Positions 1-64,000 of a stretch of 64,000 bases of DNA are shown in pieces (positions within the stretch are counted from its first letter, which is position 1; the number at the start of each line of letters is the position of its first letter). The notes below the pieces were generated by a model that saw only the letters and a program-made list of their open reading frames with translations, was not told the origin of the DNA and searched no databases. This DNA is from Melioribacter roseus. Lineage in GTDB: Bacteria; Bacteroidota; Ignavibacteria; Ignavibacteriales; Melioribacteraceae. Location of the stretch: contig DYLP01000001.1 in the NCBI GenBank assembly GCA_020722005.1, positions 1 to 64,000 on the forward strand, written 5' to 3'. A program made the translations under genes and the position numbers.

Positions 1-74
1 CTTTTATCAATTTTTAATAAACTTAATCAATTTCTAATGACAATTTTGGGTTCAAATAAATGAAAGACGCTGCC

Positions 75-1400
75 ATGTCGAAAGTGGCTTTTTATACATT
101 AGGATGTAAATTGAATTTTGCCGAAACTTCAACAATAGGAGATAAATTCCTCGACCGCGGATATGAAATAGTTGGTTTCAATGAACCGGCTGATGTCTAC
201 GTTGTAAATACCTGTTCTGTTACAGAAGGTGCTGAAAAGGAATGCAGGCAAATTGTTCGGCGTGCACTGAGAATTAATCCAGAGGCATTCGTAATTGTTA
301 CAGGATGTTATGCTCAGTTGCGTCCGGAAGAGATTGCCAAAATTGACGGTGTGGGTGCGGTGCTGGGAAGCAAGGAAAAATTTAACCTTTTTGATTACCT
401 GAAGAATTTCAAAAAAGACATCAAACCGGAAATTTATGTTTCTCCAACTGAAGAACTCGATTCTTTTTATTCTTCATATTCAACCGAAGCCGATTCAAGA
501 ACGCGGGCGTTCTTTAAGATTCAGGACGGTTGCGATTATAAGTGCTCGTTTTGTACAATACCCCTCGCCAGAGGTAGAAGCCGCAGTGCAAATCCGAAAG
601 AAGTTATTTCCGAATTTAAAAGCTTGATAGAAAACGGATATAAAGAAATAATCCTAACGGGTGTCAATGTAGGAGATTACGGAAAGAACCTCGATTATAA
701 CCTTTATAAACTTCTGACCGATTTGTTAAAGATAGATGGCAATTATCGAATAAGAATAAGTTCCATCGAACCGAATCTTTTGACAGACGAGATTATCGAG
801 TTGGTTGCTAAAGACGAAAGACTGTGTAAACATTTTCATATACCTCTGCAAAGCGGAAGCCCGAAAATTCTACGGCTTATGCAAAGAAGATATAAAGCAG
901 AAGATTATTACAGACTGATACATAAAATAGTGAATCGTATTCCTGATGCAGGTATTGGTGTGGATGTTATAGTTGGTTTCCCGGGCGAAACAGACGAGGA
1001 TTTTTTTGACACGTATAATTTTCTTAAGGATTTGCCAATTTCATATCTTCACGTCTTTACCTATTCGGAGAGACCAAACACCAAAGCTGAAAAAATGCCC
1101 GAACAGGTTGCTCATGAAATCAGAAAAAAACGTAACAACATGCTCAGAATATTGAGTGAAAAAAAGAGGAATGAATTCTATCGGAAGATGATAGGAAAAG
1201 ACCTGACGATTTTATTGGAAAGTGAAAATAATAATGGCTTTATTAAAGGATTTTCCTCAAATTACGTTCGTGTTAAAATTCCTTTTGACGAAAATTTAAT
1301 CAATCAATTTGTAAAAGTGAAAATAAAGGAGATTGATGAGAACATTGCTACGGGTGAGTATTCTTTAACAGCTAATTCATTAAAAACAAAGGCAGGTTAA
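75..1400 (+). CDS. mtaB: MtaB-type tRNA-t6A37 methylthiotransferase
   Basis: Radical SAM enzyme that adds a methylthio group to t6A at position 37 of ANN-decoding tRNAs. The N-terminus carries the TLGCKLNFAET motif that separates MtaB from MiaB and RimO. Cysteines at about 11, 47 and 78 would bind the auxiliary 4Fe-4S cluster, and CDYKCSFC at about 153-160 is the radical SAM CxxxCxxC. A TRAM-like tail follows. About 441 aa fits the family. An in-frame ATG at 60 would add five residues; I prefer 75 because family members begin just before the KVAFYTLGCKLN segment, but neither ATG has a strong SD. The next gene follows after 3 nt, so the two are probably cotranscribed. Confidence 0.93.
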   Translation: MSKVAFYTLGCKLNFAETSTIGDKFLDRGYEIVGFNEPADVYVVNTCSVTEGAEKECRQIVRRALRINPEAFVIVTGCYAQLRPEEIAKIDGVGAVLGSKEKFNLFDYLKNFKKDIKPEIYVSPTEELDSFYSSYSTEADSRTRAFFKIQDGCDYKCSFCTIPLARGRSRSANPKEVISEFKSLIENGYKEIILTGVNVGDYGKNLDYNLYKLLTDLLKIDGNYRIRISSIEPNLLTDEIIELVAKDERLCKHFHIPLQSGSPKILRLMQRRYKAEDYYRLIHKIVNRIPDAGIGVDVIVGFPGETDEDFFDTYNFLKDLPISYLHVFTYSERPNTKAEKMPEQVAHEIRKKRNNMLRILSEKKRNEFYRKMIGKDLTILLESENNNGFIKGFSSNYVRVKIPFDENLINQFVKVKIKEIDENIATGEYSLTANSLKTKAG

Positions 1401-1403
1401 AAA

Positions 1404-2132
1404 ATGAAAAGAATATTTTTGTTTCTAATGTTCTCGTCAATAATTGTAGCGCAATCTTCGGGTGCCCTACTTGAAATTAAATATTTTGGTAAAAATCAAT
1501 CCTTTGAAACGCAAAATTACAACCCGCTTACGAACAATGCCGTGCGGTCTAAAAAGAGTGCTGGATTGGCAATCCTTTATTCGATGATTTTGCCAGGTAT
1601 GGGCGAACTCTATGCCGGAGATTACGGCAGTGGTATCTATTTTACTGCAGCGGATGCGGCTCTCTGGGGTGTTTATGCTGGTTACTCTATTTACGGCAAA
1701 TGGAAAGAAGACGATTACAAAGCTTTTGCCGTTACAAACGGAGGAATTACCACGGATGGAAAAGATGATAGTTATTATGCATCGATTGGAATTTATATGA
1801 ATATAGAAGAATATAACAGGATACAGGAATTGAACCGCAGTTTTGCATTTGTTTATAATACAGATACACATTACTGGAAATGGAATAATAACGAAGACAG
1901 ACGTAAATATAGGGAATTATGGAAGTCGAGTGAACAAGCGTATAATAACCTTCGATTTGCTGTGGGAGCACTGATTCTCAATCGTATTATAAGCGCAATA
2001 AATGCTGTACGTCTTGTGGCAATTCATAACAGAAATTTGAATGAATCAATCGGCTGGAACATTTCCTTTGAAGTTGTCAACAATTCCAATCTACCTTCCA
2101 CACTTAAATTAAACTTGGTGAAGAGCTTTTAA
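1404..2132 (+). CDS. Secreted/membrane protein, DUF5683-like
   Basis: A 242-residue protein with an N-terminal signal peptide (MKRIFLFLMFSSIIVAQ). Around residues 52-85 it has KSAGLAILYSMILPGMGELYAGDY followed by a hydrophobic segment; that layout resembles the DUF5683 family common in Bacteroidota (a PG-G-LY-turn between two membrane stretches). The C-terminal half is rich in Y, N and R and contains another hydrophobic stretch near 185-205. It sits 3 nt after mtaB and ends at a clear terminator, so it is the last gene of that unit. The function is unknown. The family assignment rests on motif shape only. Confidence 0.72.
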   Translation: MKRIFLFLMFSSIIVAQSSGALLEIKYFGKNQSFETQNYNPLTNNAVRSKKSAGLAILYSMILPGMGELYAGDYGSGIYFTAADAALWGVYAGYSIYGKWKEDDYKAFAVTNGGITTDGKDDSYYASIGIYMNIEEYNRIQELNRSFAFVYNTDTHYWKWNNNEDRRKYRELWKSSEQAYNNLRFAVGALILNRIISAINAVRLVAIHNRNLNESIGWNISFEVVNNSNLPSTLKLNLVKSF

Positions 2133-2141
2133 ATAAAAAAA

Positions 2142-2168
2142 GAGGCGGAATTAAATCCGCCTCCTTTT
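2142..2168. terminator. Bidirectional intrinsic terminator
   Basis: Perfect 8-bp stem gaggcgga/tccgcctc (2142-2149 with 2156-2163) with a 6-nt loop. It has an A-run before it and TTTTA after it, so it can stop transcription from both convergent genes. Confidence 0.88.
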
Positions 2169-2175
2169 ATAATAA

Positions 2176-3405
2176 TTATTGAAGATTGGGATTTCTTACT
2201 CTTTCGTTCTCCGTAATAGGCAGGTATTGCCATTTGCCAGGCAGATGGAAGATATTAAATCTTCTCTGGTCGGGAAGCCTCATTCCCTGGCAGAAAAGTT
2301 CTTTGTCCCTTTCTTCTACAATCGATGGCGAAGTAGAATCGAGACTGACTGTAGTAATTGTTGAAACCGAATGCGACTCCCTTACTTCGTTGACAAGAGC
2401 AACTGCATCGCCGGACATTGCGCCTCTCAAAATTAACTCAGCTTTCATCAAATTATTTTCCTGCCATGTCATGACCGGGATGCTCGATACCAGACCGGTT
2501 ACATCCAATTTGTATTTGTATTGATAATAATAAGTTACTCCATCGCCACCTTTACGAGTTTTCAATTGAATACGTCCTGCTTCGGTGGGGTCCTGATTTA
2601 TATATTCCGGGAAACGAAAATCCACTACAAACTGGGAACGTAATTCGCCAGCCTGTACTCTGTAGTTGTTGTCGCTAAGTGTACTGTATTTGGCTTCGAG
2701 AGGAAAATCGCCGTTTATCAGTCCCTGTTGTGCATATGTTGCTGCATTTGCGTAATCGCCTTTGAAAAGATAGCAGCGTGCAATTAAAGAGTTCACAAGA
2801 CGAGTTTCGTAATCTCCCGGTGCGTAAGTTAAAGCTGTTTTAAACCTTTCGATTGCCAGGTCATACATCTGATTCGAAGGTATGAACGGTCCGACATTGA
2901 TTACTCCACCACCTTGTGTTTCTGTTAAACCGAAGTAAGTAGCAAGATAATATCTTGCGATTCCGCCGTACAAATAAGCATTGAAATAGCCTTCCTTTTG
3001 CAAATCAGTATCTTCAAATGTAATTTTATCCAAGCGAGCTATAAGAGTATCGGCGTATTTACGGAATCTTTGCAATGGATTAAAAGCATTATCGATCGAA
3101 TTATTATCCAGAAGAATCTCACCAATGTCAATTTGTTCATAGGTGGGATAAGTGGCATTTGGAACGTTCCTTGTAAAGAAAAGCTGATCCGAAAGTCCAT
3201 CGGCAGCTATGAATAAATCATCTGTAGCAAGAGCAAATTCGTCTTGAATACCGATAATGAGAAATTGGACTTCGGATTCTTGAGTTAGCACCTCGTCCTT
3301 AACTGCATCGACAAGGGGATCGACGTTCGATACATAATCTTCGCATGATAAAAATAGAACTGACATTACGAAGAAAAGTAACAATGATATATATTTTCTT
3401 TTCAT
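2176..3405 (-). CDS. SusD/RagB-family outer-membrane lipoprotein
   Basis: Surface glycan- or peptide-binding partner of a SusC-type transporter. The signal peptide ends in a lipobox with the lipidated Cys at residue 21 (LFLSC). The middle has the helical TPR-like pattern of SusD (runs such as RCYLFKGDYANAATYAQQGL), and the C-terminus has the hallmark RRFNIFHL...PITENERVRNPNL, matching the SusD ending that requires proper folding. At 409 aa it is on the short side. It lies 16 nt downstream of the susC homologue on the same strand, so the two form one operon that stops at the shared terminator. No glycosidases or sulfatases sit nearby, so the substrate cannot be guessed. Confidence 0.9.
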   Translation of the reverse strand: MKRKYISLLLFFVMSVLFLSCEDYVSNVDPLVDAVKDEVLTQESEVQFLIIGIQDEFALATDDLFIAADGLSDQLFFTRNVPNATYPTYEQIDIGEILLDNNSIDNAFNPLQRFRKYADTLIARLDKITFEDTDLQKEGYFNAYLYGGIARYYLATYFGLTETQGGGVINVGPFIPSNQMYDLAIERFKTALTYAPGDYETRLVNSLIARCYLFKGDYANAATYAQQGLINGDFPLEAKYSTLSDNNYRVQAGELRSQFVVDFRFPEYINQDPTEAGRIQLKTRKGGDGVTYYYQYKYKLDVTGLVSSIPVMTWQENNLMKAELILRGAMSGDAVALVNEVRESHSVSTITTVSLDSTSPSIVEERDKELFCQGMRLPDQRRFNIFHLPGKWQYLPITENERVRNPNLQ

Positions 3406-3421
3406 ATTAAATTCTCCCTTT

Positions 3422-6313
3422 TTATAATCCGAGTTGTACCCAGAATGTATAAGTTCTTGGATTTTGCAATGTCAGGAAGTCGCTGCCTCGACTTAGACTT
3501 CTACCGCCGTCAAAATTCAGTTCATAATCGGCACCGCTGTATTTAGTCAGTTTAAGAAGGTTACGTACTGAAAATCCTACCACAACTTTCTGGAGGTAAG
3601 AAGAGGTTTGCAGGTACTGACTAAACAATTCAGTGAAGTCATAACTCAAACTTACTTCTCTGACGGTAAAATAATCTGCATCTTCTATAAAGTTGCCGTC
3701 GTAACCAATGTAAAGTTTGGCATACTGCTCTGCAGCAGCTTTATATTCGGGAGAACCAACTTCAAGGGGAGTTACTTCGCTGTGAGATGAGGAAAGTCCT
3801 AACTTAGCTCTTAAAATGTTATATTCAGTATCATTGCCAAACTGAATTGCGAACTGTCTGGTAAGGTTATAAACCTTGTTATTTAGTCCCCATTCTGCTA
3901 AGGCATATAAATTAAAATTCTTCAAGAAACGGAAATTAAAGCTGATTGAGCCGGTATGGTCGGGAATCGGATTACCTAGGTCTACGCGACCGTCTGAAAC
4001 CTGGGGACCTAAATATTTACCACTTTCATCAAAACGAGCTCCGATTGTTTTAAAAGTATAGAATTCATGCTTTTTCATGCCTTCTTTAATATAATTCACA
4101 TCAAATCCGTCGGGAATTTCCTGACCGCCCATGTCAGTTACTTCGTTGGTCTGATAATTCCAGATTATATTTACATCCAGGTTATAATCTCTTCCTTTAA
4201 TCGGATTTATTTGTAATAACGTTTCAAATCCATGATTCTTCATAGCGCCTATATTAAACGGCACTGTGCTGGCAGTAAGTCCGGAAGAAGGTGGATTAGT
4301 TTTATAAATTATTGAATTATTGGCGTTGCCATTATAGTAAGTAAATTCTAACGCAAACATGTTTAAGAATTCTGTATCAAAACCGACTTCAAATTCTTTT
4401 ATTCTTTCAGGTTCAATGCTTGCATTACCAATCGAATTCAAAATGCCACCTATGCCTGCTCCGCCGTTATATGCTTGCCAGAGTAGCGGGATAGCATCAT
4501 TTGTGCCGGGGAGTTGTCCACTTTCTCCGTAAGCAGCTCTTAGTTTAAATAAACTGAAGAATTCTGGGAAGAAGTCATATTTATCCATTCGTACGGCAAG
4601 ACTTACTTTAGGATATGTAATCGAAGGAGCATTTTCTCCAATTGTACTTGCATAATCTCTTCGAATAGCAAGGGTTAAAAAGTACTGGTCCTGGAAAGAG
4701 AAATTATTATCGATATAAATACCTGCCTGGCGGAGATGGCTAAATCCTTCGTTGTATTCGTTGATAGTCAAACCAGAACCGATATTCATAATGTATTGAC
4801 TTCCGAAATTTTCGGCTTGCATAAAATTTGTTGTTAGTTTTCGGTCGAGGATTTGAGCACCGATTACAGAAGAGCCTCTCAGGTCGTTTGTAATATTATA
4901 ATTATAACGTGCATTTAAATCGTACGTAAATTGTCTATTGTGCCTGTTATAAATACTTTTCTGCCCTTTATTAATTGTAGAATAATTGCCTGTAACAGGG
5001 AATATCTGATCCTGACGCCAATCGTCGTCGTCAATGCCGACTCCAGCATTTAATTCAAGATTTTCAATCGGTTTCCAGGTGATTTTAAAAGAACCAAGAT
5101 ATTGATTGTTTTTATTGAGATCTTTTATACTGGCAACTGAAGTGCTGTCTGTGAAGTACCAGAGACGCAGTAAAGTATTGCCGAGCCATCCGTAAATATT
5201 ATTATCATTATTCGGTCTCTGAATGTCGTTAAATATGAAAGCTGAATTTAATTGAAATGTTAAATTTTCAGTCGGGTAAGCTGAAAGATTTAACCTTACT
5301 GAAGACCTATCCATCGAGGAGTTAGGGAGTATACCATTTTCAAGACGATTCTCATAAGAAGCATAATAACGAAGAGCGCCCGTGCCGCCTGAGAAATTAA
5401 CATAATGGTTTCTTATTAAACCGTCCTGATAAATTCCGTTTGCGCCGTCAGCGCTTTCGAAACGATCTTTTTTGTATTTGTATGCCTGAGTGTTATATCC
5501 GTAGTCATATTTGTAAGTAATCGAGTAAGGTCTAAGTCCTGCTCCTAATTTACCAGATTTTGTTGTAATTAACACAACACCGTTAGAACCGTCAGTACCA
5601 TACATTGCAGCTGCGGCAGGACCTTTGAGTACTTCAATATTTTCGATATCTTGAACGTTCAAATTGGCAAGGATACTCGAACCCTGTCCACCTACGCCAT
5701 AGCCTTCAATTTCTGCATCTTCTACACGTATACCATCGATATAAATTACAGGTTGTTCATCGCCATTCAATCCGCCACCACCTCTTACAAAGAAACGGAA
5801 TCCGCTGCCGACATTTCCAGATGAGGGTGCCACCTGAACGCCGGAAATTTTTCCGGATACCAATTGTGATAGCCCCTGATAACTTTGAATTTCTGCTAAT
5901 TGAGCAGCCGGAACACGGGCTACAGAAACTTCTGCAACTGCTTTGGAAGTTTTGGAAGCTATGCCGGTAACTACTATTGTTTCACTTTCAAATACGTCCT
6001 CTTTCAATTCGAAATCCTGTTGAATGGAATTGCCGGTAAGTGTTAATGTCACGCTTTTAGATTTATAACCGACATAAGTAACATTTAACACTACTTGCTG
6101 TCCTTTAGCGATATCTTTTGAAAGTTCAATTACATATTTCCCTGCCATATCGGTTGCAGCTCCTGCATTCATAGCAGGGATATAGACATTTGCACCGATT
6201 AACGGTTCCCCGTATGTATCGGTTACCGTTCCCATTATTCTAAATGTGTTTTGTGCCATCAGACTAAAGGGAAGCAAAAGAATTAATAATAGAAGTGGTA
6301 TCTTCTTTTTCAT
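3422..6313 (-). CDS. SusC/RagA TonB-linked outer-membrane transporter
   Basis: TonB-dependent import channel paired with the SusD lipoprotein. After a signal peptide ending in LMAQ comes a carboxypeptidase-D regulatory-like domain (about 24-110), then a plug with the SusC signature (VFFVRGGGGLNG-type motif and EVLKGPAAAAMYGTDGSNGVV near 180-255), then a long beta-barrel ending in an aromatic-rich strand (FWVQLGL). A reading frame could begin six bases earlier at a GTG, but AGGGG lies 5 nt before the ATG at 6313 and directly abuts the GTG, so ATG is the start (963 aa). It is divergent from truA across a 183-bp gap. Confidence 0.93.
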   Translation of the reverse strand: MKKKIPLLLLILLLPFSLMAQNTFRIMGTVTDTYGEPLIGANVYIPAMNAGAATDMAGKYVIELSKDIAKGQQVVLNVTYVGYKSKSVTLTLTGNSIQQDFELKEDVFESETIVVTGIASKTSKAVAEVSVARVPAAQLAEIQSYQGLSQLVSGKISGVQVAPSSGNVGSGFRFFVRGGGGLNGDEQPVIYIDGIRVEDAEIEGYGVGGQGSSILANLNVQDIENIEVLKGPAAAAMYGTDGSNGVVLITTKSGKLGAGLRPYSITYKYDYGYNTQAYKYKKDRFESADGANGIYQDGLIRNHYVNFSGGTGALRYYASYENRLENGILPNSSMDRSSVRLNLSAYPTENLTFQLNSAFIFNDIQRPNNDNNIYGWLGNTLLRLWYFTDSTSVASIKDLNKNNQYLGSFKITWKPIENLELNAGVGIDDDDWRQDQIFPVTGNYSTINKGQKSIYNRHNRQFTYDLNARYNYNITNDLRGSSVIGAQILDRKLTTNFMQAENFGSQYIMNIGSGLTINEYNEGFSHLRQAGIYIDNNFSFQDQYFLTLAIRRDYASTIGENAPSITYPKVSLAVRMDKYDFFPEFFSLFKLRAAYGESGQLPGTNDAIPLLWQAYNGGAGIGGILNSIGNASIEPERIKEFEVGFDTEFLNMFALEFTYYNGNANNSIIYKTNPPSSGLTASTVPFNIGAMKNHGFETLLQINPIKGRDYNLDVNIIWNYQTNEVTDMGGQEIPDGFDVNYIKEGMKKHEFYTFKTIGARFDESGKYLGPQVSDGRVDLGNPIPDHTGSISFNFRFLKNFNLYALAEWGLNNKVYNLTRQFAIQFGNDTEYNILRAKLGLSSSHSEVTPLEVGSPEYKAAAEQYAKLYIGYDGNFIEDADYFTVREVSLSYDFTELFSQYLQTSSYLQKVVVGFSVRNLLKLTKYSGADYELNFDGGRSLSRGSDFLTLQNPRTYTFWVQLGL

Positions 6314-6496
6314 ACTCACCCCTTAATTTGTTTATGAATATATTTATTTATTATGTTGAGCTGTAAATTAAATTTTTACCGCCCGCCCAATTTTTATGCA
6401 AATTAGCTTTATTAACTAAAAGATGCAACAAGAAAGTATTAGTATATAAATTTCATTTAATGTAATTTTGAAATGCATTGATTTCGTCAAGGAATA

Positions 6497-7231
6497 ATGT
6501 ATAATTATAAACTTACTATTCAATACGACGGTACTAATTATTTTGGCTGGCAAATTCAGAGTAATAAAATTTCTGTACAGCAAAAGATTATTGAAGCCAT
6601 TGAGATTATTTTGAAAGAAAAAGTTAATCTAATTGGGTCAGGAAGGACAGATACAGGAGTACATGCTCTGGGACAAGTTGCAAATTTTAGATATAAAAAT
6701 GAAATTGATACGAATAAATTTATCTATTCTTTGAATTCTCTTTTGCCCGAAGATATAGCAATTAAAAAAATTGAACAGGTGGATGAAAAATTCCATTCAA
6801 GATACGATGCAAAGGAGCGGAAGTATATTTATTTATTCACTCATATAAAATCTCCTTTTTATTTGAGATATTCGTATTTATATCCGCCTTTAAGAAAAAT
6901 TGATATAAACATTCTTAATGAATTAAGCGAAGTGTTTTTAGGGAAAAAAGATTTTACTTCGTTTTGCAAAGCCAGGTCTTCTGTAAAAAACAAAATTTGT
7001 GAGGTAAGAGAAATTAAATGGCTCAGAAAAACAGACCTTACAGTTTTTACCATTACAGCCGACAGATTTTTACACGGTATGGTACGTTCTATTGCCGGCA
7101 CATTGTTGAAAGCAGCTATTAATAATTATAGTATTGAATACCTAAAAAAAATATTGGAAGAAAAGGATAGAACTGCTGCAGGCGAAGCTTTGCCTGCGAA
7201 AGGTTTATTTTTATATAAAGTGAGGTACTAA
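6497..7231 (+). CDS. truA: tRNA pseudouridine(38-40) synthase TruA
   Basis: Converts uridines 38-40 of the tRNA anticodon arm to pseudouridine. The catalytic aspartate is D52 in GSGRTDTGVHALGQ, followed by the conserved RYDAKERKYIY and FLHGMVRSIAGTL segments. The 244-residue length is normal. AAGGA lies 5 nt before the ATG. Its stop codon overlaps the ATG of the following reductase by one base (TAATG), so the two are translationally coupled. Confidence 0.96.
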   Translation: MYNYKLTIQYDGTNYFGWQIQSNKISVQQKIIEAIEIILKEKVNLIGSGRTDTGVHALGQVANFRYKNEIDTNKFIYSLNSLLPEDIAIKKIEQVDEKFHSRYDAKERKYIYLFTHIKSPFYLRYSYLYPPLRKIDINILNELSEVFLGKKDFTSFCKARSSVKNKICEVREIKWLRKTDLTVFTITADRFLHGMVRSIAGTLLKAAINNYSIEYLKKILEEKDRTAAGEALPAKGLFLYKVRY

Positions 7232-7980
7232 TGATCAACTTAAAAAATAAAGTGGCTATAATAACAGGCGGTTCACGCGGAATAGGCGAAGCCTGTGTCA
7301 AATATTTTACGCAGGCAAGCGGTAGAGTGGCTTTTACATATAAAAATTCAGTCGACCGTGCAAAAAAATTAGAGTCGGAACTCCATGGGAAAGTAAAAGC
7401 TTATCGTGTGGATATGGAATCGGAAAAGGAAATATTCCAGATGGTCGAGCAGACGGCTGAAGATTTTGGGGGAATTGACCTCCTTGTTCACAATGCAGGT
7501 ATCTGGAACGATGGTACGATTGACCGGTTAACTCTCGATAAATGGAACGAAATTATTCGGATTAATCTTACATCTGCTTTTTTATTTACAAAAGCTGTTT
7601 TACCGTATATGAAAAAAAATAACTCCGGAAGAATAATATTAATTTCTTCTACGGCAGGGCAACGCGGCGAAGCGTACCATTCCCATTACGCTGCCACAAA
7701 AGGCGGTATGATCTCCTTTACAAAATCGTTAGCCGTTGAATTGGCAAGGTTTAACATTACAGTTAATTCTGTAGCTCCCGGCTGGGTCGATACGGAGATG
7801 AATAATGAAGTTTTTGCCGACGAAAAATATAAGCAGGAAATAATTAATACTATTCCTCTCGGCAAAATTGCCACTGCGGAAGATATAGCCGGACCGGTTT
7901 TATTTCTTGCTTCGGATTTGGCGGGACACATTAACGGCGAAATCCTGAATGTCAACGGCGGAAGCGTGCTCTGCGGATAA
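7231..7980 (+). CDS. SDR oxidoreductase, FabG-like
   Basis: Classical short-chain dehydrogenase/reductase. The Rossmann dinucleotide-binding glycine motif is TGGSRGIGEA (12-21), NAG lies at 88-90, the catalytic triad appears as S140, Y153 and K157, and the C-terminal GGSVLCG matches the FabG family. Likely an NADPH-dependent 3-oxoacyl-ACP reductase or a related carbonyl reductase. No acyl carrier protein or fab genes are nearby, so a fatty acid role is not supported by context. It is coupled to truA by a one-base overlap. Confidence 0.88.
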   Translation: MINLKNKVAIITGGSRGIGEACVKYFTQASGRVAFTYKNSVDRAKKLESELHGKVKAYRVDMESEKEIFQMVEQTAEDFGGIDLLVHNAGIWNDGTIDRLTLDKWNEIIRINLTSAFLFTKAVLPYMKKNNSGRIILISSTAGQRGEAYHSHYAATKGGMISFTKSLAVELARFNITVNSVAPGWVDTEMNNEVFADEKYKQEIINTIPLGKIATAEDIAGPVLFLASDLAGHINGEILNVNGGSVLCG

Positions 7981-7996
7981 CCGGAAAGGAATTTTT

Positions 7997-8446
7997 ATGG
8001 AAACCGTTCATCCACTTATTGTTCACTTTCCGATTGTATTGTATTCTATCTATTTTGTTGTCGATGTTACAGGTATTATTGCCGGTAAAAAGAATATGAG
8101 TAAATTGGCGCTTATTTTTTTGTCGTCGGTTATTGTTTTTTCAATAGCAGCCGTGTTAACTGGTAATATGGAAGCTCAGGAGATAAATCAAAAAATAATT
8201 CAAAATTCTGGATTACAACAAACTATAAACCGTCACGAGCTCTATGCTTCGCTCTTCGTATGGCTTTGCTCAGCACTTCTTTTTTATCGATTTTATACAA
8301 TTAAGAGAAACAAAAACCTGCTTCATCATAATTTATTTATTCTTTTTTTTGCTATTATTGGTTTTGTATTAATATTAACTACTGCATATTACGGCGGTAA
8401 ATTGGTTTATGAATTCGGAGTCGGAACCAAATTATTTGGTGTGTGA
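7997..8446 (+). CDS. DUF2231 integral membrane protein
   Basis: Four predicted transmembrane segments in 149 residues and the opening METVHPLIVHFPIVLY, which is the diagnostic HPxxVHFPI motif of DUF2231 (function unknown; some members lie near haem or copper proteins). The frame is open further upstream inside the reductase gene, but the ATG at 7997 has AAAGGA 6 nt ahead and gives the family's usual start. The following gene begins on the base right after its stop codon. Confidence 0.85.
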   Translation: METVHPLIVHFPIVLYSIYFVVDVTGIIAGKKNMSKLALIFLSSVIVFSIAAVLTGNMEAQEINQKIIQNSGLQQTINRHELYASLFVWLCSALLFYRFYTIKRNKNLLHHNLFILFFAIIGFVLILTTAYYGGKLVYEFGVGTKLFGV

Positions 8447-9037
8447 ATGAAGAAATACATTGTGTTAATATTATTATTTTTTTCAATAACAAATAATGCA
8501 CAAACGGCGAGTTTTGGCGAAGCTAAGGGTTTGTTTATGTCGTTAGGGGTTGGTCCGAAGTTCCCACTTGGTAATTTTTCCGATAAGAATAACATTGGAG
8601 TAGGAGCGGAAACTTCGCTCCTCTATACAGATAATTTGTTGATTCCATTCTTTTTTTATTCAACTCTTGGATATCAACATTATCCGGGCAAACAAACGCT
8701 CTACAAGAAGACGGATTATGCATCTTATTCGAGTAATATGATTTTTTTGGCGGCTGGAATAAGATATTATTTCCCCCCACTTGTAGAAAATGTTGCCTTG
8801 TTAATGCCGCTGGTGGATGCAGGCATTCAATATTCATATTTTGAAAATTCTCATATTTTTAAGGAAGAAAAAAACAAGCAGAATTTCACCGAAGGTAAAT
8901 CGAAATTTGGACTTCAGATTGGCGGAGGATTTTCGATGTTTATTCTCGATGTAATGGTTTATTATAATTATTTGCCTGACAATCAGTATCTTTCGTTTGT
9001 TTTTAAAGCTACGATCCCAATATTTGTTAAAATTTAG
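8447..9037 (+). CDS. Putative outer-membrane beta-barrel protein
   Basis: Signal peptide (MKKYIVLILLFFSITNNAQ) followed by about 175 residues of alternating hydrophobic/polar strands rich in G, Y and F (for example GLFMSLGVGPKFPLGNF and FGLQIGGGFSMFILDVMVYYNY). This is typical of small OmpW/porin-like eight-stranded barrels. No enzymatic motif is seen. Its ATG directly follows the TGA of the DUF2231 gene, so translation is coupled. Specific function unknown. Confidence 0.7.
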   Translation: MKKYIVLILLFFSITNNAQTASFGEAKGLFMSLGVGPKFPLGNFSDKNNIGVGAETSLLYTDNLLIPFFFYSTLGYQHYPGKQTLYKKTDYASYSSNMIFLAAGIRYYFPPLVENVALLMPLVDAGIQYSYFENSHIFKEEKNKQNFTEGKSKFGLQIGGGFSMFILDVMVYYNYLPDNQYLSFVFKATIPIFVKI

Positions 9038-9048
9038 AGGATAAAAAA

Positions 9049-9828
9049 ATGGAGTTAGAAAACATAATTTTCCACAAAGAAGAGAAAATAGGAATCGTGA
9101 AAATTAACCGACCCGATAAGCTGAATGCATTAAATACCGGGACACTCGATGAGCTGCGTAAGGTTTTCAACATGATTGAAGTAGATTCGTCTATTGCAGT
9201 GGTCATAATTACGGGTTCGGGCGACAAAGCCTTCGTAGCAGGAGCCGATATAACAGAAATAAATAAATTAAACAAAGAAGAAGCCGAAGCGTTTTCAAGG
9301 AAAGGTCAGGACATTTTTAATTATATAGAAAATTTTGATAAGCCTGTTATCGCTGCAGTAAATGGATATGCGCTCGGTGGCGGATGCGAACTTGCAATGG
9401 CTTGCCATATCAGAATCGCTTCGGAAAATGCGCGATTCGGGCAACCGGAAATCAATCTCGGAATAATTCCCGGATACGGAGGCACGGTGCGATTACGAGA
9501 AATTGCAGGCAAATCAAAAGCACTCGAAATGATTTTAACTGGAGATATGATCGATGCACAAGAAGCATACAGAATCGGACTTGTAAACAAAGTAACTCCA
9601 CACGGGGAATTACTTGAAGCAGCAAAGAAGTTGAGCGAAAAAATCGCTTCTAAAAGTAGCCTGATAGTTAAATATGCTCTTGAATCTGTTAGTACGAATT
9701 CGACTCTACGCAAGGAAGAAATGGAAAATGAAAGCCGTCTTTTTGCGCTTTGTACAGGAACTGAAGATTTTAAGGAAGGAACTTCCGCATTTATTGAAAA
9801 AAGGAAAGCGCAATTTAAAAACAAATAA
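9049..9828 (+). CDS. Enoyl-CoA hydratase/crotonase
   Basis: Hydrates 2-enoyl-CoA to 3-hydroxyacyl-CoA in fatty acid oxidation or butyrate-type metabolism. Both catalytic glutamates are present: E114 in GGGCELAMACH and E134 in FGQPEINLGIIPGYGGT. The oxyanion-hole segment AFVAGADI lies at 61-68. The 259-residue length is typical of Crt/EchA. It has an SD-like AGAGG ahead and sits in a run of plus-strand genes without other beta-oxidation enzymes nearby, so the exact substrate is open. Confidence 0.93.
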   Translation: MELENIIFHKEEKIGIVKINRPDKLNALNTGTLDELRKVFNMIEVDSSIAVVIITGSGDKAFVAGADITEINKLNKEEAEAFSRKGQDIFNYIENFDKPVIAAVNGYALGGGCELAMACHIRIASENARFGQPEINLGIIPGYGGTVRLREIAGKSKALEMILTGDMIDAQEAYRIGLVNKVTPHGELLEAAKKLSEKIASKSSLIVKYALESVSTNSTLRKEEMENESRLFALCTGTEDFKEGTSAFIEKRKAQFKNK

Positions 9829-9845
9829 GACTTACCATTTAATAC

Positions 9846-10835
9846 ATGAATCATAAATTAACCTATTATCTCATCGGAACCGCTGTTGTATTACTTATTA
9901 TTAATCTGTCCGTCGATTTATTTTTCAATAAGCAGGACGATGGCAGTAGCCACATAGTTGGTGAATTCGAGGTACGAGTTATCGATTCGGTTTTTAACGC
10001 AATACTGGCTAATCACGGAATCGATAAAAATTGGGTAAGTAAAAAGAAAATTAAAGTAAACAACGAAGATTCGATTCGTTACAAAATCATTGTACATTTG
10101 CCTGAGGATTTGCCGATTCCTCTAATTTTAAGAGACCTCGAATCCGCCATTGAAAATGATATCACAAGCTTTGTATCGGAAGAAAAAAAAATATTCGGAG
10201 AGACGGAACTCCGCGTCTATTCGAATGAAAAACTGAAATTACTGGCGGATTTAATTCCCGACCCTGAATTAAAAAGAGAACAAAATAATCTGGCTTTTAT
10301 ATTTTATGATGTGGAAACGGACAATACAGAATTTACAGATATACTTAATATGCCGTATCGTTTCGCAGTTGGATTAATTCCTTCTGAGGAATCTAAAATT
10401 GCTGCAGATACGATTGACAAATACGATAAAGATTATGTCGTTCTAATGAACGACGAAATTTCATCGGATTATAGAATTAAAACCCGTTCGCATAAAAAAG
10501 TAATCGACAATGCGATCGATAAAATTACAATCGATTTCCCCCATGCACTTTTTTTTATGATTGATAAAAATTCTGAGCTCTATAATTCTCCGGTTTTTAA
10601 TTACGTTGAGGGAAAATTTAATAAGGAGGGAATTGCACTTAAAGTTATTTCTGATTTTATACTGCTTGACGATGAAGATAAAGACGAATTACTCTCACGA
10701 TTTAAATACTATTGCGAAGATAAAACGGGTGACAAAACTAAAATATTTTTAATCACCCCCGAAAATTTCAAGATTATCAAACACGAATTCGATAAATATC
10801 GTAAAAAGGGATACAAAATAGTGCCTGTGGTTTAA
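9846..10835 (+). CDS. Membrane-anchored protein, divergent polysaccharide deacetylase-like
   Basis: Residues 7-27 form one transmembrane anchor. Residues 115-325 look like the YibQ/DUF610 divergent polysaccharide deacetylase fold: LAFIFYDV, then MPYRFAVGLIPSEES, then DYVVLMNDEI, then HALFFMIDKNSEL. In YibQ proteins the third motif usually carries HLPMEP-type metal-binding residues; here it reads NDEIS, so catalysis is doubtful. The stop codon shares the palindrome TTAA with the stop of the convergent M16 gene. The assignment is from strand order and motif spacing only. Confidence 0.5.
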   Translation: MNHKLTYYLIGTAVVLLIINLSVDLFFNKQDDGSSHIVGEFEVRVIDSVFNAILANHGIDKNWVSKKKIKVNNEDSIRYKIIVHLPEDLPIPLILRDLESAIENDITSFVSEEKKIFGETELRVYSNEKLKLLADLIPDPELKREQNNLAFIFYDVETDNTEFTDILNMPYRFAVGLIPSEESKIAADTIDKYDKDYVVLMNDEISSDYRIKTRSHKKVIDNAIDKITIDFPHALFFMIDKNSELYNSPVFNYVEGKFNKEGIALKVISDFILLDDEDKDELLSRFKYYCEDKTGDKTKIFLITPENFKIIKHEFDKYRKKGYKIVPVV

Positions 10836-12190
10836 TTGGTTTCCAGGACTTTCCCAGTTTCATCAATTATAAAAATCTCGGCGCCGAGCCCTTTTATTTG
10901 TTCGTAAATTTTATTCCTGTCTCCAACGGCTACAATAACAAGATTATTCGGATGCAAATTCTGCTTTGCTGCATTAAGTGTCTCTTCGTTTTTGACTGAA
11001 TTAATTTTTTCTATGTAATCTTGATAATAATTTGTCTCCAGTTTATGTATTATTAACGGTGTAATATTTTTTGCTATCTGGGTGTAAGTTTCAAAAAGCG
11101 ATGGAAATTTTTTTGTGTGATACGACTTTGCAAAATTAATTTCGTCTTCTTCTATCTTTTCTCTAATACCATTGATTTCTTTTATTATTTCGGAAATCGA
11201 TTCGCCAGTGTTTCCAGCATTAACAGCAGTATGGACTTCGAAAAATCCTGTGTATTTATAATAGCCATACAACGAGCCGGCGCCATACGTAAAGCCTTTT
11301 TTCTCTCTTAGATTTAGATTGATTCTGCTCGAAAATTCGCCACCCAAAATTGTATTCATTAATTTTATCGAATAATAAGTCGCTTCATTGCGTTTGTTGC
11401 CTATGTGACCAATTCTTAATTCAGTTTGAGGAGCATCCTTCTTGTCTGCAATGTATATTTTTGTCTTTTGTGTTAAAGTAGGTTCTATAAATTGTTCGTT
11501 GTTTAATTTTTGCCTGCCAGAAAAACTTCTGGTTACCAGTTTGACAATGTTATCTTTAGATACATTTCCCACTACTGTTAAATACAGTGAATTATTTTGA
11601 ATATATTTTTGATAATATTCTTTAACATCTTCAATTGTTATGTTTTCCAATGTTTCGAGATATCCAATTTCGGGATAAGCGTAATAAGTACCATCGAAAA
11701 CTATTTTGTCGAATGCCGTATTTGCAATATAAGAAGGCTCTTTTTTCTGTTGAATGATCTTACTCTTAAGTTTCTTCTTCTCCCTTTCAAAGTCATCGGC
11801 TTTCAGATTGGGATTATTTAAAATTTCCGTTAGGAGGGCAAAAGATTTTTCAAAATTTTCACTCAAAGAAAGCATCGATAAAGAGAATGTATCGTGATTT
11901 GCATTAATGCTTAAAACCGTACCCAGCTTTTCGAATTCATCGTTGAGCTCGAATGAATCATATTTACCGGCTCCTTCGTCTATTAATAACGAAGTCAGCA
12001 ATGCGAGACCTTTTTTGTCAACTGGATCCAGTCGGCTACCAACTTCTATGATAATGTTAAGCTGTACAATCGGTAGTTTTGCCTTTCGTGAATAATAAAT
12101 CGTATTATTACCCGCATTAAATTTTTCTATTTCGGGCAGATTGAAATCGATTTTTGACTTGGGTTTAGGTGGTGTTGATCTGTCAAACAT
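10832..12190 (-). CDS. M16-family peptidase-like protein, non-catalytic partner
   Basis: A 452-residue M16 homologue in which the zinc motif HxxEH is absent: the corresponding position reads LTSLLIDEGAG. The C-terminal half keeps the substrate-binding Arg/Tyr pair (NLREKKGFTYGAGSLYG). In bacterial M16B enzymes such a subunit pairs with an HxxEH-bearing one to make an active heterodimer. The catalytic partner lies immediately upstream, overlapping by 8 bp. No signal peptide is seen on either protein, so a cytoplasmic complex is likely. Confidence 0.87.
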   Translation of the reverse strand: MFDRSTPPKPKSKIDFNLPEIEKFNAGNNTIYYSRKAKLPIVQLNIIIEVGSRLDPVDKKGLALLTSLLIDEGAGKYDSFELNDEFEKLGTVLSINANHDTFSLSMLSLSENFEKSFALLTEILNNPNLKADDFEREKKKLKSKIIQQKKEPSYIANTAFDKIVFDGTYYAYPEIGYLETLENITIEDVKEYYQKYIQNNSLYLTVVGNVSKDNIVKLVTRSFSGRQKLNNEQFIEPTLTQKTKIYIADKKDAPQTELRIGHIGNKRNEATYYSIKLMNTILGGEFSSRINLNLREKKGFTYGAGSLYGYYKYTGFFEVHTAVNAGNTGESISEIIKEINGIREKIEEDEINFAKSYHTKKFPSLFETYTQIAKNITPLIIHKLETNYYQDYIEKINSVKNEETLNAAKQNLHPNNLVIVAVGDRNKIYEQIKGLGAEIFIIDETGKVLETN

Positions 12191-13466
12191 TTAAGCCTCC
12201 CTCTTTCGGAACGATATGCAATTCCACGTACTCAGCGGATAAATATTTTGTTGCCGTTTGTTGTACTTGAGAGCTGGTAACATTTGAATATCTTTCCAGG
12301 TCATATTCAAACGAGTTGGGTTCTCCCAGATGATAATTATAAAGATTAATCTGGTCGACTATGTTGTTGATTTTTTGTAATGAATAAACGTAATGAGATT
12401 TTATAGAATTCTTTGCTCTGTTTAGTTCTTCAAGAGTAATTCCGTTTTTTATTAACCGATCAATCTGGCGGAAAATTTCTTCTTTAAGTTCGTTTATTGT
12501 AATGCCTGGCTTGGCAGTAGCCACAATAATGAATGCACCGGCGAGACGAGCGGAAAATTGAAATGCACTAACGTCCTGTGCAATCTGCTTGTCGAAGACT
12601 AAGGACTTTTGAAGGCGCGAACTTTTAGCCGACGATAGAACATCGGCAAGAATATCAAGCGAGGCATCGTCGTCGCCGAATATTTTATCGGAATGCCATG
12701 CTAAATATATCCTTGGGAGTTCTATATTATCGGGGTGAACAATTTTTTTTGTTTTGTTCAACGAAACCGGTTCAGAAAAAGGTAATTCTAATTTATTGCC
12801 GCCTGGTATTTCGCCGAAATAATTAGCAATTAAATAAAGTGCTTCTTCCTGATCGAAATTACCGCCAACAGCAAGCGTTGCATTAGAAGGTTTATAATAT
12901 TTTTTGAAAAAGTCCTTAACGTCCTCGAGATTGAAATTTTCAATATCTTTCATCCAGCCAATCGTAGGCCAGGAATATGGGTGGTGAGGCGAGAAAAGAT
13001 TCGAAAAAATTAATTCCCATGCCTGTCCGTACGGCTGATTTTCATAGCGCTGTCGTCTTTCATTCATTACCACTTCTTTCTGATTGTCGAGTTTTTCTTG
13101 ATTTAGCGCATCGAGTAAGAAACCCATACGGTCAGATTCGAGCCAGAGCGCTAATTCAAGATAATTAGCCGGTACTGTTTCATAATAATTTGTTCTGTCG
13201 AATGAAGTTGAACCATTTAAGCTCCCGCCTGCTTCCTCAATGAACTTGAAATGACCTTCCTTGGGTACATGCTTAGAGCCCTGAAACATCATATGTTCGA
13301 ACAGGTGAGAAAAACCAGTTTTGCCCGGAACTTCATTTGCAGAACCTACTTTATACCAGATGTTTACTGAAACTGTCGGTACAGTTCTATCCTGAAAAAG
13401 TATTATTTCAAGTCCATTTTCCAGAAAATGTTTGCTGTAATTTATGTCGAAGATATTTCCTGGCAT
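12183..13466 (-). CDS. M16-family zinc metallopeptidase, catalytic subunit
   Basis: Contains the inverted zinc motif HLFEH (H54, E57, H58) and the downstream Glu ligand in VVMNERRQRYEN near residue 133, so it should be active. Family members degrade peptides inside a clam-shell chamber. AAAGGAG lies before the ATG. The downstream gene encodes the HxxEH-less partner and overlaps by 8 bp. The upstream phosphodiesterase gene ends 1 bp before this start, so three genes form one operon. Confidence 0.92.
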   Translation of the reverse strand: MPGNIFDINYSKHFLENGLEIILFQDRTVPTVSVNIWYKVGSANEVPGKTGFSHLFEHMMFQGSKHVPKEGHFKFIEEAGGSLNGSTSFDRTNYYETVPANYLELALWLESDRMGFLLDALNQEKLDNQKEVVMNERRQRYENQPYGQAWELIFSNLFSPHHPYSWPTIGWMKDIENFNLEDVKDFFKKYYKPSNATLAVGGNFDQEEALYLIANYFGEIPGGNKLELPFSEPVSLNKTKKIVHPDNIELPRIYLAWHSDKIFGDDDASLDILADVLSSAKSSRLQKSLVFDKQIAQDVSAFQFSARLAGAFIIVATAKPGITINELKEEIFRQIDRLIKNGITLEELNRAKNSIKSHYVYSLQKINNIVDQINLYNYHLGEPNSFEYDLERYSNVTSSQVQQTATKYLSAEYVELHIVPKEGGLNV

Positions 13467-13467
13467 T

Positions 13468-14676
13468 TCATTTCTCCTTTAGTATAAATTCGATCCGTTC
13501 GAGTTTGCCGTCAATGTTTGAACGTGGTGAAATTCCAAAAATTTTACATAGAAGAGGGTAAATATCGATATTCCACAAAGTTCCAGTTTGATAATTTGTT
13601 TTAAATGCAGGTCCATAAGCAAAAAATATACCGTGCATGTCGAGTAAATTATTATCGTAGCCGTGATTCCCTTTTGATTTGCTCAACCATTTGGGCTCTT
13701 TATTTGTGCGGAGACTCCAGCCTAAATCTGCAATGACAACTATTTGATAAATAAAGGGATGAGTATTAAAATGAAAATAGCCTGGCATTTCTTCTTTTTT
13801 ATAAACAGTGAAATGATTTTCGGACTTTTTCAGAGTTTTATAAACTTCTTCAATTTTGTCTGCCGGAGGATTAACGAACATAATAGGACCGTCGTACTGA
13901 AAACTACATTTGAATTTTTCAATTATCTCTTCGATGTTAATTGTTTTTTGAGAATCGATAGCCGTCATTCCGTGGTCAGAAACGAAGATTAAGTTAATGC
14001 TGTCTTTGAGTTCAGTTTTATAAATCTCGTTCAGAAGATATGCAGTAACAGAATCGAGTCTAGAAATTGCTCGATTTATTTCGGGCGAATCAGGACCGAA
14101 GTCGTGTCCATATGTATCAGTATCGTGAAAATAAAGCGTAATGAAATGTGGGCGTTTACTGGCAGGCAGTTTCAGCCAATTGACGATACCTTTTATTTTT
14201 TCCTGGTAACTTCGATTATGATCATATTTCTCAAAATAAGTTGGGTGTCTATAATCTAAAGAGATTTCAGAGCCGGGCCAGAAATAGCTTGCAGTAATAA
14301 TACCGTTCCTCTCCGCAGTTTCCCAGAAAGCTTCGCCAAGATACCAGAAAGACTCTCTTATTGCTGCAGTATCGCTCAGGGAATATTCTCTGTTTTTGAT
14401 TGTATCTTTAAAATAATTTCCGATTATTCCGTGATTGTCAGGATACATACCGGTAATTATTGAAATATGATTTGGAAAAGTTTTGGAAGGGAAAGCCGGT
14501 CTGAGCGATAAAGCTTTTACACCTTTATCAGCCAGTTCGTTGAGATTCGGCGTTAAACCTCTTTCCAGATAATCCCATCGGAATCCGTCGAATGAAATTA
14601 AAATTACATACGGTTTATTTCCGGCATATGCAAAAGTTGTAAAAAATAAGAATAAATAAATTATGTATCGTTTCAT
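13468..14676 (-). CDS. Secreted NPP-type phosphodiesterase/alkaline phosphatase superfamily
   Basis: Ectonucleotide pyrophosphatase/phosphodiesterase-like enzyme. A signal peptide (ending AYA at 18) is followed by ISFDGFRWDY with metal-binding D30, and SKTFPNH with nucleophile T66. Later metal-site motifs include HDTDTYGHDFGPDS and FVSDHGMT, and a C-terminal HGYDN. Substrates are phosphodiesters such as nucleotides or lipid head groups. An in-frame ATG 66 bases earlier exists, but the ATG at 14676 has CGGGAG 5 nt ahead and places the signal peptide at the N-terminus (402 aa). First gene of the operon with the M16 pair. Confidence 0.9.
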   Translation of the reverse strand: MKRYIIYLFLFFTTFAYAGNKPYVILISFDGFRWDYLERGLTPNLNELADKGVKALSLRPAFPSKTFPNHISIITGMYPDNHGIIGNYFKDTIKNREYSLSDTAAIRESFWYLGEAFWETAERNGIITASYFWPGSEISLDYRHPTYFEKYDHNRSYQEKIKGIVNWLKLPASKRPHFITLYFHDTDTYGHDFGPDSPEINRAISRLDSVTAYLLNEIYKTELKDSINLIFVSDHGMTAIDSQKTINIEEIIEKFKCSFQYDGPIMFVNPPADKIEEVYKTLKKSENHFTVYKKEEMPGYFHFNTHPFIYQIVVIADLGWSLRTNKEPKWLSKSKGNHGYDNNLLDMHGIFFAYGPAFKTNYQTGTLWNIDIYPLLCKIFGISPRSNIDGKLERIEFILKEK

Positions 14677-15081
14677 ATAGCTCCCGAAATTAAAATGGAA
14701 ATATAAAAAAATAATAGTATATGAGAATTTGAATAGATGCAAGTAATTAAAATTTTAAGTTATCTAAAAATTATGTGAAATTTTTTTCGTCATTTAAAAG
14801 TATTTTCCTATTTTCAAATGAACGAAATTATTTCCATAGGGTATTAAGAAATCGTTAAGTATTATTACACAAGTTGAAAATGAAATTAATTCCCCCCATA
14901 TTAGTTGCTGAAAAAATATAATAAAATAATATTCTATTAGGTGAACAAACATAATTTTTTAGCTCAGAAAATCTATGATAGTTAACTTAAGTCAAATTAA
15001 ATCTTGCATGATAATTAACAATTCGAATATACTTACCTTTTTACTAATAAATATAATTTCCCAAAAAACAGAGGTTAAACT
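14677..15081. other. AT-rich divergent intergenic region
   Basis: About 405 bases between two divergent genes. I see no open frame with protein-like composition, no tRNA and no riboswitch motif. The right end carries the promoter and SD of the TonB receptor; the left end holds the SD of the phosphodiesterase gene. The remainder is very AT-rich with a short CCCCCC run near 14895. Confidence 0.6.
15004..15033 (+). promoter_or_regulatory. Sigma-70-like promoter of the TonB receptor gene
   Basis: TTGCAT (15004-15009), an 18-bp spacer, then TATACT (15028-15033). The predicted start is about 42 nt before the ATG at 15082, which has AGAGG 7 nt ahead. Confidence 0.5.
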
Positions 15082-17790
15082 ATGAGTAAATCATTTTACC
15101 GTATTTCAGCATTATTATTAATGCTGTTGACTTTACCAACTTTTTTGATGGCTCAGAACTACACAATCAGCGGTGTAGTAAAATCGCAAACCGGTGAAGC
15201 CCTTGTAGGAGCTAATGTATTTTTGAGAGGCACTACTATAGGTGCTGCATCAGAAGCAGACGGTTCATACAAAATTACCGCACCGAAAGGTCGTTACACC
15301 ATAGTTTGCAGCTACATCGGTTACGAAAAAGTTGAGTACGATGTAAATCTTACAAATAATATGGAAGTTAACTTCACGCTGAAAGAACATGAATTCTCTT
15401 TGTCAGTCGAAGTAATAGCGGACCGTGCAAAAGAACAAAAAACTCCCGTTGCTTTTTCAGATATTGACAAAAAAAATATAGAGCAAATTTTGGGTTCGCG
15501 TGATATACCTTTAGCACTTAATTACACACCTTCAGTTTATGCTACCGGTAACGGTGGCGGAGCAGGAGATTCGAGAATTAATGTCAGAGGTTTTAACCAG
15601 AGAAACATTGCAATAATGATTAATGGTGTGCCGATTAATGATATGGAAAATGGATGGGTTTACTGGTCCAACTGGGATGGACTCGGTGATGCTACTTCGT
15701 CTATTCAGGTACAAAGAGGATTAACTGCAGTTACTCTGGCTACTCCGTCAGTCGGCGGCGTTATCAACATTGTAACAGATCCAACAGCAGCAAAAAGAGG
15801 GGTCTTCTACAAAAATGAAATTGGTAGCGGTAATTTTTCGAAACAAACTTTATTTGTCCATACAGGTTTAATTAACAATAAATTTGCACTTACTTTTGGA
15901 GGTGTTAAAAAGACAGGCGACGGCGTTGTCGATCGTACCTGGACAGATGCTTACGCATATTACGTCGGTGCAGCTTATCAGGTAAACCAAAATAACAGAC
16001 TTGAACTTTATGCTACAGGTGCTCCTCAAAGACACGGACAAAGGTCGTATCGTTTAAATGCAGCAACTTTTTCACACGAATTAGCCAGGGAGTTGGGATT
16101 TAGCGAATCGGTCATTCAAGACCCCAAATTAGCTGAACAGGGTATCCTTTATAATTCCAACTGGAATTCCGTGAATCCTTCGTATCGTGGTAAACAGTAC
16201 TGGAATGATAATACTAATGATCGTTATTCACCGAATTTCCTGATGGAAAGAGAAAATTACTATCACAAACCAATTGTGAACTTCAACTGGTATTCCAATT
16301 TAACTAAAGATTTTTCACTCTATACTACGCTCTACTGGTCTGGTGGTATCGGCGGTGGTTCGGGTACATTTGGATCAATTGTTTATGACTATTCATTATT
16401 ACAAAGAGTGGTCGACTGGAATGCTACTATCGAAAGAAATATAAATAATGTTGATACTCTTGCAAATGGTAACGTAGTTTCGTTATCCAAAGGTATAGTG
16501 AGGAATAGTGTAAATAACCAATGGACAATAGGCGGAATTTCAAAAGCATTTTATAAAGTCAACGAAAATTTAACTACATCATTCGGAATTGACTTAAGAT
16601 ATGCTGAAATTGAACACTATAGAGAGGTTAGAGATTTATTGGGAGGTGACTATTTCTACAACAATGCAAATGCCTTCGATACACCTGATAAATATTACAA
16701 GAAACTGGGTGATAAAATCGATTACTTCTTTACAAATACTGTAAGCTGGGGAGGAGCTTTTGCTCAAGCAGAATATAGCATTGACAGATTTACATACTAT
16801 GCTACAGCTGGTTATTCAATGATTAAATACGACCATGCAAACCATTTCAGAAAAGGTCCTGATGGAAAAGAATTATATGTTGAGACCGACTGGATAGGAG
16901 GATATCAGGTAAAAGGTGGTGCAAGTTTCCGTTATAGCACTGACCTAAATTTCTATGCCAATGCAGGTTATATAGCAAGAGTACCTATCTTTGACCAGGT
17001 TATTGATGACTATAGTGGTGCTAAAATAACCGAACCCAAAAATGAGAAAATTTTATCTTTTGAAGCAGGTGCAAATTACAGAGCCCTAAATAATAGACTT
17101 TCTGCCAAAGCAAATATTTACTACACACTCTGGAAAGACAGAGCTCAATCAAGGGGTGTAGTAAATCCTGATGGCTCTGATGGTCTTGTCTTCTTGAACG
17201 GTATTAATTCGACACATGCAGGTTTGGAAGTGGAATTAGCATATCAAGCTTCGAGGATGCTCCGTTTTGACGCTGCTGCTTCTTTTGGTAGCTGGAAATA
17301 TACAGATGACGTCTCTGGTATTTATGTCAGTGATTATCAAACCAATAAACAGGAATCATATAATTACTTTATAAAAGACTTAAAAGTTGGTGATGCACCT
17401 CAAACTCAGATCGCCGCTGGTGTAACTGTATCTCCTGTCCAGGGAATGAATGCTCAATTACAGTGGAGATACAACACTGACTATTATGCGGATTTCGATC
17501 CATTTACCAGGACTGATGCTAACGACAGAGGACAGGTATGGAATATTCCTGCATTTAGTTTGTTTGAATTGCATTTCTATTATAACATTCCTCTGGAATT
17601 AAACGGATTGGACTTAACGGTATATGCTCATGTATTCAATTTATTTGACGAGCTTTACGTACAGGATGCTACCGATAACAGTAGGTATAATGCTTACAAA
17701 GCTAATGGCGTAAATCACTCTGCAGACGATGCTGAAATATTCCCGGGATTACCGAGGACATTCAATCTTGGTTTCTCCATCAGATTCTAA
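15082..17790 (+). CDS. TonB-dependent receptor with carboxypeptidase-like leader
   Basis: Outer-membrane importer of 902 residues. The signal peptide ends at LMAQ, residues 26-112 form a carboxypeptidase-D regulatory-like domain (ISGVVKSQTGEALVGANV), the plug follows (RINVRGFNQRNIAIMINGVPIND and SIQVQRGLTAVTLATPSVGGVINIVTD at about 165-235), and the beta-barrel ends in RTFNLGFSIRF. No SusD partner is adjacent, so it belongs to the general CirA/Fe-type receptors rather than the SusC pair. It is monocistronic, with its own promoter and a strong terminator. The ligand cannot be told from sequence. Confidence 0.92.
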   Translation: MSKSFYRISALLLMLLTLPTFLMAQNYTISGVVKSQTGEALVGANVFLRGTTIGAASEADGSYKITAPKGRYTIVCSYIGYEKVEYDVNLTNNMEVNFTLKEHEFSLSVEVIADRAKEQKTPVAFSDIDKKNIEQILGSRDIPLALNYTPSVYATGNGGGAGDSRINVRGFNQRNIAIMINGVPINDMENGWVYWSNWDGLGDATSSIQVQRGLTAVTLATPSVGGVINIVTDPTAAKRGVFYKNEIGSGNFSKQTLFVHTGLINNKFALTFGGVKKTGDGVVDRTWTDAYAYYVGAAYQVNQNNRLELYATGAPQRHGQRSYRLNAATFSHELARELGFSESVIQDPKLAEQGILYNSNWNSVNPSYRGKQYWNDNTNDRYSPNFLMERENYYHKPIVNFNWYSNLTKDFSLYTTLYWSGGIGGGSGTFGSIVYDYSLLQRVVDWNATIERNINNVDTLANGNVVSLSKGIVRNSVNNQWTIGGISKAFYKVNENLTTSFGIDLRYAEIEHYREVRDLLGGDYFYNNANAFDTPDKYYKKLGDKIDYFFTNTVSWGGAFAQAEYSIDRFTYYATAGYSMIKYDHANHFRKGPDGKELYVETDWIGGYQVKGGASFRYSTDLNFYANAGYIARVPIFDQVIDDYSGAKITEPKNEKILSFEAGANYRALNNRLSAKANIYYTLWKDRAQSRGVVNPDGSDGLVFLNGINSTHAGLEVELAYQASRMLRFDAAASFGSWKYTDDVSGIYVSDYQTNKQESYNYFIKDLKVGDAPQTQIAAGVTVSPVQGMNAQLQWRYNTDYYADFDPFTRTDANDRGQVWNIPAFSLFELHFYYNIPLELNGLDLTVYAHVFNLFDELYVQDATDNSRYNAYKANGVNHSADDAEIFPGLPRTFNLGFSIRF

Positions 17791-17810
17791 AGACATTCAT
17801 TTAATGAAGA

Positions 17811-17841
17811 GGCTGTCTCTCAAAAGGGGCAGCCTTTTTTT
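17811..17841. terminator. Intrinsic terminator after the TonB receptor
   Basis: Ten-pair stem (ggctgtctct with aggggcagcc, three G-U pairs in RNA) around a CAAA loop, followed by seven T. It touches the stop codon of the convergent yajQ gene. Confidence 0.88.
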
Positions 17842-18337
17842 ATTTATAATTCACGAACTGAACGGGGAAATCGAAATCTGCTTCTTTAACCAGTTGAATT
17901 ACTGTTTGCAGATCATCGATCTTTGGAGCTATAACGCGTACCTGCTCGTCTTGAATTTGAGCATTAACTTTGAGTTTGCTATCCTTGATTAACTTTGTGA
18001 TACGTTTTGCATTCTCTTTTGATATTCCGCTTTGAAGGGTAATTGTTTGTTTTAATCTTCCGCCAGCTGCAGGTTCCGGCTCGCCCGGTTTCATGGCTTT
18101 AATTGATAAACCACGTTTTATAAATTTGCTTTGAAGTATATCGAGCGCCTGCTTTAACGAATAATCGTCTTTCGTATTGATGTTAATTTGTTTGTCTTTT
18201 TTGTTGAATTCAATTTCTGTATGCGAGTCTTTCAAATCGTATCGCTGATGAATTTCTTTCAAAGCCTGGTTTATTGCATTGTCAACTTCTTGAAAATCGA
18301 TAATCGATACAATATCGAACGAATGATTTGAAGCCAT
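17840..18337 (-). CDS. yajQ: YajQ family nucleotide-binding protein
   Basis: UPF0234/YajQ, 165 residues with the family opening [20 protein letters not shown] and the conserved [24 protein letters not shown]. Two ferredoxin-like halves are expected. Some homologues (Xanthomonas, Pseudomonas) bind cyclic di-GMP and affect transcription; no such role can be read from this context. The ATG is preceded by GAGGGG. It is the only minus-strand gene between two plus-strand units. Confidence 0.93.
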
Positions 18338-18387
18338 TTCCCCTCCTCAAAAAAATTATTTTTAACAAAAAAATAATCAATTTTATT

Positions 18388-18416
18388 TTGATATTAAAAA
18401 TTATATGTGTTATATT
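18388..18416 (+). promoter_or_regulatory. Sigma-70-like promoter
   Basis: TTGATA (18388-18393), a 17-bp spacer, then TATATT (18411-18416). It would give an untranslated leader of about 70 nt before the ATG at 18494. Confidence 0.45.
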
Positions 18417-18493
18417 GTACGCAAAATGGTAGGGTTATGAGTGGGCATATCCTGTCAACAGCAGTTTCTTAATCACGGGTTAGTTCCATCTAT

Positions 18494-19727
18494 ATGAAGA
18501 ATACGTTCATTAGGGTAATTTTAATTTTTTTTTTTACTTCCATTATCATATTTCTGTTCATCCAGTGCAACGTTAGTTAAAGAATTAAGTCGTAGGGGCT
18601 TCGAAAATATATCGGCTGACGTGATTGGGAGAAGGATTTCTATTGCATATGAAAATCGCCTCTACAGATTTAATGTTGATGGATTATTCGAAGTTATGAA
18701 TATAATTAAAGATTACGAAGAATATGATACGGTAATAATTATTATGCTAAACAATAAAATTCCGATGCTCGAGGTCAAATACGATAATTGTCTTTTTAGA
18801 TCTGTGTCGATAGGCACAACGGACTGGAGCGACTTCGAAAAAAGTTTAATTATTTCGTATACTTCAAATACCTTTGAAGGGAATATTGAAAATCAGTCTG
18901 ACTTTCGTATTGATTTAACAATCCATCCGGGATTCAAAGGGCAATTTGGTGATTACGATAATCCGGTTCGAGCTCAGATAAATATTATCCCCGAACTCAG
19001 AACTTCCTGGTGGAAAGGGATGGAATTGAATATACAAACGATTATTCCAATTTATAATGAATTTAAAGGCGAAGGCGATTATATCAGGCCCGGAATTGTT
19101 TCGATGGGACAAACGTTAAAAATAAACGAAACAACTTTTTTCGCATCTACATTGGGATATTTTACAGAAAATAGGTATGGAGCAGATTTTTCGGTGATGA
19201 AAGTCTTCAACAACGGAAACATACTTTTGAGAGGGAATGCCGGATATACAGGATATTTATCAATCTATCAAAATAAATACTATTATTCCGATTTATATCT
19301 CTTTACATATAATATGAGCATGAAATATCGAATAAACAAATATGACCTTACAATAGGACTAACTACAGGTAAATTCCTTTATGAAGACAAAAGTATCCGA
19401 CTCGACATTAACCGTCAGTTCGGAGAAACTGAAGTCGGTTTTTTTGCTGTCCGATCTTTTGATGGAAATACAAATGGAGGATTTAATTTTTCGATACCGA
19501 TTTTCCCACCCAGGTATTCAACTCCATCTTTTATTAGAATTAGACCGGCAGAGAATTTTAGATGGGAATACAGAGTAAAAGGTGAAATATCGTCTTTGGT
19601 AGGAGTGACATATAATACTGGTAACAATTTTGAAAAAGAATTTTATAGATATAATCCTGCATTTATAAAAAGTGAATTAAAGAAGAAATTGATGTCAAAA
19701 CATGAAAGGGGTATGTATGTACACTAA
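18494..19727 (+). pseudogene. YjbH-like outer-membrane barrel protein, frameshifted in a T11 tract
   Basis: An ATG at 18494 starts a signal-like peptide (MKNTFIRVILIFF) that runs into stop TAA at 18578 after 28 codons. The long frame, openable only from GTG 18621, extends upstream without stops to the T11 tract at 18525-18535. Removing one T joins the two: the signal would continue LLPLSYFCSSSA and lead into LVKELSRRGFENISADVIG, a sensible mature N-terminus. The remainder (about 360 aa) has alternating barrel strands and resembles the YjbH/DUF940 exopolysaccharide-linked family, tentatively. Either a sequencing error, a real mutation or slippage explains this. The 3' end overlaps the next gene by 11 bp. 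Confidence 0.66.
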
Positions 19728-21045
19728 AAAATCATTATTCGCTTCAATAATACTTTCCATTTATCTTGTGTTTGCACTGATTGCTTACATAGGATGTGAG
19801 GGTACCAAAACAGAACCGATAGTTAATGCTCATCCAACGCCGGTTGAACCGACTGCACCTCTGGTGCTGAACGGTTATGTAAAAGACGCAGTAACGCTTG
19901 GTGGCATTCAAGGGGCTACAGTTATTTTAGCTAATGAAGCTGGAGAAATTTTAACTACCCTTGCTACAGATAATACCGGCAATTATCAATATGATGTTTC
20001 GAATGTCCCGGGCGCTAAACTAAAAGTAAGTGCCGTGGCAGCATCATACGGCGCTAAAAAAGTAACAGCGACAATCGACAAGAATAATTATACAACGCAG
20101 GTGCCAACTGCTTATTTAATTAAATTGAAATCGGTGAGTAAATCAGTTTCAGCTACAAACGGCGGACAGGTTGGTACAACAACTACCGAAGCTGTAACAA
20201 CAAAACAGGTCTCGGTTGATGTCCCGGCTGGAGCATTATCATCTGATACTCAAATATCTGTGGCGTCTATTACATCAAACAATGTTGTGCCTTTGCCTGC
20301 AACATCAAATAAAGTTATTACTGCATCTGCTAATTTTGAACCGACAGGAATTACATTTGCAAAACCTGTTACCGTTTCTTTCCCTCTTCCTTACATTTCA
20401 ACGCCTGGAAAAACAATGTCGGTTTACAGATTGAATCCAGCTACTCTCCAATGGGAAGCAAAAGGAACTGCTACGGTCGATGCTGAAGGTACTTCTGCAT
20501 CAACTCAAATTACAGGTTTCTCATCCTGGACTGTTGCAGACAATGGTTCATTTTCAATTTCGAGTATAAACACTAACGAGCCTGATGCTAACGAGCAGGT
20601 TGTGGCTAAGGGGAATTCTATAAGCCATTCATACACTCCAATTTTGAATATAACACCTATTTCCGGAACCTTCAGTGAAAAGTGGGTGCGTAATTTAATT
20701 TCTCAGACTGATGTGTTTGGTGATTATGATCTGCGATATGACGAAAATGGAAATATACTTGCTGTAACAATAAGTTATACTGCTTCGCCTCAACCGGCAT
20801 TACCGGATGAATACCAAGCCGATCTGGACGGAGATGGAATATATGACCATTACAACCCGGACTTCCCGACTCAAAGGGGTACGTGGGTATGGTCTGCGGT
20901 TGTTCAACGTTTTAAGGTTGTTGTAGCAGGGACACTCAGCGCAGGCGAAACTTCTGTTCAGATAACTGCAAATCTGAAAATATATAAAAAAGTTCGTGAC
21001 CAATGGGTGTGGGTTCAAAAACATGATCAGGGCTTAGGCGGTTAA
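19717..21045 (+). CDS. Lipoprotein with carboxypeptidase-like and ZU5-like domains
   Basis: Exported lipoprotein of 442 residues; lipobox Cys at 27 (AYIGC). Residues 48-115 are a carboxypeptidase regulatory-like beta-sandwich (LVLNGYVKDAVTLGGIQGATV). Residues 130-270 resemble ZU5: QVSVDVPAGALSSDTQISV, then FEPTGITFAKPVTVSFPLP, a pattern found in many Bacteroidota surface proteins. The C-terminal 150 residues include DLDGDGIYDHYNPD, a possible calcium-type loop. An ATG 15 bases earlier is in frame, but AAAGGGG sits at the right distance from 19717. Function unknown; cotranscribed with the barrel gene before it and ended by a terminator. Confidence 0.8.
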   Translation: MYTKKSLFASIILSIYLVFALIAYIGCEGTKTEPIVNAHPTPVEPTAPLVLNGYVKDAVTLGGIQGATVILANEAGEILTTLATDNTGNYQYDVSNVPGAKLKVSAVAASYGAKKVTATIDKNNYTTQVPTAYLIKLKSVSKSVSATNGGQVGTTTTEAVTTKQVSVDVPAGALSSDTQISVASITSNNVVPLPATSNKVITASANFEPTGITFAKPVTVSFPLPYISTPGKTMSVYRLNPATLQWEAKGTATVDAEGTSASTQITGFSSWTVADNGSFSISSINTNEPDANEQVVAKGNSISHSYTPILNITPISGTFSEKWVRNLISQTDVFGDYDLRYDENGNILAVTISYTASPQPALPDEYQADLDGDGIYDHYNPDFPTQRGTWVWSAVVQRFKVVVAGTLSAGETSVQITANLKIYKKVRDQWVWVQKHDQGLGG

Positions 21046-21050
21046 TTTTG

Positions 21051-21081
21051 AGAGCTCTCGTAATTAACGGGAGCTCTATTT
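21051..21081 (+). terminator. Intrinsic terminator
   Basis: Eleven-pair stem agagctctcgt/acgggagctct (21051-21061 with 21067-21077, one G-U) with an AATTA loop, then ATTTT. Confidence 0.82.
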
Positions 21082-21143
21082 TCCATTTTCTTTATCAAAA
21101 GAGAGCGACAGTATTTATCCTCGACAGAGCTATACTAAATTCA

Positions 21144-21413
21144 TCAGTCGATGGCTGCTATCGAATGTATCTGGAAAGATTTTAAGAATCTTTTGATACC
21201 GCGTTTTTTGATTTTGAGTTCAAGATAAATGGCGTCGGATTTAGAGATGAATTCTTTAAGGAAGACAAGCTTCCAAGGTTTGCCAGATTTAGTAGATTTA
21301 GTTTGGCCGGAGTTGTGTTCATTTAAACGTCTTTGGATGTCGTTGGTAGAACCGACATAGAATCTGTTCTTTGAAGAGCTGAAAATAATGTAAGTAAAAA
21401 AAGTTTCCATCAT
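21144..21413 (-). CDS. GIY-YIG endonuclease domain protein, copy 2 of the tandem
   Basis: An 89-residue single-domain GIY-YIG protein (COG2827/YhbQ type, often misnamed UvrC): TYIIFSSSKNRFYVGSTND carries the YII...YVG core, followed by catalytic-type Arg in IQRRLNEHNSG and Glu in YLELKIKKRG. The first 78 residues are identical to the neighbouring copy because the DNA lies in a perfect repeat; the last residues (KSFQIHSIAAID) are unique. The ATG starts 7 nt after the CCA of the tRNA-like piece, leaving no room for a separate promoter. Role unknown. Confidence 0.85.
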   Translation of the reverse strand: MMETFFTYIIFSSSKNRFYVGSTNDIQRRLNEHNSGQTKSTKSGKPWKLVFLKEFISKSDAIYLELKIKKRGIKRFLKSFQIHSIAAID

Positions 21414-21445
21414 CTAAATTTGGTCGGGGTGGAGAGATTCGAACT
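21181..21445. repeat. 265-bp perfect direct repeat, copy A
   Basis: Identical base for base to 21494-21758 (offset 313). It contains most of the GIY-YIG gene plus the tRNA 3' end (CCA, acceptor strand and T-loop). Confidence 0.97.
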
Positions 21446-21481
21446 GTTGACCTTGGCGCCGGAGGCGCCACGCGCTAACCG
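21421..21481 (-). pseudogene. Chimeric partial tRNA between the two GIY-YIG genes
   Basis: Read on the minus strand, this has the 3' half of the D-arm (CGGTTAGCGCG), an intact 5-bp anticodon stem TGGCG/CGCCA with loop CCTCCGG, the variable loop AGGTC, the T-loop TTCGAAT and the acceptor end with encoded CCA. All spacings equal those of the neighbouring tRNA-Pro. The 5' acceptor strand is missing, position 33 is C rather than T, and the T-stem is broken (AACAG against CTCTC). It cannot fold a full cloverleaf, so it is a remnant, apparently a different tRNA joined at the T-loop to the tRNA-Pro 3' end. Confidence 0.72.
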
Positions 21482-21726
21482 ATATTGATGTCGTTTAAGA
21501 ATCTTTTGATACCGCGTTTTTTGATTTTGAGTTCAAGATAAATGGCGTCGGATTTAGAGATGAATTCTTTAAGGAAGACAAGCTTCCAAGGTTTGCCAGA
21601 TTTAGTAGATTTAGTTTGGCCGGAGTTGTGTTCATTTAAACGTCTTTGGATGTCGTTGGTAGAACCGACATAGAATCTGTTCTTTGAAGAGCTGAAAATA
21701 ATGTAAGTAAAAAAAGTTTCCATCAT
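21475..21726 (-). CDS. GIY-YIG endonuclease domain protein, copy 1 next to tRNA-Pro
   Basis: An 83-residue GIY-YIG protein identical to the other copy over 78 residues, ending in a unique tail (NDINIG) whose stop TAG is the TTAG of the tRNA-like piece. ATG codons at 21726 and 21723 lie 7 and 10 nt beyond the CCA of tRNA-Pro, with no SD between, so it must be transcribed together with the tRNA and released by 3' processing. Small GIY-YIG proteins of this type occur in several copies in many Bacteroidota; whether they act on DNA or RNA is not established here. Confidence 0.85.
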   Translation of the reverse strand: MMETFFTYIIFSSSKNRFYVGSTNDIQRRLNEHNSGQTKSTKSGKPWKLVFLKEFISKSDAIYLELKIKKRGIKRFLNDINIG

Positions 21727-21758
21727 CTAAATTTGGTCGGGGTGGAGAGATTCGAACT
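21494..21758. repeat. 265-bp perfect direct repeat, copy B
   Basis: Second copy of the repeat at 21181-21445. Its right end lies inside the T-arm of the functional tRNA-Pro gene. Absence of any mismatch means recent duplication or ongoing gene conversion. Confidence 0.97.
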
Positions 21759-21811
21759 CTCGACCTCTTCGTCCCGAACGAAGCGCGCTAACCGGGCTGC
21801 GCTACACCCCG
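21734..21811 (-). tRNA. tRNA-Pro (anticodon CGG)
   Basis: Complete cloverleaf on the minus strand: acceptor CGGGGTG/CACCCCG, D-arm with GGTTAGCGC, anticodon stem CTTCG/CGAAG around loop TTCGGGA (anticodon CGG), T-arm GAGAG-TTCGAAT-CTCTC, discriminator A and encoded CCA at 21734-21736. The body is 75 nt without CCA. Confidence 0.96.
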
Positions 21812-21884
21812 ACTTAAATGGACAGACAAAAATATAACTTTTTTTAATAATTTAAAACCAATAACCTCGGAAAGGGGAGGATGT

Positions 21885-22970
21885 ATGAAAAAAATAATCA
21901 CTATTCTAATTCTTTTTGTATTCTTTGCAGCTCAATCGGTCGACGCTCAGCTTGCAAAAAACAGCTGGGCAGTGGGTGCAGGTTTTGACTATCCTCGATA
22001 TGTAAATTCCAATATAACAGCCACAAGCGCCAACTATGGTGTTTATTTATCGATTCAAAGGAATTTTTCGGAACACGTGGGATTACGACTCTGGGGTGAA
22101 TATCTTCATTTGGAAGGAGAATGGGGAACACCAGTTACTACTACACTTAACAATTCGATTGCAGGTAATTTGAATCTTCTCTATTATCTTGCACCATGTG
22201 AGCCGGTATCTCCTTATCTAAATATTGGTGGCGGTGTGGCATATCGAATGCTTACTGATCAGGCAACCCCCGGAGTGGAAGATAATGCCGGAAGTGGTGT
22301 ATTTAATGCTGGTTTGGGCATTGAGTGGTGTCTAAGTAGTGATTTTAAATTGATTACGGAAGGGAATTACAATCTTGTTGCCAATTCGGAATTTGACGGT
22401 GCTCTCGGTGTTGGTGAAATCAACGGTAAAGATTCTTATTTGACTGCAAAGGTCGGGGTGCTCTATTACTTCAGCAAAGGAGAGCCTTCCAAATATTGCG
22501 AACTTTATTCCGGTTTGAGCGTTGAACAAAAATCCGCACCGATTGACTATGCACGAATTGAAGAAATTGTTCAAAGGTACATTCCGAAAGAAGTGGTTAA
22601 AGAAGTTGTAGTGGAAAAATCGGTCAAGGAAGAAAAAAGATGGGTACTCGTAGGCGTCAATTTTGAATTTAACAGCGCGAAATTGACTCCGGAATCGTAT
22701 CCGATTTTATTCGACGCAGCAAAGACTCTTCTGAGTAACCCGGAATTAAACGTCGAAATCCAGGGCTATACAGACAATATCGGCTCGGAACAGTTTAATA
22801 AGAAATTATCTCAAGCAAGAGCCGATGCAGTTATGAGTTATTTAATCTCCAAAGGAGTTAGCGCCGATAGACTGACAGCTGTGGGATACGGCGAAAGCAA
22901 TCCTATTGCAGACAATAAAACTGCAGATGGTAGAGCTGCTAACCGCAGGATTGAATTTAAGATAAAATAA
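21885..22970 (+). CDS. OmpA-family outer-membrane protein
   Basis: Signal peptide (MKKIITILILFVFFAAQSVDA), an N-terminal beta-barrel of about 190 residues, a charged linker (PKEVVKEVVVEKSVKEEKR) and a C-terminal OmpA-like peptidoglycan-binding domain (about 255-361) with NFEFNSAKLTPES, GYTDNIGSEQFNKKLSQARADAV and GYGESNPIADN...NRRIEFKI. It ties the outer membrane to the cell wall. GGGAGG precedes the ATG. It is transcribed divergently from tRNA-Pro and ends at its own terminator. Confidence 0.93.
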   Translation: MKKIITILILFVFFAAQSVDAQLAKNSWAVGAGFDYPRYVNSNITATSANYGVYLSIQRNFSEHVGLRLWGEYLHLEGEWGTPVTTTLNNSIAGNLNLLYYLAPCEPVSPYLNIGGGVAYRMLTDQATPGVEDNAGSGVFNAGLGIEWCLSSDFKLITEGNYNLVANSEFDGALGVGEINGKDSYLTAKVGVLYYFSKGEPSKYCELYSGLSVEQKSAPIDYARIEEIVQRYIPKEVVKEVVVEKSVKEEKRWVLVGVNFEFNSAKLTPESYPILFDAAKTLLSNPELNVEIQGYTDNIGSEQFNKKLSQARADAVMSYLISKGVSADRLTAVGYGESNPIADNKTADGRAANRRIEFKIK

Positions 22971-22983
22971 CACCCACTTCTAA

Positions 22984-23016
22984 AGAGGGATGTCCTTTGT
23001 GACCTCCCTCTTTTTA
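22984..23016 (+). terminator. Intrinsic terminator after the OmpA gene
   Basis: Stem agaggga/tccctct extended by GTC/GAC across one mismatch, followed by a T-run. Confidence 0.78.
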
Positions 23017-23072
23017 TTTTATTTAAATTATTTTTAATTTTACTTTAAGAATAACCGTGTCGAAGAGGAATC

Positions 23073-25094
23073 GTGAACTATCGATATTGGCTCTTCAGCA
23101 TTTTAGTATTTCTCTTGATTGCGTTCTATATTTTTATCTCGTTTTACAACGACGAAAAAAATAACGTCATCGAAAATTCTTACCGCCTTCAAAGCATTCA
23201 CGCTCACCAAACTTCATTGTCATTTCAAGAAATGTTCGAAGGCTGGAAAAGCATTTTGAATTATCTTGCTGCGGATGAGGACATAATTAAAATGAATGAA
23301 CTTGGCAAAGAGGAGTTAAGGTTTTTATACAAAAATCTGCGAAATGAATTAAAAAGCATTACACGTGTGGGACCGGATGGAAAAATTTCTTTTACAGTTC
23401 CTTATGAAGAAGCAATAGGTATCGACATTTCTTCACAGGAACACATTAAAGAAATTTTTAACAATAAAAAGACTGTTATTAGCGACGTATTTTTGACCGT
23501 GCAGAGCTTTTATGCTATTGGGATTCATGTTCCCGTCTTCAGGAGAAATAAATTTGATGGTACAATTGCTTTCGTGCTAAACTTCGAAAAAATAGCCGAG
23601 AATTTTGTTCGAGACCTAAGAATAGGTAAAAGTGGTTATGTGTTGTTAATCAGTCGAAACGGAACCGAGCTTTATTGTCCTCAGCGGAAACACATAGGCA
23701 ATAATATCCAAAAGAGAATCCATGACGATCCAGATTTTGAGGCTATGATTAAAAAAATGCTCTCCGGAAAGCAAGGTACTGCCGTATTTTTTTATGATCA
23801 TGCTACAGAGTCATATCGCAAAATGCATGCTTTTTATATGCCAATCTATCTCGACGGGATCTATTGGTCGGTGGCTGTTATAACATCGGAAGATGAATTA
23901 ATTGCTGGACTATCCAATTTCAGAAATAAATTGATGATACTCATAGGTATTATTTTTTTAGGAGCTGTTTTGTTGTCTTATTATGCCTTCAAAGCCTGGG
24001 GCTTAGTTAAAGAAACAAAAGAAAGAAAAAAAGTTGAAGCAAAATTCCGAGCTTTGCTCAGTAATTCCAACGATATATTCATGCTCGTTGATTCCTCGGG
24101 GTTTATTCTTTACGTCAGTCCAGCTATCGAAATGTTAACAGGTTTTGGAGAAATTGATATAAAAGACAAACCGATTGATAAATTTATCCATTCGGATGAT
24201 TTAGAAGAAGTTATGAAAGTATGGAAAAAACTGCTTAATGATGAAAATAATATTTTCAGAGTAGAATTCCGGGCTTTAAAAAAAGACGGCGATTATATGT
24301 GGCTCGAAGCAGTTGGAAGGAATTTCCTATCGGATAAACATCTTAATGCAGTAGTGGTTAACATCAGAGATATTACTCAAAGAAGAATAAAAGACGAAGA
24401 AATACGTCAAAAAAATGAAGAGATTACGCGCTTTATTTACATTGTGTCCCACGATTTGAAAAGTCCTATTATCACAATTCGCAGCTTTGTCGATTATATG
24501 AAAGAAAACCTGAAAAAAAACGACTTCCAGAGATTATCCGATGATCTGATTTACATCGAAAAAGCTTCTGAAAAAATGAGTTGTTTAATCGATGATTTGA
24601 CAGAGCTATCACGACTCGGACGAGTAAGCTATAAAACAGAAGAACTAATTTTGCAGGAGGTTATTAATGAAGCATTAGATATTCTTGCTGGTCTAATTAA
24701 AGATAAAAATATTGATATCAAGGTCACTGAAAGACCTGTATTAATTTACGGCGCCCGCGACAAGCTAATTGAAGTGTTTCAAAACCTGCTTGAAAATGCC
24801 ATCAAATTTACTTCTGACTGTGAGCATCCTCACATTGAGATTGGCATCGAAGAAAGTGATGAAATTATTATCTATATTAACGACAACGGCATTGGGATTG
24901 AGCCAGAATATCAAAATAGACTTTTCGGATTGTTCGAAAAACTTCATAATGATTACGAAGGAACGGGTTTAGGATTAACAATCGTGAAAAAAATAATTGA
25001 AATTCATGGGGGCAGAATATGGATTGAATCAGAAGGACTAAACAAAGGAACTACTGTATTCTTTACCCTACCCAGAACTAAAATAAGGGGGTAA
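23073..25094 (+). CDS. Cache-PAS hybrid-type membrane sensor histidine kinase
   Basis: Sensor kinase of 673 residues. TM1 at 6-24, an extracytoplasmic Cache-like sensor (about 30-280, with GKSGYVLLISRNGTEL), TM2 at 286-306, a PAS domain (about 320-435), HisKA with the phospho-acceptor in IVSHDLKSPI near 460, and a HATPase with N-box ENAIKFT, G1 DNGIGIEPEYQ and G2 GTGLGLTIVKKI. The start is GTG, chosen because AGAGGA lies 8-9 nt ahead and the next in-frame ATG would remove TM1. The response regulator gene starts 1 nt after the stop. Confidence 0.92.
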   Translation: MNYRYWLFSILVFLLIAFYIFISFYNDEKNNVIENSYRLQSIHAHQTSLSFQEMFEGWKSILNYLAADEDIIKMNELGKEELRFLYKNLRNELKSITRVGPDGKISFTVPYEEAIGIDISSQEHIKEIFNNKKTVISDVFLTVQSFYAIGIHVPVFRRNKFDGTIAFVLNFEKIAENFVRDLRIGKSGYVLLISRNGTELYCPQRKHIGNNIQKRIHDDPDFEAMIKKMLSGKQGTAVFFYDHATESYRKMHAFYMPIYLDGIYWSVAVITSEDELIAGLSNFRNKLMILIGIIFLGAVLLSYYAFKAWGLVKETKERKKVEAKFRALLSNSNDIFMLVDSSGFILYVSPAIEMLTGFGEIDIKDKPIDKFIHSDDLEEVMKVWKKLLNDENNIFRVEFRALKKDGDYMWLEAVGRNFLSDKHLNAVVVNIRDITQRRIKDEEIRQKNEEITRFIYIVSHDLKSPIITIRSFVDYMKENLKKNDFQRLSDDLIYIEKASEKMSCLIDDLTELSRLGRVSYKTEELILQEVINEALDILAGLIKDKNIDIKVTERPVLIYGARDKLIEVFQNLLENAIKFTSDCEHPHIEIGIEESDEIIIYINDNGIGIEPEYQNRLFGLFEKLHNDYEGTGLGLTIVKKIIEIHGGRIWIESEGLNKGTTVFFTLPRTKIRG

Positions 25095-25095
25095 T

Positions 25096-25539
25096 ATGAA
25101 AAAAAGAAATGCAGTAATCTTGTTAATCGAGGACGACATTGCTCATGCTGAAATTGTAAAAAGAAGTTTTGAGAAAGCTGGCTTTAAAATCGAGCTTATT
25201 CATCTGTTTGACGGGAAAGAAGGGCTCGATTTCATTTTCAAAGCAGGGAAATATGCCGAAAATAATATCCAACCAGATATTATCCTGCTCGATATTCGGT
25301 TACCCAGAATCAACGGTTTCGAATTCCTTCAAAAGATTAAGAACGACGAAACCTTCAAAGTTATTCCGATTGTTATTTTATCGACTTCTTCTAATCAGTC
25401 GGATATCGATAAAGCTTTTCAACTTGGTGCGAACAGTTATCTTATTAAACCATTAAGCTTCGATAGGTACAAAGAAATGTTCCAAAATTTTACTGATTAC
25501 TGGATTGGAGAAAATTTTTTTCCTCAGCTTCAAGTTTGA
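25096..25539 (+). CDS. Single-domain response regulator (Rcp1/CheY-like)
   Basis: A 147-residue receiver domain with acidic pocket residues E12/D13/D14, phospho-acceptor D66 (ILLDIRLP), the Thr/Ser switch in VILSTSS and conserved Lys in LIKP. There is no output domain. The KNDETFKVIPIVILSTS and YWIGENFF tail features match the Rcp1 group that partners with PAS- or phytochrome-type kinases. It is encoded directly after the kinase and almost surely receives phosphate from it. Confidence 0.93.
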   Translation: MKKRNAVILLIEDDIAHAEIVKRSFEKAGFKIELIHLFDGKEGLDFIFKAGKYAENNIQPDIILLDIRLPRINGFEFLQKIKNDETFKVIPIVILSTSSNQSDIDKAFQLGANSYLIKPLSFDRYKEMFQNFTDYWIGENFFPQLQV

Positions 25540-25598
25540 ATTATTTCGCAAACTTTTCTGTTTTATGAGTATATTAGTAATAAATTATTGGGATTTTT

Positions 25599-25928
25599 AT
25601 GAAATTTAAAAAAATCGTCACTGTCATGGCTCTATCGTTGATTATGATGGGCTTGAATGCCTGCTCTACATGTAAGAATACTTTTTCCGAAAAGGGAAAA
25701 ATTAAAGGCAGCATTGTCGTCATTGGAAACGAACCTTTTTCTAAACTTGCTATCAAAACCGACGATGATAATGTGTATATTCTAAAATGTAAACCAGATG
25801 TAGAAAGAAAACTATGGAAAAAACAAGGTGATTATTATCTTGTTACTTTTAGTAAAACAGAAAAAGACTTCCGAGCCCTTGTGTTAATTGTAGACGAAAT
25901 AGTACCTTTAAACAAGAATACAAAATAG
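25599..25928 (+). CDS. Small putative lipoprotein
   Basis: A 109-residue exported protein; lipobox Cys at residue 22 (GLNAC), followed by a second Cys pair motif STC. The mature part has mixed alpha/beta composition (IKGSIVVIGNEPFSKLAIKTDDDNVYILKC), resembling a small OB- or barrel-type fold, but I recognise no family. It lies 8 nt before the protease gene and may share its transcript. Confidence 0.68.
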   Translation: MKFKKIVTVMALSLIMMGLNACSTCKNTFSEKGKIKGSIVVIGNEPFSKLAIKTDDDNVYILKCKPDVERKLWKKQGDYYLVTFSKTEKDFRALVLIVDEIVPLNKNTK

Positions 25929-25936
25929 GTAGATTT

Positions 25937-28231
25937 ATGAAAAAAATTATTTTAGCACTAGTAGTAATCCTGGCTATTAATATCAGTGGGCAGACACCGA
26001 TTAAAGTCAATAAAGCAGCAGAAAACAAGAGATCCGTCTCTGAAAGTTATCCAGTAGATGTTCGTCCACTGCTTGAAAATTTCAGCAAATCAAACGGGAT
26101 TGACCTCTCAAAAATAGGACCACAGAGGACACTCAAAAAAAGTTCTTCGTGGGGCTTTACAGTAGGGTCAAAAAAAACATGGATAGCTTCGAATCTGGAG
26201 ACAAATGATTTTTATAATGTACCTTCTACATGTCGTGCTGTAGGAGACAACTGTTATATTTTTGTAGAAGACGCTCTCTGGAATAAAGAAACCGTTGATC
26301 AGGATGCTATCAATGCTGTTTTGAATGCATTTGAAAATTCTACTCCTGCAAATCCGTCAAAAGGTATTTATCATACTGTAGTGGAATCTTTTGGTAATCC
26401 GCCCGACGTCGACGGCGATCCTAAAGTAATTATTTTAATTCTTGACATTAAAGACGGCTACAGCGGTAATGGTGGATATATATCGGGATATTTCTTTTCA
26501 TACAATGAAATGCCTAAGAGCGAACCGAATTATTCATCCAGCAACGAAGCAGAAATATATTACCTCGACGGTGTGCAAAATAAACTGTTAACCGAATCCG
26601 GTCTTACAAACGCTATGAGCACTACGGCGCATGAATTTCAACATATGATTCATTTTAATTATATACCTCATGATGAGACTTTTTTTGACGAAGCCTGGTC
26701 ATTGGTTTCAGAGGTAATCTGCGGATATGAAATCTATAATCAAAATCTCTATGCTCAGGAATCTGACCACTATCTACTCGACTGGCGCAGCAACGACAAC
26801 ACGGCAGTTTTGACCGACTACTCAAGAGCTGCACGCTTTTCTCTTTATCTCTATGAACAATACGGAGCATCGTTCTTCAAGCAATATCTCAATAAAAAGG
26901 TAAAAGGCTTTAATGGTGTGCTGAATACAGTGAGTTCTATCGACAAATCAATTACTTTTTCAATGTTAATGGAAAATTGGTTCCTGGCTAATTTTATTAA
27001 TAACAGGAACGTCAATCCGAAGTGGGGCTATTCTTACGAAGGACTGCCTAAAATGTCTGACACAAAATACTTCAATCCGAATGTCTCGGTGTCATCGGCG
27101 TCGGTTTATAAATACGGAGTCGATTATTTAACGTTTAAAGGGGGCAGTAATTTGAATATTAAATTTACAACCAACGAGAGCATTCAGATAAAAGCAATTA
27201 AAAAGACCTCATCCGGCAGCATCGAAGTTGAGGACGTATCATCGGGAATGGATTATTCGCTACCTTCATTTGGCTCCGATTATACTGAAGTGACTTTTAT
27301 GGTTTATATAGTTGACCAGAGTGCATATCCAAATACAAATGCCTTTCAATATACATTCAACGCTACAGGCGTTTTTGAAAATAAGCCGATCGAAATTGCC
27401 TACGACAATACTGAACCTGTAGGTGTATATGTGTTGAGTGTTGGTGACACTGTTGCAGTAATATTTGATGGTATTGAAGGGACTCAACTTGATTCGATTA
27501 GGGTTGCGCTACGTAATACCGTTCCAATGGAAGGCGGTGTATGGAGTTCGACTAGTTCAAAAATTTTGTCTAAAAGATACGCTTCGTTTACGGTTCAAGG
27601 CAATACAACTCCTGTGTATAACAATAATACCCAAAGTTATCCTATTCCTTATCCGAATTGGGTAACAGTAGATCTCCGTAATTACAAAATTGATGCAGGT
27701 TCTAATTTTGCCGCAGCATTCGTTATTGACGGAGTTTATGAAAACTCATCTTCCCCAACCAACAGAGTTATGCATACGGAAATAACAAATTCCGGACCTT
27801 ATCATAGTTATACATATTTGCATAAACCCTCAGGAGACAATTTACCCGGATGGTATTTTATCGGAGACGGAAATACTATTTCGTTATATCTTATTCGTGC
27901 TTATGTAAGCTATAAAACAACTGACAATGATGAGGTAATCGAATTATTGCCTGCGAGTTATACTCTGGAGCAAAATTATCCGAATCCTTTCAATCCGACA
28001 ACTGTAATTTCATATTCTCTGTCCGAAATGAATAACGTACAGATAAAAATATACGACGTGCTCGGAAGGGAAGTAAGGAGTTTACTCAACGAAGTTAAGT
28101 CCGCAGGTAAGCACAGTATCCTCTGGGACGGTAAGGACAATTTTGGAAATCGCGTAAGTAGCGGGACTTATTTCTATCAAATTATTGCCGGCAATTTTGT
28201 TCAGACGAGGAAAATGGTGATGGTTAAGTAG
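25937..28231 (+). CDS. T9SS-exported M30-like zinc metalloprotease
   Basis: Secreted protein of 764 residues. A signal peptide is followed by a protease domain with AHEFQHMIH (H232, E233, H236) and FFDEAWSLVSEVICGYE supplying a likely third ligand, as in M30/hyicolysin-type gluzincins. Residues about 400-660 form beta-rich domains. The last 85 residues are a type IX secretion type A sorting domain: LEQNYPNPFNPTTVISYSL, IYDVLGREV, NRVSSGTYFYQIIAG and a KMVMVK end. This implies that the organism has a T9SS. The stop codon overlaps the first G-run of the GGGATTA repeats. Confidence 0.88.
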   Translation: MKKIILALVVILAINISGQTPIKVNKAAENKRSVSESYPVDVRPLLENFSKSNGIDLSKIGPQRTLKKSSSWGFTVGSKKTWIASNLETNDFYNVPSTCRAVGDNCYIFVEDALWNKETVDQDAINAVLNAFENSTPANPSKGIYHTVVESFGNPPDVDGDPKVIILILDIKDGYSGNGGYISGYFFSYNEMPKSEPNYSSSNEAEIYYLDGVQNKLLTESGLTNAMSTTAHEFQHMIHFNYIPHDETFFDEAWSLVSEVICGYEIYNQNLYAQESDHYLLDWRSNDNTAVLTDYSRAARFSLYLYEQYGASFFKQYLNKKVKGFNGVLNTVSSIDKSITFSMLMENWFLANFINNRNVNPKWGYSYEGLPKMSDTKYFNPNVSVSSASVYKYGVDYLTFKGGSNLNIKFTTNESIQIKAIKKTSSGSIEVEDVSSGMDYSLPSFGSDYTEVTFMVYIVDQSAYPNTNAFQYTFNATGVFENKPIEIAYDNTEPVGVYVLSVGDTVAVIFDGIEGTQLDSIRVALRNTVPMEGGVWSSTSSKILSKRYASFTVQGNTTPVYNNNTQSYPIPYPNWVTVDLRNYKIDAGSNFAAAFVIDGVYENSSSPTNRVMHTEITNSGPYHSYTYLHKPSGDNLPGWYFIGDGNTISLYLIRAYVSYKTTDNDEVIELLPASYTLEQNYPNPFNPTTVISYSLSEMNNVQIKIYDVLGREVRSLLNEVKSAGKHSILWDGKDNFGNRVSSGTYFYQIIAGNFVQTRKMVMVK

Positions 28232-28284
28232 GGATTAGGGACTAGGGATTAGGGATCAGGGATCGGGGAATAGGGATTAGAGAA
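28231..28284. repeat. Telomere-like degenerate heptamer repeat (GGGATTA)n
   Basis: About seven units of GGGATTA, GGGACTA, GGGATCA and similar, period 7 for the first five (G-runs at 28231, 28238, 28245, 28252 and 28259) and then slightly irregular. Six or more runs of at least three G on the plus strand separated by 4 nt could form a G-quadruplex in the 3' end of the mRNA or in DNA. Confidence 0.85.
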
Positions 28285-28319
28285 TGGTTGAAGGGATGTC
28301 GAATATTAAGTTTAATGAG

Positions 28320-28350
28320 AGGAGCCTCAGCAAGGTTATGAGAGGCTCCT
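28320..28350. terminator. Hairpin between convergent genes
   Basis: Nine-pair stem aggagcctc/gaggctcct with a 13-nt loop. The T content after it is poor on both strands, so it is a plausible but weak bidirectional terminator. Confidence 0.5.
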
Positions 28351-28356
28351 TCATTA

Positions 28357-29511
28357 CTATATAATTTCATACACCGGAGTATCTACTTTGTCGCTTTTCT
28401 TGAGCTTTTTAGGCTTAGGAAGTTTAGACTTACCGTTATCGGATGTTTCCACTTTAATTTTGGTTTCGTCATTCTTTGCTTCTCGATAGACAAAAATTTT
28501 ATTTTGATAATTTCGCATTACAATTTTTTCTTCGTCGCGGTGTAGAATATAATCCGGTAAAACGGGAATTTTTCCTCCGCCTCCCGGAGCATCGATAACA
28601 AAATGAGGAATTGCCAGACCGCTAATATTTCCGCGCAATGCAAACATTATTTCTAGACCTTTATCGAGTGAAGTTCTGAAATGATTTGCACCACGGGTTT
28701 CATCAGCCATAAAAAGGTAATAAGGACGTACTCTTATCTTTAGCAATTTGAGGAATAACTCTTTCAGCACTTCTGGATCATCATTTACGCCTTTCATTAA
28801 GACCGCCTGATTGTTTACCGGGAATCCTGCGTCAACCAGCATCTGGCACGCTTTTGTGCTCTCGGGAGTAATTTCCCACGGATGATTGAAATGCGTATTT
28901 ATATATATCGGGTGATATTTCTTCAACATTTCTACAAGTCTTGGCGTGATTCTGTGCGGCAGAACGCACGGCATTTTTGTGCCTATACGAATTATTTCAA
29001 TATGAGGAATCTGGCGTATTCTTTTAATTATTTTTTCGAGCATCGTGTCGGTTAGCATTAGCGGGTCGCCGCCGGACATGATTACGTCCCGAACTTCAGT
29101 ATGCTCTTCTAAATATTTGAACGCCGATTCCAATTGCCGCATCGAAATTTTATCTGAGTTGCCTACTTTCCTTTTTCTTGTGCAAAACCGGCAGTACATC
29201 CCGCATTGGCTTGTAGTTAAGAACAGCACCCTGTCGGGATATCGATGAGTAATATTTGGTACGGGACTCATAGCATCTTCCTGAAGCGGGTCTTCGTAGC
29301 CTTCAAGATCCTCAAGTTCTTTAACATCTGGGACGCACTGAAGCCAGATGGGGTCGCCTGGATATCGGATTAAACTGAGGTAATAAGGATTGATGCGCGC
29401 TTGAAAGAATTCGTCGAGTTCCTCTGCCACTTTTCTGTCGAGTTTGAATTTTTCAACGAGTTGATCTACTGTGTGTATACTATCTCTAATCATTTGTTGC
29501 CAGAGTTCCAT
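28357..29511 (-). CDS. kamA: Lysine 2,3-aminomutase (KamA family, radical SAM/PLP)
   Basis: Interconverts L-lysine and beta-lysine. The radical SAM motif is CGMYCRFC (C103, C107, C110), followed by VRDVIMSGGDPLML. The PLP lysine lies in the C-terminal APGGGGKIPVLP motif. Acidic residues for lysine binding in LFMADETRGANHFRT are typical. At 384 aa it is somewhat shorter than clostridial and Bacillus enzymes and ends in a Lys-rich tail. It is the last gene of a four-gene operon with a GNAT acetyltransferase and two ATP-grasp ligases; kamA next to a GNAT recalls ablA-ablB for N-epsilon-acetyl-beta-lysine synthesis. Confidence 0.92.
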   Translation of the reverse strand: MELWQQMIRDSIHTVDQLVEKFKLDRKVAEELDEFFQARINPYYLSLIRYPGDPIWLQCVPDVKELEDLEGYEDPLQEDAMSPVPNITHRYPDRVLFLTTSQCGMYCRFCTRKRKVGNSDKISMRQLESAFKYLEEHTEVRDVIMSGGDPLMLTDTMLEKIIKRIRQIPHIEIIRIGTKMPCVLPHRITPRLVEMLKKYHPIYINTHFNHPWEITPESTKACQMLVDAGFPVNNQAVLMKGVNDDPEVLKELFLKLLKIRVRPYYLFMADETRGANHFRTSLDKGLEIMFALRGNISGLAIPHFVIDAPGGGGKIPVLPDYILHRDEEKIVMRNYQNKIFVYREAKNDETKIKVETSDNGKSKLPKPKKLKKSDKVDTPVYEII

Positions 29512-29528
29512 TTTGGTGCCCTTTATAT

Positions 29529-30002
29529 TTATTTTTTTATATACTTTCCGAAGACAATAAGATTATCGTTTAGTTTGTAAAAATCTTTTATTTCGGCAAC
29601 AATCGAATAATTATTTCTGAAATAAAAATTCCGCGTTTCGTTATAGTTTTCTTGCGAAGAAGTCTCTGCAAGTACCCACCTGCCATTGCTTTTAATTGCA
29701 AAATTTTCGGCGTGGTCAAGCAATTTTTTCCCGATCCCTTTATTTTGAAATTTCTTATCTACTACTATCCAGTAAAGGTCGAAAACTCCATCGGTCAATG
29801 GCCTGCGTCCGATGCAATAATAACCTGCAATTCTTGAACCTCTCAAATAAACGAAAACATTGTAACTATCAACATTATCTTTTTCTAAGGCTTCTTCTAT
29901 TAATTCAACGGCAACCTTTTTCTCCTCCTGGCTGAAATTGTCAACGCCGTCGATAATTTCAAACAATCGTTGCCTGTCGTCAGACTGCAGCTTGCGTATC
30001 AT
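29529..30002 (-). CDS. GNAT-family N-acetyltransferase
   Basis: A 157-residue GNAT domain with the acetyl-CoA-binding motif VVDKKFQNKGIGKKLLDHAE and the following FYFRNNYSIV. In the KamA operon it is a candidate beta-lysine acetyltransferase (AblB-like), but AblB is usually longer, so this is inference. The frame opens 21 bases earlier; the ATG at 30002 has AGAGGA 6 nt ahead. It overlaps the 3' end of the preceding ligase gene by 23 bp, so translation is coupled. Confidence 0.85.
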   Translation of the reverse strand: MIRKLQSDDRQRLFEIIDGVDNFSQEEKKVAVELIEEALEKDNVDSYNVFVYLRGSRIAGYYCIGRRPLTDGVFDLYWIVVDKKFQNKGIGKKLLDHAENFAIKSNGRWVLAETSSQENYNETRNFYFRNNYSIVAEIKDFYKLNDNLIVFGKYIKK

Positions 30003-31038
30003 ATTTAATCCTCTTTTCTGCAAATTCAGCTATAGTAAGTATAACATCTTCAAAACTTAAGCCAGCTGCATTCGCCGATCTTATAAATCCTGCATCGGGC
30101 GAGATATCGGGGTTGGGATTGACTTCGATTACATAGGGCACGTTTCTTTTACTCAGTCGAATGTCAACCCTTGCATAGTCTCTGCAATCCAATGCAATGT
30201 ATGCAGCTTCTGCAATACTTTTTATTTTTTCTTCTACCTCCTTTGGTAGCTTAGCCGGGCATTCGGGCACCGTGTCGTTATAATAGATACTCTCGGGCGA
30301 CCATTTAGCTTCGTAAGTTATAATCTTCGGTAAGTTATCAGGCAGGCTGTCGAATTTAATTTCAGACAATGGTAGTATTCTTGAATCGAGAATTGCAACG
30401 TTAATTTCTCTTCCCTCGATATATTCTTCTATTAAAATTTCTTGTTTGTATGTTTTGAAAAGATATTCCAATTGATTATTAAGTTCAGTAAAATTTTTTA
30501 CAACCGAATTCTCCGAAATCCCAATGCTGGCATCTTCTCTGGCAAGTTTTGTTATAACAGGAAATTTCAATGAAAAATTTTCTTTTTCTGGGTAAGCATT
30601 CAATTCAGTGATGATAAATTTGGGAGTTCGAATACCATATGATAATAAAATTTGCTTCGTTCTGCTTTTGTTCAAACAATTGCCGAGACAAAGTGGTGTG
30701 TTTCCTGTATATGAAATTTCCAAAAGGTCATACAGTCCGGCAATGTAACTTTCAAAATTTGCATTCCCTTCGACCGACTCTACAAGGTTGAATATAACGT
30801 CAGGGGAGATTGTTTTTAATTTGTCGATAAATTTTCTTATGTCTTTATTGACCGAAAGTACTTCTACAGAAGAATATTTTTTGCTTAATATGGAGCGAAT
30901 GTTTTCAATCTGTTCGACAACGTTTTTTTCGGAGTAATCTATGTAGTTAGTAATTTCAAAAGAGTGTTTGCCTGTATAATTTTCGTAGTAACGAGCCGGT
31001 TCGTTAAAACAAATCAATATCTTTTTATCACTCTTCAT
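29980..31038 (-). CDS. ATP-grasp ligase, D-Ala-D-Ala ligase-like (second)
   Basis: A 352-residue ATP-grasp protein related to Ddl (COG1181). The N-terminal domain has PDVIFNLVESVEGNANFESYIAGL; the ATP-grasp core has KLAREDASIGIS and ILIEEYIEGREINVAIL, and the magnesium site ARVDIRLS...YVIEVNPNPDISPDAGF. Such enzymes join an amino or amino acid substrate to an acyl-phosphate. It overlaps the upstream ligase by ATGA (4 bp) and the GNAT gene by 23 bp. It differs from true Ddl in sequence and context, so the D-Ala ligase name should not be taken literally. Confidence 0.87.
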   Translation of the reverse strand: MKSDKKILICFNEPARYYENYTGKHSFEITNYIDYSEKNVVEQIENIRSILSKKYSSVEVLSVNKDIRKFIDKLKTISPDVIFNLVESVEGNANFESYIAGLYDLLEISYTGNTPLCLGNCLNKSRTKQILLSYGIRTPKFIITELNAYPEKENFSLKFPVITKLAREDASIGISENSVVKNFTELNNQLEYLFKTYKQEILIEEYIEGREINVAILDSRILPLSEIKFDSLPDNLPKIITYEAKWSPESIYYNDTVPECPAKLPKEVEEKIKSIAEAAYIALDCRDYARVDIRLSKRNVPYVIEVNPNPDISPDAGFIRSANAAGLSFEDVILTIAEFAEKRIKYDTQAAV

Positions 31039-32111
31039 AAAAGATTGTACCTTTTTGCAGCGTGGTAAAGTACTTTATTGAGCATTTCGCTGTAAGATAG
31101 CCCTGCTGCTCGTGCAGCTTTGGGAAAACAGGAATTATCTTCTGGATTTGGTAAAACTCCAGGTAAAGGATTAACCTCTATAACATTAGGGATATCGTTA
31201 ATATCGAGACGGATGTCGATTCTAGCCCAGTCACGGCATCTTAAAATTTTATATGTAGAGAGTGCTGTTTTTTCAATCTGACTTTTAAGGTTATCGTCCA
31301 AATGAGCAGGGCAGTTGAAAATATTCAGCGGATTATCTGGCGTATCTACAATCCACTTTGCTTCGTATGAATAAATTGGGTAAAGATTTTCAGGCAAGGA
31401 ACTGTAGTTAATTTCTACAATAGGTAAAACTTCGATGTCGTTGTCGTTACCCATTATTGCAACAGTAAATTCACGTCCGGGAAGAAACTCTTCGATCAAT
31501 AAAGGCTGTTTATATATATCGAGCATTTCAGATAATCTTGTATGTAGTTCTTCGGTATTATTTACAAGGGATGAATTAAAAATTCCTTTACTTGAACCTT
31601 CTGCAACTGGTTTTATAATTACTGGGAACGTAAGTGAAAAGTTTATAATATCATCAATAGATTCTACAGTCACGAATTTAGCGTTAGGAATTCCGTAATA
31701 AGAAAGAATTTCTTTAGTTCTGGATTTGTCCAGACATGTAGTAAGCGTTAGGGGATCGGAGCCGGTATAAGGTATGCCGAGCATATCGAGCATTGCAGGA
31801 ATTTGTGCTTCGCGGCTTATGCCATTAAAACCTTCCGCTACATTAAAAACAATATCGGGTTTGAGAGCCCTGAATTTTTCATAAGCTTCTTCATTTGCTT
31901 CGATTAAATGTACTTCGTGAAATAGTTCGAGTGCTTCTTTTATAGCATTTATCGTTTCGATAGTATCCCACTCAGCATATGTATCGTTCATAGTTAAGGT
32001 GTTGTTGCTTTGAAAAGAGAGAGATATGCCTTCGGAAGTACTATCGACATCCGGTTTTATATTATATGCTAATGCTAATCTCAGTCTTCTATTTAGTAAA
32101 GAAGAACTAAT
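31035..32111 (-). CDS. ATP-grasp ligase, D-Ala-D-Ala ligase-like (first), unusual start
   Basis: Paralogue of the next gene, with ALKPDIVFNVAEGFNG, IIKPVAEGSSKGIFNS, LLIEEFLPGREFTVAIMG and ARIDIRLDI...NVIEVNPLPG. The first ATG (31991) has no SD and cuts off the N-terminal strand. In frame upstream the sequence LRLALAYNIKPDVDSTSEG reads like the true beta-strand start, and the frame is open back to a TAA just before 32117 without ATG, GTG or TTG. ATT at 32111 has AAGGA exactly 6 nt ahead; CTG at 32084 is an alternative. I annotate from ATT. It heads the kamA operon. Confidence 0.72.
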   Translation of the reverse strand: MSSSLLNRRLRLALAYNIKPDVDSTSEGISLSFQSNNTLTMNDTYAEWDTIETINAIKEALELFHEVHLIEANEEAYEKFRALKPDIVFNVAEGFNGISREAQIPAMLDMLGIPYTGSDPLTLTTCLDKSRTKEILSYYGIPNAKFVTVESIDDIINFSLTFPVIIKPVAEGSSKGIFNSSLVNNTEELHTRLSEMLDIYKQPLLIEEFLPGREFTVAIMGNDNDIEVLPIVEINYSSLPENLYPIYSYEAKWIVDTPDNPLNIFNCPAHLDDNLKSQIEKTALSTYKILRCRDWARIDIRLDINDIPNVIEVNPLPGVLPNPEDNSCFPKAARAAGLSYSEMLNKVLYHAAKRYNLL

Positions 32112-32183
32112 AGGAAATCCTTATTATTTTTTTGTTACCAATATACATATTTAAAAATTTTTTGCAAGAACAATAAAAAATAA

Positions 32184-34355
32184 TTAACCAATTTTTGATA
32201 ATAAAATGTGTCTTGAATAAGTTTCTCTTAATACTTCTTTGATGTTAATGTGTTCTTGTTGTTTTAAAAGAGGATCAACATTAATTATGTTGAATGCGGC
32301 AGTGCGTGCAGAGTAAAGAATATCAACGTCTTCGGCTATATCTGAGTATTTAAATTCAGGCAATCCACTTTGCTTTGTACCGAACAGATCGCCAGGTCCT
32401 CTTAATTTTAAATCTATTTCAGATAACTCGAATCCGTTGTTATATTTTGTCATGGCATTTAAGCGTATCAATGTTTTGTATTTTTCTATTTGTTTTGGTG
32501 AAAGGTAATCAAAGTTAAAGTTGAATTGGTCAATCTTAACAGCAAATTCATCCTTTGTAATTAATATACAATATGCTTGTTTGTCGCTGCGTCCCACTCT
32601 CCCTCTTAATTGATGCAACTGCGAAAGCCCGAATCTGTAGGCGTCGTGAATAACAATAATGTTTGCATCAGGTATATCGATGCCGACTTCGATTACTGTT
32701 GTCGATACCAGTACATCAAATTCTTTGCGAGCAAAGCTCATCATCACTTCTTCTTTTTCCTGCCATTTCATTCTGCCGTGTATCAAAGCTACTCTCAAAT
32801 CACTCAAATGTTCTTTCTTAAGAAGTTCGTATTGCGCAATTGCGGCTTTAAGATCGAGCTTTTCGGAATCTTCGATGAGCGGATAAACAAGAAAAGTTTG
32901 ATAGCCTTCTTTGACTTTTTGTTTTATGAAATGATAGATGTCCTTTAATTTACTTTCTCCTCGCAGAACAGTTTTAATTGGTTTCCTATTAGCAGGCATT
33001 TCGTCGATAACTGAAACGTCGAGGTCGCCATAAAGTGTCATCGAAAGAGTCCGGGGAATTGGAGTTGCAGTCATAATCAGTATATCGGGATTCAATCCTT
33101 TGTTAATTAATTGAGAACGTTGTAATACCCCAAAACGGTGCTGTTCATCGATTACTACTAAACCGAGTTTATTGAATTCTACGTTGCCTTCAATCAGGGC
33201 GTGAGTACCTATAATAATTTTTGCCTTTCCCGATTTAATTTCTTCGAGAAACATTTCCCGTTCTTTTTTCTTTTGTCCTCCAATTAGCAAAGCCACTTCA
33301 ATGCCAAGTGGTTTAAGGAGTTCAGATATTTTTTTATAATGTTGGTCGGCGAGGATTTCGGTGGGAGCCATCAAAGCCGACTGGTAATTGCAGCCAACAG
33401 CAATCAACATGGCAATTAAAGCCACTACTGTTTTACCACTACCGACATCGCCTTGCAGTAACCGATTCATCGGTTGGTCACTTTCGAGGTCGATACGTAT
33501 TTCGTGCAATGCTTTCAACTGCGAACGAGTTAATTCAAAGGGAAGTAACCTTAAAAAGCTTTTAATTAAATCCACATTAGTTTTGTATATGTTTGTTTTG
33601 GCTTGACTTTTTAGTCGTTGTTTTCTTAGTGCGACGAGTATCTCAAAATAAAATAATTCTTCGAATTTGAATCTGTAACGGGCACGTTCAAGAATATCAA
33701 TAGATTCGGGGAAATGAATATTTTTTAGAGCGATGTTAAGTGGCAGTAGCTTGTGCTCTCTGATAATTTTTTCAGGTAGGGTTTCATTTATCGAATCGGC
33801 AAATTCAGTAACGGCCTGTGAAACTATTCTGCGCAGCCCAAGGTCGCCTAGATTAATCGTTCGAAGTTCTTTCGGAATCCTGTAAAAGGGAATAATCTTA
33901 CCCGTGTTTAAAAAATCGTTCGACTCTTTGTCGCTTATTCTGTCAAAATCTGGATGTACAAATTGAAGATGTCCGTATTTCGTAATTATGGGTTTAGCGG
34001 AGATTGCAAAATAATAGCCGGTATTGAAAACGTCTTTAAAATAATTAATGCCCTGAAACCAAACGCATTCGAAAGAGCCGGTGTTATCGCTAAAGAATAC
34101 TTTCAACAATTGCTTCTTGCCGTATCGTATTATTTCCTTATCTATAACTCTGCCGATAATGGTTACTTCGCCTTCATAACCATTTCTAAGATATTGAACA
34201 ACCTTAATACTGGAAAGGATGGTTGAACGGTCTAAATGTTTTGAAGGGAAATAAAAGAGTAAATCTTTAATTTTTTCTATGCCGATTTTAGAAAAAGCCC
34301 TGGCTCGTTTGGGACCAACAGATTTGAGATACTGAATAGATGCATTTAAGTCCAT
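32184..34355 (-). CDS. recG: ATP-dependent DNA helicase RecG
   Basis: Branch-migrating helicase for stalled forks and Holliday junctions. The wedge/OB domain occupies about 1-240 (KSVGPKRARAFSKIGI), Walker A GDVGSGKT is near residue 305, motif II is DEQHRFG, motif III ATPIPRTL and motif VI QLRGRVGRSD. The 723-residue length is normal. It precedes the kamA operon by 72 bp and may be read into it. Confidence 0.96.
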   Translation of the reverse strand: MDLNASIQYLKSVGPKRARAFSKIGIEKIKDLLFYFPSKHLDRSTILSSIKVVQYLRNGYEGEVTIIGRVIDKEIIRYGKKQLLKVFFSDNTGSFECVWFQGINYFKDVFNTGYYFAISAKPIITKYGHLQFVHPDFDRISDKESNDFLNTGKIIPFYRIPKELRTINLGDLGLRRIVSQAVTEFADSINETLPEKIIREHKLLPLNIALKNIHFPESIDILERARYRFKFEELFYFEILVALRKQRLKSQAKTNIYKTNVDLIKSFLRLLPFELTRSQLKALHEIRIDLESDQPMNRLLQGDVGSGKTVVALIAMLIAVGCNYQSALMAPTEILADQHYKKISELLKPLGIEVALLIGGQKKKEREMFLEEIKSGKAKIIIGTHALIEGNVEFNKLGLVVIDEQHRFGVLQRSQLINKGLNPDILIMTATPIPRTLSMTLYGDLDVSVIDEMPANRKPIKTVLRGESKLKDIYHFIKQKVKEGYQTFLVYPLIEDSEKLDLKAAIAQYELLKKEHLSDLRVALIHGRMKWQEKEEVMMSFARKEFDVLVSTTVIEVGIDIPDANIIVIHDAYRFGLSQLHQLRGRVGRSDKQAYCILITKDEFAVKIDQFNFNFDYLSPKQIEKYKTLIRLNAMTKYNNGFELSEIDLKLRGPGDLFGTKQSGLPEFKYSDIAEDVDILYSARTAAFNIINVDPLLKQQEHINIKEVLRETYSRHILLSKIG

Positions 34356-34408
34356 CTGTTCAAAATTTTTAGACCAAGATAATAAAAAAGACAGAAAGAA
34401 ATGAATGG

Positions 34409-35410
34409 TTATTCTGTTTCTGGTTTCATATCCCGTGTCATTAATTCATAAGTGACTTTAACGGGGTCACGCTCTTCGAATAGAATTTTATAAACAGCTG
34501 AACAAATTGGAGTTTCAATTTTGTGTTCTTCGGATAACTTATGTACAGCTTTACTGGTTTCGACGCCTTCGGCAACCATTTTCATTGATTTGAGAATTTC
34601 TTTTAATTTTTTGCCTTTGCCAATTTGTTCCCCCACGTATCGATTACGGCTATGTCGACTCATGCACGTTACAATCAAATCACCCATGCCAGACAATCCG
34701 GAGAAAGTTTCGGGACGAGCTCCCAGCGCTAAACCGAGTCTCGATATTTCAGCAATGCCTCTCGTCATTATTGCGGCTTTTGTATTGTCTCCGAAATTTG
34801 CACCGTCGACAATACCGGCGCCGATTGCAATTACATTCTTTAAAGCTCCACCATATTCAACACCTAAAATATCGGTAGACGAGTAGACACGAAAATAAGA
34901 TGTAATAAAGGCAGCTTGAATTTCTTTGGCGGTCAATTCGTCACACGATGCTGCTACGACTGCAGTCGGTATTTTTCTGCTAACTTCTTCGGCGTGGCTC
35001 GGACCGGAGAGTACTCCTATCTGTGAAAGGGATATGTTTTTTAATTCATCCTGTATAATTTGAGAAACGGTCATCAGTGTATCGCGCTCAATTCCTTTTG
35101 AAACGCTTACAAAGGTTGTATTGGAAAAATCATTTTTCTTTATTTGAGAAAGGATGTTGCGAATATACTGCGTAGGGATTGCTATAACAATCATATGCCG
35201 TTGATGGCATGCTTCTTCTAGTGAATGTGTAATCTGAATTTCTTCTGGAATTTTAATACCGGGAAGATAAATCTTGTTTTCTCGTGTTCTGACTAATGTT
35301 TTGGCGTAGTCTTTTTTGTATTCCCAGAGAGTTACTTCGTGACCATTAAAATAAAGAAGGATTGCCAGGGTGGTGCCCCAACCACCGGCTCCTAATACTG
35401 AAATTCGCAT
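34409..35410 (-). CDS. gpsA: Glycerol-3-phosphate dehydrogenase [NAD(P)+]
   Basis: Reduces dihydroxyacetone phosphate to sn-glycerol 3-phosphate for phospholipid synthesis. The NAD(P) fold motif is GAGGWGTTLA (8-17); the substrate domain has EYGGALKNVIAIGAGI with the catalytic Lys and GLSGMGDLIVTCMSRHSRNR. 333 aa is standard. The start abuts the stop of plsY (1 bp apart), the next enzyme of the pathway. Confidence 0.97.
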   Translation of the reverse strand: MRISVLGAGGWGTTLAILLYFNGHEVTLWEYKKDYAKTLVRTRENKIYLPGIKIPEEIQITHSLEEACHQRHMIVIAIPTQYIRNILSQIKKNDFSNTTFVSVSKGIERDTLMTVSQIIQDELKNISLSQIGVLSGPSHAEEVSRKIPTAVVAASCDELTAKEIQAAFITSYFRVYSSTDILGVEYGGALKNVIAIGAGIVDGANFGDNTKAAIMTRGIAEISRLGLALGARPETFSGLSGMGDLIVTCMSRHSRNRYVGEQIGKGKKLKEILKSMKMVAEGVETSKAVHKLSEEHKIETPICSAVYKILFEERDPVKVTYELMTRDMKPETE

Positions 35411-36070
35411 TTATTTCTTTCCAAAAGAAATTTTATTTTCGTTTCCTTTAAGTAGTCGATCGATGTTCTTACGGTGTGTGTATATTACAAGTAACGCAAG
35501 TGCAATAGCAAACGGTAGTATTATGCCATAACTTGTTATATGTACGCCAAATAAATTTTCGCGTACAATTAAAATTATCGGAACCGATACTGCCGCGGTT
35601 AGAGAACCGAGCGAGATATAACGAGAGAAATAGACAACTACTAAAAAAATACCAAGCGCAAGCAGCATATCGACTGTAATAATGGTCAACAGAAAACCGA
35701 GCGCAGTTGCAATTCCTTTGCCACCTTTAAATCCGGCAAATACAGTCCATATGTGACCGATTACTGCTGCAACACCGCAAAGTATTTGTATCAGTGTGAA
35801 ATCATCGAAGGGAGTAATATTGTTAAATGGAAAGTTATCCAGATAGAGACGTGCCACAATAATAACTACAACGGCTCCTTTCAGTGCATCGAGCAATATG
35901 GTTAATACTCCCCATTCCCAACCAAGTACTCTAAAAACATTTGTACCGCCAGCGTTTCCGCTACCGTACTGCCGGATGTCTATTCCTTTTACAAGTTTGC
36001 TGATGATAATGCTTGTAGGAATAGAACCTACGAGATACGATAGAATTAAAACAAATAATAAATTAAGCAT
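35411..36070 (-). CDS. plsY: Acyl-phosphate glycerol-3-phosphate acyltransferase
   Basis: Integral membrane enzyme that acylates glycerol 3-phosphate using acyl-phosphate. It has five transmembrane segments and the three PlsY motifs: GSGNAGGTNVFRVLG, FAGFKGGKGIATALG and a C-terminal HRKNIDRLLKGNENKI. It lies directly before gpsA, so substrate production and use are encoded together. Confidence 0.96.
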   Translation of the reverse strand: MLNLLFVLILSYLVGSIPTSIIISKLVKGIDIRQYGSGNAGGTNVFRVLGWEWGVLTILLDALKGAVVVIIVARLYLDNFPFNNITPFDDFTLIQILCGVAAVIGHIWTVFAGFKGGKGIATALGFLLTIITVDMLLALGIFLVVVYFSRYISLGSLTAAVSVPIILIVRENLFGVHITSYGIILPFAIALALLVIYTHRKNIDRLLKGNENKISFGKK

Positions 36071-36127
36071 AACTACTTCTTTTTAATTTCTAACACAATT
36101 TTATACAATTTTATAACAAAATAAAAG

Positions 36128-36823
36128 CTATAAATGTTCAGAAGATTTAAGTAGAAGTTCAAAGAGTTTGAGATCATCTTCTGTCGTTATTTTGAAATTA
36201 AGTGACGATCCTTCTACAATTTTCACTTTGTTGCCGTTCCTGAAGAACAACATCGATTCATCGGTGCCGAGGAAATTATCATTAACTGCTTTTTCAAAAG
36301 CTTCTTTGAAAATTCGGTACCTGGCACCCTGAGGTGTCTGTGCATAATAATATTTTGACCTATCTACATAAGAATTAACAAAATCTTCACCTTCGATTAG
36401 AGTATCTTTTGCATTAATAGCGGTAACAAAGCAACCAAATATTTTTGCTGCTTCTACGGATGAAATTAAAATATTATCGGTTACAAGCGGCCTTACTGCA
36501 TCGTGTACTATGACTATGTCTTCCGCAGATGCATTGTCAATTGAATTCAAAGCATAATAAACCGAATATTGTCTTTCTGAGCCACCGGGAATTATATTTT
36601 TCAATTTGTCGAATGAGTATTTATCTCTTATTTCTTTCAATTGACTAATATAATCTTTATGTACAGCGACTATAATTTCATTTATTATCGATGATTTTTG
36701 GAATTTTTGAAGTGTGTACGCAATTATTTCTTTACCGTTGACACGGATAAATTGTTTTGGAACTGACGCCTTAAGTCTTCTGCCGGTTCCACCCGCTGGT
36801 ATAATTGCGATAACTTTTTCCAT
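36128..36823 (-). CDS. ispD: 2-C-methyl-D-erythritol 4-phosphate cytidylyltransferase
   Basis: Third step of the MEP isoprenoid pathway. The nucleotide-binding start IPAGGTGRRLKASVPKQFI, then IVHDAVRPLV and the C-terminal TTEDDLKLFE are family hallmarks. 231 aa is normal. It follows queA by 5 nt and probably shares its transcript. Confidence 0.95.
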   Translation of the reverse strand: MEKVIAIIPAGGTGRRLKASVPKQFIRVNGKEIIAYTLQKFQKSSIINEIIVAVHKDYISQLKEIRDKYSFDKLKNIIPGGSERQYSVYYALNSIDNASAEDIVIVHDAVRPLVTDNILISSVEAAKIFGCFVTAINAKDTLIEGEDFVNSYVDRSKYYYAQTPQGARYRIFKEAFEKAVNDNFLGTDESMLFFRNGNKVKIVEGSSLNFKITTEDDLKLFELLLKSSEHL

Positions 36824-36828
36824 AATTT

Positions 36829-37866
36829 TTACAGAATTAACATTGCATCACCATAACTGAGGAAACGGTATCCTTCCTTCAATGCTTTTTTATAAGCTTT
36901 CATCGTAAAGTCGTAACCCGCAAAAGCAGCTGTAAGCATTAGTAATGTCGATTCGGATGAATGGAAGTTAGTAATCAATTTTTTAGTAATTTTGAAATCG
37001 TAAGGCGGGAAGATGAATTTGTCTGTCCAGCCTTTGTTGGGTTTCGAAAAGCCTTCGGCAGTAACGCTGCTTTCAAGAGCGCGACATGTGCTCGTTCCTA
37101 CAACAAATATATTCTTTTTACTTTTTAGAGCTTTATTTATTATTTCAGAAGTCTCTTCCGGAATTTCATAATATTCTGAATCCATTCTGTGTTTTGTTAA
37201 ATCTTCAACTTCAACAGGTCTGAATGTGCCGAGTCCTATGTGAAGGATCACTGAGGCAAATTGTATCCCTTTCTTTTCGATCTTTTTTGCGAGTTGAGGA
37301 GTAAAGTGAAGAGCTGCAGTGGGAGCAGCAACCGAGCCGTCGATTTCTGCAAAAATCGTTTGATAATTTTCGCGGTCTTCCGGAACAGGGTCGCGTTTAA
37401 TATAAGGTGGTAAGGGAGTATTACCGATTTCTTCAATTGCCTTGAATATATCGCCAGCATCTTCGTTGAACCTGACAGTTCTGCCGCGTGAGGTTGTATT
37501 GTCTATAACTTCACACCAGAGATTATCGTTGAAATAAATCCTATTGCCAATCCTTACTTTTCTTGCCGGGTCAACGATTACATCCCAGATATTCTCCTCT
37601 TTGTTAAGTTCACGTAGAACAAAGACTTCAATCTTTGCATTTGTTCTTTCTTTTTTGCCGATAAGTCGTGCTTGCATAACTTTTGTCTTGTTAATAACGA
37701 CGACGTCGCCTTTGTTCATATAATCGATTATGTCGGAAAATACTTTGTGCTCTATTTCTTCAGTTGCCCTGTTAAGCACCATTAATTTAGCTGCGTCTCG
37801 TGGATTAACTGGAAATTTTGCAATGGCAGTTTTGGGCAAATTGTATTTGAAATCCGATAGCTTCAT
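36829..37866 (-). CDS. queA: S-adenosylmethionine:tRNA ribosyltransferase-isomerase
   Basis: Makes epoxyqueuosine at tRNA position 34. Motifs include VVINKTKVMQARL, GNTPLPPYIKR, ALHFTPQL, HIGLGTFRPV and TNFHSSESTLLMLTAAFAG. 345 aa fits the family. It begins just downstream of the ppdK terminator, so it opens a new transcription unit that continues into ispD. Confidence 0.96.
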   Translation of the reverse strand: MKLSDFKYNLPKTAIAKFPVNPRDAAKLMVLNRATEEIEHKVFSDIIDYMNKGDVVVINKTKVMQARLIGKKERTNAKIEVFVLRELNKEENIWDVIVDPARKVRIGNRIYFNDNLWCEVIDNTTSRGRTVRFNEDAGDIFKAIEEIGNTPLPPYIKRDPVPEDRENYQTIFAEIDGSVAAPTAALHFTPQLAKKIEKKGIQFASVILHIGLGTFRPVEVEDLTKHRMDSEYYEIPEETSEIINKALKSKKNIFVVGTSTCRALESSVTAEGFSKPNKGWTDKFIFPPYDFKITKKLITNFHSSESTLLMLTAAFAGYDFTMKAYKKALKEGYRFLSYGDAMLIL

Positions 37867-37888
37867 TATTTCCTCGTCTCCTTTTTGT

Positions 37889-37930
37889 CAAAAAAAATAT
37901 TCTGGCTGCCTCTTTAAAGGAGGCAGCCAG
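37889..37930 (-). terminator. Intrinsic terminator after ppdK
   Basis: Perfect 11-pair stem ctggctgcctc/gaggcagccag (37902-37912 with 37920-37930), loop of 7, followed on the minus strand by ATATTTTTTTT. Confidence 0.92.
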
Positions 37931-37945
37931 GAAATTTAATCAGGA

Positions 37946-40750
37946 TTATTTTCTTTTTTTGGTTGTTCTGGCAGCTTTTTTCTTAATAACGGGTTTAGCA
38001 GATTTTGCTTCTTTGATTGCTGCCTGAGCTGCTGCAAGACGAGCAATTGGTACACGGAAAGGTGAACAACTTACATAATCGAGACCGATATTGTGGCAGA
38101 ATTCAACCGACTTGGGTTCGCCACCGTGCTCACCGCAGATACCAATTTTAAGGTCGGGTCTGGTAGCACGTCCTTTTGTTACGCCAATTCTCATCAGTTC
38201 ACCCACACCTTCCTGATCGATCGACTGGAATGGATCTTCGGGTAGTATTTTCTTTTCAAGATAATCGGGGAGGAATCCACCGATATCGTCGCGCGAAAAT
38301 CCAAATCCCATTTGTGTCAGGTCGTTTGTACCGAATGAGAAGAATTGTGCATACTCGGCAATCTTATTTGCAGTTATTGCTGCGCGAGGAATTTCAATCA
38401 TTGTGCCTGTCAGATGTGGAATTTTTTTCAAACCAAATTTATCACATACTTCTTGGTGAACACGAACAACGATATCGTATTGATGCTTCAATTCGTTAAC
38501 ATGACTTACGACAGGAATCATAATTTCGGGGAAAGGTTTTTTGCCTTCTTTGATTAATTCTGCGGCAGCTTCAAAAATTGCTCGGACCTGCATTTCGGTA
38601 ACTTCAGGGAATGTAATTCCCAGACGAACACCTCTGTGTCCCATCATAGGATTATTTTCATGAAGCGATTCAGCACGTTCATTTAATTCTTCGAGCGTAA
38701 TGCCGAGGCTGTTGGCAAGCTTTTCTCGTTCGTCCTGACGATTTGGTACGAATTCGTGCAATGGTGGGTCGAGTGTTCTGATTGTAACACCGTATTTATC
38801 CATTGCTTCGAGAGTACCTTTTATATCAGCTTTTACATACGGGAACAATTCGTCGAGAGCATTCCTTCTTTCTTCTTCAGTTTTAGAAACAATCATCTTG
38901 CGAAGTTTGGAAAGAGGTTCTTCTGAATTCTTACCGTAGAACATATGCTCGGTTCTGAAAAGGCCAATACCTTCTGCACCAAAAGCTCTTGCTTTGATAG
39001 CATCTTCAGGAGTGTCTGCATTTGTTCTGATTTTGAGTTTTCTGAATTGGTCGCACAATTTCATCAATTTCTGGAAGTATGGATTTTCTTCGGCAGCTTT
39101 AATCATTGGTAATTCGCCGAGGTAGACAACGCCTTTGGTGCCGTTGAGTGTAATCCAGTCGCCTTCTTTAAGAGTGTAACCATTAGTGGTCACAGTATTT
39201 TCATTGAAATTGATTTTTATGGAGCCTGCACCGACAATACAGCATTTACCCCAACCACGTGCTACTAAAGCTGCATGAGAAGTCATACCACCTCTTGCAG
39301 TTAAAATTGCTTCGGCAGCGCGCATCCCTTCGATATCTTCTGGATTGGTTTCTTCGCGTACGAGAATAACTTTTTTACCTGCTTTAGCCCATTTAACAGC
39401 TTCTTCGGAACTGAATACAATTTGTCCGCTTGCGCCGCCAGGTCCTGCAGGCAGACCTTTTGCAATCATTGTTGCTGAGGTCTCTGCTTTCGGGTCGATA
39501 ATCGGGTGAAGAAGTTCGTCCAATTGTGAGGGATTGATGCGTAAGACTGCTTCTTCCTTTGTAATTAATTTTTCCTGCAACATATCGAGCGCCATTTTAA
39601 CAGCTGCAGGTCCATTGCGTTTACCAACCCGGCATTGCAGCATATAAAGTTTTCCTTCCTGAATGGTAAACTCGATATCGAGCATATCGCGATAGTGTTT
39701 TTCCAGTAATTTCTGATAGCCGAGCAATTCTTTATAAACTTTGGGCATAGCTGTTTCGAGTGAGGGGAGGTGTTTATTGTGTTCAGATTTTCCGACTTCG
39801 TTGATTGGATTTGGAGTTCTAATGCCGGCAACCACATCCTCGCCCTGTGCATTTGGCAACCATTCGCCGTAGAAATAATTTTCGCCTGTAGCAGGATTTC
39901 GTGTAAATGCAACTCCTGTGGCAGAAGTGTCGCCCATGTTTCCGAATACCATCGACTGAACGTTAACTGCAGTTCCCCAATCGTCGGGTATTCCTTCGAA
40001 GCGACGGTATGCAATAGCACGTTTACCCATCCAGCTCTGGAATACTGCGGCAATTGCGCCCCACAACTGTTCCATTGGATCTTCCGGGAAAGGTTTGCCC
40101 AGCACTTCCAGAACCTTAGCTTTGTAGATTTCAACAAGTTCTTTCAAATCATCTGCATTGAGCTCGACATCGCTCTGATAGCCTTTTGCTTCTTTCATTT
40201 TTTCGAGTTCGGCTTCGAGCTGTTGACGTACGCCTTTACCTTCTTCTGGTTCGATTCCTGCAGCTTTTTCCATAACTACATCTGAATACATCTGGATCAA
40301 GCGGCGATGCGAATCGTAAACAAAGCGGGGGTTGTTTGTCTTTTTAATCAATCCTTCGCGTGTTTCATTGTTTAACCCTACATTCAGAATTGTTTCCATC
40401 ATGCCGGGCATCGAAGCTCTGGCACCTGAGCGTACGGAAACAAGCAAAGGATTGTCTTTGTCTCCGAATTTTGCACCCATTATGCTTTCAACTTTCTTGA
40501 GTGCATCGAGTACCTGCTGCTTGAGCTCTTTCGGATATATTTTGTTGTTTTTGTAGTAAGCGGTGCATACTTCGGTTGTAATCGTAAAACCTGCAGGCAC
40601 AGGCAATCCGACATTAACCATTTCAGCAAGGTTTGCACCTTTACCGCCAAGAAGCTCCTTCATGTCTGCTCTTCCTTCGGCTTTCTTACCACCGAAGAAA
40701 TAAACATACTTTGGAGTTCTGGGCTTCGATTGTGACTTACTTTTTGCCAT
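37946..40750 (-). CDS. ppdK: Pyruvate, phosphate dikinase
   Basis: Interconverts pyruvate, ATP and phosphate with phosphoenolpyruvate, AMP and pyrophosphate. Three domains: the N-terminal ATP-grasp domain (FGGKKAEGRADMKELLGGKGANLAEM), the central phosphohistidine domain with the catalytic His in GGMTSHAALVARGWGKCC near 490, and the C-terminal PEP/pyruvate TIM barrel with GICGEHGGEPKSVEFC. It ends in a Lys-rich tail (KKKAARTTKKRK). 934 aa is slightly long because of the tail. It lies 14 bp after lpxK and closes the long lipid A/smc transcription unit. Confidence 0.96.
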   Translation of the reverse strand: MAKSKSQSKPRTPKYVYFFGGKKAEGRADMKELLGGKGANLAEMVNVGLPVPAGFTITTEVCTAYYKNNKIYPKELKQQVLDALKKVESIMGAKFGDKDNPLLVSVRSGARASMPGMMETILNVGLNNETREGLIKKTNNPRFVYDSHRRLIQMYSDVVMEKAAGIEPEEGKGVRQQLEAELEKMKEAKGYQSDVELNADDLKELVEIYKAKVLEVLGKPFPEDPMEQLWGAIAAVFQSWMGKRAIAYRRFEGIPDDWGTAVNVQSMVFGNMGDTSATGVAFTRNPATGENYFYGEWLPNAQGEDVVAGIRTPNPINEVGKSEHNKHLPSLETAMPKVYKELLGYQKLLEKHYRDMLDIEFTIQEGKLYMLQCRVGKRNGPAAVKMALDMLQEKLITKEEAVLRINPSQLDELLHPIIDPKAETSATMIAKGLPAGPGGASGQIVFSSEEAVKWAKAGKKVILVREETNPEDIEGMRAAEAILTARGGMTSHAALVARGWGKCCIVGAGSIKINFNENTVTTNGYTLKEGDWITLNGTKGVVYLGELPMIKAAEENPYFQKLMKLCDQFRKLKIRTNADTPEDAIKARAFGAEGIGLFRTEHMFYGKNSEEPLSKLRKMIVSKTEEERRNALDELFPYVKADIKGTLEAMDKYGVTIRTLDPPLHEFVPNRQDEREKLANSLGITLEELNERAESLHENNPMMGHRGVRLGITFPEVTEMQVRAIFEAAAELIKEGKKPFPEIMIPVVSHVNELKHQYDIVVRVHQEVCDKFGLKKIPHLTGTMIEIPRAAITANKIAEYAQFFSFGTNDLTQMGFGFSRDDIGGFLPDYLEKKILPEDPFQSIDQEGVGELMRIGVTKGRATRPDLKIGICGEHGGEPKSVEFCHNIGLDYVSCSPFRVPIARLAAAQAAIKEAKSAKPVIKKKAARTTKKRK

Positions 40751-40764
40751 TATTTTACCTCCAA

Positions 40765-41832
40765 TTAGTTATTGTGAGTGGGATTTTGTATTATTTTATT
40801 AATTACCATTTTTTCAAAAGTCTCTGCTTCTTCTATTCTTAATGAAATTTTGAGATAGAAAATATCGATGTCGTCCAGCTCTTTTGAATATTTTGTTAGT
40901 TTGACTGCATCTTTTTGTGTAGTAAGAACCGAGTATGCATTCGTATCGTAAAATTGTTTACGTATCGCCTGTACTTCCTTCAAAGTATAATTTTTGTGGT
41001 CGGGGAAGAGCATTTTATTAGTAAAATCGATGTCGTTTTTTTCGAGTACATTCAAAAAAGAATGTGGCTTTGCAATTCCGCAAACTATTAAACTTTTTTG
41101 TCCCTTGAAATCTTCTAACGAATATTTTTTGTGTGTTTTTACGTCGTAAATTCCTTCTACTTCGTAATATGCTTGAAATATGGGTTTGCTATTGAAGTGA
41201 TGTTTTAGTGGCTCGGGGAGATGATAATTGTCGAGAAATTTGCGATTTAATATTATGATGTCTGCTCGTTTGAGTGAATCAAAGGGTTCTCGCATATTGC
41301 CGAGCGGCAATAGCTGTTGTTCTCTGCCACCTATTTTATTTATAAAACGCTGGTCGACCATCACAATATCGATATCCCTGTAAATCCATCTATGTTGGAA
41401 AGCATCGTCTAGTATTATAGCTTCGATATCGGTTTCTTCGATCATACGCTTGCAGCCATCAACCCGGTTTTCCGAAACTGCTGTTGGAAGATTTGTCTCA
41501 GTCGTAATAAAATGCATTTCGTCCCCACAGTCGTCAACGGTTGCGAAAATATTATTCCCGTCAGAGACCAGAAGATACCCGCTCGTTTTACGGCGATAGC
41601 CACGACTCAAAATTCCTGTTTTAATTCCATTTTTTTTCAAAAGCTCCGCAAGATATAAAACTGCTGGAGTTTTACCCGAGCCTCCAACTGTTATGTTACC
41701 AACTGAAATCACTTTTGCATCAACTTTTTCTGTTTTAAAAATTCCTTTGTCGAACAAATAATTTCTTAGTCTAATTGCCAGATAATAGAAGGCTACCAAA
41801 GGTGCCGATAATATTCTTAGCAGGTCAATCAA
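40765..41832 (-). CDS. lpxK: Tetraacyldisaccharide 4'-kinase
   Basis: Adds the 4'-phosphate in lipid A synthesis at the inner membrane. The Walker A motif is GNITVGGSGKTP, followed by LSRGYRRKTSGYLLV and ILDDAFQHRWIYRDIDIVMVD. An N-terminal hydrophobic anchor helix is present. 355 aa is typical. It overlaps the DUF374 acyltransferase by 8 bp. Confidence 0.95.
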   Translation of the reverse strand: MIDLLRILSAPLVAFYYLAIRLRNYLFDKGIFKTEKVDAKVISVGNITVGGSGKTPAVLYLAELLKKNGIKTGILSRGYRRKTSGYLLVSDGNNIFATVDDCGDEMHFITTETNLPTAVSENRVDGCKRMIEETDIEAIILDDAFQHRWIYRDIDIVMVDQRFINKIGGREQQLLPLGNMREPFDSLKRADIIILNRKFLDNYHLPEPLKHHFNSKPIFQAYYEVEGIYDVKTHKKYSLEDFKGQKSLIVCGIAKPHSFLNVLEKNDIDFTNKMLFPDHKNYTLKEVQAIRKQFYDTNAYSVLTTQKDAVKLTKYSKELDDIDIFYLKISLRIEEAETFEKMVINKIIQNPTHNN

Positions 41833-42484
41833 TTCTTCCAGCTTCCTCTTGAAGTTTATTTAAAGTAATTTCACATTCGTTTATTAGTTTAGAAGTTGCA
41901 TCGTAATCGAGTTCTTTGTCGATGTAAATTGGCTCGGAATATTTAACGTTAATTTTAGTAAAAGGGAGAGGGAATTCGAACCTATCCCAGCTGTTCAAAC
42001 GAATTTTATTTTTTATCGATATACCCGCCAAAAATAGAGCAACTCCAGCTTTCTTAGCCGAGACAATGGCTCCGGCTTTCATTACGTGTCGAGGACCTCG
42101 TGGTCCGTCGGGCGTTATGACCAGATTGTATTTTTTTCGTAGCAGTGTAATCATCTCTTCAAGAGCTTCTTTTCCTCCAATATGACTTGAACCACGAACA
42201 ACTTTAAAACCCCACTTATCAAGTATATGGTATAATACATCTCCATCCTTACTCTTACTTACCAAAGCGGCGGAATTTAAATTTTTATGCAAATACCATC
42301 CGGGTATCATCGAACCGTGCCAGGAAGCAACCACAAAATTTTTACCTTTTTCAATCATTTCATCCAAATGGTTCCCGTTAATTCGTTTTATTCTGTAAGT
42401 CTTTACCAAAATATTAATTAAAAAAAATCCAGCTCGAATGCCCAGGTAACGGGCGATTTTTTTTTGAAAATTGCTAAGCTTCAT
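41825..42484 (-). CDS. DUF374 lysophospholipid acyltransferase-like protein
   Basis: A 219-residue membrane-associated protein with ASWHGSMIPGWYL, VVRGSSHIGG and TPDGPRGPRHVMKAG, the motif series of the DUF374 branch of the PlsC-like acyltransferases found beside lipid A and Kdo genes. It is likely to act on lipid A or another envelope lipid; the substrate is not established. It overlaps lpxB by 11 bp and lpxK by 8 bp. Confidence 0.85.
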   Translation of the reverse strand: MKLSNFQKKIARYLGIRAGFFLINILVKTYRIKRINGNHLDEMIEKGKNFVVASWHGSMIPGWYLHKNLNSAALVSKSKDGDVLYHILDKWGFKVVRGSSHIGGKEALEEMITLLRKKYNLVITPDGPRGPRHVMKAGAIVSAKKAGVALFLAGISIKNKIRLNSWDRFEFPLPFTKINVKYSEPIYIDKELDYDATSKLINECEITLNKLQEEAGRID

Positions 42485-43607
42485 TTAGTTGACTGTAAAT
42501 TAATTCCGCTGCTCTTCGGGATGCACCCGAATTTCCAAGCATCAATTTTATTTTACTGAATTTGTATTTTATTTCATCATACTTTTGGGGATTATTGAGT
42601 ATGCCGTTCGCAATATTGATAATCTTGTCTTCCTTAAGGTCATTCTGAATCAATTCCTCAACAACTTTTTCTCCAATTAATATATTTGGCATCGCAATAT
42701 GCTTAAGCCTAACAAACATACGACCCAATAAATAAGTAATTATATTTGTAGAATAAACAACCACAAATGGAAGACCGAGTAATGCTGCTTCAAGTGTGGA
42801 TGTCCCGGATTTTACGATACCGAATTTTGCATACTTGTAAAGCTCGTATGTATGTCCTTTAATAATTTTATAATAGTTGTTGCCAAATTTTTGGTATACC
42901 GAAGTATCGATGTTGTCTGCACAAGCCACTACAATTTGTAAATTGTTTTCACTCGCAATCTTTCGGGCAGCGGGAAGGATTACAGGGAAAATTTTTTCGA
43001 CTTCATGTTTTCTGCTTCCCGGTACGAGTAATAAAATTTCTTTGTGTATGTCCAGATTGAATTTTTTAAAGAAATCATTTCGCGGTATGAATTCGTAATT
43101 TTCAATCTTTTCAATCAAAGGATGTCCTACGTAACTGACATCGATGTTGTTGTCTTTGTACAATTTCTCTTCGAAAGGGAAGACTACAATCATTTTGTCG
43201 ATTATTTTTTTGATTTTCTTAATTCGTCTTTTACCCCATGCCCATATTTGCGGCGAAATGTAATAGAAGTTTTTTAATCCCAGTTTTTTAAATTTACTTG
43301 AGATTCGAAGATTAAATCCCGGATAATCAATTAATATGGCATATCGTATATTGTATTTCTTAGCTAAGTCGACCAGTTGATTGCGCACTTTTCTTATAAA
43401 AGGGAGGTGCCGGATAATCTCCGTAACACCTAAAAATGCCATACGGTTTATGTGAACAACGGGCTTAAGTCCTTCGGAAATCATACGGTCACCCCCTATT
43501 CCGTAAAATTCGATTGACGGGTCGATTTTTTTTATTTGTTTTATCAGTTCTGCCCCGTGCAAATCACCTGAGGCTTCGCCTGCAATAATCATTATTTTTT
43601 TGTTCAA
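42474..43607 (-). CDS. lpxB: Lipid-A-disaccharide synthase
   Basis: GT19 glycosyltransferase that joins UDP-2,3-diacylglucosamine and lipid X. MIIAGEASGDLHGAELIKQI, AILIDYPGFNLRI, ISPQIWAWGKRRIKKI, FPFEEKLY and LLVPGSRKHEVEKIFP are all diagnostic. 377 aa. It overlaps its neighbours on both sides (4 and 11 bp), so the lipid A genes are translated as a coupled set. Confidence 0.96.
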   Translation of the reverse strand: MNKKIMIIAGEASGDLHGAELIKQIKKIDPSIEFYGIGGDRMISEGLKPVVHINRMAFLGVTEIIRHLPFIRKVRNQLVDLAKKYNIRYAILIDYPGFNLRISSKFKKLGLKNFYYISPQIWAWGKRRIKKIKKIIDKMIVVFPFEEKLYKDNNIDVSYVGHPLIEKIENYEFIPRNDFFKKFNLDIHKEILLLVPGSRKHEVEKIFPVILPAARKIASENNLQIVVACADNIDTSVYQKFGNNYYKIIKGHTYELYKYAKFGIVKSGTSTLEAALLGLPFVVVYSTNIITYLLGRMFVRLKHIAMPNILIGEKVVEELIQNDLKEDKIINIANGILNNPQKYDEIKYKFSKIKLMLGNSGASRRAAELIYSQLNEA

Positions 43608-44188
43608 CTTGTAACCAAATAAAGTATTATTAATAATAATACAGTAACAGAAATTGCCTGGAGAGTGCGTCGTTCGGATTTAAGTCCGGCTTTTAAATTA
43701 AATTCCGGCTGGGGGAGTCCGGGGTTCTTATATTTCGAAAAAGTTGGTATCCATCTTGGAACTTGATTGCAATAATCTTCGTAATGGTTTCCGAATTTTT
43801 TTCTCAAATAATTTTCTTCTTCTTTTATGATTACGCTGTACTGCCATATAAAGAATGCAAGAGCAATAATCAATAAATATGGATAAAGAGCCATCGACAT
43901 AACGCCGATGCCGGTATAAATCAAGAGATTGCCGAAATAGAGAGGATTACGCACTTGAGCGAATGCTCCCGAAACTACGAGATAAGTTCCCCCAACACCT
44001 CCCGTAGTACGTGTTTCGCTACCTGCATACGATACACCCCAGAGCCTGAAAAATTCTCCTACCAGAACAATTATAAATCCAACAATCAAGCTTGCAGGAG
44101 TGGCTCGCTGGAATATCAACATCAACAATAAAAACGGAATTGGAGTATAACTTCTGTACTTGAAAATTTTTGTTGCAAAATTGCTCAT
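43604..44188 (-). CDS. Isoprenylcysteine carboxyl methyltransferase-like membrane protein
   Basis: A 194-residue protein with four to five membrane segments and the ICMT/PEMT signature VRNPLYFGNLLIYTG and EEENYLRKKFGNHYEDYCNQVPRWIP. Bacterial members methylate lipids or other small acceptors using SAM; the true substrate here is unknown. The position between an HAD phosphatase and lpxB, with a 4-bp overlap to lpxB, suggests an envelope-lipid role, which is inference. Confidence 0.82.
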   Translation of the reverse strand: MSNFATKIFKYRSYTPIPFLLLMLIFQRATPASLIVGFIIVLVGEFFRLWGVSYAGSETRTTGGVGGTYLVVSGAFAQVRNPLYFGNLLIYTGIGVMSMALYPYLLIIALAFFIWQYSVIIKEEENYLRKKFGNHYEDYCNQVPRWIPTFSKYKNPGLPQPEFNLKAGLKSERRTLQAISVTVLLLIILYLVTS

Positions 44189-44190
44189 AG

Positions 44191-44919
44191 TTATCCTTGT
44201 ATATAAACTTCTCTTCTTTTCAATTGTGCCTGGAAACGTTTTTTCAAGCGTTTCTTTGTGCTAAGTTCGTTTAATTTGTTAATTACATCGTCAAAATTTT
44301 CAAACGGGAAATACGTGATCCTACTGATTTCGCAGTAACGAAGTAGTGAACCTTTCGCAAAAATAAAATCACAATATTGGGCGGGGCATAAGTCGGAATA
44401 ACCATCACCAATATAAACTGTATAATCTTCATCATCAGAATAATTAATGATATGATTTCTTTTACAGTTGGCGCACCGATGGCATTCTTCGTCAGTATAA
44501 GGAAACTCAGGGTAAAAGCCGCCGCGACCATCAAAAACGAGTTTGTTCGAAAAACGTTGAACAAACGATAAATTTTCTTTTTTCAATATCCGCTCGATGT
44601 AATAATCGAGTCCATCGCTTAAAATGCGTAGTTCGTGGTTATTATTTTTGCAATAATCAACAAAAGTTTTAAATGATTCGTCGATTTCCTGCGAGTCGAT
44701 AAAATTGTTGAATTCGTTTATATCAAGATTCTCGACTGTGCTACAGAGGAGTTGCCAGGATTCTCTGGAATTTATTTTATGGTCGATCCAATCGCGTACT
44801 ATTTTATCGGCTTTTTCTTTATCGCCAAATCGAATGAATAATATTTCCCCGACGTCGTTTTTGGTAATTGTTCCGTCGAAATCGACAAATATTTTAAATG
44901 TTTTTTTCGAATTCATCAA
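44191..44919 (-). CDS. HAD phosphatase, MtnX/PSPase-like
   Basis: A 242-residue HAD-family phosphatase. Nucleophile D13 and D15 in VDFDGTITKND, Thr/Ser motif ILSDGLDYYIERIL, and YIGDGYSDLCPAQYCDFIFAKG as motif III/IV. The CHRCANCKRNHI insert is typical of MtnX-type (2-hydroxy-3-keto-5-methylthiopentenyl-1-phosphate) phosphatases. No other methionine-salvage genes are nearby, so the substrate is uncertain. It overlaps smc by 4 bp and lies 2 bp before the methyltransferase gene. Confidence 0.85.
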   Translation of the reverse strand: MMNSKKTFKIFVDFDGTITKNDVGEILFIRFGDKEKADKIVRDWIDHKINSRESWQLLCSTVENLDINEFNNFIDSQEIDESFKTFVDYCKNNNHELRILSDGLDYYIERILKKENLSFVQRFSNKLVFDGRGGFYPEFPYTDEECHRCANCKRNHIINYSDDEDYTVYIGDGYSDLCPAQYCDFIFAKGSLLRYCEISRITYFPFENFDDVINKLNELSTKKRLKKRFQAQLKRREVYIQG

Positions 44920-47900
44920 TTTTGTGTCTCCGGAATTTCTTCGAATCGCACACCGACAAGTTTCGATATTCCTTCTTCCTGCATCGTTACGCCGTACATG
45001 GTTTCGGCGGCTTCCATAGTTCTTTTGTTGTGAGTTACTATTATAAACTGAGTATCCTTGCTGAATTCTTTTAAGAGTTTGGTAAAACGGTCGACATTAG
45101 CATCGTCGAGTGGTGCGTCTACTTCGTCTAAGATACAGAAGGGTGAAGGTTTAACGAGATAAATAGCAAAAAGGAGAGCAGTGGCAGTAAGAGTTTTTTC
45201 ACCACCCGAAAGTAATTCAATCGAAGTTGGACGCTTGCCTTTCGGTTTCGCCATTATTTCAATTTTTGCTTCAAGGGGATCGATACCTTCTTCCAGCTTT
45301 AAGTCGGCTTCGTCACCTGGATTAAAAAGCGTCTGGAATATCTTTATGAAATTCTCTCTTATTTTTTCAAATGTATCGATGAATAAATTCTGTGCTGTCT
45401 CGTTTATTTCGTTGATGGTGTTGACCAGGTCCTTCTCGGATTCAATTAAGTCGTCTCTTTGTTTGAGGAGGAAGTCGAGCCGTTTCTTTTCTTCTTCGTA
45501 TTCTGAATATGCCAGCAAGTTGACCGGTCCGAGGTTCTTCAACTTTTCTTTGAGGTCGTGTACTTCTTTCGATATTTCTTCGAAGTTGAACTCTTGCAAG
45601 TCCTGGAATTCTTTCAATTCGAGTTCTACGTTGTAGTTTTCGTGTATATGTTCTTTTAATGTATCCATTTTATAGTTTATTTCACTCTCCTTTATATCGA
45701 ATGAATGGATAGCATCAGAAATTTCCTGTCGCCTATTTCTTAAATCGCGCAATTGATTTTCGTAAGAAGAGGCTTCGTCTTTTATTTTTCTCAACTCCTC
45801 TGCAATTTTAGTTTCTTCTTCCCTTATGGCATTTCGTTCGCCTTCAAGGAGATTGAGTTCGGAAATTAAGTCTTCAATTCGAATTTTTAGCTCTTCTGTT
45901 TCGAATTCATTATTCTTGATCGAAGCCTCTCTCTTTTCGATTCCTTTGGTAGAATTGATAATATCATTTTCGTAGCGTTCAATGACAGACTTAATATTAT
46001 TTATTTCGCCGCGGAGCCGTTCCAGGTCGAGTTTCCTGTCGTTGAAAGATTTTATAAGGGAATTATATGAGTCTTCTAACTTCTTCAAGTTAGTTTCAAA
46101 TTCCGAGATTTCCGAATCTATTTTTTCTTTCTTGTTATATAATTCTTCGAGTACGACATTGATTTCAGAAATCTGGGACTGGAGCATATTCGACTTTTCC
46201 GCCAGTTCGGTAATTTCGTATTGTGAGTTCTCTATCTCTTCATTTGCTTTTTTCTTTTCAAATTCAAGCTGTGAAATTTGCTTGTCGATGTTCAACAAAT
46301 CGTTTGATATCAGTCGTTCTCTTTCGGAAAGATGTTTTAAGTCGATTTCAGAAATTTGCGTTTCTACTTTTTCTATGCTCATTTTAATTTCTTGGAGCTC
46401 TTTTTCGTGTGATGGAAGTTGTGCTCTGAGATTTTCGAGTAATTTACGTCTTCCGAATAAAGTTTCGTCTTCTTTAGGGAGCGACCCTGCTACGATGATA
46501 CCGTTTGGTAATATAAGGTCGCCTTCAAGCGTAGCCAATCCGAAATCAGGAAAGAGAGAATGAAGACGCAAACAGGTATTGAGGTCTTTTACAATTCCGA
46601 TATTTTTGAGAATCTGAATAAAATAGGGCTCCCATTTTTTATCGGTTTCAACAAATTGAGTTGCCCATCCGAGGAATCCCTCTTCTCTTTCAATTTTTTT
46701 TGCTCGCCTTCTTTGTGAAAAACTGGTGAGCTTTCCGATAATCGAAGTTTTTGTCTGATTGTTTTTGAGTAAATAAAATGAAGCTTTGCCAAGCTGGTTT
46801 TTTTTCAAATAATCAACTGCTTTGACGAGCTCGTCAGTACTTTCGATTAATAGATTATTGAGCACAGATTTTAGAGCTGCTTCGAGTGCGAATCTAAATT
46901 CTTCTTTTGTATTGCCGACATCGGCAAAGATGAGTTTTTCTTTACCGGTCCATTCGTCGTTTTCAATAAGAACTTTGGAGCCGTTCGAGAGTCCCTCGAG
47001 GTTTGTAATTAGCGTCTGGATAAAGTCAATTTTTTCCTTCAGAGAAACGAGCAAAGTTTTCTTTTCTATTTCGGATTCTTTTAATAAATTGAGTTCGGCT
47101 TCGAGGTCGGCTTTTTCTTTCTGACGTATGGTCAATTCCAGCCCGGCTTCATTTAATTTTTTCTCAGCTTCACTTTTTTCATTGTTCAGTTCTTCAATAA
47201 ATCCAACCGTCTTGGCTATTTTGTTGGTAATATCCTGTATTTTAGTATTCAAACGTTCAAGGCTGGAAGAATGTGAATTGAGTTCTTTATTAAGAGCTGA
47301 AAGATAGTTTTCTTTGTCTGATATTTCTCTAAGAATTGCAAATCTCTTTTCCTGTAGTTCCCTTAATTCTTTGCGTTTGGATTCAAGCTCAGCCCGTTTA
47401 GCCTCAATTGTTTTCTCGGTGGACTGCAAATCGATTGTACCATTTTCCAGCTCCATCTCTATGTTTCTAAGTTTTTGTTGAGCTTCTTCTCTGGCAAATT
47501 CAGTGTCTTCAATTAAGTTACGAAACTCTTCTATCTCGTTAATCAGTCGGTCGTGATTAGACGACAATGAATTAAGACGTTCCTGTGAGACCGACAGGCT
47601 TTTTTGATTGTTGTGAATCGAATCTGTTATCTCTGAAATTTCTTTTCTTTTTTTCTGAAGTACGTTGTCGACTTCGTTAATCTTGTCTCTGTAGTCAATT
47701 AGTTGATTTTCGATTTCACGTATTTTTTTGTCGATTTCATCTTTCTGTATTTTGTACGATTCAACTTCTGAATGGAGTTTGTTCTTCTTATCGTAATTAA
47801 GTGCAAACTCGTGTTCGGCGAGGTCTAATTCCTTATCTCTCAGTATCGATTGAATTTGAGTGTATTGGTTTGCACGTTTAGCCTGTCGTTCAAGCGAACG

Positions 47901-48506
47901 AACTGACTTTTCTACCTCTGAAACAATATCATTTACTCTCGTCAAATCAGCTTTAACGTCATCGAGCTTTTTCAGGGAAAGTCTTCGGCGTAGTTTGTAC
48001 TTGTTAACGCCTGCCGCCTCTTCGAACAATCGCCTTCTTTCTTCTGCTTTGCTGCTTAATATAGTTTCGATCATCTTAAGTTCGATTACCGAATAGGCAT
48101 TAGTGCCAATACCTGTATCCATGAAGAGATTGGTAATATCTTTCAAACGGCAGATGTTTTTATTGAGCAAATATTCACTTTCTCCCGATCGGAAGATGCG
48201 ACGTGTAATTGTAACTTCAGAATATTCGGTTGGGAGGATCCCTTTGTCGTTTACTAAAGTCAACGATACTTCGGACATTCCCATTGGCTTTTTGAAGCGA
48301 GTACCGTTGAAAATGACGTTTTCCATTTTATCACTGCGGAGCGTGGTTGTTTTTTGTTCGCCCAGAACCCAGCGAATTGCATCGACTATATTTGTCTTCC
48401 CGCATCCGTTCGGTCCCACTATGCCGGTTATACCACGATTGAAATTTATTACGGTTCTGTTTGCGAACGACTTAAAACCAAATATTTCCAGTTTAGATAA
48501 AAACAA
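44916..48506 (-). CDS. smc: Chromosome segregation protein SMC
   Basis: Structural maintenance of chromosomes ATPase of 1196 residues. Walker A GPNGCGKTN (31-39), a long coiled coil to about 500, a hinge at about 510-660, a second coiled coil, then the ABC signature LLSGGEKTL and Walker B FCILDEVDAPLDDANV. It condenses DNA together with ScpA and ScpB, which are not encoded here. It starts 9 bp after the membrane glycosidase-like gene and overlaps the phosphatase gene by 4 bp. Confidence 0.97.
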   Translation of the reverse strand: MFLSKLEIFGFKSFANRTVINFNRGITGIVGPNGCGKTNIVDAIRWVLGEQKTTTLRSDKMENVIFNGTRFKKPMGMSEVSLTLVNDKGILPTEYSEVTITRRIFRSGESEYLLNKNICRLKDITNLFMDTGIGTNAYSVIELKMIETILSSKAEERRRLFEEAAGVNKYKLRRRLSLKKLDDVKADLTRVNDIVSEVEKSVRSLERQAKRANQYTQIQSILRDKELDLAEHEFALNYDKKNKLHSEVESYKIQKDEIDKKIREIENQLIDYRDKINEVDNVLQKKRKEISEITDSIHNNQKSLSVSQERLNSLSSNHDRLINEIEEFRNLIEDTEFAREEAQQKLRNIEMELENGTIDLQSTEKTIEAKRAELESKRKELRELQEKRFAILREISDKENYLSALNKELNSHSSSLERLNTKIQDITNKIAKTVGFIEELNNEKSEAEKKLNEAGLELTIRQKEKADLEAELNLLKESEIEKKTLLVSLKEKIDFIQTLITNLEGLSNGSKVLIENDEWTGKEKLIFADVGNTKEEFRFALEAALKSVLNNLLIESTDELVKAVDYLKKNQLGKASFYLLKNNQTKTSIIGKLTSFSQRRRAKKIEREEGFLGWATQFVETDKKWEPYFIQILKNIGIVKDLNTCLRLHSLFPDFGLATLEGDLILPNGIIVAGSLPKEDETLFGRRKLLENLRAQLPSHEKELQEIKMSIEKVETQISEIDLKHLSERERLISNDLLNIDKQISQLEFEKKKANEEIENSQYEITELAEKSNMLQSQISEINVVLEELYNKKEKIDSEISEFETNLKKLEDSYNSLIKSFNDRKLDLERLRGEINNIKSVIERYENDIINSTKGIEKREASIKNNEFETEELKIRIEDLISELNLLEGERNAIREEETKIAEELRKIKDEASSYENQLRDLRNRRQEISDAIHSFDIKESEINYKMDTLKEHIHENYNVELELKEFQDLQEFNFEEISKEVHDLKEKLKNLGPVNLLAYSEYEEEKKRLDFLLKQRDDLIESEKDLVNTINEINETAQNLFIDTFEKIRENFIKIFQTLFNPGDEADLKLEEGIDPLEAKIEIMAKPKGKRPTSIELLSGGEKTLTATALLFAIYLVKPSPFCILDEVDAPLDDANVDRFTKLLKEFSKDTQFIIVTHNKRTMEAAETMYGVTMQEEGISKLVGVRFEEIPETQN

Positions 48507-48515
48507 TTCCGCCTC

Positions 48516-51023
48516 TTAGTGTAATAAAGTCTCGTATTCTTTGAACGTATTAATAATATAATATCCTGTTGAATTCGTTGCCTGCAAGTAAAGAGTAATA
48601 AAAAACAAAATTGCAATTATGGTTGCAAATCCATAGAAATAAACTTTTAACGGATGCAATTCCATCACTACATAAACGGCTTTCAAAATTCTAAATAAAA
48701 TCCAGAGGCAAAGTATTAATAAGATCGTCAGAGCAATAATGTTTATTGTGTCGATTGCCAGTATTTTGTACAATACCAGTTCAACAGGCAACACAATCGT
48801 GAACGGCAGAAACGACCATACAATAGCATAAAATAAAGTTTGAAAGTCAATTTTGTTTTTTAAAGACAATGAAAATAATTTGAGTACAATAGCAAGGGAT
48901 ACCATTTTAACGAGGAAAAAGAGATATAAAAAAATAAATGATTCTTTCGGATGCCATGCAAGATAATTCATAAAATCGATTAATCTGTACGAACCTATGT
49001 CCACAAGCAATTTTTCGAACAATATATTTGTACGCAAGTAGTAGAGCAGTATTGTAAAAAGAAGTGACATTGAGCCGACTTCTATAAAGAGCAATAAATA
49101 AGTATGAATACCAGATAAAATTCTGTGATCTCTTAGGTCAGCAAAAAAGTTATAACTTCTAAACAGAGCACGGCTGCAATCGTCCTTGAATTTTTTCCGC
49201 CAGTTAATTACAAATGCCATCAATATCGAAATACCAAGTGAAATTAAAATGAATAATGGCTTGTTCTCGTTTATGCTTGTGCCAATTGGAATAGTAACCT
49301 TGGATAAATTTTTCAACCTCGATTCAATTACTCGATAGCTGAGGCTGTTGGTTGCATTCGACTGATTGAGCAGTGCAATCCTTGTATAATTATTCTCCGA
49401 GTAACCACCATAAAAAGAAGAATAGGCACTTTTGAAATTATAGACTGAATTTATAACAAAACCAATATCCTTTTTGAGCATTATATCCAGTAATTTGTCA
49501 AAATAATAAGCCTGTGCTTGAGTAGAATTATTTACTAGGTATCCCGACGCATTGCCATAATAGTCGGGATATGTTATCTCGCTTAGGAAATAGGGATGTC
49601 TAAGTTCTTCAAATTTCGTTTCGATTTTTTCAATTGGGTACGAATAGAGCTCGATTCCGTACAGATCAAGGCCATCTGAGAATATATCGGGTATTCCTGT
49701 AAAAGATGCATATGTAACGTAACCTTTTTGTTTTATATCAGTAGCAATTTCATCAATAAAACTTTTTGTTGCTTCTGAATTAGGTAAGAAAGAGCTACCA
49801 AGTCCTACAATGAACATATTCGAAAAATGAGTATAGCTTTCGATCATCTCGTTCAGGATGGCTTTATACCTAATTCTATACTCTCTGGTCGTGAAAATCT
49901 CCTCTGGAACTGAATTTAATGGCATCTCAATTAGCGGTATAAGTCCGACCTCTCTGCATATTTTGACAGCATAAGGATTTGGATACTGTTTGGCAAATCG
50001 TACTGAATTGAAGCCGGCGTTTTTAATACGAATTAGCTGTCCTCTTATCTTTTTTTGTGTCGATAAATTATCGTACTCGCCGTTATTAAAATAATAGGTA
50101 GAACCCTTTATTGTAAAAGGCATGCCGTTAAGTAATATCTTACCGGGAGCAACTTTTAATTCCGCTAATGCAAAATTTGTAATTGTGCGGTCTGTCAGGG
50201 AATCGTTGATAAATAAACTTGTCTTAATTAAATAATTTTCGGGATTTTCGGGAAACCAGACTACAGGATTTTTTAATTTTATGTTAAACGCATTTTTATA
50301 TTCACCTGCTTTCAACTCAGGCAAAACAAAAGAGAATCTTTCTGGCTCTATTGAATTACTGATGGGTTGAAATTCGAACTCCAGACGGTAATTTGAATAC
50401 GAATTTTTATTTAATGAAATAGTGACGGCGGCATCAATCGAAATACCCGATTGTGTAAAAATTGTTTTGAAATTAATCTCTTTCAAAAAATTTTTGGGCT
50501 TTACAGTAAGATATACATTTCTAATGATGCCATTGTAACTGTGCGGAGTTAAGAACCGTTGCTTTACAGGTATAGTAGTTTTGGAATCCACTTCCGAATA
50601 GACCTTGACAGTAAGAATATTTTTACCGACCCGAAGAATGTCTGATGGCAGCTCGACTTCAAAAGGAATTTCAGCTGCTGACTTTTTAAATATCAAAGAA
50701 TTATTTACAGAAATGTCTGCAGAGTAATTAATTCCTTCGAAAAAGAGGGAGTAAATTTTGTTTTTTTTGTCAGGGATATAAAAATTTGTTTCGAAATTAA
50801 GAGATGATGTCCCTTCGAAAATGGCTGGTATGTTTAATTTTGTTTTTGATTCGCCATCGGGATAAACTTTCCAGTTTTTGTTTAAAGATTGTACGTTGCG
50901 AGTAGCTGTCGAGTCGATTATATTGAAGCTCTTTTCCGAATAAAGAGATTTTATTAGGACACCGGAAAAGGCGTTGAAGTAAGTAGTAAGGAATATTATA
51001 AAGATTATCAAATTTTTAATCAT
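48516..51023 (-). CDS. GH2-like sandwich/TIM-barrel protein with C-terminal membrane domain
   Basis: A signal sequence is followed by a GH2 sugar-binding-like jelly roll (about 30-165, SLNKNWKVYPDGE... ILTVKVYSEVDS), an immunoglobulin-like domain, and a TIM-barrel-like part (KILLNGMPFTIKGSTYYFNNGEY to YFLSEITYPDYYG). The GH2 acid/base position, normally NE, reads GLGSSFLPN, so the acid/base residue seems lost; the SE nucleophile position remains. After a TM near 615 come five more TM segments in a Yip1-like layout (about 660-835). The fusion is unusual. A TTG 30 bases upstream is an alternative start. It probably shares a transcript with smc. Confidence 0.78.
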   Translation of the reverse strand: MIKNLIIFIIFLTTYFNAFSGVLIKSLYSEKSFNIIDSTATRNVQSLNKNWKVYPDGESKTKLNIPAIFEGTSSLNFETNFYIPDKKNKIYSLFFEGINYSADISVNNSLIFKKSAAEIPFEVELPSDILRVGKNILTVKVYSEVDSKTTIPVKQRFLTPHSYNGIIRNVYLTVKPKNFLKEINFKTIFTQSGISIDAAVTISLNKNSYSNYRLEFEFQPISNSIEPERFSFVLPELKAGEYKNAFNIKLKNPVVWFPENPENYLIKTSLFINDSLTDRTITNFALAELKVAPGKILLNGMPFTIKGSTYYFNNGEYDNLSTQKKIRGQLIRIKNAGFNSVRFAKQYPNPYAVKICREVGLIPLIEMPLNSVPEEIFTTREYRIRYKAILNEMIESYTHFSNMFIVGLGSSFLPNSEATKSFIDEIATDIKQKGYVTYASFTGIPDIFSDGLDLYGIELYSYPIEKIETKFEELRHPYFLSEITYPDYYGNASGYLVNNSTQAQAYYFDKLLDIMLKKDIGFVINSVYNFKSAYSSFYGGYSENNYTRIALLNQSNATNSLSYRVIESRLKNLSKVTIPIGTSINENKPLFILISLGISILMAFVINWRKKFKDDCSRALFRSYNFFADLRDHRILSGIHTYLLLFIEVGSMSLLFTILLYYLRTNILFEKLLVDIGSYRLIDFMNYLAWHPKESFIFLYLFFLVKMVSLAIVLKLFSLSLKNKIDFQTLFYAIVWSFLPFTIVLPVELVLYKILAIDTINIIALTILLILCLWILFRILKAVYVVMELHPLKVYFYGFATIIAILFFITLYLQATNSTGYYIINTFKEYETLLH

Positions 51024-51052
51024 TGTATGGAAAGTATAAAAATAAACCCCCA

Positions 51053-51093
51053 AATATAAAAAAATAAGGGGGGCATATCAATTTTGATATGCC
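51053..51093 (-). terminator. Intrinsic terminator after tpiA
   Basis: Stem ggcatatca/tgatatgcc (51072-51080 with 51085-51093) around ATTT, followed on the minus strand by a C-run and TTATTTTTTTATA. Confidence 0.85.
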
Positions 51094-51095
51094 TC

Positions 51096-51854
51096 TTATT
51101 GTGCAGATTCGATAATTTTAATGAACGAGTCTGCTTTAAGGCAGGCTCCTCCTACGAGAGCACCATCGATATCGGGTTGGGACATCAATTCTGCTGCATT
51201 TTCAGGTTTAACGCTGCCGCCATACTGAACGATTAATTTCTCTGCGAATTCGGTCGAATAGAGTTCTCCTATCAGTTTGCGAATGAATGAATGGACTTCT
51301 CGTGCCTGTTCAGGCGTTGCGGTCTTACCGGTGCCGATAGCCCAGACTGGTTCGTATGCGATGACCAGATTTTTTAGTTCTTCGGCAGTAAGACCTTCAA
51401 GTCCCTCGCGCACCTGTGCTTCGATAACTTTGAATGTGACGCCCTTTTCTCTTTCTTCCAAAGTTTCGCCGATGCAGAAAATAGGATGCAAATCGTTCTC
51501 GACGGCTGCTTTAATCTTTTTGTTAATTAATTGATTTGATTCGTTGAAGATGGTCCTCCTTTCTGAGTGACCTAAAATTACATATTGACACCCAACGCTT
51601 TTAAGCATTAAAGGTGAAATTTCACCTGTAAATGCACCGCTCTTTTCAAAATACATATTTTGAGCGCCTAATTTAATTTGAGTGTTTTTGATTAAACTAT
51701 TGGCAGCATCGAGTGAGGTGAATGGGGGGCATATAATAATCTCTACATTTAAAGACTTTGATGCCAGCAAATTTTTAATTTCGGAAATAAGAGCAATGGA
51801 AGAATCGAGGTCTTTATTCATCTTCCAGTTACCTGCAACAACCTTTTTACGCAT
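51096..51854 (-). CDS. tpiA: Triosephosphate isomerase
   Basis: Glycolytic TIM barrel. Substrate-binding GNWKMN at 8-13, the electrophilic His in VILGHSERR, the catalytic Glu in VIAYEPVWAIGTGKTA and the phosphate-gripping YGGSVKPENA. A GTG 12 bases earlier is in frame, but family members begin right before the RKKVVAGNWKMN segment, so the ATG at 51854 is chosen (252 aa). It is followed by a strong terminator. Confidence 0.96.
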   Translation of the reverse strand: MRKKVVAGNWKMNKDLDSSIALISEIKNLLASKSLNVEIIICPPFTSLDAANSLIKNTQIKLGAQNMYFEKSGAFTGEISPLMLKSVGCQYVILGHSERRTIFNESNQLINKKIKAAVENDLHPIFCIGETLEEREKGVTFKVIEAQVREGLEGLTAEELKNLVIAYEPVWAIGTGKTATPEQAREVHSFIRKLIGELYSTEFAEKLIVQYGGSVKPENAAELMSQPDIDGALVGGACLKADSFIKIIESAQ

Positions 51855-51883
51855 AGAATAACTCACAATTTATGGATGGAAAA

Positions 51884-52120
51884 TTAATTTACAGCTTCAA
51901 CTCTTCTTACTCCCGGTACCTCTCGTATGAGAGCTCTTTCAACCCCTGCCCTTAATGTCATCTGCGACATCGGGCATTGGATACAGGCTCCGGTGAGTTT
52001 AACTTCCACAATCCCTTCGGGGGTTACTTGTACAAGTTCTATATCTCCTCCGTCGGCGCGCAGATAAGGACGTATATTCTCCAGTGCCTTTTCTACTTTT
52101 TCTTTTAATTTATCGTTCAT
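51884..52120 (-). CDS. NifU-like Fe-S cluster carrier (Nfu)
   Basis: A 78-residue Nfu domain with the cluster-binding CxxC as C46 and C49 (GACIQCPMSQMTL) and the LRADGGDIELV opening. It delivers 4Fe-4S clusters to apoproteins. It is encoded 11 bp after mrp, another Fe-S carrier, forming a small cluster-assembly pair. Confidence 0.94.
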   Translation of the reverse strand: MNDKLKEKVEKALENIRPYLRADGGDIELVQVTPEGIVEVKLTGACIQCPMSQMTLRAGVERALIREVPGVRRVEAVN

Positions 52121-52131
52121 AACTAACCTCT

Positions 52132-53220
52132 TTAATTTCCTAAAACAATTTTAGGAATCGAATTTTGAGAATTCGCTTCAACCTGTTTTGTTAGGTTACG
52201 AGCGATCTCAAGAATGATTTTTGCTTCTTCGGAATCAGGATTGGAAATTACTATCGGTTTTCCGTAATCGCCTCCAACGCGGATATCGGTATTTATTGGA
52301 ATCTTTCCGAGTAGAGGTACCGAAAATTCTTTAGATAGTTTTTCACCGCCGCCGCTTCCAAATATATCATATTTTTCCCCTGTATCCGGAGCGATAAAAT
52401 AACTCATATTTTCAACTATTCCAAGAATTGGCACGTTTACCTTCTGGAACATTCGTGCTGCTTTTTTTACATCAGCAAGCGATATATCCTGGGGCGTCGT
52501 AACAATTACCGACCCGCTTAAAGGGATACTCTGTACCAGAGTAAGTTGTATATCACCAGTTCCGGGAGGAAGGTCAAAAATCAAATAATCAAGTTGCTTC
52601 CAGTTGACGTCTGTCATGAATTGTTTGATTGCTCCACTTGCCATCGGTCCTCGCCAGATTACAGGTGAATCCTCGTCGATTAAAAATCCGATTGAAATAG
52701 TTTTAATTCCATAACTTTCAAGTGGTAACATTTTTTCAGTTTGAGGGTCCTGATAAATTCTTGGATTTTTATCAATCCCGAGCATTAAAGGGATGCTAGG
52801 ACCGTAAACGTCGGCATCAATCAAACCGACCGTGGCTCCTTCATTGGCAAGTGCTACCGCTAAGTTAACTGATACTGTACTTTTTCCGACACCGCCTTTA
52901 CCGCTTGCAATAGCGATGGTATATTTTACGTCAGGAAGCAGAGAATTAGCTGTAACTGTAGCTCTTTGCACTGTCGATTTATTCTTGACTTCGACACTGC
53001 TGATATCCGGTAAGGCTTTTTTTATTTCAGCTATACATTCTTCCTGAATTTTCCTCTGGTAGCTCGATGTAGAAGTAGGTAAATCAATTTCAACTGTAAC
53101 AGACGAATCATTTATATCGATATTCTTTATAAAATTTGCCGATACAATATCTTTACCCGTAGCAGTATCTATCACATTTCGCAATGCATCGAGTATATCA
53201 ATTTTTTTAAGCTCCGACAT
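52132..53220 (-). CDS. mrp: Mrp/NBP35-type Fe-S carrier ATPase
   Basis: P-loop protein of the Mrp/ApbC group (362 aa). The N-terminal DUF59/MIP18-like domain occupies about 1-85, the deviant Walker A GKGGVGKST is near 105-113, and later come DADVYGPSIPLMLG and DLPPGTGDIQLTL. It loads or transfers Fe-S clusters. The frame opens 24 bases further upstream, but the ATG at 53220 has GGAGGAG directly ahead. It is divergent from the iron operon. Confidence 0.94.
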   Translation of the reverse strand: MSELKKIDILDALRNVIDTATGKDIVSANFIKNIDINDSSVTVEIDLPTSTSSYQRKIQEECIAEIKKALPDISSVEVKNKSTVQRATVTANSLLPDVKYTIAIASGKGGVGKSTVSVNLAVALANEGATVGLIDADVYGPSIPLMLGIDKNPRIYQDPQTEKMLPLESYGIKTISIGFLIDEDSPVIWRGPMASGAIKQFMTDVNWKQLDYLIFDLPPGTGDIQLTLVQSIPLSGSVIVTTPQDISLADVKKAARMFQKVNVPILGIVENMSYFIAPDTGEKYDIFGSGGGEKLSKEFSVPLLGKIPINTDIRVGGDYGKPIVISNPDSEEAKIILEIARNLTKQVEANSQNSIPKIVLGN

Positions 53221-53348
53221 TTCTCCTCCATTTTTAAGATACAAAAATACTAATTTTTGATTAGACTACATAATAAACAAATATTCTAACATTTCGGTTC
53301 TTAAGTGAAAGATAAATTAAATGAGCATAAAAAAAAGATGCAAGGCAC

Positions 53349-53377
53349 TTGACAATTAAGTTAAGCAAGCTTAAATT
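53349..53377 (+). promoter_or_regulatory. Promoter with DtxR-type operator candidate
   Basis: TTGACA (53349-53354), a 17-bp spacer and TAAATT (53372-53377). The spacer and the -10 overlap a perfect palindrome TTAAGC-AA-GCTTAA (53361-53374), placed to block RNA polymerase. It precedes the DtxR-family gene, suggesting iron- or manganese-dependent autoregulation of the feo operon. Confidence 0.6.
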
Positions 53378-53395
53378 GTAACAAAAAAATTTCCT

Positions 53396-54067
53396 ATGAC
53401 GACCATTTCAAAAGAAAATTATCTGAAACTGATTTACGGTTACAATGCACGTGGCATTGCAGCTTCGACATCGCAGATGGCTAAGGAATTGAATGTATCG
53501 AACTCTGCCATAAGTGACATGGCAAAAAAACTTTCTAAAGAAGGTTTGATAACATACGAAAGATATAAAGGAATGAAATTGACAAGACGGGGTGAACACG
53601 AAGCATTAAAAGTGCTCAGGAAACACCGTCTTTGGGAGATGTTTTTACAATCAGTACTCGAAATTCCGTGGAGTAAATTGCACGATGAAGCAGAAAGACT
53701 GGAGCATCACACTTCGGAATACTTAATCGACAAAATCGATTCATATTTGGGTTATCCACAGTTTGACCCTCACGGTCATCCTATTCCGAAAAAAGACGGC
53801 ACAATCAAAGGCACCGATATGTTGATTCCAATGCTCGAATGTATCGAAGGCAAAAAATACAAGTTAAAGCAGGTAGACGACAAAGATGTCGACTTAATTA
53901 AATATTTAACAGACATTGGTTTGCTGCTTGATACCGAGTTTGAATTTATCGACCGTATTCGATATGACAATTCGATCAAAATTAATTATGGAAAGAAAGA
54001 AACTATTTTAAGTGAAAAAGCCGCAAGTAATCTGCTGGTGAAAGAATTAACCGAAGGGGAAATGTGA
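53396..54067 (+). CDS. DtxR/MntR-family metal-dependent repressor
   Basis: A 223-residue regulator. The winged helix is at 5-65 (TSQMAKELNVSNSAISDMAKKLSKEGL). The dimerisation/metal domain carries H77, E81, H96, E100, E103 and H104 in an arrangement like MntR/DtxR, followed by the family motif FDPHGHPIP and a C-terminal SH3/FeoA-like part. It probably senses Fe(II) or Mn(II) and represses its own operon. No SD is seen before the ATG. It overlaps the next gene by 4 bp. Confidence 0.92.
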   Translation: MTTISKENYLKLIYGYNARGIAASTSQMAKELNVSNSAISDMAKKLSKEGLITYERYKGMKLTRRGEHEALKVLRKHRLWEMFLQSVLEIPWSKLHDEAERLEHHTSEYLIDKIDSYLGYPQFDPHGHPIPKKDGTIKGTDMLIPMLECIEGKKYKLKQVDDKDVDLIKYLTDIGLLLDTEFEFIDRIRYDNSIKINYGKKETILSEKAASNLLVKELTEGEM

Positions 54068-55068
54068 TGACTCTTTATTTTATATTATTAACGGTATTAA
54101 TAGTGCTGATGGCAATATGGATTAAAAAAATGTGGGGCAGAAGGTGGAAAATTTCAGATAAGGAATTAACTGAAGATGCACTGAAACATCTTTATAATTC
54201 TGAAGAAAACAAAACAGATACCGATGAGAATACACTCTCGAAAGTATTGTCAATATCCACCAAACGAGCTGCGAAATTGATTAAAAAGCTCGAAGCAAGT
54301 GGACTTACTCAGAATGTAGATGGCAAACAAAAACTTACAAATAATGGCCGTTCCTATGCCTTAAAAATTGTGAGGGTCCACCGTCTGCTTGAAAAATATT
54401 TTGCAGAAAACACGAGTATAAATGAAACCGAATGGCATAAAATAGCTGAGGAAAAAGAACATCGAATTGATGAAAACAAAGCCAGAGAACTTGCGATGCA
54501 ACTTGGTAACCCTTTACGCGATCCTCACGGTGACCCAATTCCTACTGCAAAAGGAGAAATCTATTCACATAATGGTATCCCTTTGTCAAAGTTGGAAACC
54601 AATGATTTTGGCAACATAGTTCATATAGAAGACGAACCTAAGAATTTATACAAGGAGATATCAGAGTCTGGCATTTATCCCGGCATGCAAATTCAAATAA
54701 AAGATAAATTCAAGGACGGTATCGAAATAAAAGGCGATGGTAAGAATAAATTTATTTCGAATGAAGCTGCTGATAACATTTCAATCGTACCGCTAAATAA
54801 AGATGAGATTATTAAACAGGATTACCAGCCGTTATCGAGTCTCGAAGTAGGCGAGGAAGCTGAGGTTGTCGGAATTTCAAAAGCCTTGAGGGGGATGCAA
54901 AGAAGACGATTGCTTGATTTTGGGATTGTGCCCGGCACCCGAATTCGCGCCTTCTTGAAAAGTCTGGGTAACGACCCCGTGGCTTACGAATTGAGAGGTA
55001 CTTTGATAGCTTTACGTAAAAATCAATCGGATTATATATTTATAAGAAAAATCGGGAACGATAAATGA
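54064..55068 (+). CDS. Membrane-anchored DtxR-like/FeoA fusion protein
   Basis: Residues 3-20 are one transmembrane helix, 34-105 a DtxR-like winged helix ([24 protein letters not shown]), 104-160 a metal-domain segment (VHRLLEKYF...EEKEHRI...[13 protein letters not shown]), 170-245 an SH3/FeoA-like domain, and 257-330 a clear FeoA domain ([15 protein letters not shown]...[15 protein letters not shown]). FeoA normally binds FeoB in the cytoplasm. The anchor and the regulator parts are unusual for FeoA. ATGA overlaps on both sides tie it tightly to the repressor and the FeoB G-domain gene. Confidence 0.82.
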
Positions 55069-55826
55069 ATACTACGCACGATTTGAAGAATTTAGTAAAA
55101 CTCGGTATCGACATGACCAATGTGGATTTTATTGTTGCTTTAGCAGGGAATCCGAACACCGGGAAAAGTACAGTATTTAACAGTTTGACTGGCTTGCAAC
55201 AGCATACCGGTAACTGGCCCGGGAAAACAGTAACTAGAACAGAAGGTGCATTTAGTTACTTGGGACACAAATACAAAATTGTGGATTTACCAGGAACATA
55301 TTCACTTCTTTCTACAAGTACAGATGAAGAGATTGCACGGGATTTTATTCTGTTTGGCAAACCGGATGTAACAATAATAGTAGCCGATGCCACGCGGCTC
55401 GAACGCAATTTAAATTTGACATTGCAGGTGCTCGAAATAACCGATCGCGCCATCTTATGTCTTAATTTGATTGATGAAGCCAGAAGGCATAATATAACAG
55501 TAGACCACGTTAAACTGTCAGAAATTCTCGGTATTCCAGTAGTTCCAACAGCCGCACGTCAAAAGGAAGGGATACCTGAATTATTAGAAACTATCCATAA
55601 AGTTGTTACAGGAGAAACCAAATGTAATCCATACAGAGTAAATACAAATTTCAGAGATATAGCACCTGCAGTTGAAAAACTAGAAAGTAAAATTAAGGTC
55701 CTGTTCCCCGAGCTCCCAAATACGCGTTGGATTGCTCTGCGTTTACTCGAAGGTGACCAGAAAATAATTGACGCGGTACGCAGTGGGGAAATTGGTAAAT
55801 TGATTTTTGAAGAGATGGAAGGTTGA
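55065..55826 (+). CDS. feoB: FeoB G-domain protein (N-terminal part of split FeoB)
   Basis: Carries the cytosolic GTPase part of the ferrous iron transporter FeoB: G1 GNPNTGKST (28-36), the G2 Thr in [11 protein letters not shown]3 DLPG, G4 NLIDEA and G5 PTAARQKEG, then the helical GDI-like bundle to residue 253. It stops with TGA where an ordinary FeoB continues into the membrane domain. The next gene is in the same reading frame after one more codon. It overlaps the FeoA fusion by ATGA. The two halves presumably reassemble. Confidence 0.9.
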
Positions 55827-55829
55827 ACA

Positions 55830-57254
55830 ATGAAAAACGAACGTGAATTAATTATCGAAGAAGCCGAAAAACTTCGGTGGGAAGTTGGGGATAACTTACA
55901 CGATTCGCTTCTGGAAAGTATCTATAAAAGCGCCGAAGAAATAAGCAGGAAAGTTGTAAGTAGAAATGATGCAGGCAAAATATCCCGTAAAAATATCGAT
56001 CATTTAATTGATAAGATTGTTACGAACAAATGGACGGGATTGCCAATAATGTTTCTGCTGTTGGCAGCTGTGTTTTGGATAACAATTGTCGGAGCGAATT
56101 ATCCTTCTTCTTTCCTGGCGAAAGTTTTGGTTGATACACTTCATCCCTTAATGAAAGATTTATTTGTTTCGTTGTCATCGCCTGAATGGCTTACAGGTGC
56201 TTTAATTGACGGAGGCTATCTGGCAGTTGCCTGGGTCGTAAGTGTTATGCTACCGCCTATGGCAATCTTTTTCCCGTTATTTACTTTGCTCGAGGATTTC
56301 GGGTATCTGCCGCGTGTTGCATTCAATATGGATGGAATTTATAAACGAGTAGGCGCACACGGAAAGCAGGCACTTACAATGAGTATGGGATTCGGCTGCA
56401 ACGCCGCAGGAGTTATAGCTGCCCGTATAATCGACAGTCCTCGTGAAAGATTGGTTGCAATTATTACTAACAATTTTTCGCTTTGTAACGGAAGATGGCC
56501 TACACAAATCTTGATTGCATCCATATTTATTGGCAATCTTGTGCCGCCATATTTAGCAGGGATTGCATCTGCAGGGGCTGTTGTTAGTATTGCAGTTTTA
56601 GGTGTCGTGTTCAGTTTGATAGTGTCATGGGGACTTACGCGCACTGTATTGAAAGGCGAGCCTTCTGCATTCAGTCTCGAATTGCCACCTTATCGTCCGC
56701 CTAGAATATTGCAAATTTTGTATACATCATTGATTGACCGGACAATATTTGTTCTATGGCGGGCAATTGTTTTTGCATTTCCTGCAGGTATTGTAATCTG
56801 GTCGGTTGCAAATATTAATGTAGGTGGCATTAGCATCGCCGAACATTTTATCGACTGGGCTAATCCTTATGCTATGTTAATTGGATTGAATGGTGTAATA
56901 ATTTTAGCTTATATAATAGCAATCCCTGCAAATGAAATTGTAATACCGACAATATTAATGTTGACCGTCTTATCTTTGAAAATAAGTGGCATAGGAGCAG
57001 GTGCGGGCGTTATGTTTGAAATGGATAATCCGGCAGATGTAGCTCAATTATTAAAACTTGGAGGGTGGACAGCATTGACGGGCATTAATTTGATGCTATT
57101 CAGTTTATTACATAATCCCTGTTCTACAACTATTTACACAATCTATAAAGAAACTAAGAGTATAAAATGGACTCTGGTTGCAACATTACTACCGATAGTT
57201 TTAGGCATATTGGTCTGCTATGCTACAACTCAATTGTGGTATCTGTTTACCTGA
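55830..57254 (+). CDS. feoB: FeoB transporter domain (C-terminal part of split FeoB)
   Basis: A 474-residue membrane part of FeoB. It begins with the linker helix ([17 protein letters not shown]), then about nine to ten transmembrane segments with two Gate (nucleoside recognition) domains: [38 protein letters not shown] and [20 protein letters not shown]. The core Cys motif is GCNAAG rather than the more usual GCNVPA. GGAAGG lies 7 nt before its ATG, consistent with separate translation. It ends base-to-base against the convergent ppk1 gene with no terminator between. Confidence 0.91.
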
Positions 57255-59384
57255 TTATTTATTCTTTGCTTGGGTAGCTTTCATGTGTGTTTGAGTTACA
57301 TACTTAATTAGGTATTCCTGATGATTTAGAGGTTTTTCCGTATAAACCGGATGATTAAATACAAACTTGCCTGTGGGTAATAAAATTCTTGCTTTTTGAT
57401 TGTCGCGCAAGCATGTATGTAGAATTTTTTCTTTTATGAATTTACGCAGTTTGGGGTCTTCTACAGGGAATGTAACTTCAACGCGTCTATCGAGATTCCT
57501 TTGCATTAAATCCGCACTGCTCAAATAAAGTTCTTCATCTCCGTTGTTGTAGAAGTAGTAAATTCTATTGTGTTCCAGGAAACGTCCGACTATACTGATT
57601 ACTCGAATATTTTCACTCAATCCTGGAACTTGAGGTACCAGGCAACAAATTCCTCTTACAATTAGATCAATTTTTACTCCCTGATTAGAAGCTTCGTAAA
57701 GTGAGGCTATAACTATTGGATCGACCAGTGAATTGAGCTTGAAAATCATTCTGCCTTTGCCACCCGATTTTACATTCATGATTTCACGGTTTATAAGCTC
57801 CAAAAAAGTTTGTCTTTTGTTTACGGGGGCAACCGACAATTTCCTGAATTTTTTTTGCTCGGAATATCCAGTCAGATAATTAAAAATTTCCGAAACATCG
57901 GCGCAAATTTCTTCGTCGGCGGTGAAAAGTCCTAAGTCAGTATATAACTTTGCAGTCGTTGTATTATAATTGCCCGTGCTAAGATGTACATAACGTTTAA
58001 CGCCTTCAGGTTCTTTGCGAACAACGAGTGTCATTTTTGCATGTGTCTTAAGACCAACCAGTCCGTATACAACATGCACGCCGGCCTTTTCGAGTTCACG
58101 AGCCCAGTATATATTATTCTCTTCATCAAATCGCGCTTTTAATTCTACGAGAACCGCTACCTGTTTTTTGCTCTCAGCAGCTTCTATGAGGTATTTTACA
58201 ATAGGTGAATTTTGTCCTATTCTGTAAAGTGTTTGTTTTATTGCCAGTACGTCGGGGTCTCTCGAAGCTTCTTTAATAAAATCCACCACTGGCGTAAATG
58301 ATTCATATGGATGACTTAAAAGAATATCTTTCTTCGCAATCAACGAAAAAATATTTTCTTCCTCATCGAAATTCACTGAAGGCGCTGGATAAAAAGGTTT
58401 TTCTTTCAAGTGGGGAAGTGATAGGTCGTATAAAATCATTAAATCAGCAAGTCCCAGATTTCCGTCGATTATATGTACATCATTGCGCGTTATCTCGAGA
58501 TTTTCGACCAGTGTATCGAGCATATAATCAGGCATATTACTTTCGACTTCAAGTCTTACTACAGAACCAAACTTTCTGAGGCGAATATTTTCTTCGATTA
58601 ACTGAAGCAAGTCGTCGGCTTCGTCTTCCTGAATTTCCAGATCGGTATTCCTTGTAATTCTGAATCGATACGCTTCTACTACATCGAGTCCTGGAAAAAG
58701 GATGTTCAAATTGGACTTAATAAGATCGCCAATCCACACGTATTTAATCGTATTACTATTCGATGAAAAAGAATTACCGCCAATAATATGGTCGATTCTC
58801 AAAAGTCTTGGTAAAATACTCGGAATTTTTACTCTGGCAAAGTGTTTCTCTCCGTCTGGTTTTTTTACCAGTATTGCAAAACTGAGACTGAGATTTGATA
58901 TGTATGGAAATGGTCTGCCAGGATCGAATGCAAGTGGAGTAAGAACGGGATAAATTTCTTTCAGGAAGTATTTGTTAAGACCATCTTTTTCTTCTTGTGT
59001 CAGTTCGTTGATGTTGCAAAGATAAATGTTATTTTCTCTAAGTTCAGAAATTACTGTTGTATGCCAGTAATTGTAAATTTGCTTAACCATTGGTTGGACA
59101 GTTTCTTCAATTTTTGCCAGCTGCTCTAACGGCGTAAGTCCGTCAATTGAAGTTTCGAAAACTCGGGCTCTGATTTGTTCTTTTAAACCAGAAACGCGAA
59201 TCATGTAAAATTCGTCGAGATTTGAAAAGAAGATGGAGATGAACTTTACTCTTTCGAGTAGAGGCAGATTTGGATTGGTAGCTTCTTCGAGGACACGCCT
59301 GTTAAATTCTATCCAGCTTAATTCCCGATTGAAGAAGTTTTCACTCTTGAAATATTTCTTTATATCTTCTTTTGTGAGTTTCAT
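57255..59384 (-). CDS. ppk1: Polyphosphate kinase 1
   Basis: Polymerises the terminal phosphate of ATP into polyphosphate. The N-terminal FNRELSWIEFNRRVLEEA, the autophosphorylated His in YVHLSTGNYNTTTAKLYTDLGL near 465, and the second PLD-like His in FLEHNRIYYFYNNG near 605. 709 aa is standard. It lies 13 bp after the dCMP deaminase gene in the same unit. Confidence 0.96.
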   Translation of the reverse strand: MKLTKEDIKKYFKSENFFNRELSWIEFNRRVLEEATNPNLPLLERVKFISIFFSNLDEFYMIRVSGLKEQIRARVFETSIDGLTPLEQLAKIEETVQPMVKQIYNYWHTTVISELRENNIYLCNINELTQEEKDGLNKYFLKEIYPVLTPLAFDPGRPFPYISNLSLSFAILVKKPDGEKHFARVKIPSILPRLLRIDHIIGGNSFSSNSNTIKYVWIGDLIKSNLNILFPGLDVVEAYRFRITRNTDLEIQEDEADDLLQLIEENIRLRKFGSVVRLEVESNMPDYMLDTLVENLEITRNDVHIIDGNLGLADLMILYDLSLPHLKEKPFYPAPSVNFDEEENIFSLIAKKDILLSHPYESFTPVVDFIKEASRDPDVLAIKQTLYRIGQNSPIVKYLIEAAESKKQVAVLVELKARFDEENNIYWARELEKAGVHVVYGLVGLKTHAKMTLVVRKEPEGVKRYVHLSTGNYNTTTAKLYTDLGLFTADEEICADVSEIFNYLTGYSEQKKFRKLSVAPVNKRQTFLELINREIMNVKSGGKGRMIFKLNSLVDPIVIASLYEASNQGVKIDLIVRGICCLVPQVPGLSENIRVISIVGRFLEHNRIYYFYNNGDEELYLSSADLMQRNLDRRVEVTFPVEDPKLRKFIKEKILHTCLRDNQKARILLPTGKFVFNHPVYTEKPLNHQEYLIKYVTQTHMKATQAKNK

Positions 59385-59397
59385 TTATCGTAACTTA

Positions 59398-59886
59398 TTA
59401 TTTTTTAATAGAAGTATAATTCTCAATATCGTATTTAATGATTTTTTCCGGCATTGGTAGTCTTTTCAATTCAACATGAGCACGTTTGAAAAATTCTTCT
59501 GCAAGTGTATCATGATAATCCGAAAAGATTACAACTTCTTTAATCCCGGCAGTAATGAGTGCTTTGGCGCAGTTTGTACACGGCATATTAGTTACGTAAG
59601 CCGTAGCACCTTGAGTACTAATCCCATGTGAAGAGCATTGCAAAAGAGCATTCATTTCAGCATGGATGGTTCTTACGCAATGATTGTCTACTATCATGCA
59701 ACCAACATCTTCACAGTGGTCGTCTCCAGGAATTGAGCCGTTATAGCCTGTCGATAAAATTTGTTTATCTTTTACAAGTACACATCCGCAATGCATTCTT
59801 GGACAAGTAGCTCTTTCCGAAACAAGCATTGCAACCTTTAAAAAGTACTCGTCCCACGATGGACGTCTACTGTGATTAGAGCTCAT
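59398..59886 (-). CDS. dCMP/deoxycytidylate deaminase family protein
   Basis: A 162-residue zinc deaminase with the catalytic HAEMNALL and zinc ligands PCTNCAKALI, plus CPRMHCGCVLVKD and GCMIVDNHCVRTIHAE typical of the ComEB/dCMP deaminase group. It makes dUMP for thymidylate synthesis. Cotranscribed with ppk1. Confidence 0.93.
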   Translation of the reverse strand: MSSNHSRRPSWDEYFLKVAMLVSERATCPRMHCGCVLVKDKQILSTGYNGSIPGDDHCEDVGCMIVDNHCVRTIHAEMNALLQCSSHGISTQGATAYVTNMPCTNCAKALITAGIKEVVIFSDYHDTLAEEFFKRAHVELKRLPMPEKIIKYDIENYTSIKK

Positions 59887-59939
59887 TTTACTTCCGATAT
59901 TAATGATAATGAAGTGACAAATTTAACCAAATTCCATTT

Positions 59940-59978
59940 AAAAAAAACACTGCTATGGTGGAGGGCAACACCATAGCA
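59940..59978 (-). terminator. Strong intrinsic terminator
   Basis: Perfect 11-pair inverted repeat ctgctatggtg/caccatagcag (59949-59959 with 59968-59978) with an 8-nt loop. On the minus strand it is followed by TG and seven T. Confidence 0.85.
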
Positions 59979-60022
59979 GCGAGGTTAGTTTTTAGGAGGG
60001 TTATGTAAGTTATGTATACTTA
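59940..60022 (-). ncRNA. Candidate small RNA between promoter and terminator
   Basis: About 80 nt bounded by the sigma-54-like promoter (predicted start near 60022) and the strong minus-strand terminator. It contains a C-rich unpaired stretch (ACCCTCC) upstream of the hairpin that could pair with SD sequences. No open frame of note. It could also be the attenuated leader of the dCMP deaminase gene. Confidence 0.42.
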
Positions 60023-60032
60023 ATTTTAGTCT

Positions 60033-60049
60033 AACAAGCACTGTGCCAA
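60033..60049 (-). promoter_or_regulatory. Sigma-54-like promoter
   Basis: Minus strand TTGGCACAGTGCTTGTT matches the -24/-12 consensus (YTGGCACG-N4-TTGCW) at all but two fixed positions, with the correct spacing. Confidence 0.5.
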
Positions 60050-60169
60050 ATTAAAAACGTTTTATTGTGCTTATAATCCTATCCAAATTCCGAATATTTT
60101 TCAAAAGTTGAAAAAAAGCGGAAATTTTTTCTTATGAATGATAGTGGTAAAAGTAACGATAAAAAAAAG

Positions 60170-61384
60170 TTAAAAATTTCTTTTTAGAACAATTCTAAAT
60201 GTAGTACCCTTATTTATAGTCGATTCTTTGACAAAGATTTTACCGTTGTGGTAATTTTCGATAATTCTTTTTGAAAGGCTTAGACCCAAGCCCCAACCTC
60301 TTTTCTTTGTTGAATAACCAGGTTTGAAAACTTCTTTTTTATTGCCCGGTTCGATTCCTTTGCCTGTGTCTTTAATGTCGATCACGAGTAAGCCGTTCTT
60401 TTCTTTGATGTTGAATTCGATTAACCCGCTTTCATTTTCAATGGCATCGAGTGCATTTTTAATCAAATTTTCGATAACCCATTCGAATAATTCTTTGTTG
60501 AGAAGAGCCTTTAAGGAAGCATCGCCCGTAATTGAAATATTGATGTTCTTACCGATGTGGGGCAGTCGCCGTTCGAAATACCGAATTACGTTTTCAATTA
60601 TTTCATAGGGCGATTCAACTTTTAACTCAGGTTTGGAACCGATTTTTGAAAAACGCATCGTAATCTTGTTCAGGCGTTCGAGGTCGTTCGAAATTTCGTC
60701 AGCGATATCAAGAACTTTGTCGGGATTGTCATAATTAATTCGGATGACCTCATTCCAGCCCATAAGACTCGAAATTGGCGTGCCAAGTTGGTGTGCGGTC
60801 TCTTTCGACATGCCTACCCAGATAAGGCTCTGTTCGTTCTTGCGAATAAAGTTAAATCCAGTATATGCAATCAGTATGAAAACAATGGCAAAGAGAATTT
60901 GAAGATATGGATAAAAACGTAATTTACGAACCACAGTAGAATCGCCGTAATAAATTAACTGAATTACCTTTCCGTCTGGAGCTTTTATTTCGATAGGTGT
61001 ATGTTCACTTTTAAGTTCTTTTAATTTTTCAGTGAGTAATTCGAGTAATTTCTCTTTTGGAATATCGGGCTCGAAATAGATATTTTTATAACCAATGCCT
61101 GCTTCTGTGGAAACGATATTGCCCTGAGCGTCGGTTAGAATGAGAGGGAAATCGATTCGTTGTATTAGATTCTGGAATACAAACGTGATGTCGCTTCCAG
61201 TTTCGTCGGGGCGTGCTATATATTCCAGGCTGTTTGCATATAACTGAATTATCTCCTTTTCTCTTTCCTGCAATTTATTGACGAGATACTGGGTGTAATA
61301 CCAGGTGCCGAGGGCTATTAATAAGCCAATAAAGAGGAGAGCAAACTTAATTTTTGATGTCGTCGAGTTGCCAAATTTATTCAT
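60170..61384 (-). CDS. Membrane sensor histidine kinase
   Basis: A 404-residue kinase. TM1 at 13-31, an extracytoplasmic PAS/Cache-like sensor region (about 35-155), TM2 at 158-180, the H-box GMSKETAHQLGTPISSLMGW with H198, and an ATPase with N-box ENLIKNALDAIE, DTGKGI and GWGLGLSLSKRIIENYH. No HAMP domain and no adjacent response regulator, so it is an orphan kinase. GGAAG precedes the ATG. It lies 27 bp after purA on the same strand. Confidence 0.9.
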   Translation of the reverse strand: MNKFGNSTTSKIKFALLFIGLLIALGTWYYTQYLVNKLQEREKEIIQLYANSLEYIARPDETGSDITFVFQNLIQRIDFPLILTDAQGNIVSTEAGIGYKNIYFEPDIPKEKLLELLTEKLKELKSEHTPIEIKAPDGKVIQLIYYGDSTVVRKLRFYPYLQILFAIVFILIAYTGFNFIRKNEQSLIWVGMSKETAHQLGTPISSLMGWNEVIRINYDNPDKVLDIADEISNDLERLNKITMRFSKIGSKPELKVESPYEIIENVIRYFERRLPHIGKNINISITGDASLKALLNKELFEWVIENLIKNALDAIENESGLIEFNIKEKNGLLVIDIKDTGKGIEPGNKKEVFKPGYSTKKRGWGLGLSLSKRIIENYHNGKIFVKESTINKGTTFRIVLKRNF

Positions 61385-61411
61385 AATGTTCTTCCGTAAA
61401 TGGAAGAAATA

Positions 61412-62695
<1,284 letters not shown>

Positions 62696-62772
62696 TTATA
62701 AAAAGGTAGGTAAACCACAAACTATTTCATTCCCCTTACCAGTACTATCACGAATAAAACGCAATAAGGAAA

Positions 62773-63117
62773 TTATTTTTCAGAAAAACTTTTTACAGCT
62801 TCCTCAACTGATTGATAGTGCTCGAAAATAGTAATCAATTTGGTAATTACCAGTAAACTTTCGATTTTATCGGTAGCGTTAGCAAGTTTAAAATTACCAC
62901 CGCCGTTTTTCATCGTAGTATATCCACTGATAAGCATACCGAGACCCGAACTGTTCATAAATTTACAACCGGAGAGGTCGACAACTATATTTTTTTTGCC
63001 TTCGTCAAGGAGTTTGTGCAGTAAATCGCTGAATTCCTGGGCTTCCGGTCCGCCCATTACGTTCCCTTTTAACTCGATTACTACTGCTCCGTATTTTTCA
63101 TAAGTGTTAATTTTCAT
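62773..63117 (-). CDS. STAS-domain anti-sigma factor antagonist
   Basis: A 114-residue single STAS domain of the SpoIIAA/RsbV type; the phosphorylatable serine is S56 or S57 in CKFMNSSGLGML. In such systems the dephosphorylated protein binds an anti-sigma kinase and frees a sigma factor. No RsbW/SpoIIAB kinase is in view. AAGGAG precedes the ATG. It is divergent from an ECF sigma gene, but a link between them is not shown. Confidence 0.92.
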   Translation of the reverse strand: MKINTYEKYGAVVIELKGNVMGGPEAQEFSDLLHKLLDEGKKNIVVDLSGCKFMNSSGLGMLISGYTTMKNGGGNFKLANATDKIESLLVITKLITIFEHYQSVEEAVKSFSEK

Positions 63118-63272
63118 GAGTTCTCCTTAAATTTATCGTTTCTATTCTTACTCGATTTGCAGATTATTTATTATTAATAATTATATTAGTAGCTAAATTA
63201 TCGAATACTATTGTAAAAATAAAGAAATATTTCCTCAAGAGAAACATTAATTTTTTTACAACGTCTAAAACT

Positions 63273-63860
63273 ATGACTTTGCTTAATAATAATGAAGAAA
63301 AGATTGACAAACTGCACGATGAAGACTTTGAGCTGATTGAAAAGTTTATTAACGGAGACGAATCGGTATTTAAAGTTCTTGTTTTAAAACATAAAGACAA
63401 AGTAAGAAATCTTGTCTTTCTTACTCTGGGCGACAATGAGTTTGTTGACGATATTTCACAGGATGTTTTTATAAACGTTTATAATAAACTGAAAGAGTTC
63501 CGGTTTGAATCTAAATTTACTACCTGGATTTATAGAATAACCGTAAACAAATGTCGCGATTATTTGAGGAAGAAAAGAGTGCGCAGCATTTTTTCACCGC
63601 TTGAGGATACCGATCGCCAGTACGGTGTTAAATCTTTTTCTGAAAATATCGATTTACAGAAAATTGTCAGAAAGGCGATTGATAGATTACCTGAAAATCT
63701 AAAAGTGCCTCTCATTTTAAGAGATATAGAAGGATTCACTTATAAGGAAATTGCTGAACAGCTTAATACTGAAGTCGGTACAATTAAATCGAGAATATTC
63801 AGAGCTCGCGAGGCATTGAAGGTTATTCTCGAACCATATTACAAAGAAATGAATAGATAA
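63273..63860 (+). CDS. ECF-type sigma-70 factor
   Basis: A 195-residue RNA polymerase sigma factor. Region 2 includes DDISQDVFINVYNKLKEFRFESKFTTWIYRITVNKCRDYLRKK, and region 4 includes RLPENLKVPLILRDIEGFTYKEIAEQLNTEVGTIKSRIFRAREAL. It directs transcription of a stress or envelope regulon. The stop codon overlaps the next ATG (TAATG), so the following membrane protein is made together with it and could be its regulator. Confidence 0.92.
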   Translation: MTLLNNNEEKIDKLHDEDFELIEKFINGDESVFKVLVLKHKDKVRNLVFLTLGDNEFVDDISQDVFINVYNKLKEFRFESKFTTWIYRITVNKCRDYLRKKRVRSIFSPLEDTDRQYGVKSFSENIDLQKIVRKAIDRLPENLKVPLILRDIEGFTYKEIAEQLNTEVGTIKSRIFRAREALKVILEPYYKEMNR

Positions 63861-64000
63861 TGAACAAAAATCAGAAAGAAAATATCAAAAGATTCCTGCC
63901 AATTCTACCAATCATTTTGCTGACAATCATATTAATGCTGGTGTTCAAATTCAATAAAGAAAATATTGAAGAATTTATTGAAGAAAGGCAAAATGATATT
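63860..64000 (+). CDS. Partial membrane protein after the ECF sigma factor
   Basis: Open from ATG 63860 to the window edge (47 codons seen). Residues 11-32 are a hydrophobic helix (FLPILPIILLTIILMLVF) followed by an acidic stretch (NKENIEEFIEER). One-base overlap with the sigma gene suggests a functional partner, but no anti-sigma motif such as a zinc-binding HxxxCxxC is present in the visible part. Confidence 0.72.
   Translation, partial: MNKNQKENIKRFLPILPIILLTIILMLVFKFNKENIEEFIEERQNDI

Follow-up and report, generated by a model that had tools for sequence, protein, structure and literature searches.

Several described systems resemble, each in some respect, the small chromosomal cassette that is the subject of the current report. 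Ssn nucleases are associated with short repeated or palindromic DNA, and SLX1 is a nuclease that cuts branched DNA. In phages, SegB drives the tandem amplification of tRNA-Tyr together with segB, and its mapped cleavage motif is RAWTSGAAC (PMC13096335). Both the GIY-YIG fold and the occurrence of GIY-YIG nucleases beside tRNAs in phages (SegB) are already known. Literature searches for tRNA-linked GIY-YIG genes in bacteria gave just the phage paper on SegB (PMC13096335), and the 2006 survey of the GIY-YIG superfamily, searched for tRNA and related terms, contained no tRNA gene linkage. The combination of features reported here had no description in the searchable literature, outside of which lies the likeliest place for one, the Ssn nuclease paper; it has the look of a minimal selfish element, not described before, that has made tRNA genes its home.

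The tRNA-Pro locus

The window, by which we mean the whole stretch of 64,000 nucleotides of Melioribacter roseus DNA that was analysed, contains the locus in Table 1. An initial annotation of the letters alone had read its minus strand as tRNA-Pro, a GIY-YIG ORF, a tRNA-like piece and a second GIY-YIG ORF, and this order is confirmed by ARAGORN, the ORFs and the coordinates. The perfect repeat of 265 bp in the same annotation proved exact as a core of 265 nt, but the repeat is longer, extending over 273 nt at 99-100% identity. Each nuclease start was also correctly placed close behind a CCA, with an ATGATG that begins 7 nt after it; the missing Shine-Dalgarno sequence is uninformative, because Bacteroidota-type bacteria generally use none.

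Table 1. Features of the tRNA-Pro(CGG) cassette in the window
Feature	Position	Strand	Basis
Intact tRNA-Pro(CGG), CCA encoded	21734..21811	-	ARAGORN
GIY-YIG nuclease ORF, unit 1, 83 aa	21475..21726	-	Pfam PF01541, E=5e-20
Pseudo-tRNA-Pro: tRNA positions 18-28, palindrome, 46-78	21421..21481	-	
17-nt palindrome TGGCGCCTCCGGCGCCA in place of anticodon arm (29-45)	21454..21470	-	
GIY-YIG nuclease ORF, unit 2, 89 aa	21144..21413	-	Pfam GIY-YIG match
Direct repeat copy 1	21494..21766	-	
Direct repeat copy 2: tRNA 3' part, linker, nuclease	21181..21453	-	

The unit of the cassette is about 310 nt in size, and both ORFs of the locus match the Pfam GIY-YIG family with E of about 1e-20. The cassette is flanked by one intact tRNA and by at least one partial copy of the same tRNA. 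The intact tRNA-Pro is the sole tRNA that ARAGORN calls here and has no other close copy in the genome; it is the single functional copy at the locus. The tRNA-like piece proved to be a shortened tRNA-Pro that runs from the end of the D-loop directly into a perfect palindrome, TGGCGCCTCCGGCGCCA, whose 15-nt core is found once in the whole genome. The TAG stop codon of the unit 1 nuclease falls within the D-loop sequence GGTTAGCGCG of this fragment. In unit 2 the C-terminus of the ORF diverges past the end of the repeat, and the pseudo-tRNA that would lie downstream has been lost. An assembly artefact is unlikely, since a genome of the same genus, assembled as a single contig, shows this arrangement too, its units having diverged.

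On another contig of the same genome, tRNA-Cys(GCA) is directly followed by a third nuclease (40% identical), and this in turn by a tRNA-Cys fragment with the palindrome CCCGCCTTAGGCGGG and by the start of a second nuclease copy that is interrupted by a run of N. This cassette (L004 1-350) stands at the end of its contig, C5, and cassettes in tandem are a probable cause of breaks in assemblies. The sequence CCCGCCTTAGGCGGG is confined to the tRNA-Cys locus, where it occurs a second time upstream of tRNA-Cys. With exact palindromes limited in this genome to the two tRNA cassettes, a dispersed palindrome of the REP type was rejected; in other relatives, 5-36 sites of one related hairpin type were found.

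Linkage of the nuclease family to tRNA genes

Nuclease matches occur in 52 of 58 order-level relatives, at 0-17 per genome and often in evenly spaced arrays. Our set of 182 related loci was drawn from these relatives and from named genomes of Bacteroidota, Ignavibacteria, Marinimicrobia, Cloacimonadota and CPR; ARAGORN was run on the order-level loci as well as on 80 named loci that came from a genome-wide scan, and most of all these loci have tRNAs beside them. A tRNA lies at most 500 nt away in 152 of the 182 loci (median distance 43 nt) and is co-directional with the nuclease in every one of the 152, which disposes of the concern in the initial annotation that homologues might never be found at tRNA 3' ends elsewhere. 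Sixteen isotypes are linked: Pro (54), Ser (29), Asp (13), Asn (13), Ala (8), Arg (6), Met (5), Val (5), Cys (4), Leu (4), Gly (4) and Lys (3), besides Tyr, Thr, Ile and His, in counts that are biased by the choice of loci through similarity to the window protein and a Pro-type alignment. By hand count in five complete genomes, 49 of 64 nuclease places adjoin a tRNA or tmRNA or belong to an array that begins with one, as against about 0.6 expected by a rough estimate based on an assumed 50 tRNA genes in each genome. An Rfam search of the loci lacking a tRNA gave tmRNA as the sole type of match. The nuclease follows tmRNA in L051 and, in a complete genome, in L285. The nuclease of L051 is itself followed by a 3' fragment of tmRNA with two mini-hairpins inserted at its T-loop.

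On protein trees built from 74 alignment columns, in which many forks are unresolved and near-identical array copies aid clustering, the isotype label changes 17 times among 126 copies (minimum 12; shuffled 61) and 32 times among 182 rows, one per locus (91 when shuffled). The nuclease clades follow tRNA isotype, a clustering that could alternatively arise by vertical descent at a fixed locus combined with many losses.

Such linkage bears on the very unlikely alternative that a tRNA region was passively duplicated in tandem, the nuclease gene being a bystander and the copies being maintained by gene conversion, with no mobility. The identical 265-nt cores do suggest recent conversion or duplication, the pieces of tRNA match the local tRNA, and arrays that lack the nuclease exist (see below); against this stand the presence of one gene family at 16 isotypes and tmRNA, in several phyla and always co-directional, and a patchy occupancy and inserted palindromes that would not be expected of a bystander.

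A single-domain nuclease

The AlphaFold model of the unit 1 nuclease (pLDDT 92.5) is a single GIY-YIG domain with no extra DNA-binding domain. Its best folds in the PDB are SLX1 and UPF0213 (1zg2, 1ywl), followed by UvrC and I-TevI, in agreement with sequence comparison, and the superfamily (PF01541) residues Y8, Y19, G21, R29, H33 and E65 are invariant. Model and comparison together identify the only protein of the cassette as a predicted single-domain nuclease of UPF0213/SLX1-like type. An SLX1-like activity on branched DNA would, we infer, suit tRNA-gene DNA in cruciform or hairpin form.

The GIY-YIG ORF is the sole gene of the unit, in which no tyrosine or serine integrase was found. The group I intron endonuclease model TIGR01453 scores 28.7 bits, below its cut-off of 56, and an intron or group I ribozyme is ruled out, the unit of about 310 nt being filled by the ORF with no room for one. 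Among 50,697 phage records there was no match, PHROG homing-endonuclease scores of the nuclease are weak, and the matches in viral contigs are distant and partial; with three weak plasmid matches besides, an origin from phages or plasmids was rejected, as was a defence system, for which PADLOC scores were marginal only.

Relatives of this nuclease are found in other settings. A sister GIY-YIG clade (L081, L069, L109, L112, L111, L044, L047, L070 and L113) is bounded by the inverted repeats CCCGTGAGATA ... TATCTCACGGG in inserts of 294-316 nt, too small for a known intron, which interrupt ORFs. The interrupted ORF of L081, L069 and L109 encodes a recombinase resembling integron integrases, and its two parts join in frame once the insert is removed; the insertion is at two distinct points, HS|FATHLL and SALT|QNQAL, the latter twice in one genome. 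Further GIY-YIG clades (L286, L287, L291, L293 and L294) lie in the same complete genomes between different, dispersed-looking palindromes (for example CACCCTGAGCGGAGTCGAAGG and GTCATTCTGAAGAATCT), an arrangement resembling the association of a nuclease with REP sequences.

Pieces of tRNA and their palindromes

Most arrays contain pieces of the neighbouring tRNA. In the 3'-type architecture, to which the window belongs, an intact tRNA is followed by the nuclease and a tRNA 3' piece; in the 5'-type (for example L012, L021, L035 and L078) a tRNA 5' piece and the nuclease precede the intact tRNA; and broken copies flank both sides at L008, L010 and L036. Tandem arrays reach 5-6 units in single-contig genomes. 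The arrays that were inspected have a single intact tRNA copy, the rest being broken, with extra near-complete copies in L068 and L089. Three nuclease-less arrays of palindrome-bearing tRNA pieces (L244, L245 and L246) are present in the complete genome G035: 11 units of about 67 nt each at tRNA-Asn, 4 units of 114 nt at tRNA-Pro(TGG) and 5 units of 90 nt at tRNA-Asp. At L102, six partial tRNA-Met copies stand in tandem, spaced by about 73 nt, upstream of a tRNA-Met that has the nuclease behind it. The pieces of tRNA match their own intact tRNA at 96.8% identity and the same tRNA of other loci at 86.8%, a closeness that indicates a local origin or conversion; local duplication or gene conversion fits the comparison better than import of a foreign tRNA end.

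In many of the arrays that contain tRNA pieces, a near-perfect palindrome takes the place of a tRNA arm or splits it, and does so at a recurrent point, which is the anticodon arm in Pro and the T-loop in others. Statistics on the palindromes were taken from the inserts of 12-30 nt that separate such pieces, 97 in number. Perfect arms of at least 5 bp begin at the extreme ends in 54 of them, where 0.2 would be expected. Stem positions stay paired through several types of base pair, and the conserved stems carry variable loops. The commonest positions are 28|46 in Pro (with Val 28|46, Lys 25|43 and Gly 28|44 besides), 50|59 or 51|60 in Asp, 57|61 in Asn, and the T-loop point GTTC|GAAT. Eight of ten pure T-loop inserts are exactly at GTTC|GAAT, and the insert at the tmRNA locus is at the equivalent point, GGTTC|GACTCC. 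Read as its reverse complement, the SegB motif RAWTSGAAC becomes GTTCSAWTY, which is the T-loop sequence (PMC13096335). About 31 of 81 palindrome loci have inserts outside the two main positions (anticodon arm and T-loop), mostly in the D-loop region of Ser, Arg and Leu, and the position clusters moderately on the nuclease tree (21 changes versus 38.7). At L138 (15-190 and 540-640) the palindrome runs into tRNA sequence (GGTGCCCCGATTAGATCGGGGCACC), with tRNA bases as its right arm, a hint that palindromes might originate by fold-back copying at a break.

Filled and empty loci

A comparison of tRNA loci among relatives, proposed with the initial annotation, revealed filled and empty tRNA-Pro loci side by side, even in one genus. 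By nuclease content, 9 of 30 tRNA-Pro(CGG) loci are filled and 21 empty, one of the empty loci having an identical tRNA; L131, empty by this measure, holds a nuclease-less pseudo-tRNA with two palindromes. Within one genus, two genomes have the order tRNA-Pro, nuclease, palindrome-bearing tRNA piece and yajQ; a third has a filled locus whose contig stops inside the nuclease; and the fourth is empty, with tRNA-Pro, ATGAGTTTTT and yajQ. The ten bases of ATGAGTTTTT resemble the start of the nuclease and may be a relic of it. The tRNA-gene-targeting cassette that had been proposed is well supported as a pattern by these loci and by the linkage in 152 of 182; the proposed unit of a tRNA 3' end plus nuclease is incomplete, given the many mirror 5' versions, the palindromes in broken copies and the arrays without nuclease.

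Between the window and a genome of the same genus, unit 1 gives dN=0.083 and dS=1.61, and by this estimate (dN/dS about 0.05) its nuclease is under purifying selection. The second nuclease unit of that genome is frameshifted and the third truncated, from which extra copies are judged to decay.

A proposed homing-type selfish cassette and its alternatives

We lean towards the reading, somewhat more probable than its converse, that these loci represent a minimal homing-type selfish cassette in tRNA genes, for which tRNA sequence serves both as target and as homology arm and which is amplified in tandem; the window cassette would then, with the same modest confidence, be one copy of a large family of such elements. 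An isotype-specific nuclease would cut or nick its own type of tRNA gene at a fixed place, the anticodon arm or the T-loop depending on the clade, its substrate possibly being single-stranded or cruciform DNA. Recombinational repair from a cassette-bearing copy, in which the conserved tRNA sequence to either side would act as homology arms, would install the cassette and leave a tRNA remnant, whose palindrome would mark and destroy the place of cutting. Further rounds of cutting and out-of-register repair might multiply the unit in tandem, as for phage SegB; the nuclease would be expressed by readthrough of transcription that starts at the tRNA promoter; and selection would keep one intact tRNA copy as surplus nuclease copies decay and vanish.

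The tRNA is the putative target of the nuclease. Consistent with the homing model are the linkage and co-orientation, isotype clades, patchy presence, tandem arrays, and the signs of selection and decay, together with the palindromic inserts, a T-loop insert point in the sequence whose reverse complement is the SegB motif, and the SLX1/UPF0213 folds. Some observations argue against it. The supposed target is still present in the intact tRNA, so that self-cutting would have to be weak, structure-dependent or tolerated. The symmetry of the palindromes is more perfect than a blocker of the cut site would need, a nuclease with no separate DNA-binding domain would have to read a site of 30-40 bp, and the position of the palindrome clusters just moderately on the tree, with about 31 of 81 loci off the main positions.

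An unlikely alternative, which nevertheless deserves real weight, is a site-specific single-strand nuclease like Ssn, for which the palindromes would be binding or cleavage sites, the enzyme would modulate DNA exchange on single-stranded DNA (transformation, replication), and tRNA loci would offer a safe and well-transcribed address. The UPF0213 type of the nuclease would suit this, as would conserved palindrome stems (with several pair types) and variable loops at many copies, the other GIY-YIG clades between dispersed-looking REP-like palindromes in the same genomes, and the Neisseria Ssn family, which reportedly has repeated targets. The palindromes of the window's own genome are found only at the two tRNA cassettes and are not dispersed, however, and this alternative by itself would leave the isotype-specific clades and the tRNA pieces on both sides unexplained. 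Less likely again, we would regard as doubtful a distinct class of mobile element in which a nuclease of 80 aa, with no DNA-binding domain, finds the gene of one isotype through the structure or transcript of a pseudo-tRNA that a palindrome marks (cruciform- or RNA-guided), non-autonomous arrays that lack the nuclease being moved in trans.

A function at the level of RNA, in which the nuclease would be a regulator or a toxin-like module that processes or silences transcripts of the tRNA or pseudo-tRNA, is very unlikely. In its favour, tRNA and nuclease are probably co-transcribed, since they are co-directional and the nuclease starts a few nt past the tRNA 3' end; against it, the nearest folds are DNA nucleases, and a selfish nature is suggested by the many copies, their arrays in tandem and how often they are lost. 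We find it harder still to believe that the small GIY-YIG protein binds a pseudo-tRNA transcript (a hairpin with tRNA-homologous flanks) as its guide to the cognate tRNA gene, despite a nuclease without DNA-binding domain, the co-directional structured pseudo-tRNA near many copies and the match of its flanks to the local target tRNA, given that to our knowledge no GIY-YIG protein is RNA-guided, that palindrome sequence and position vary so that there is no common scaffold, that clades follow isotype, as expected if the protein itself reads the target, and that the window pseudo-tRNA folds no better than shuffled sequences.

If the homing-type reading is true, a common and overlooked selfish element exists in many environmental genomes of the Bacteroidota group and some of CPR, which would be among the smallest known and would live in tRNA genes that are essential, yet leave them working. 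Such an element would account for recurrent annotations of small "GIY-YIG nucleases" near tRNAs, for tandem tRNA pseudogenes and for some assembly breaks, and would be a cellular counterpart of the phage SegB amplification. The naturally differing tRNA-gene specificities of such tiny nucleases might also reveal how a bare GIY-YIG domain picks its target.

Comparison with known systems

Like the ICEs, islands and prophages that integrate at tRNA genes, the cassette uses a tRNA gene as its address and leaves tRNA 3' duplications; unlike them, it has no integrase, has a unit of about 310 nt that is always on the same strand, and is inserted also at the 5' side, the anticodon arm and the D-loop. 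With REP sequences and their RAYT transposases it shares short palindromes linked to one small nuclease-like protein, but the enzyme is unrelated and the palindromes are within tRNA copies, not dispersed in their own genome. It resembles Ssn and UPF0213 proteins (1zg2, 1ywl) in having one small GIY-YIG domain of the UPF0213 type; the associated sequence differs, since it is a palindrome-bearing copy of the local tRNA gene and no dispersed genomic repeat, and in the window's own genome no dispersed target was found, the palindromes being at the two tRNA cassettes only.

The cassette is also like SegB and the other GIY-YIG homing endonucleases that T-even phages carry as freestanding genes (PMC13096335), in which a nuclease gene likewise stands beside tRNA genes, with many isotypes involved. 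Cleavage sites in tRNA genes, a motif that corresponds to the T-loop, and tandem amplification of tRNA plus nuclease are all described for SegB (PMC13096335), and a gene next to its putative target, with occupied and empty alleles, is represented by the 9 filled and 21 empty tRNA-Pro loci; a SegB orthologue or presence in phages was not found among the 50,697 phage records. Palindrome-bearing tRNA copies and nuclease-less arrays are features of the cassettes that the accessible sections of the SegB paper (PMC13096335) do not mention. Unlike SegB, the cassette is chromosomal, its nuclease is a bare domain of 75-100 aa, and its clades are isotype-specific.
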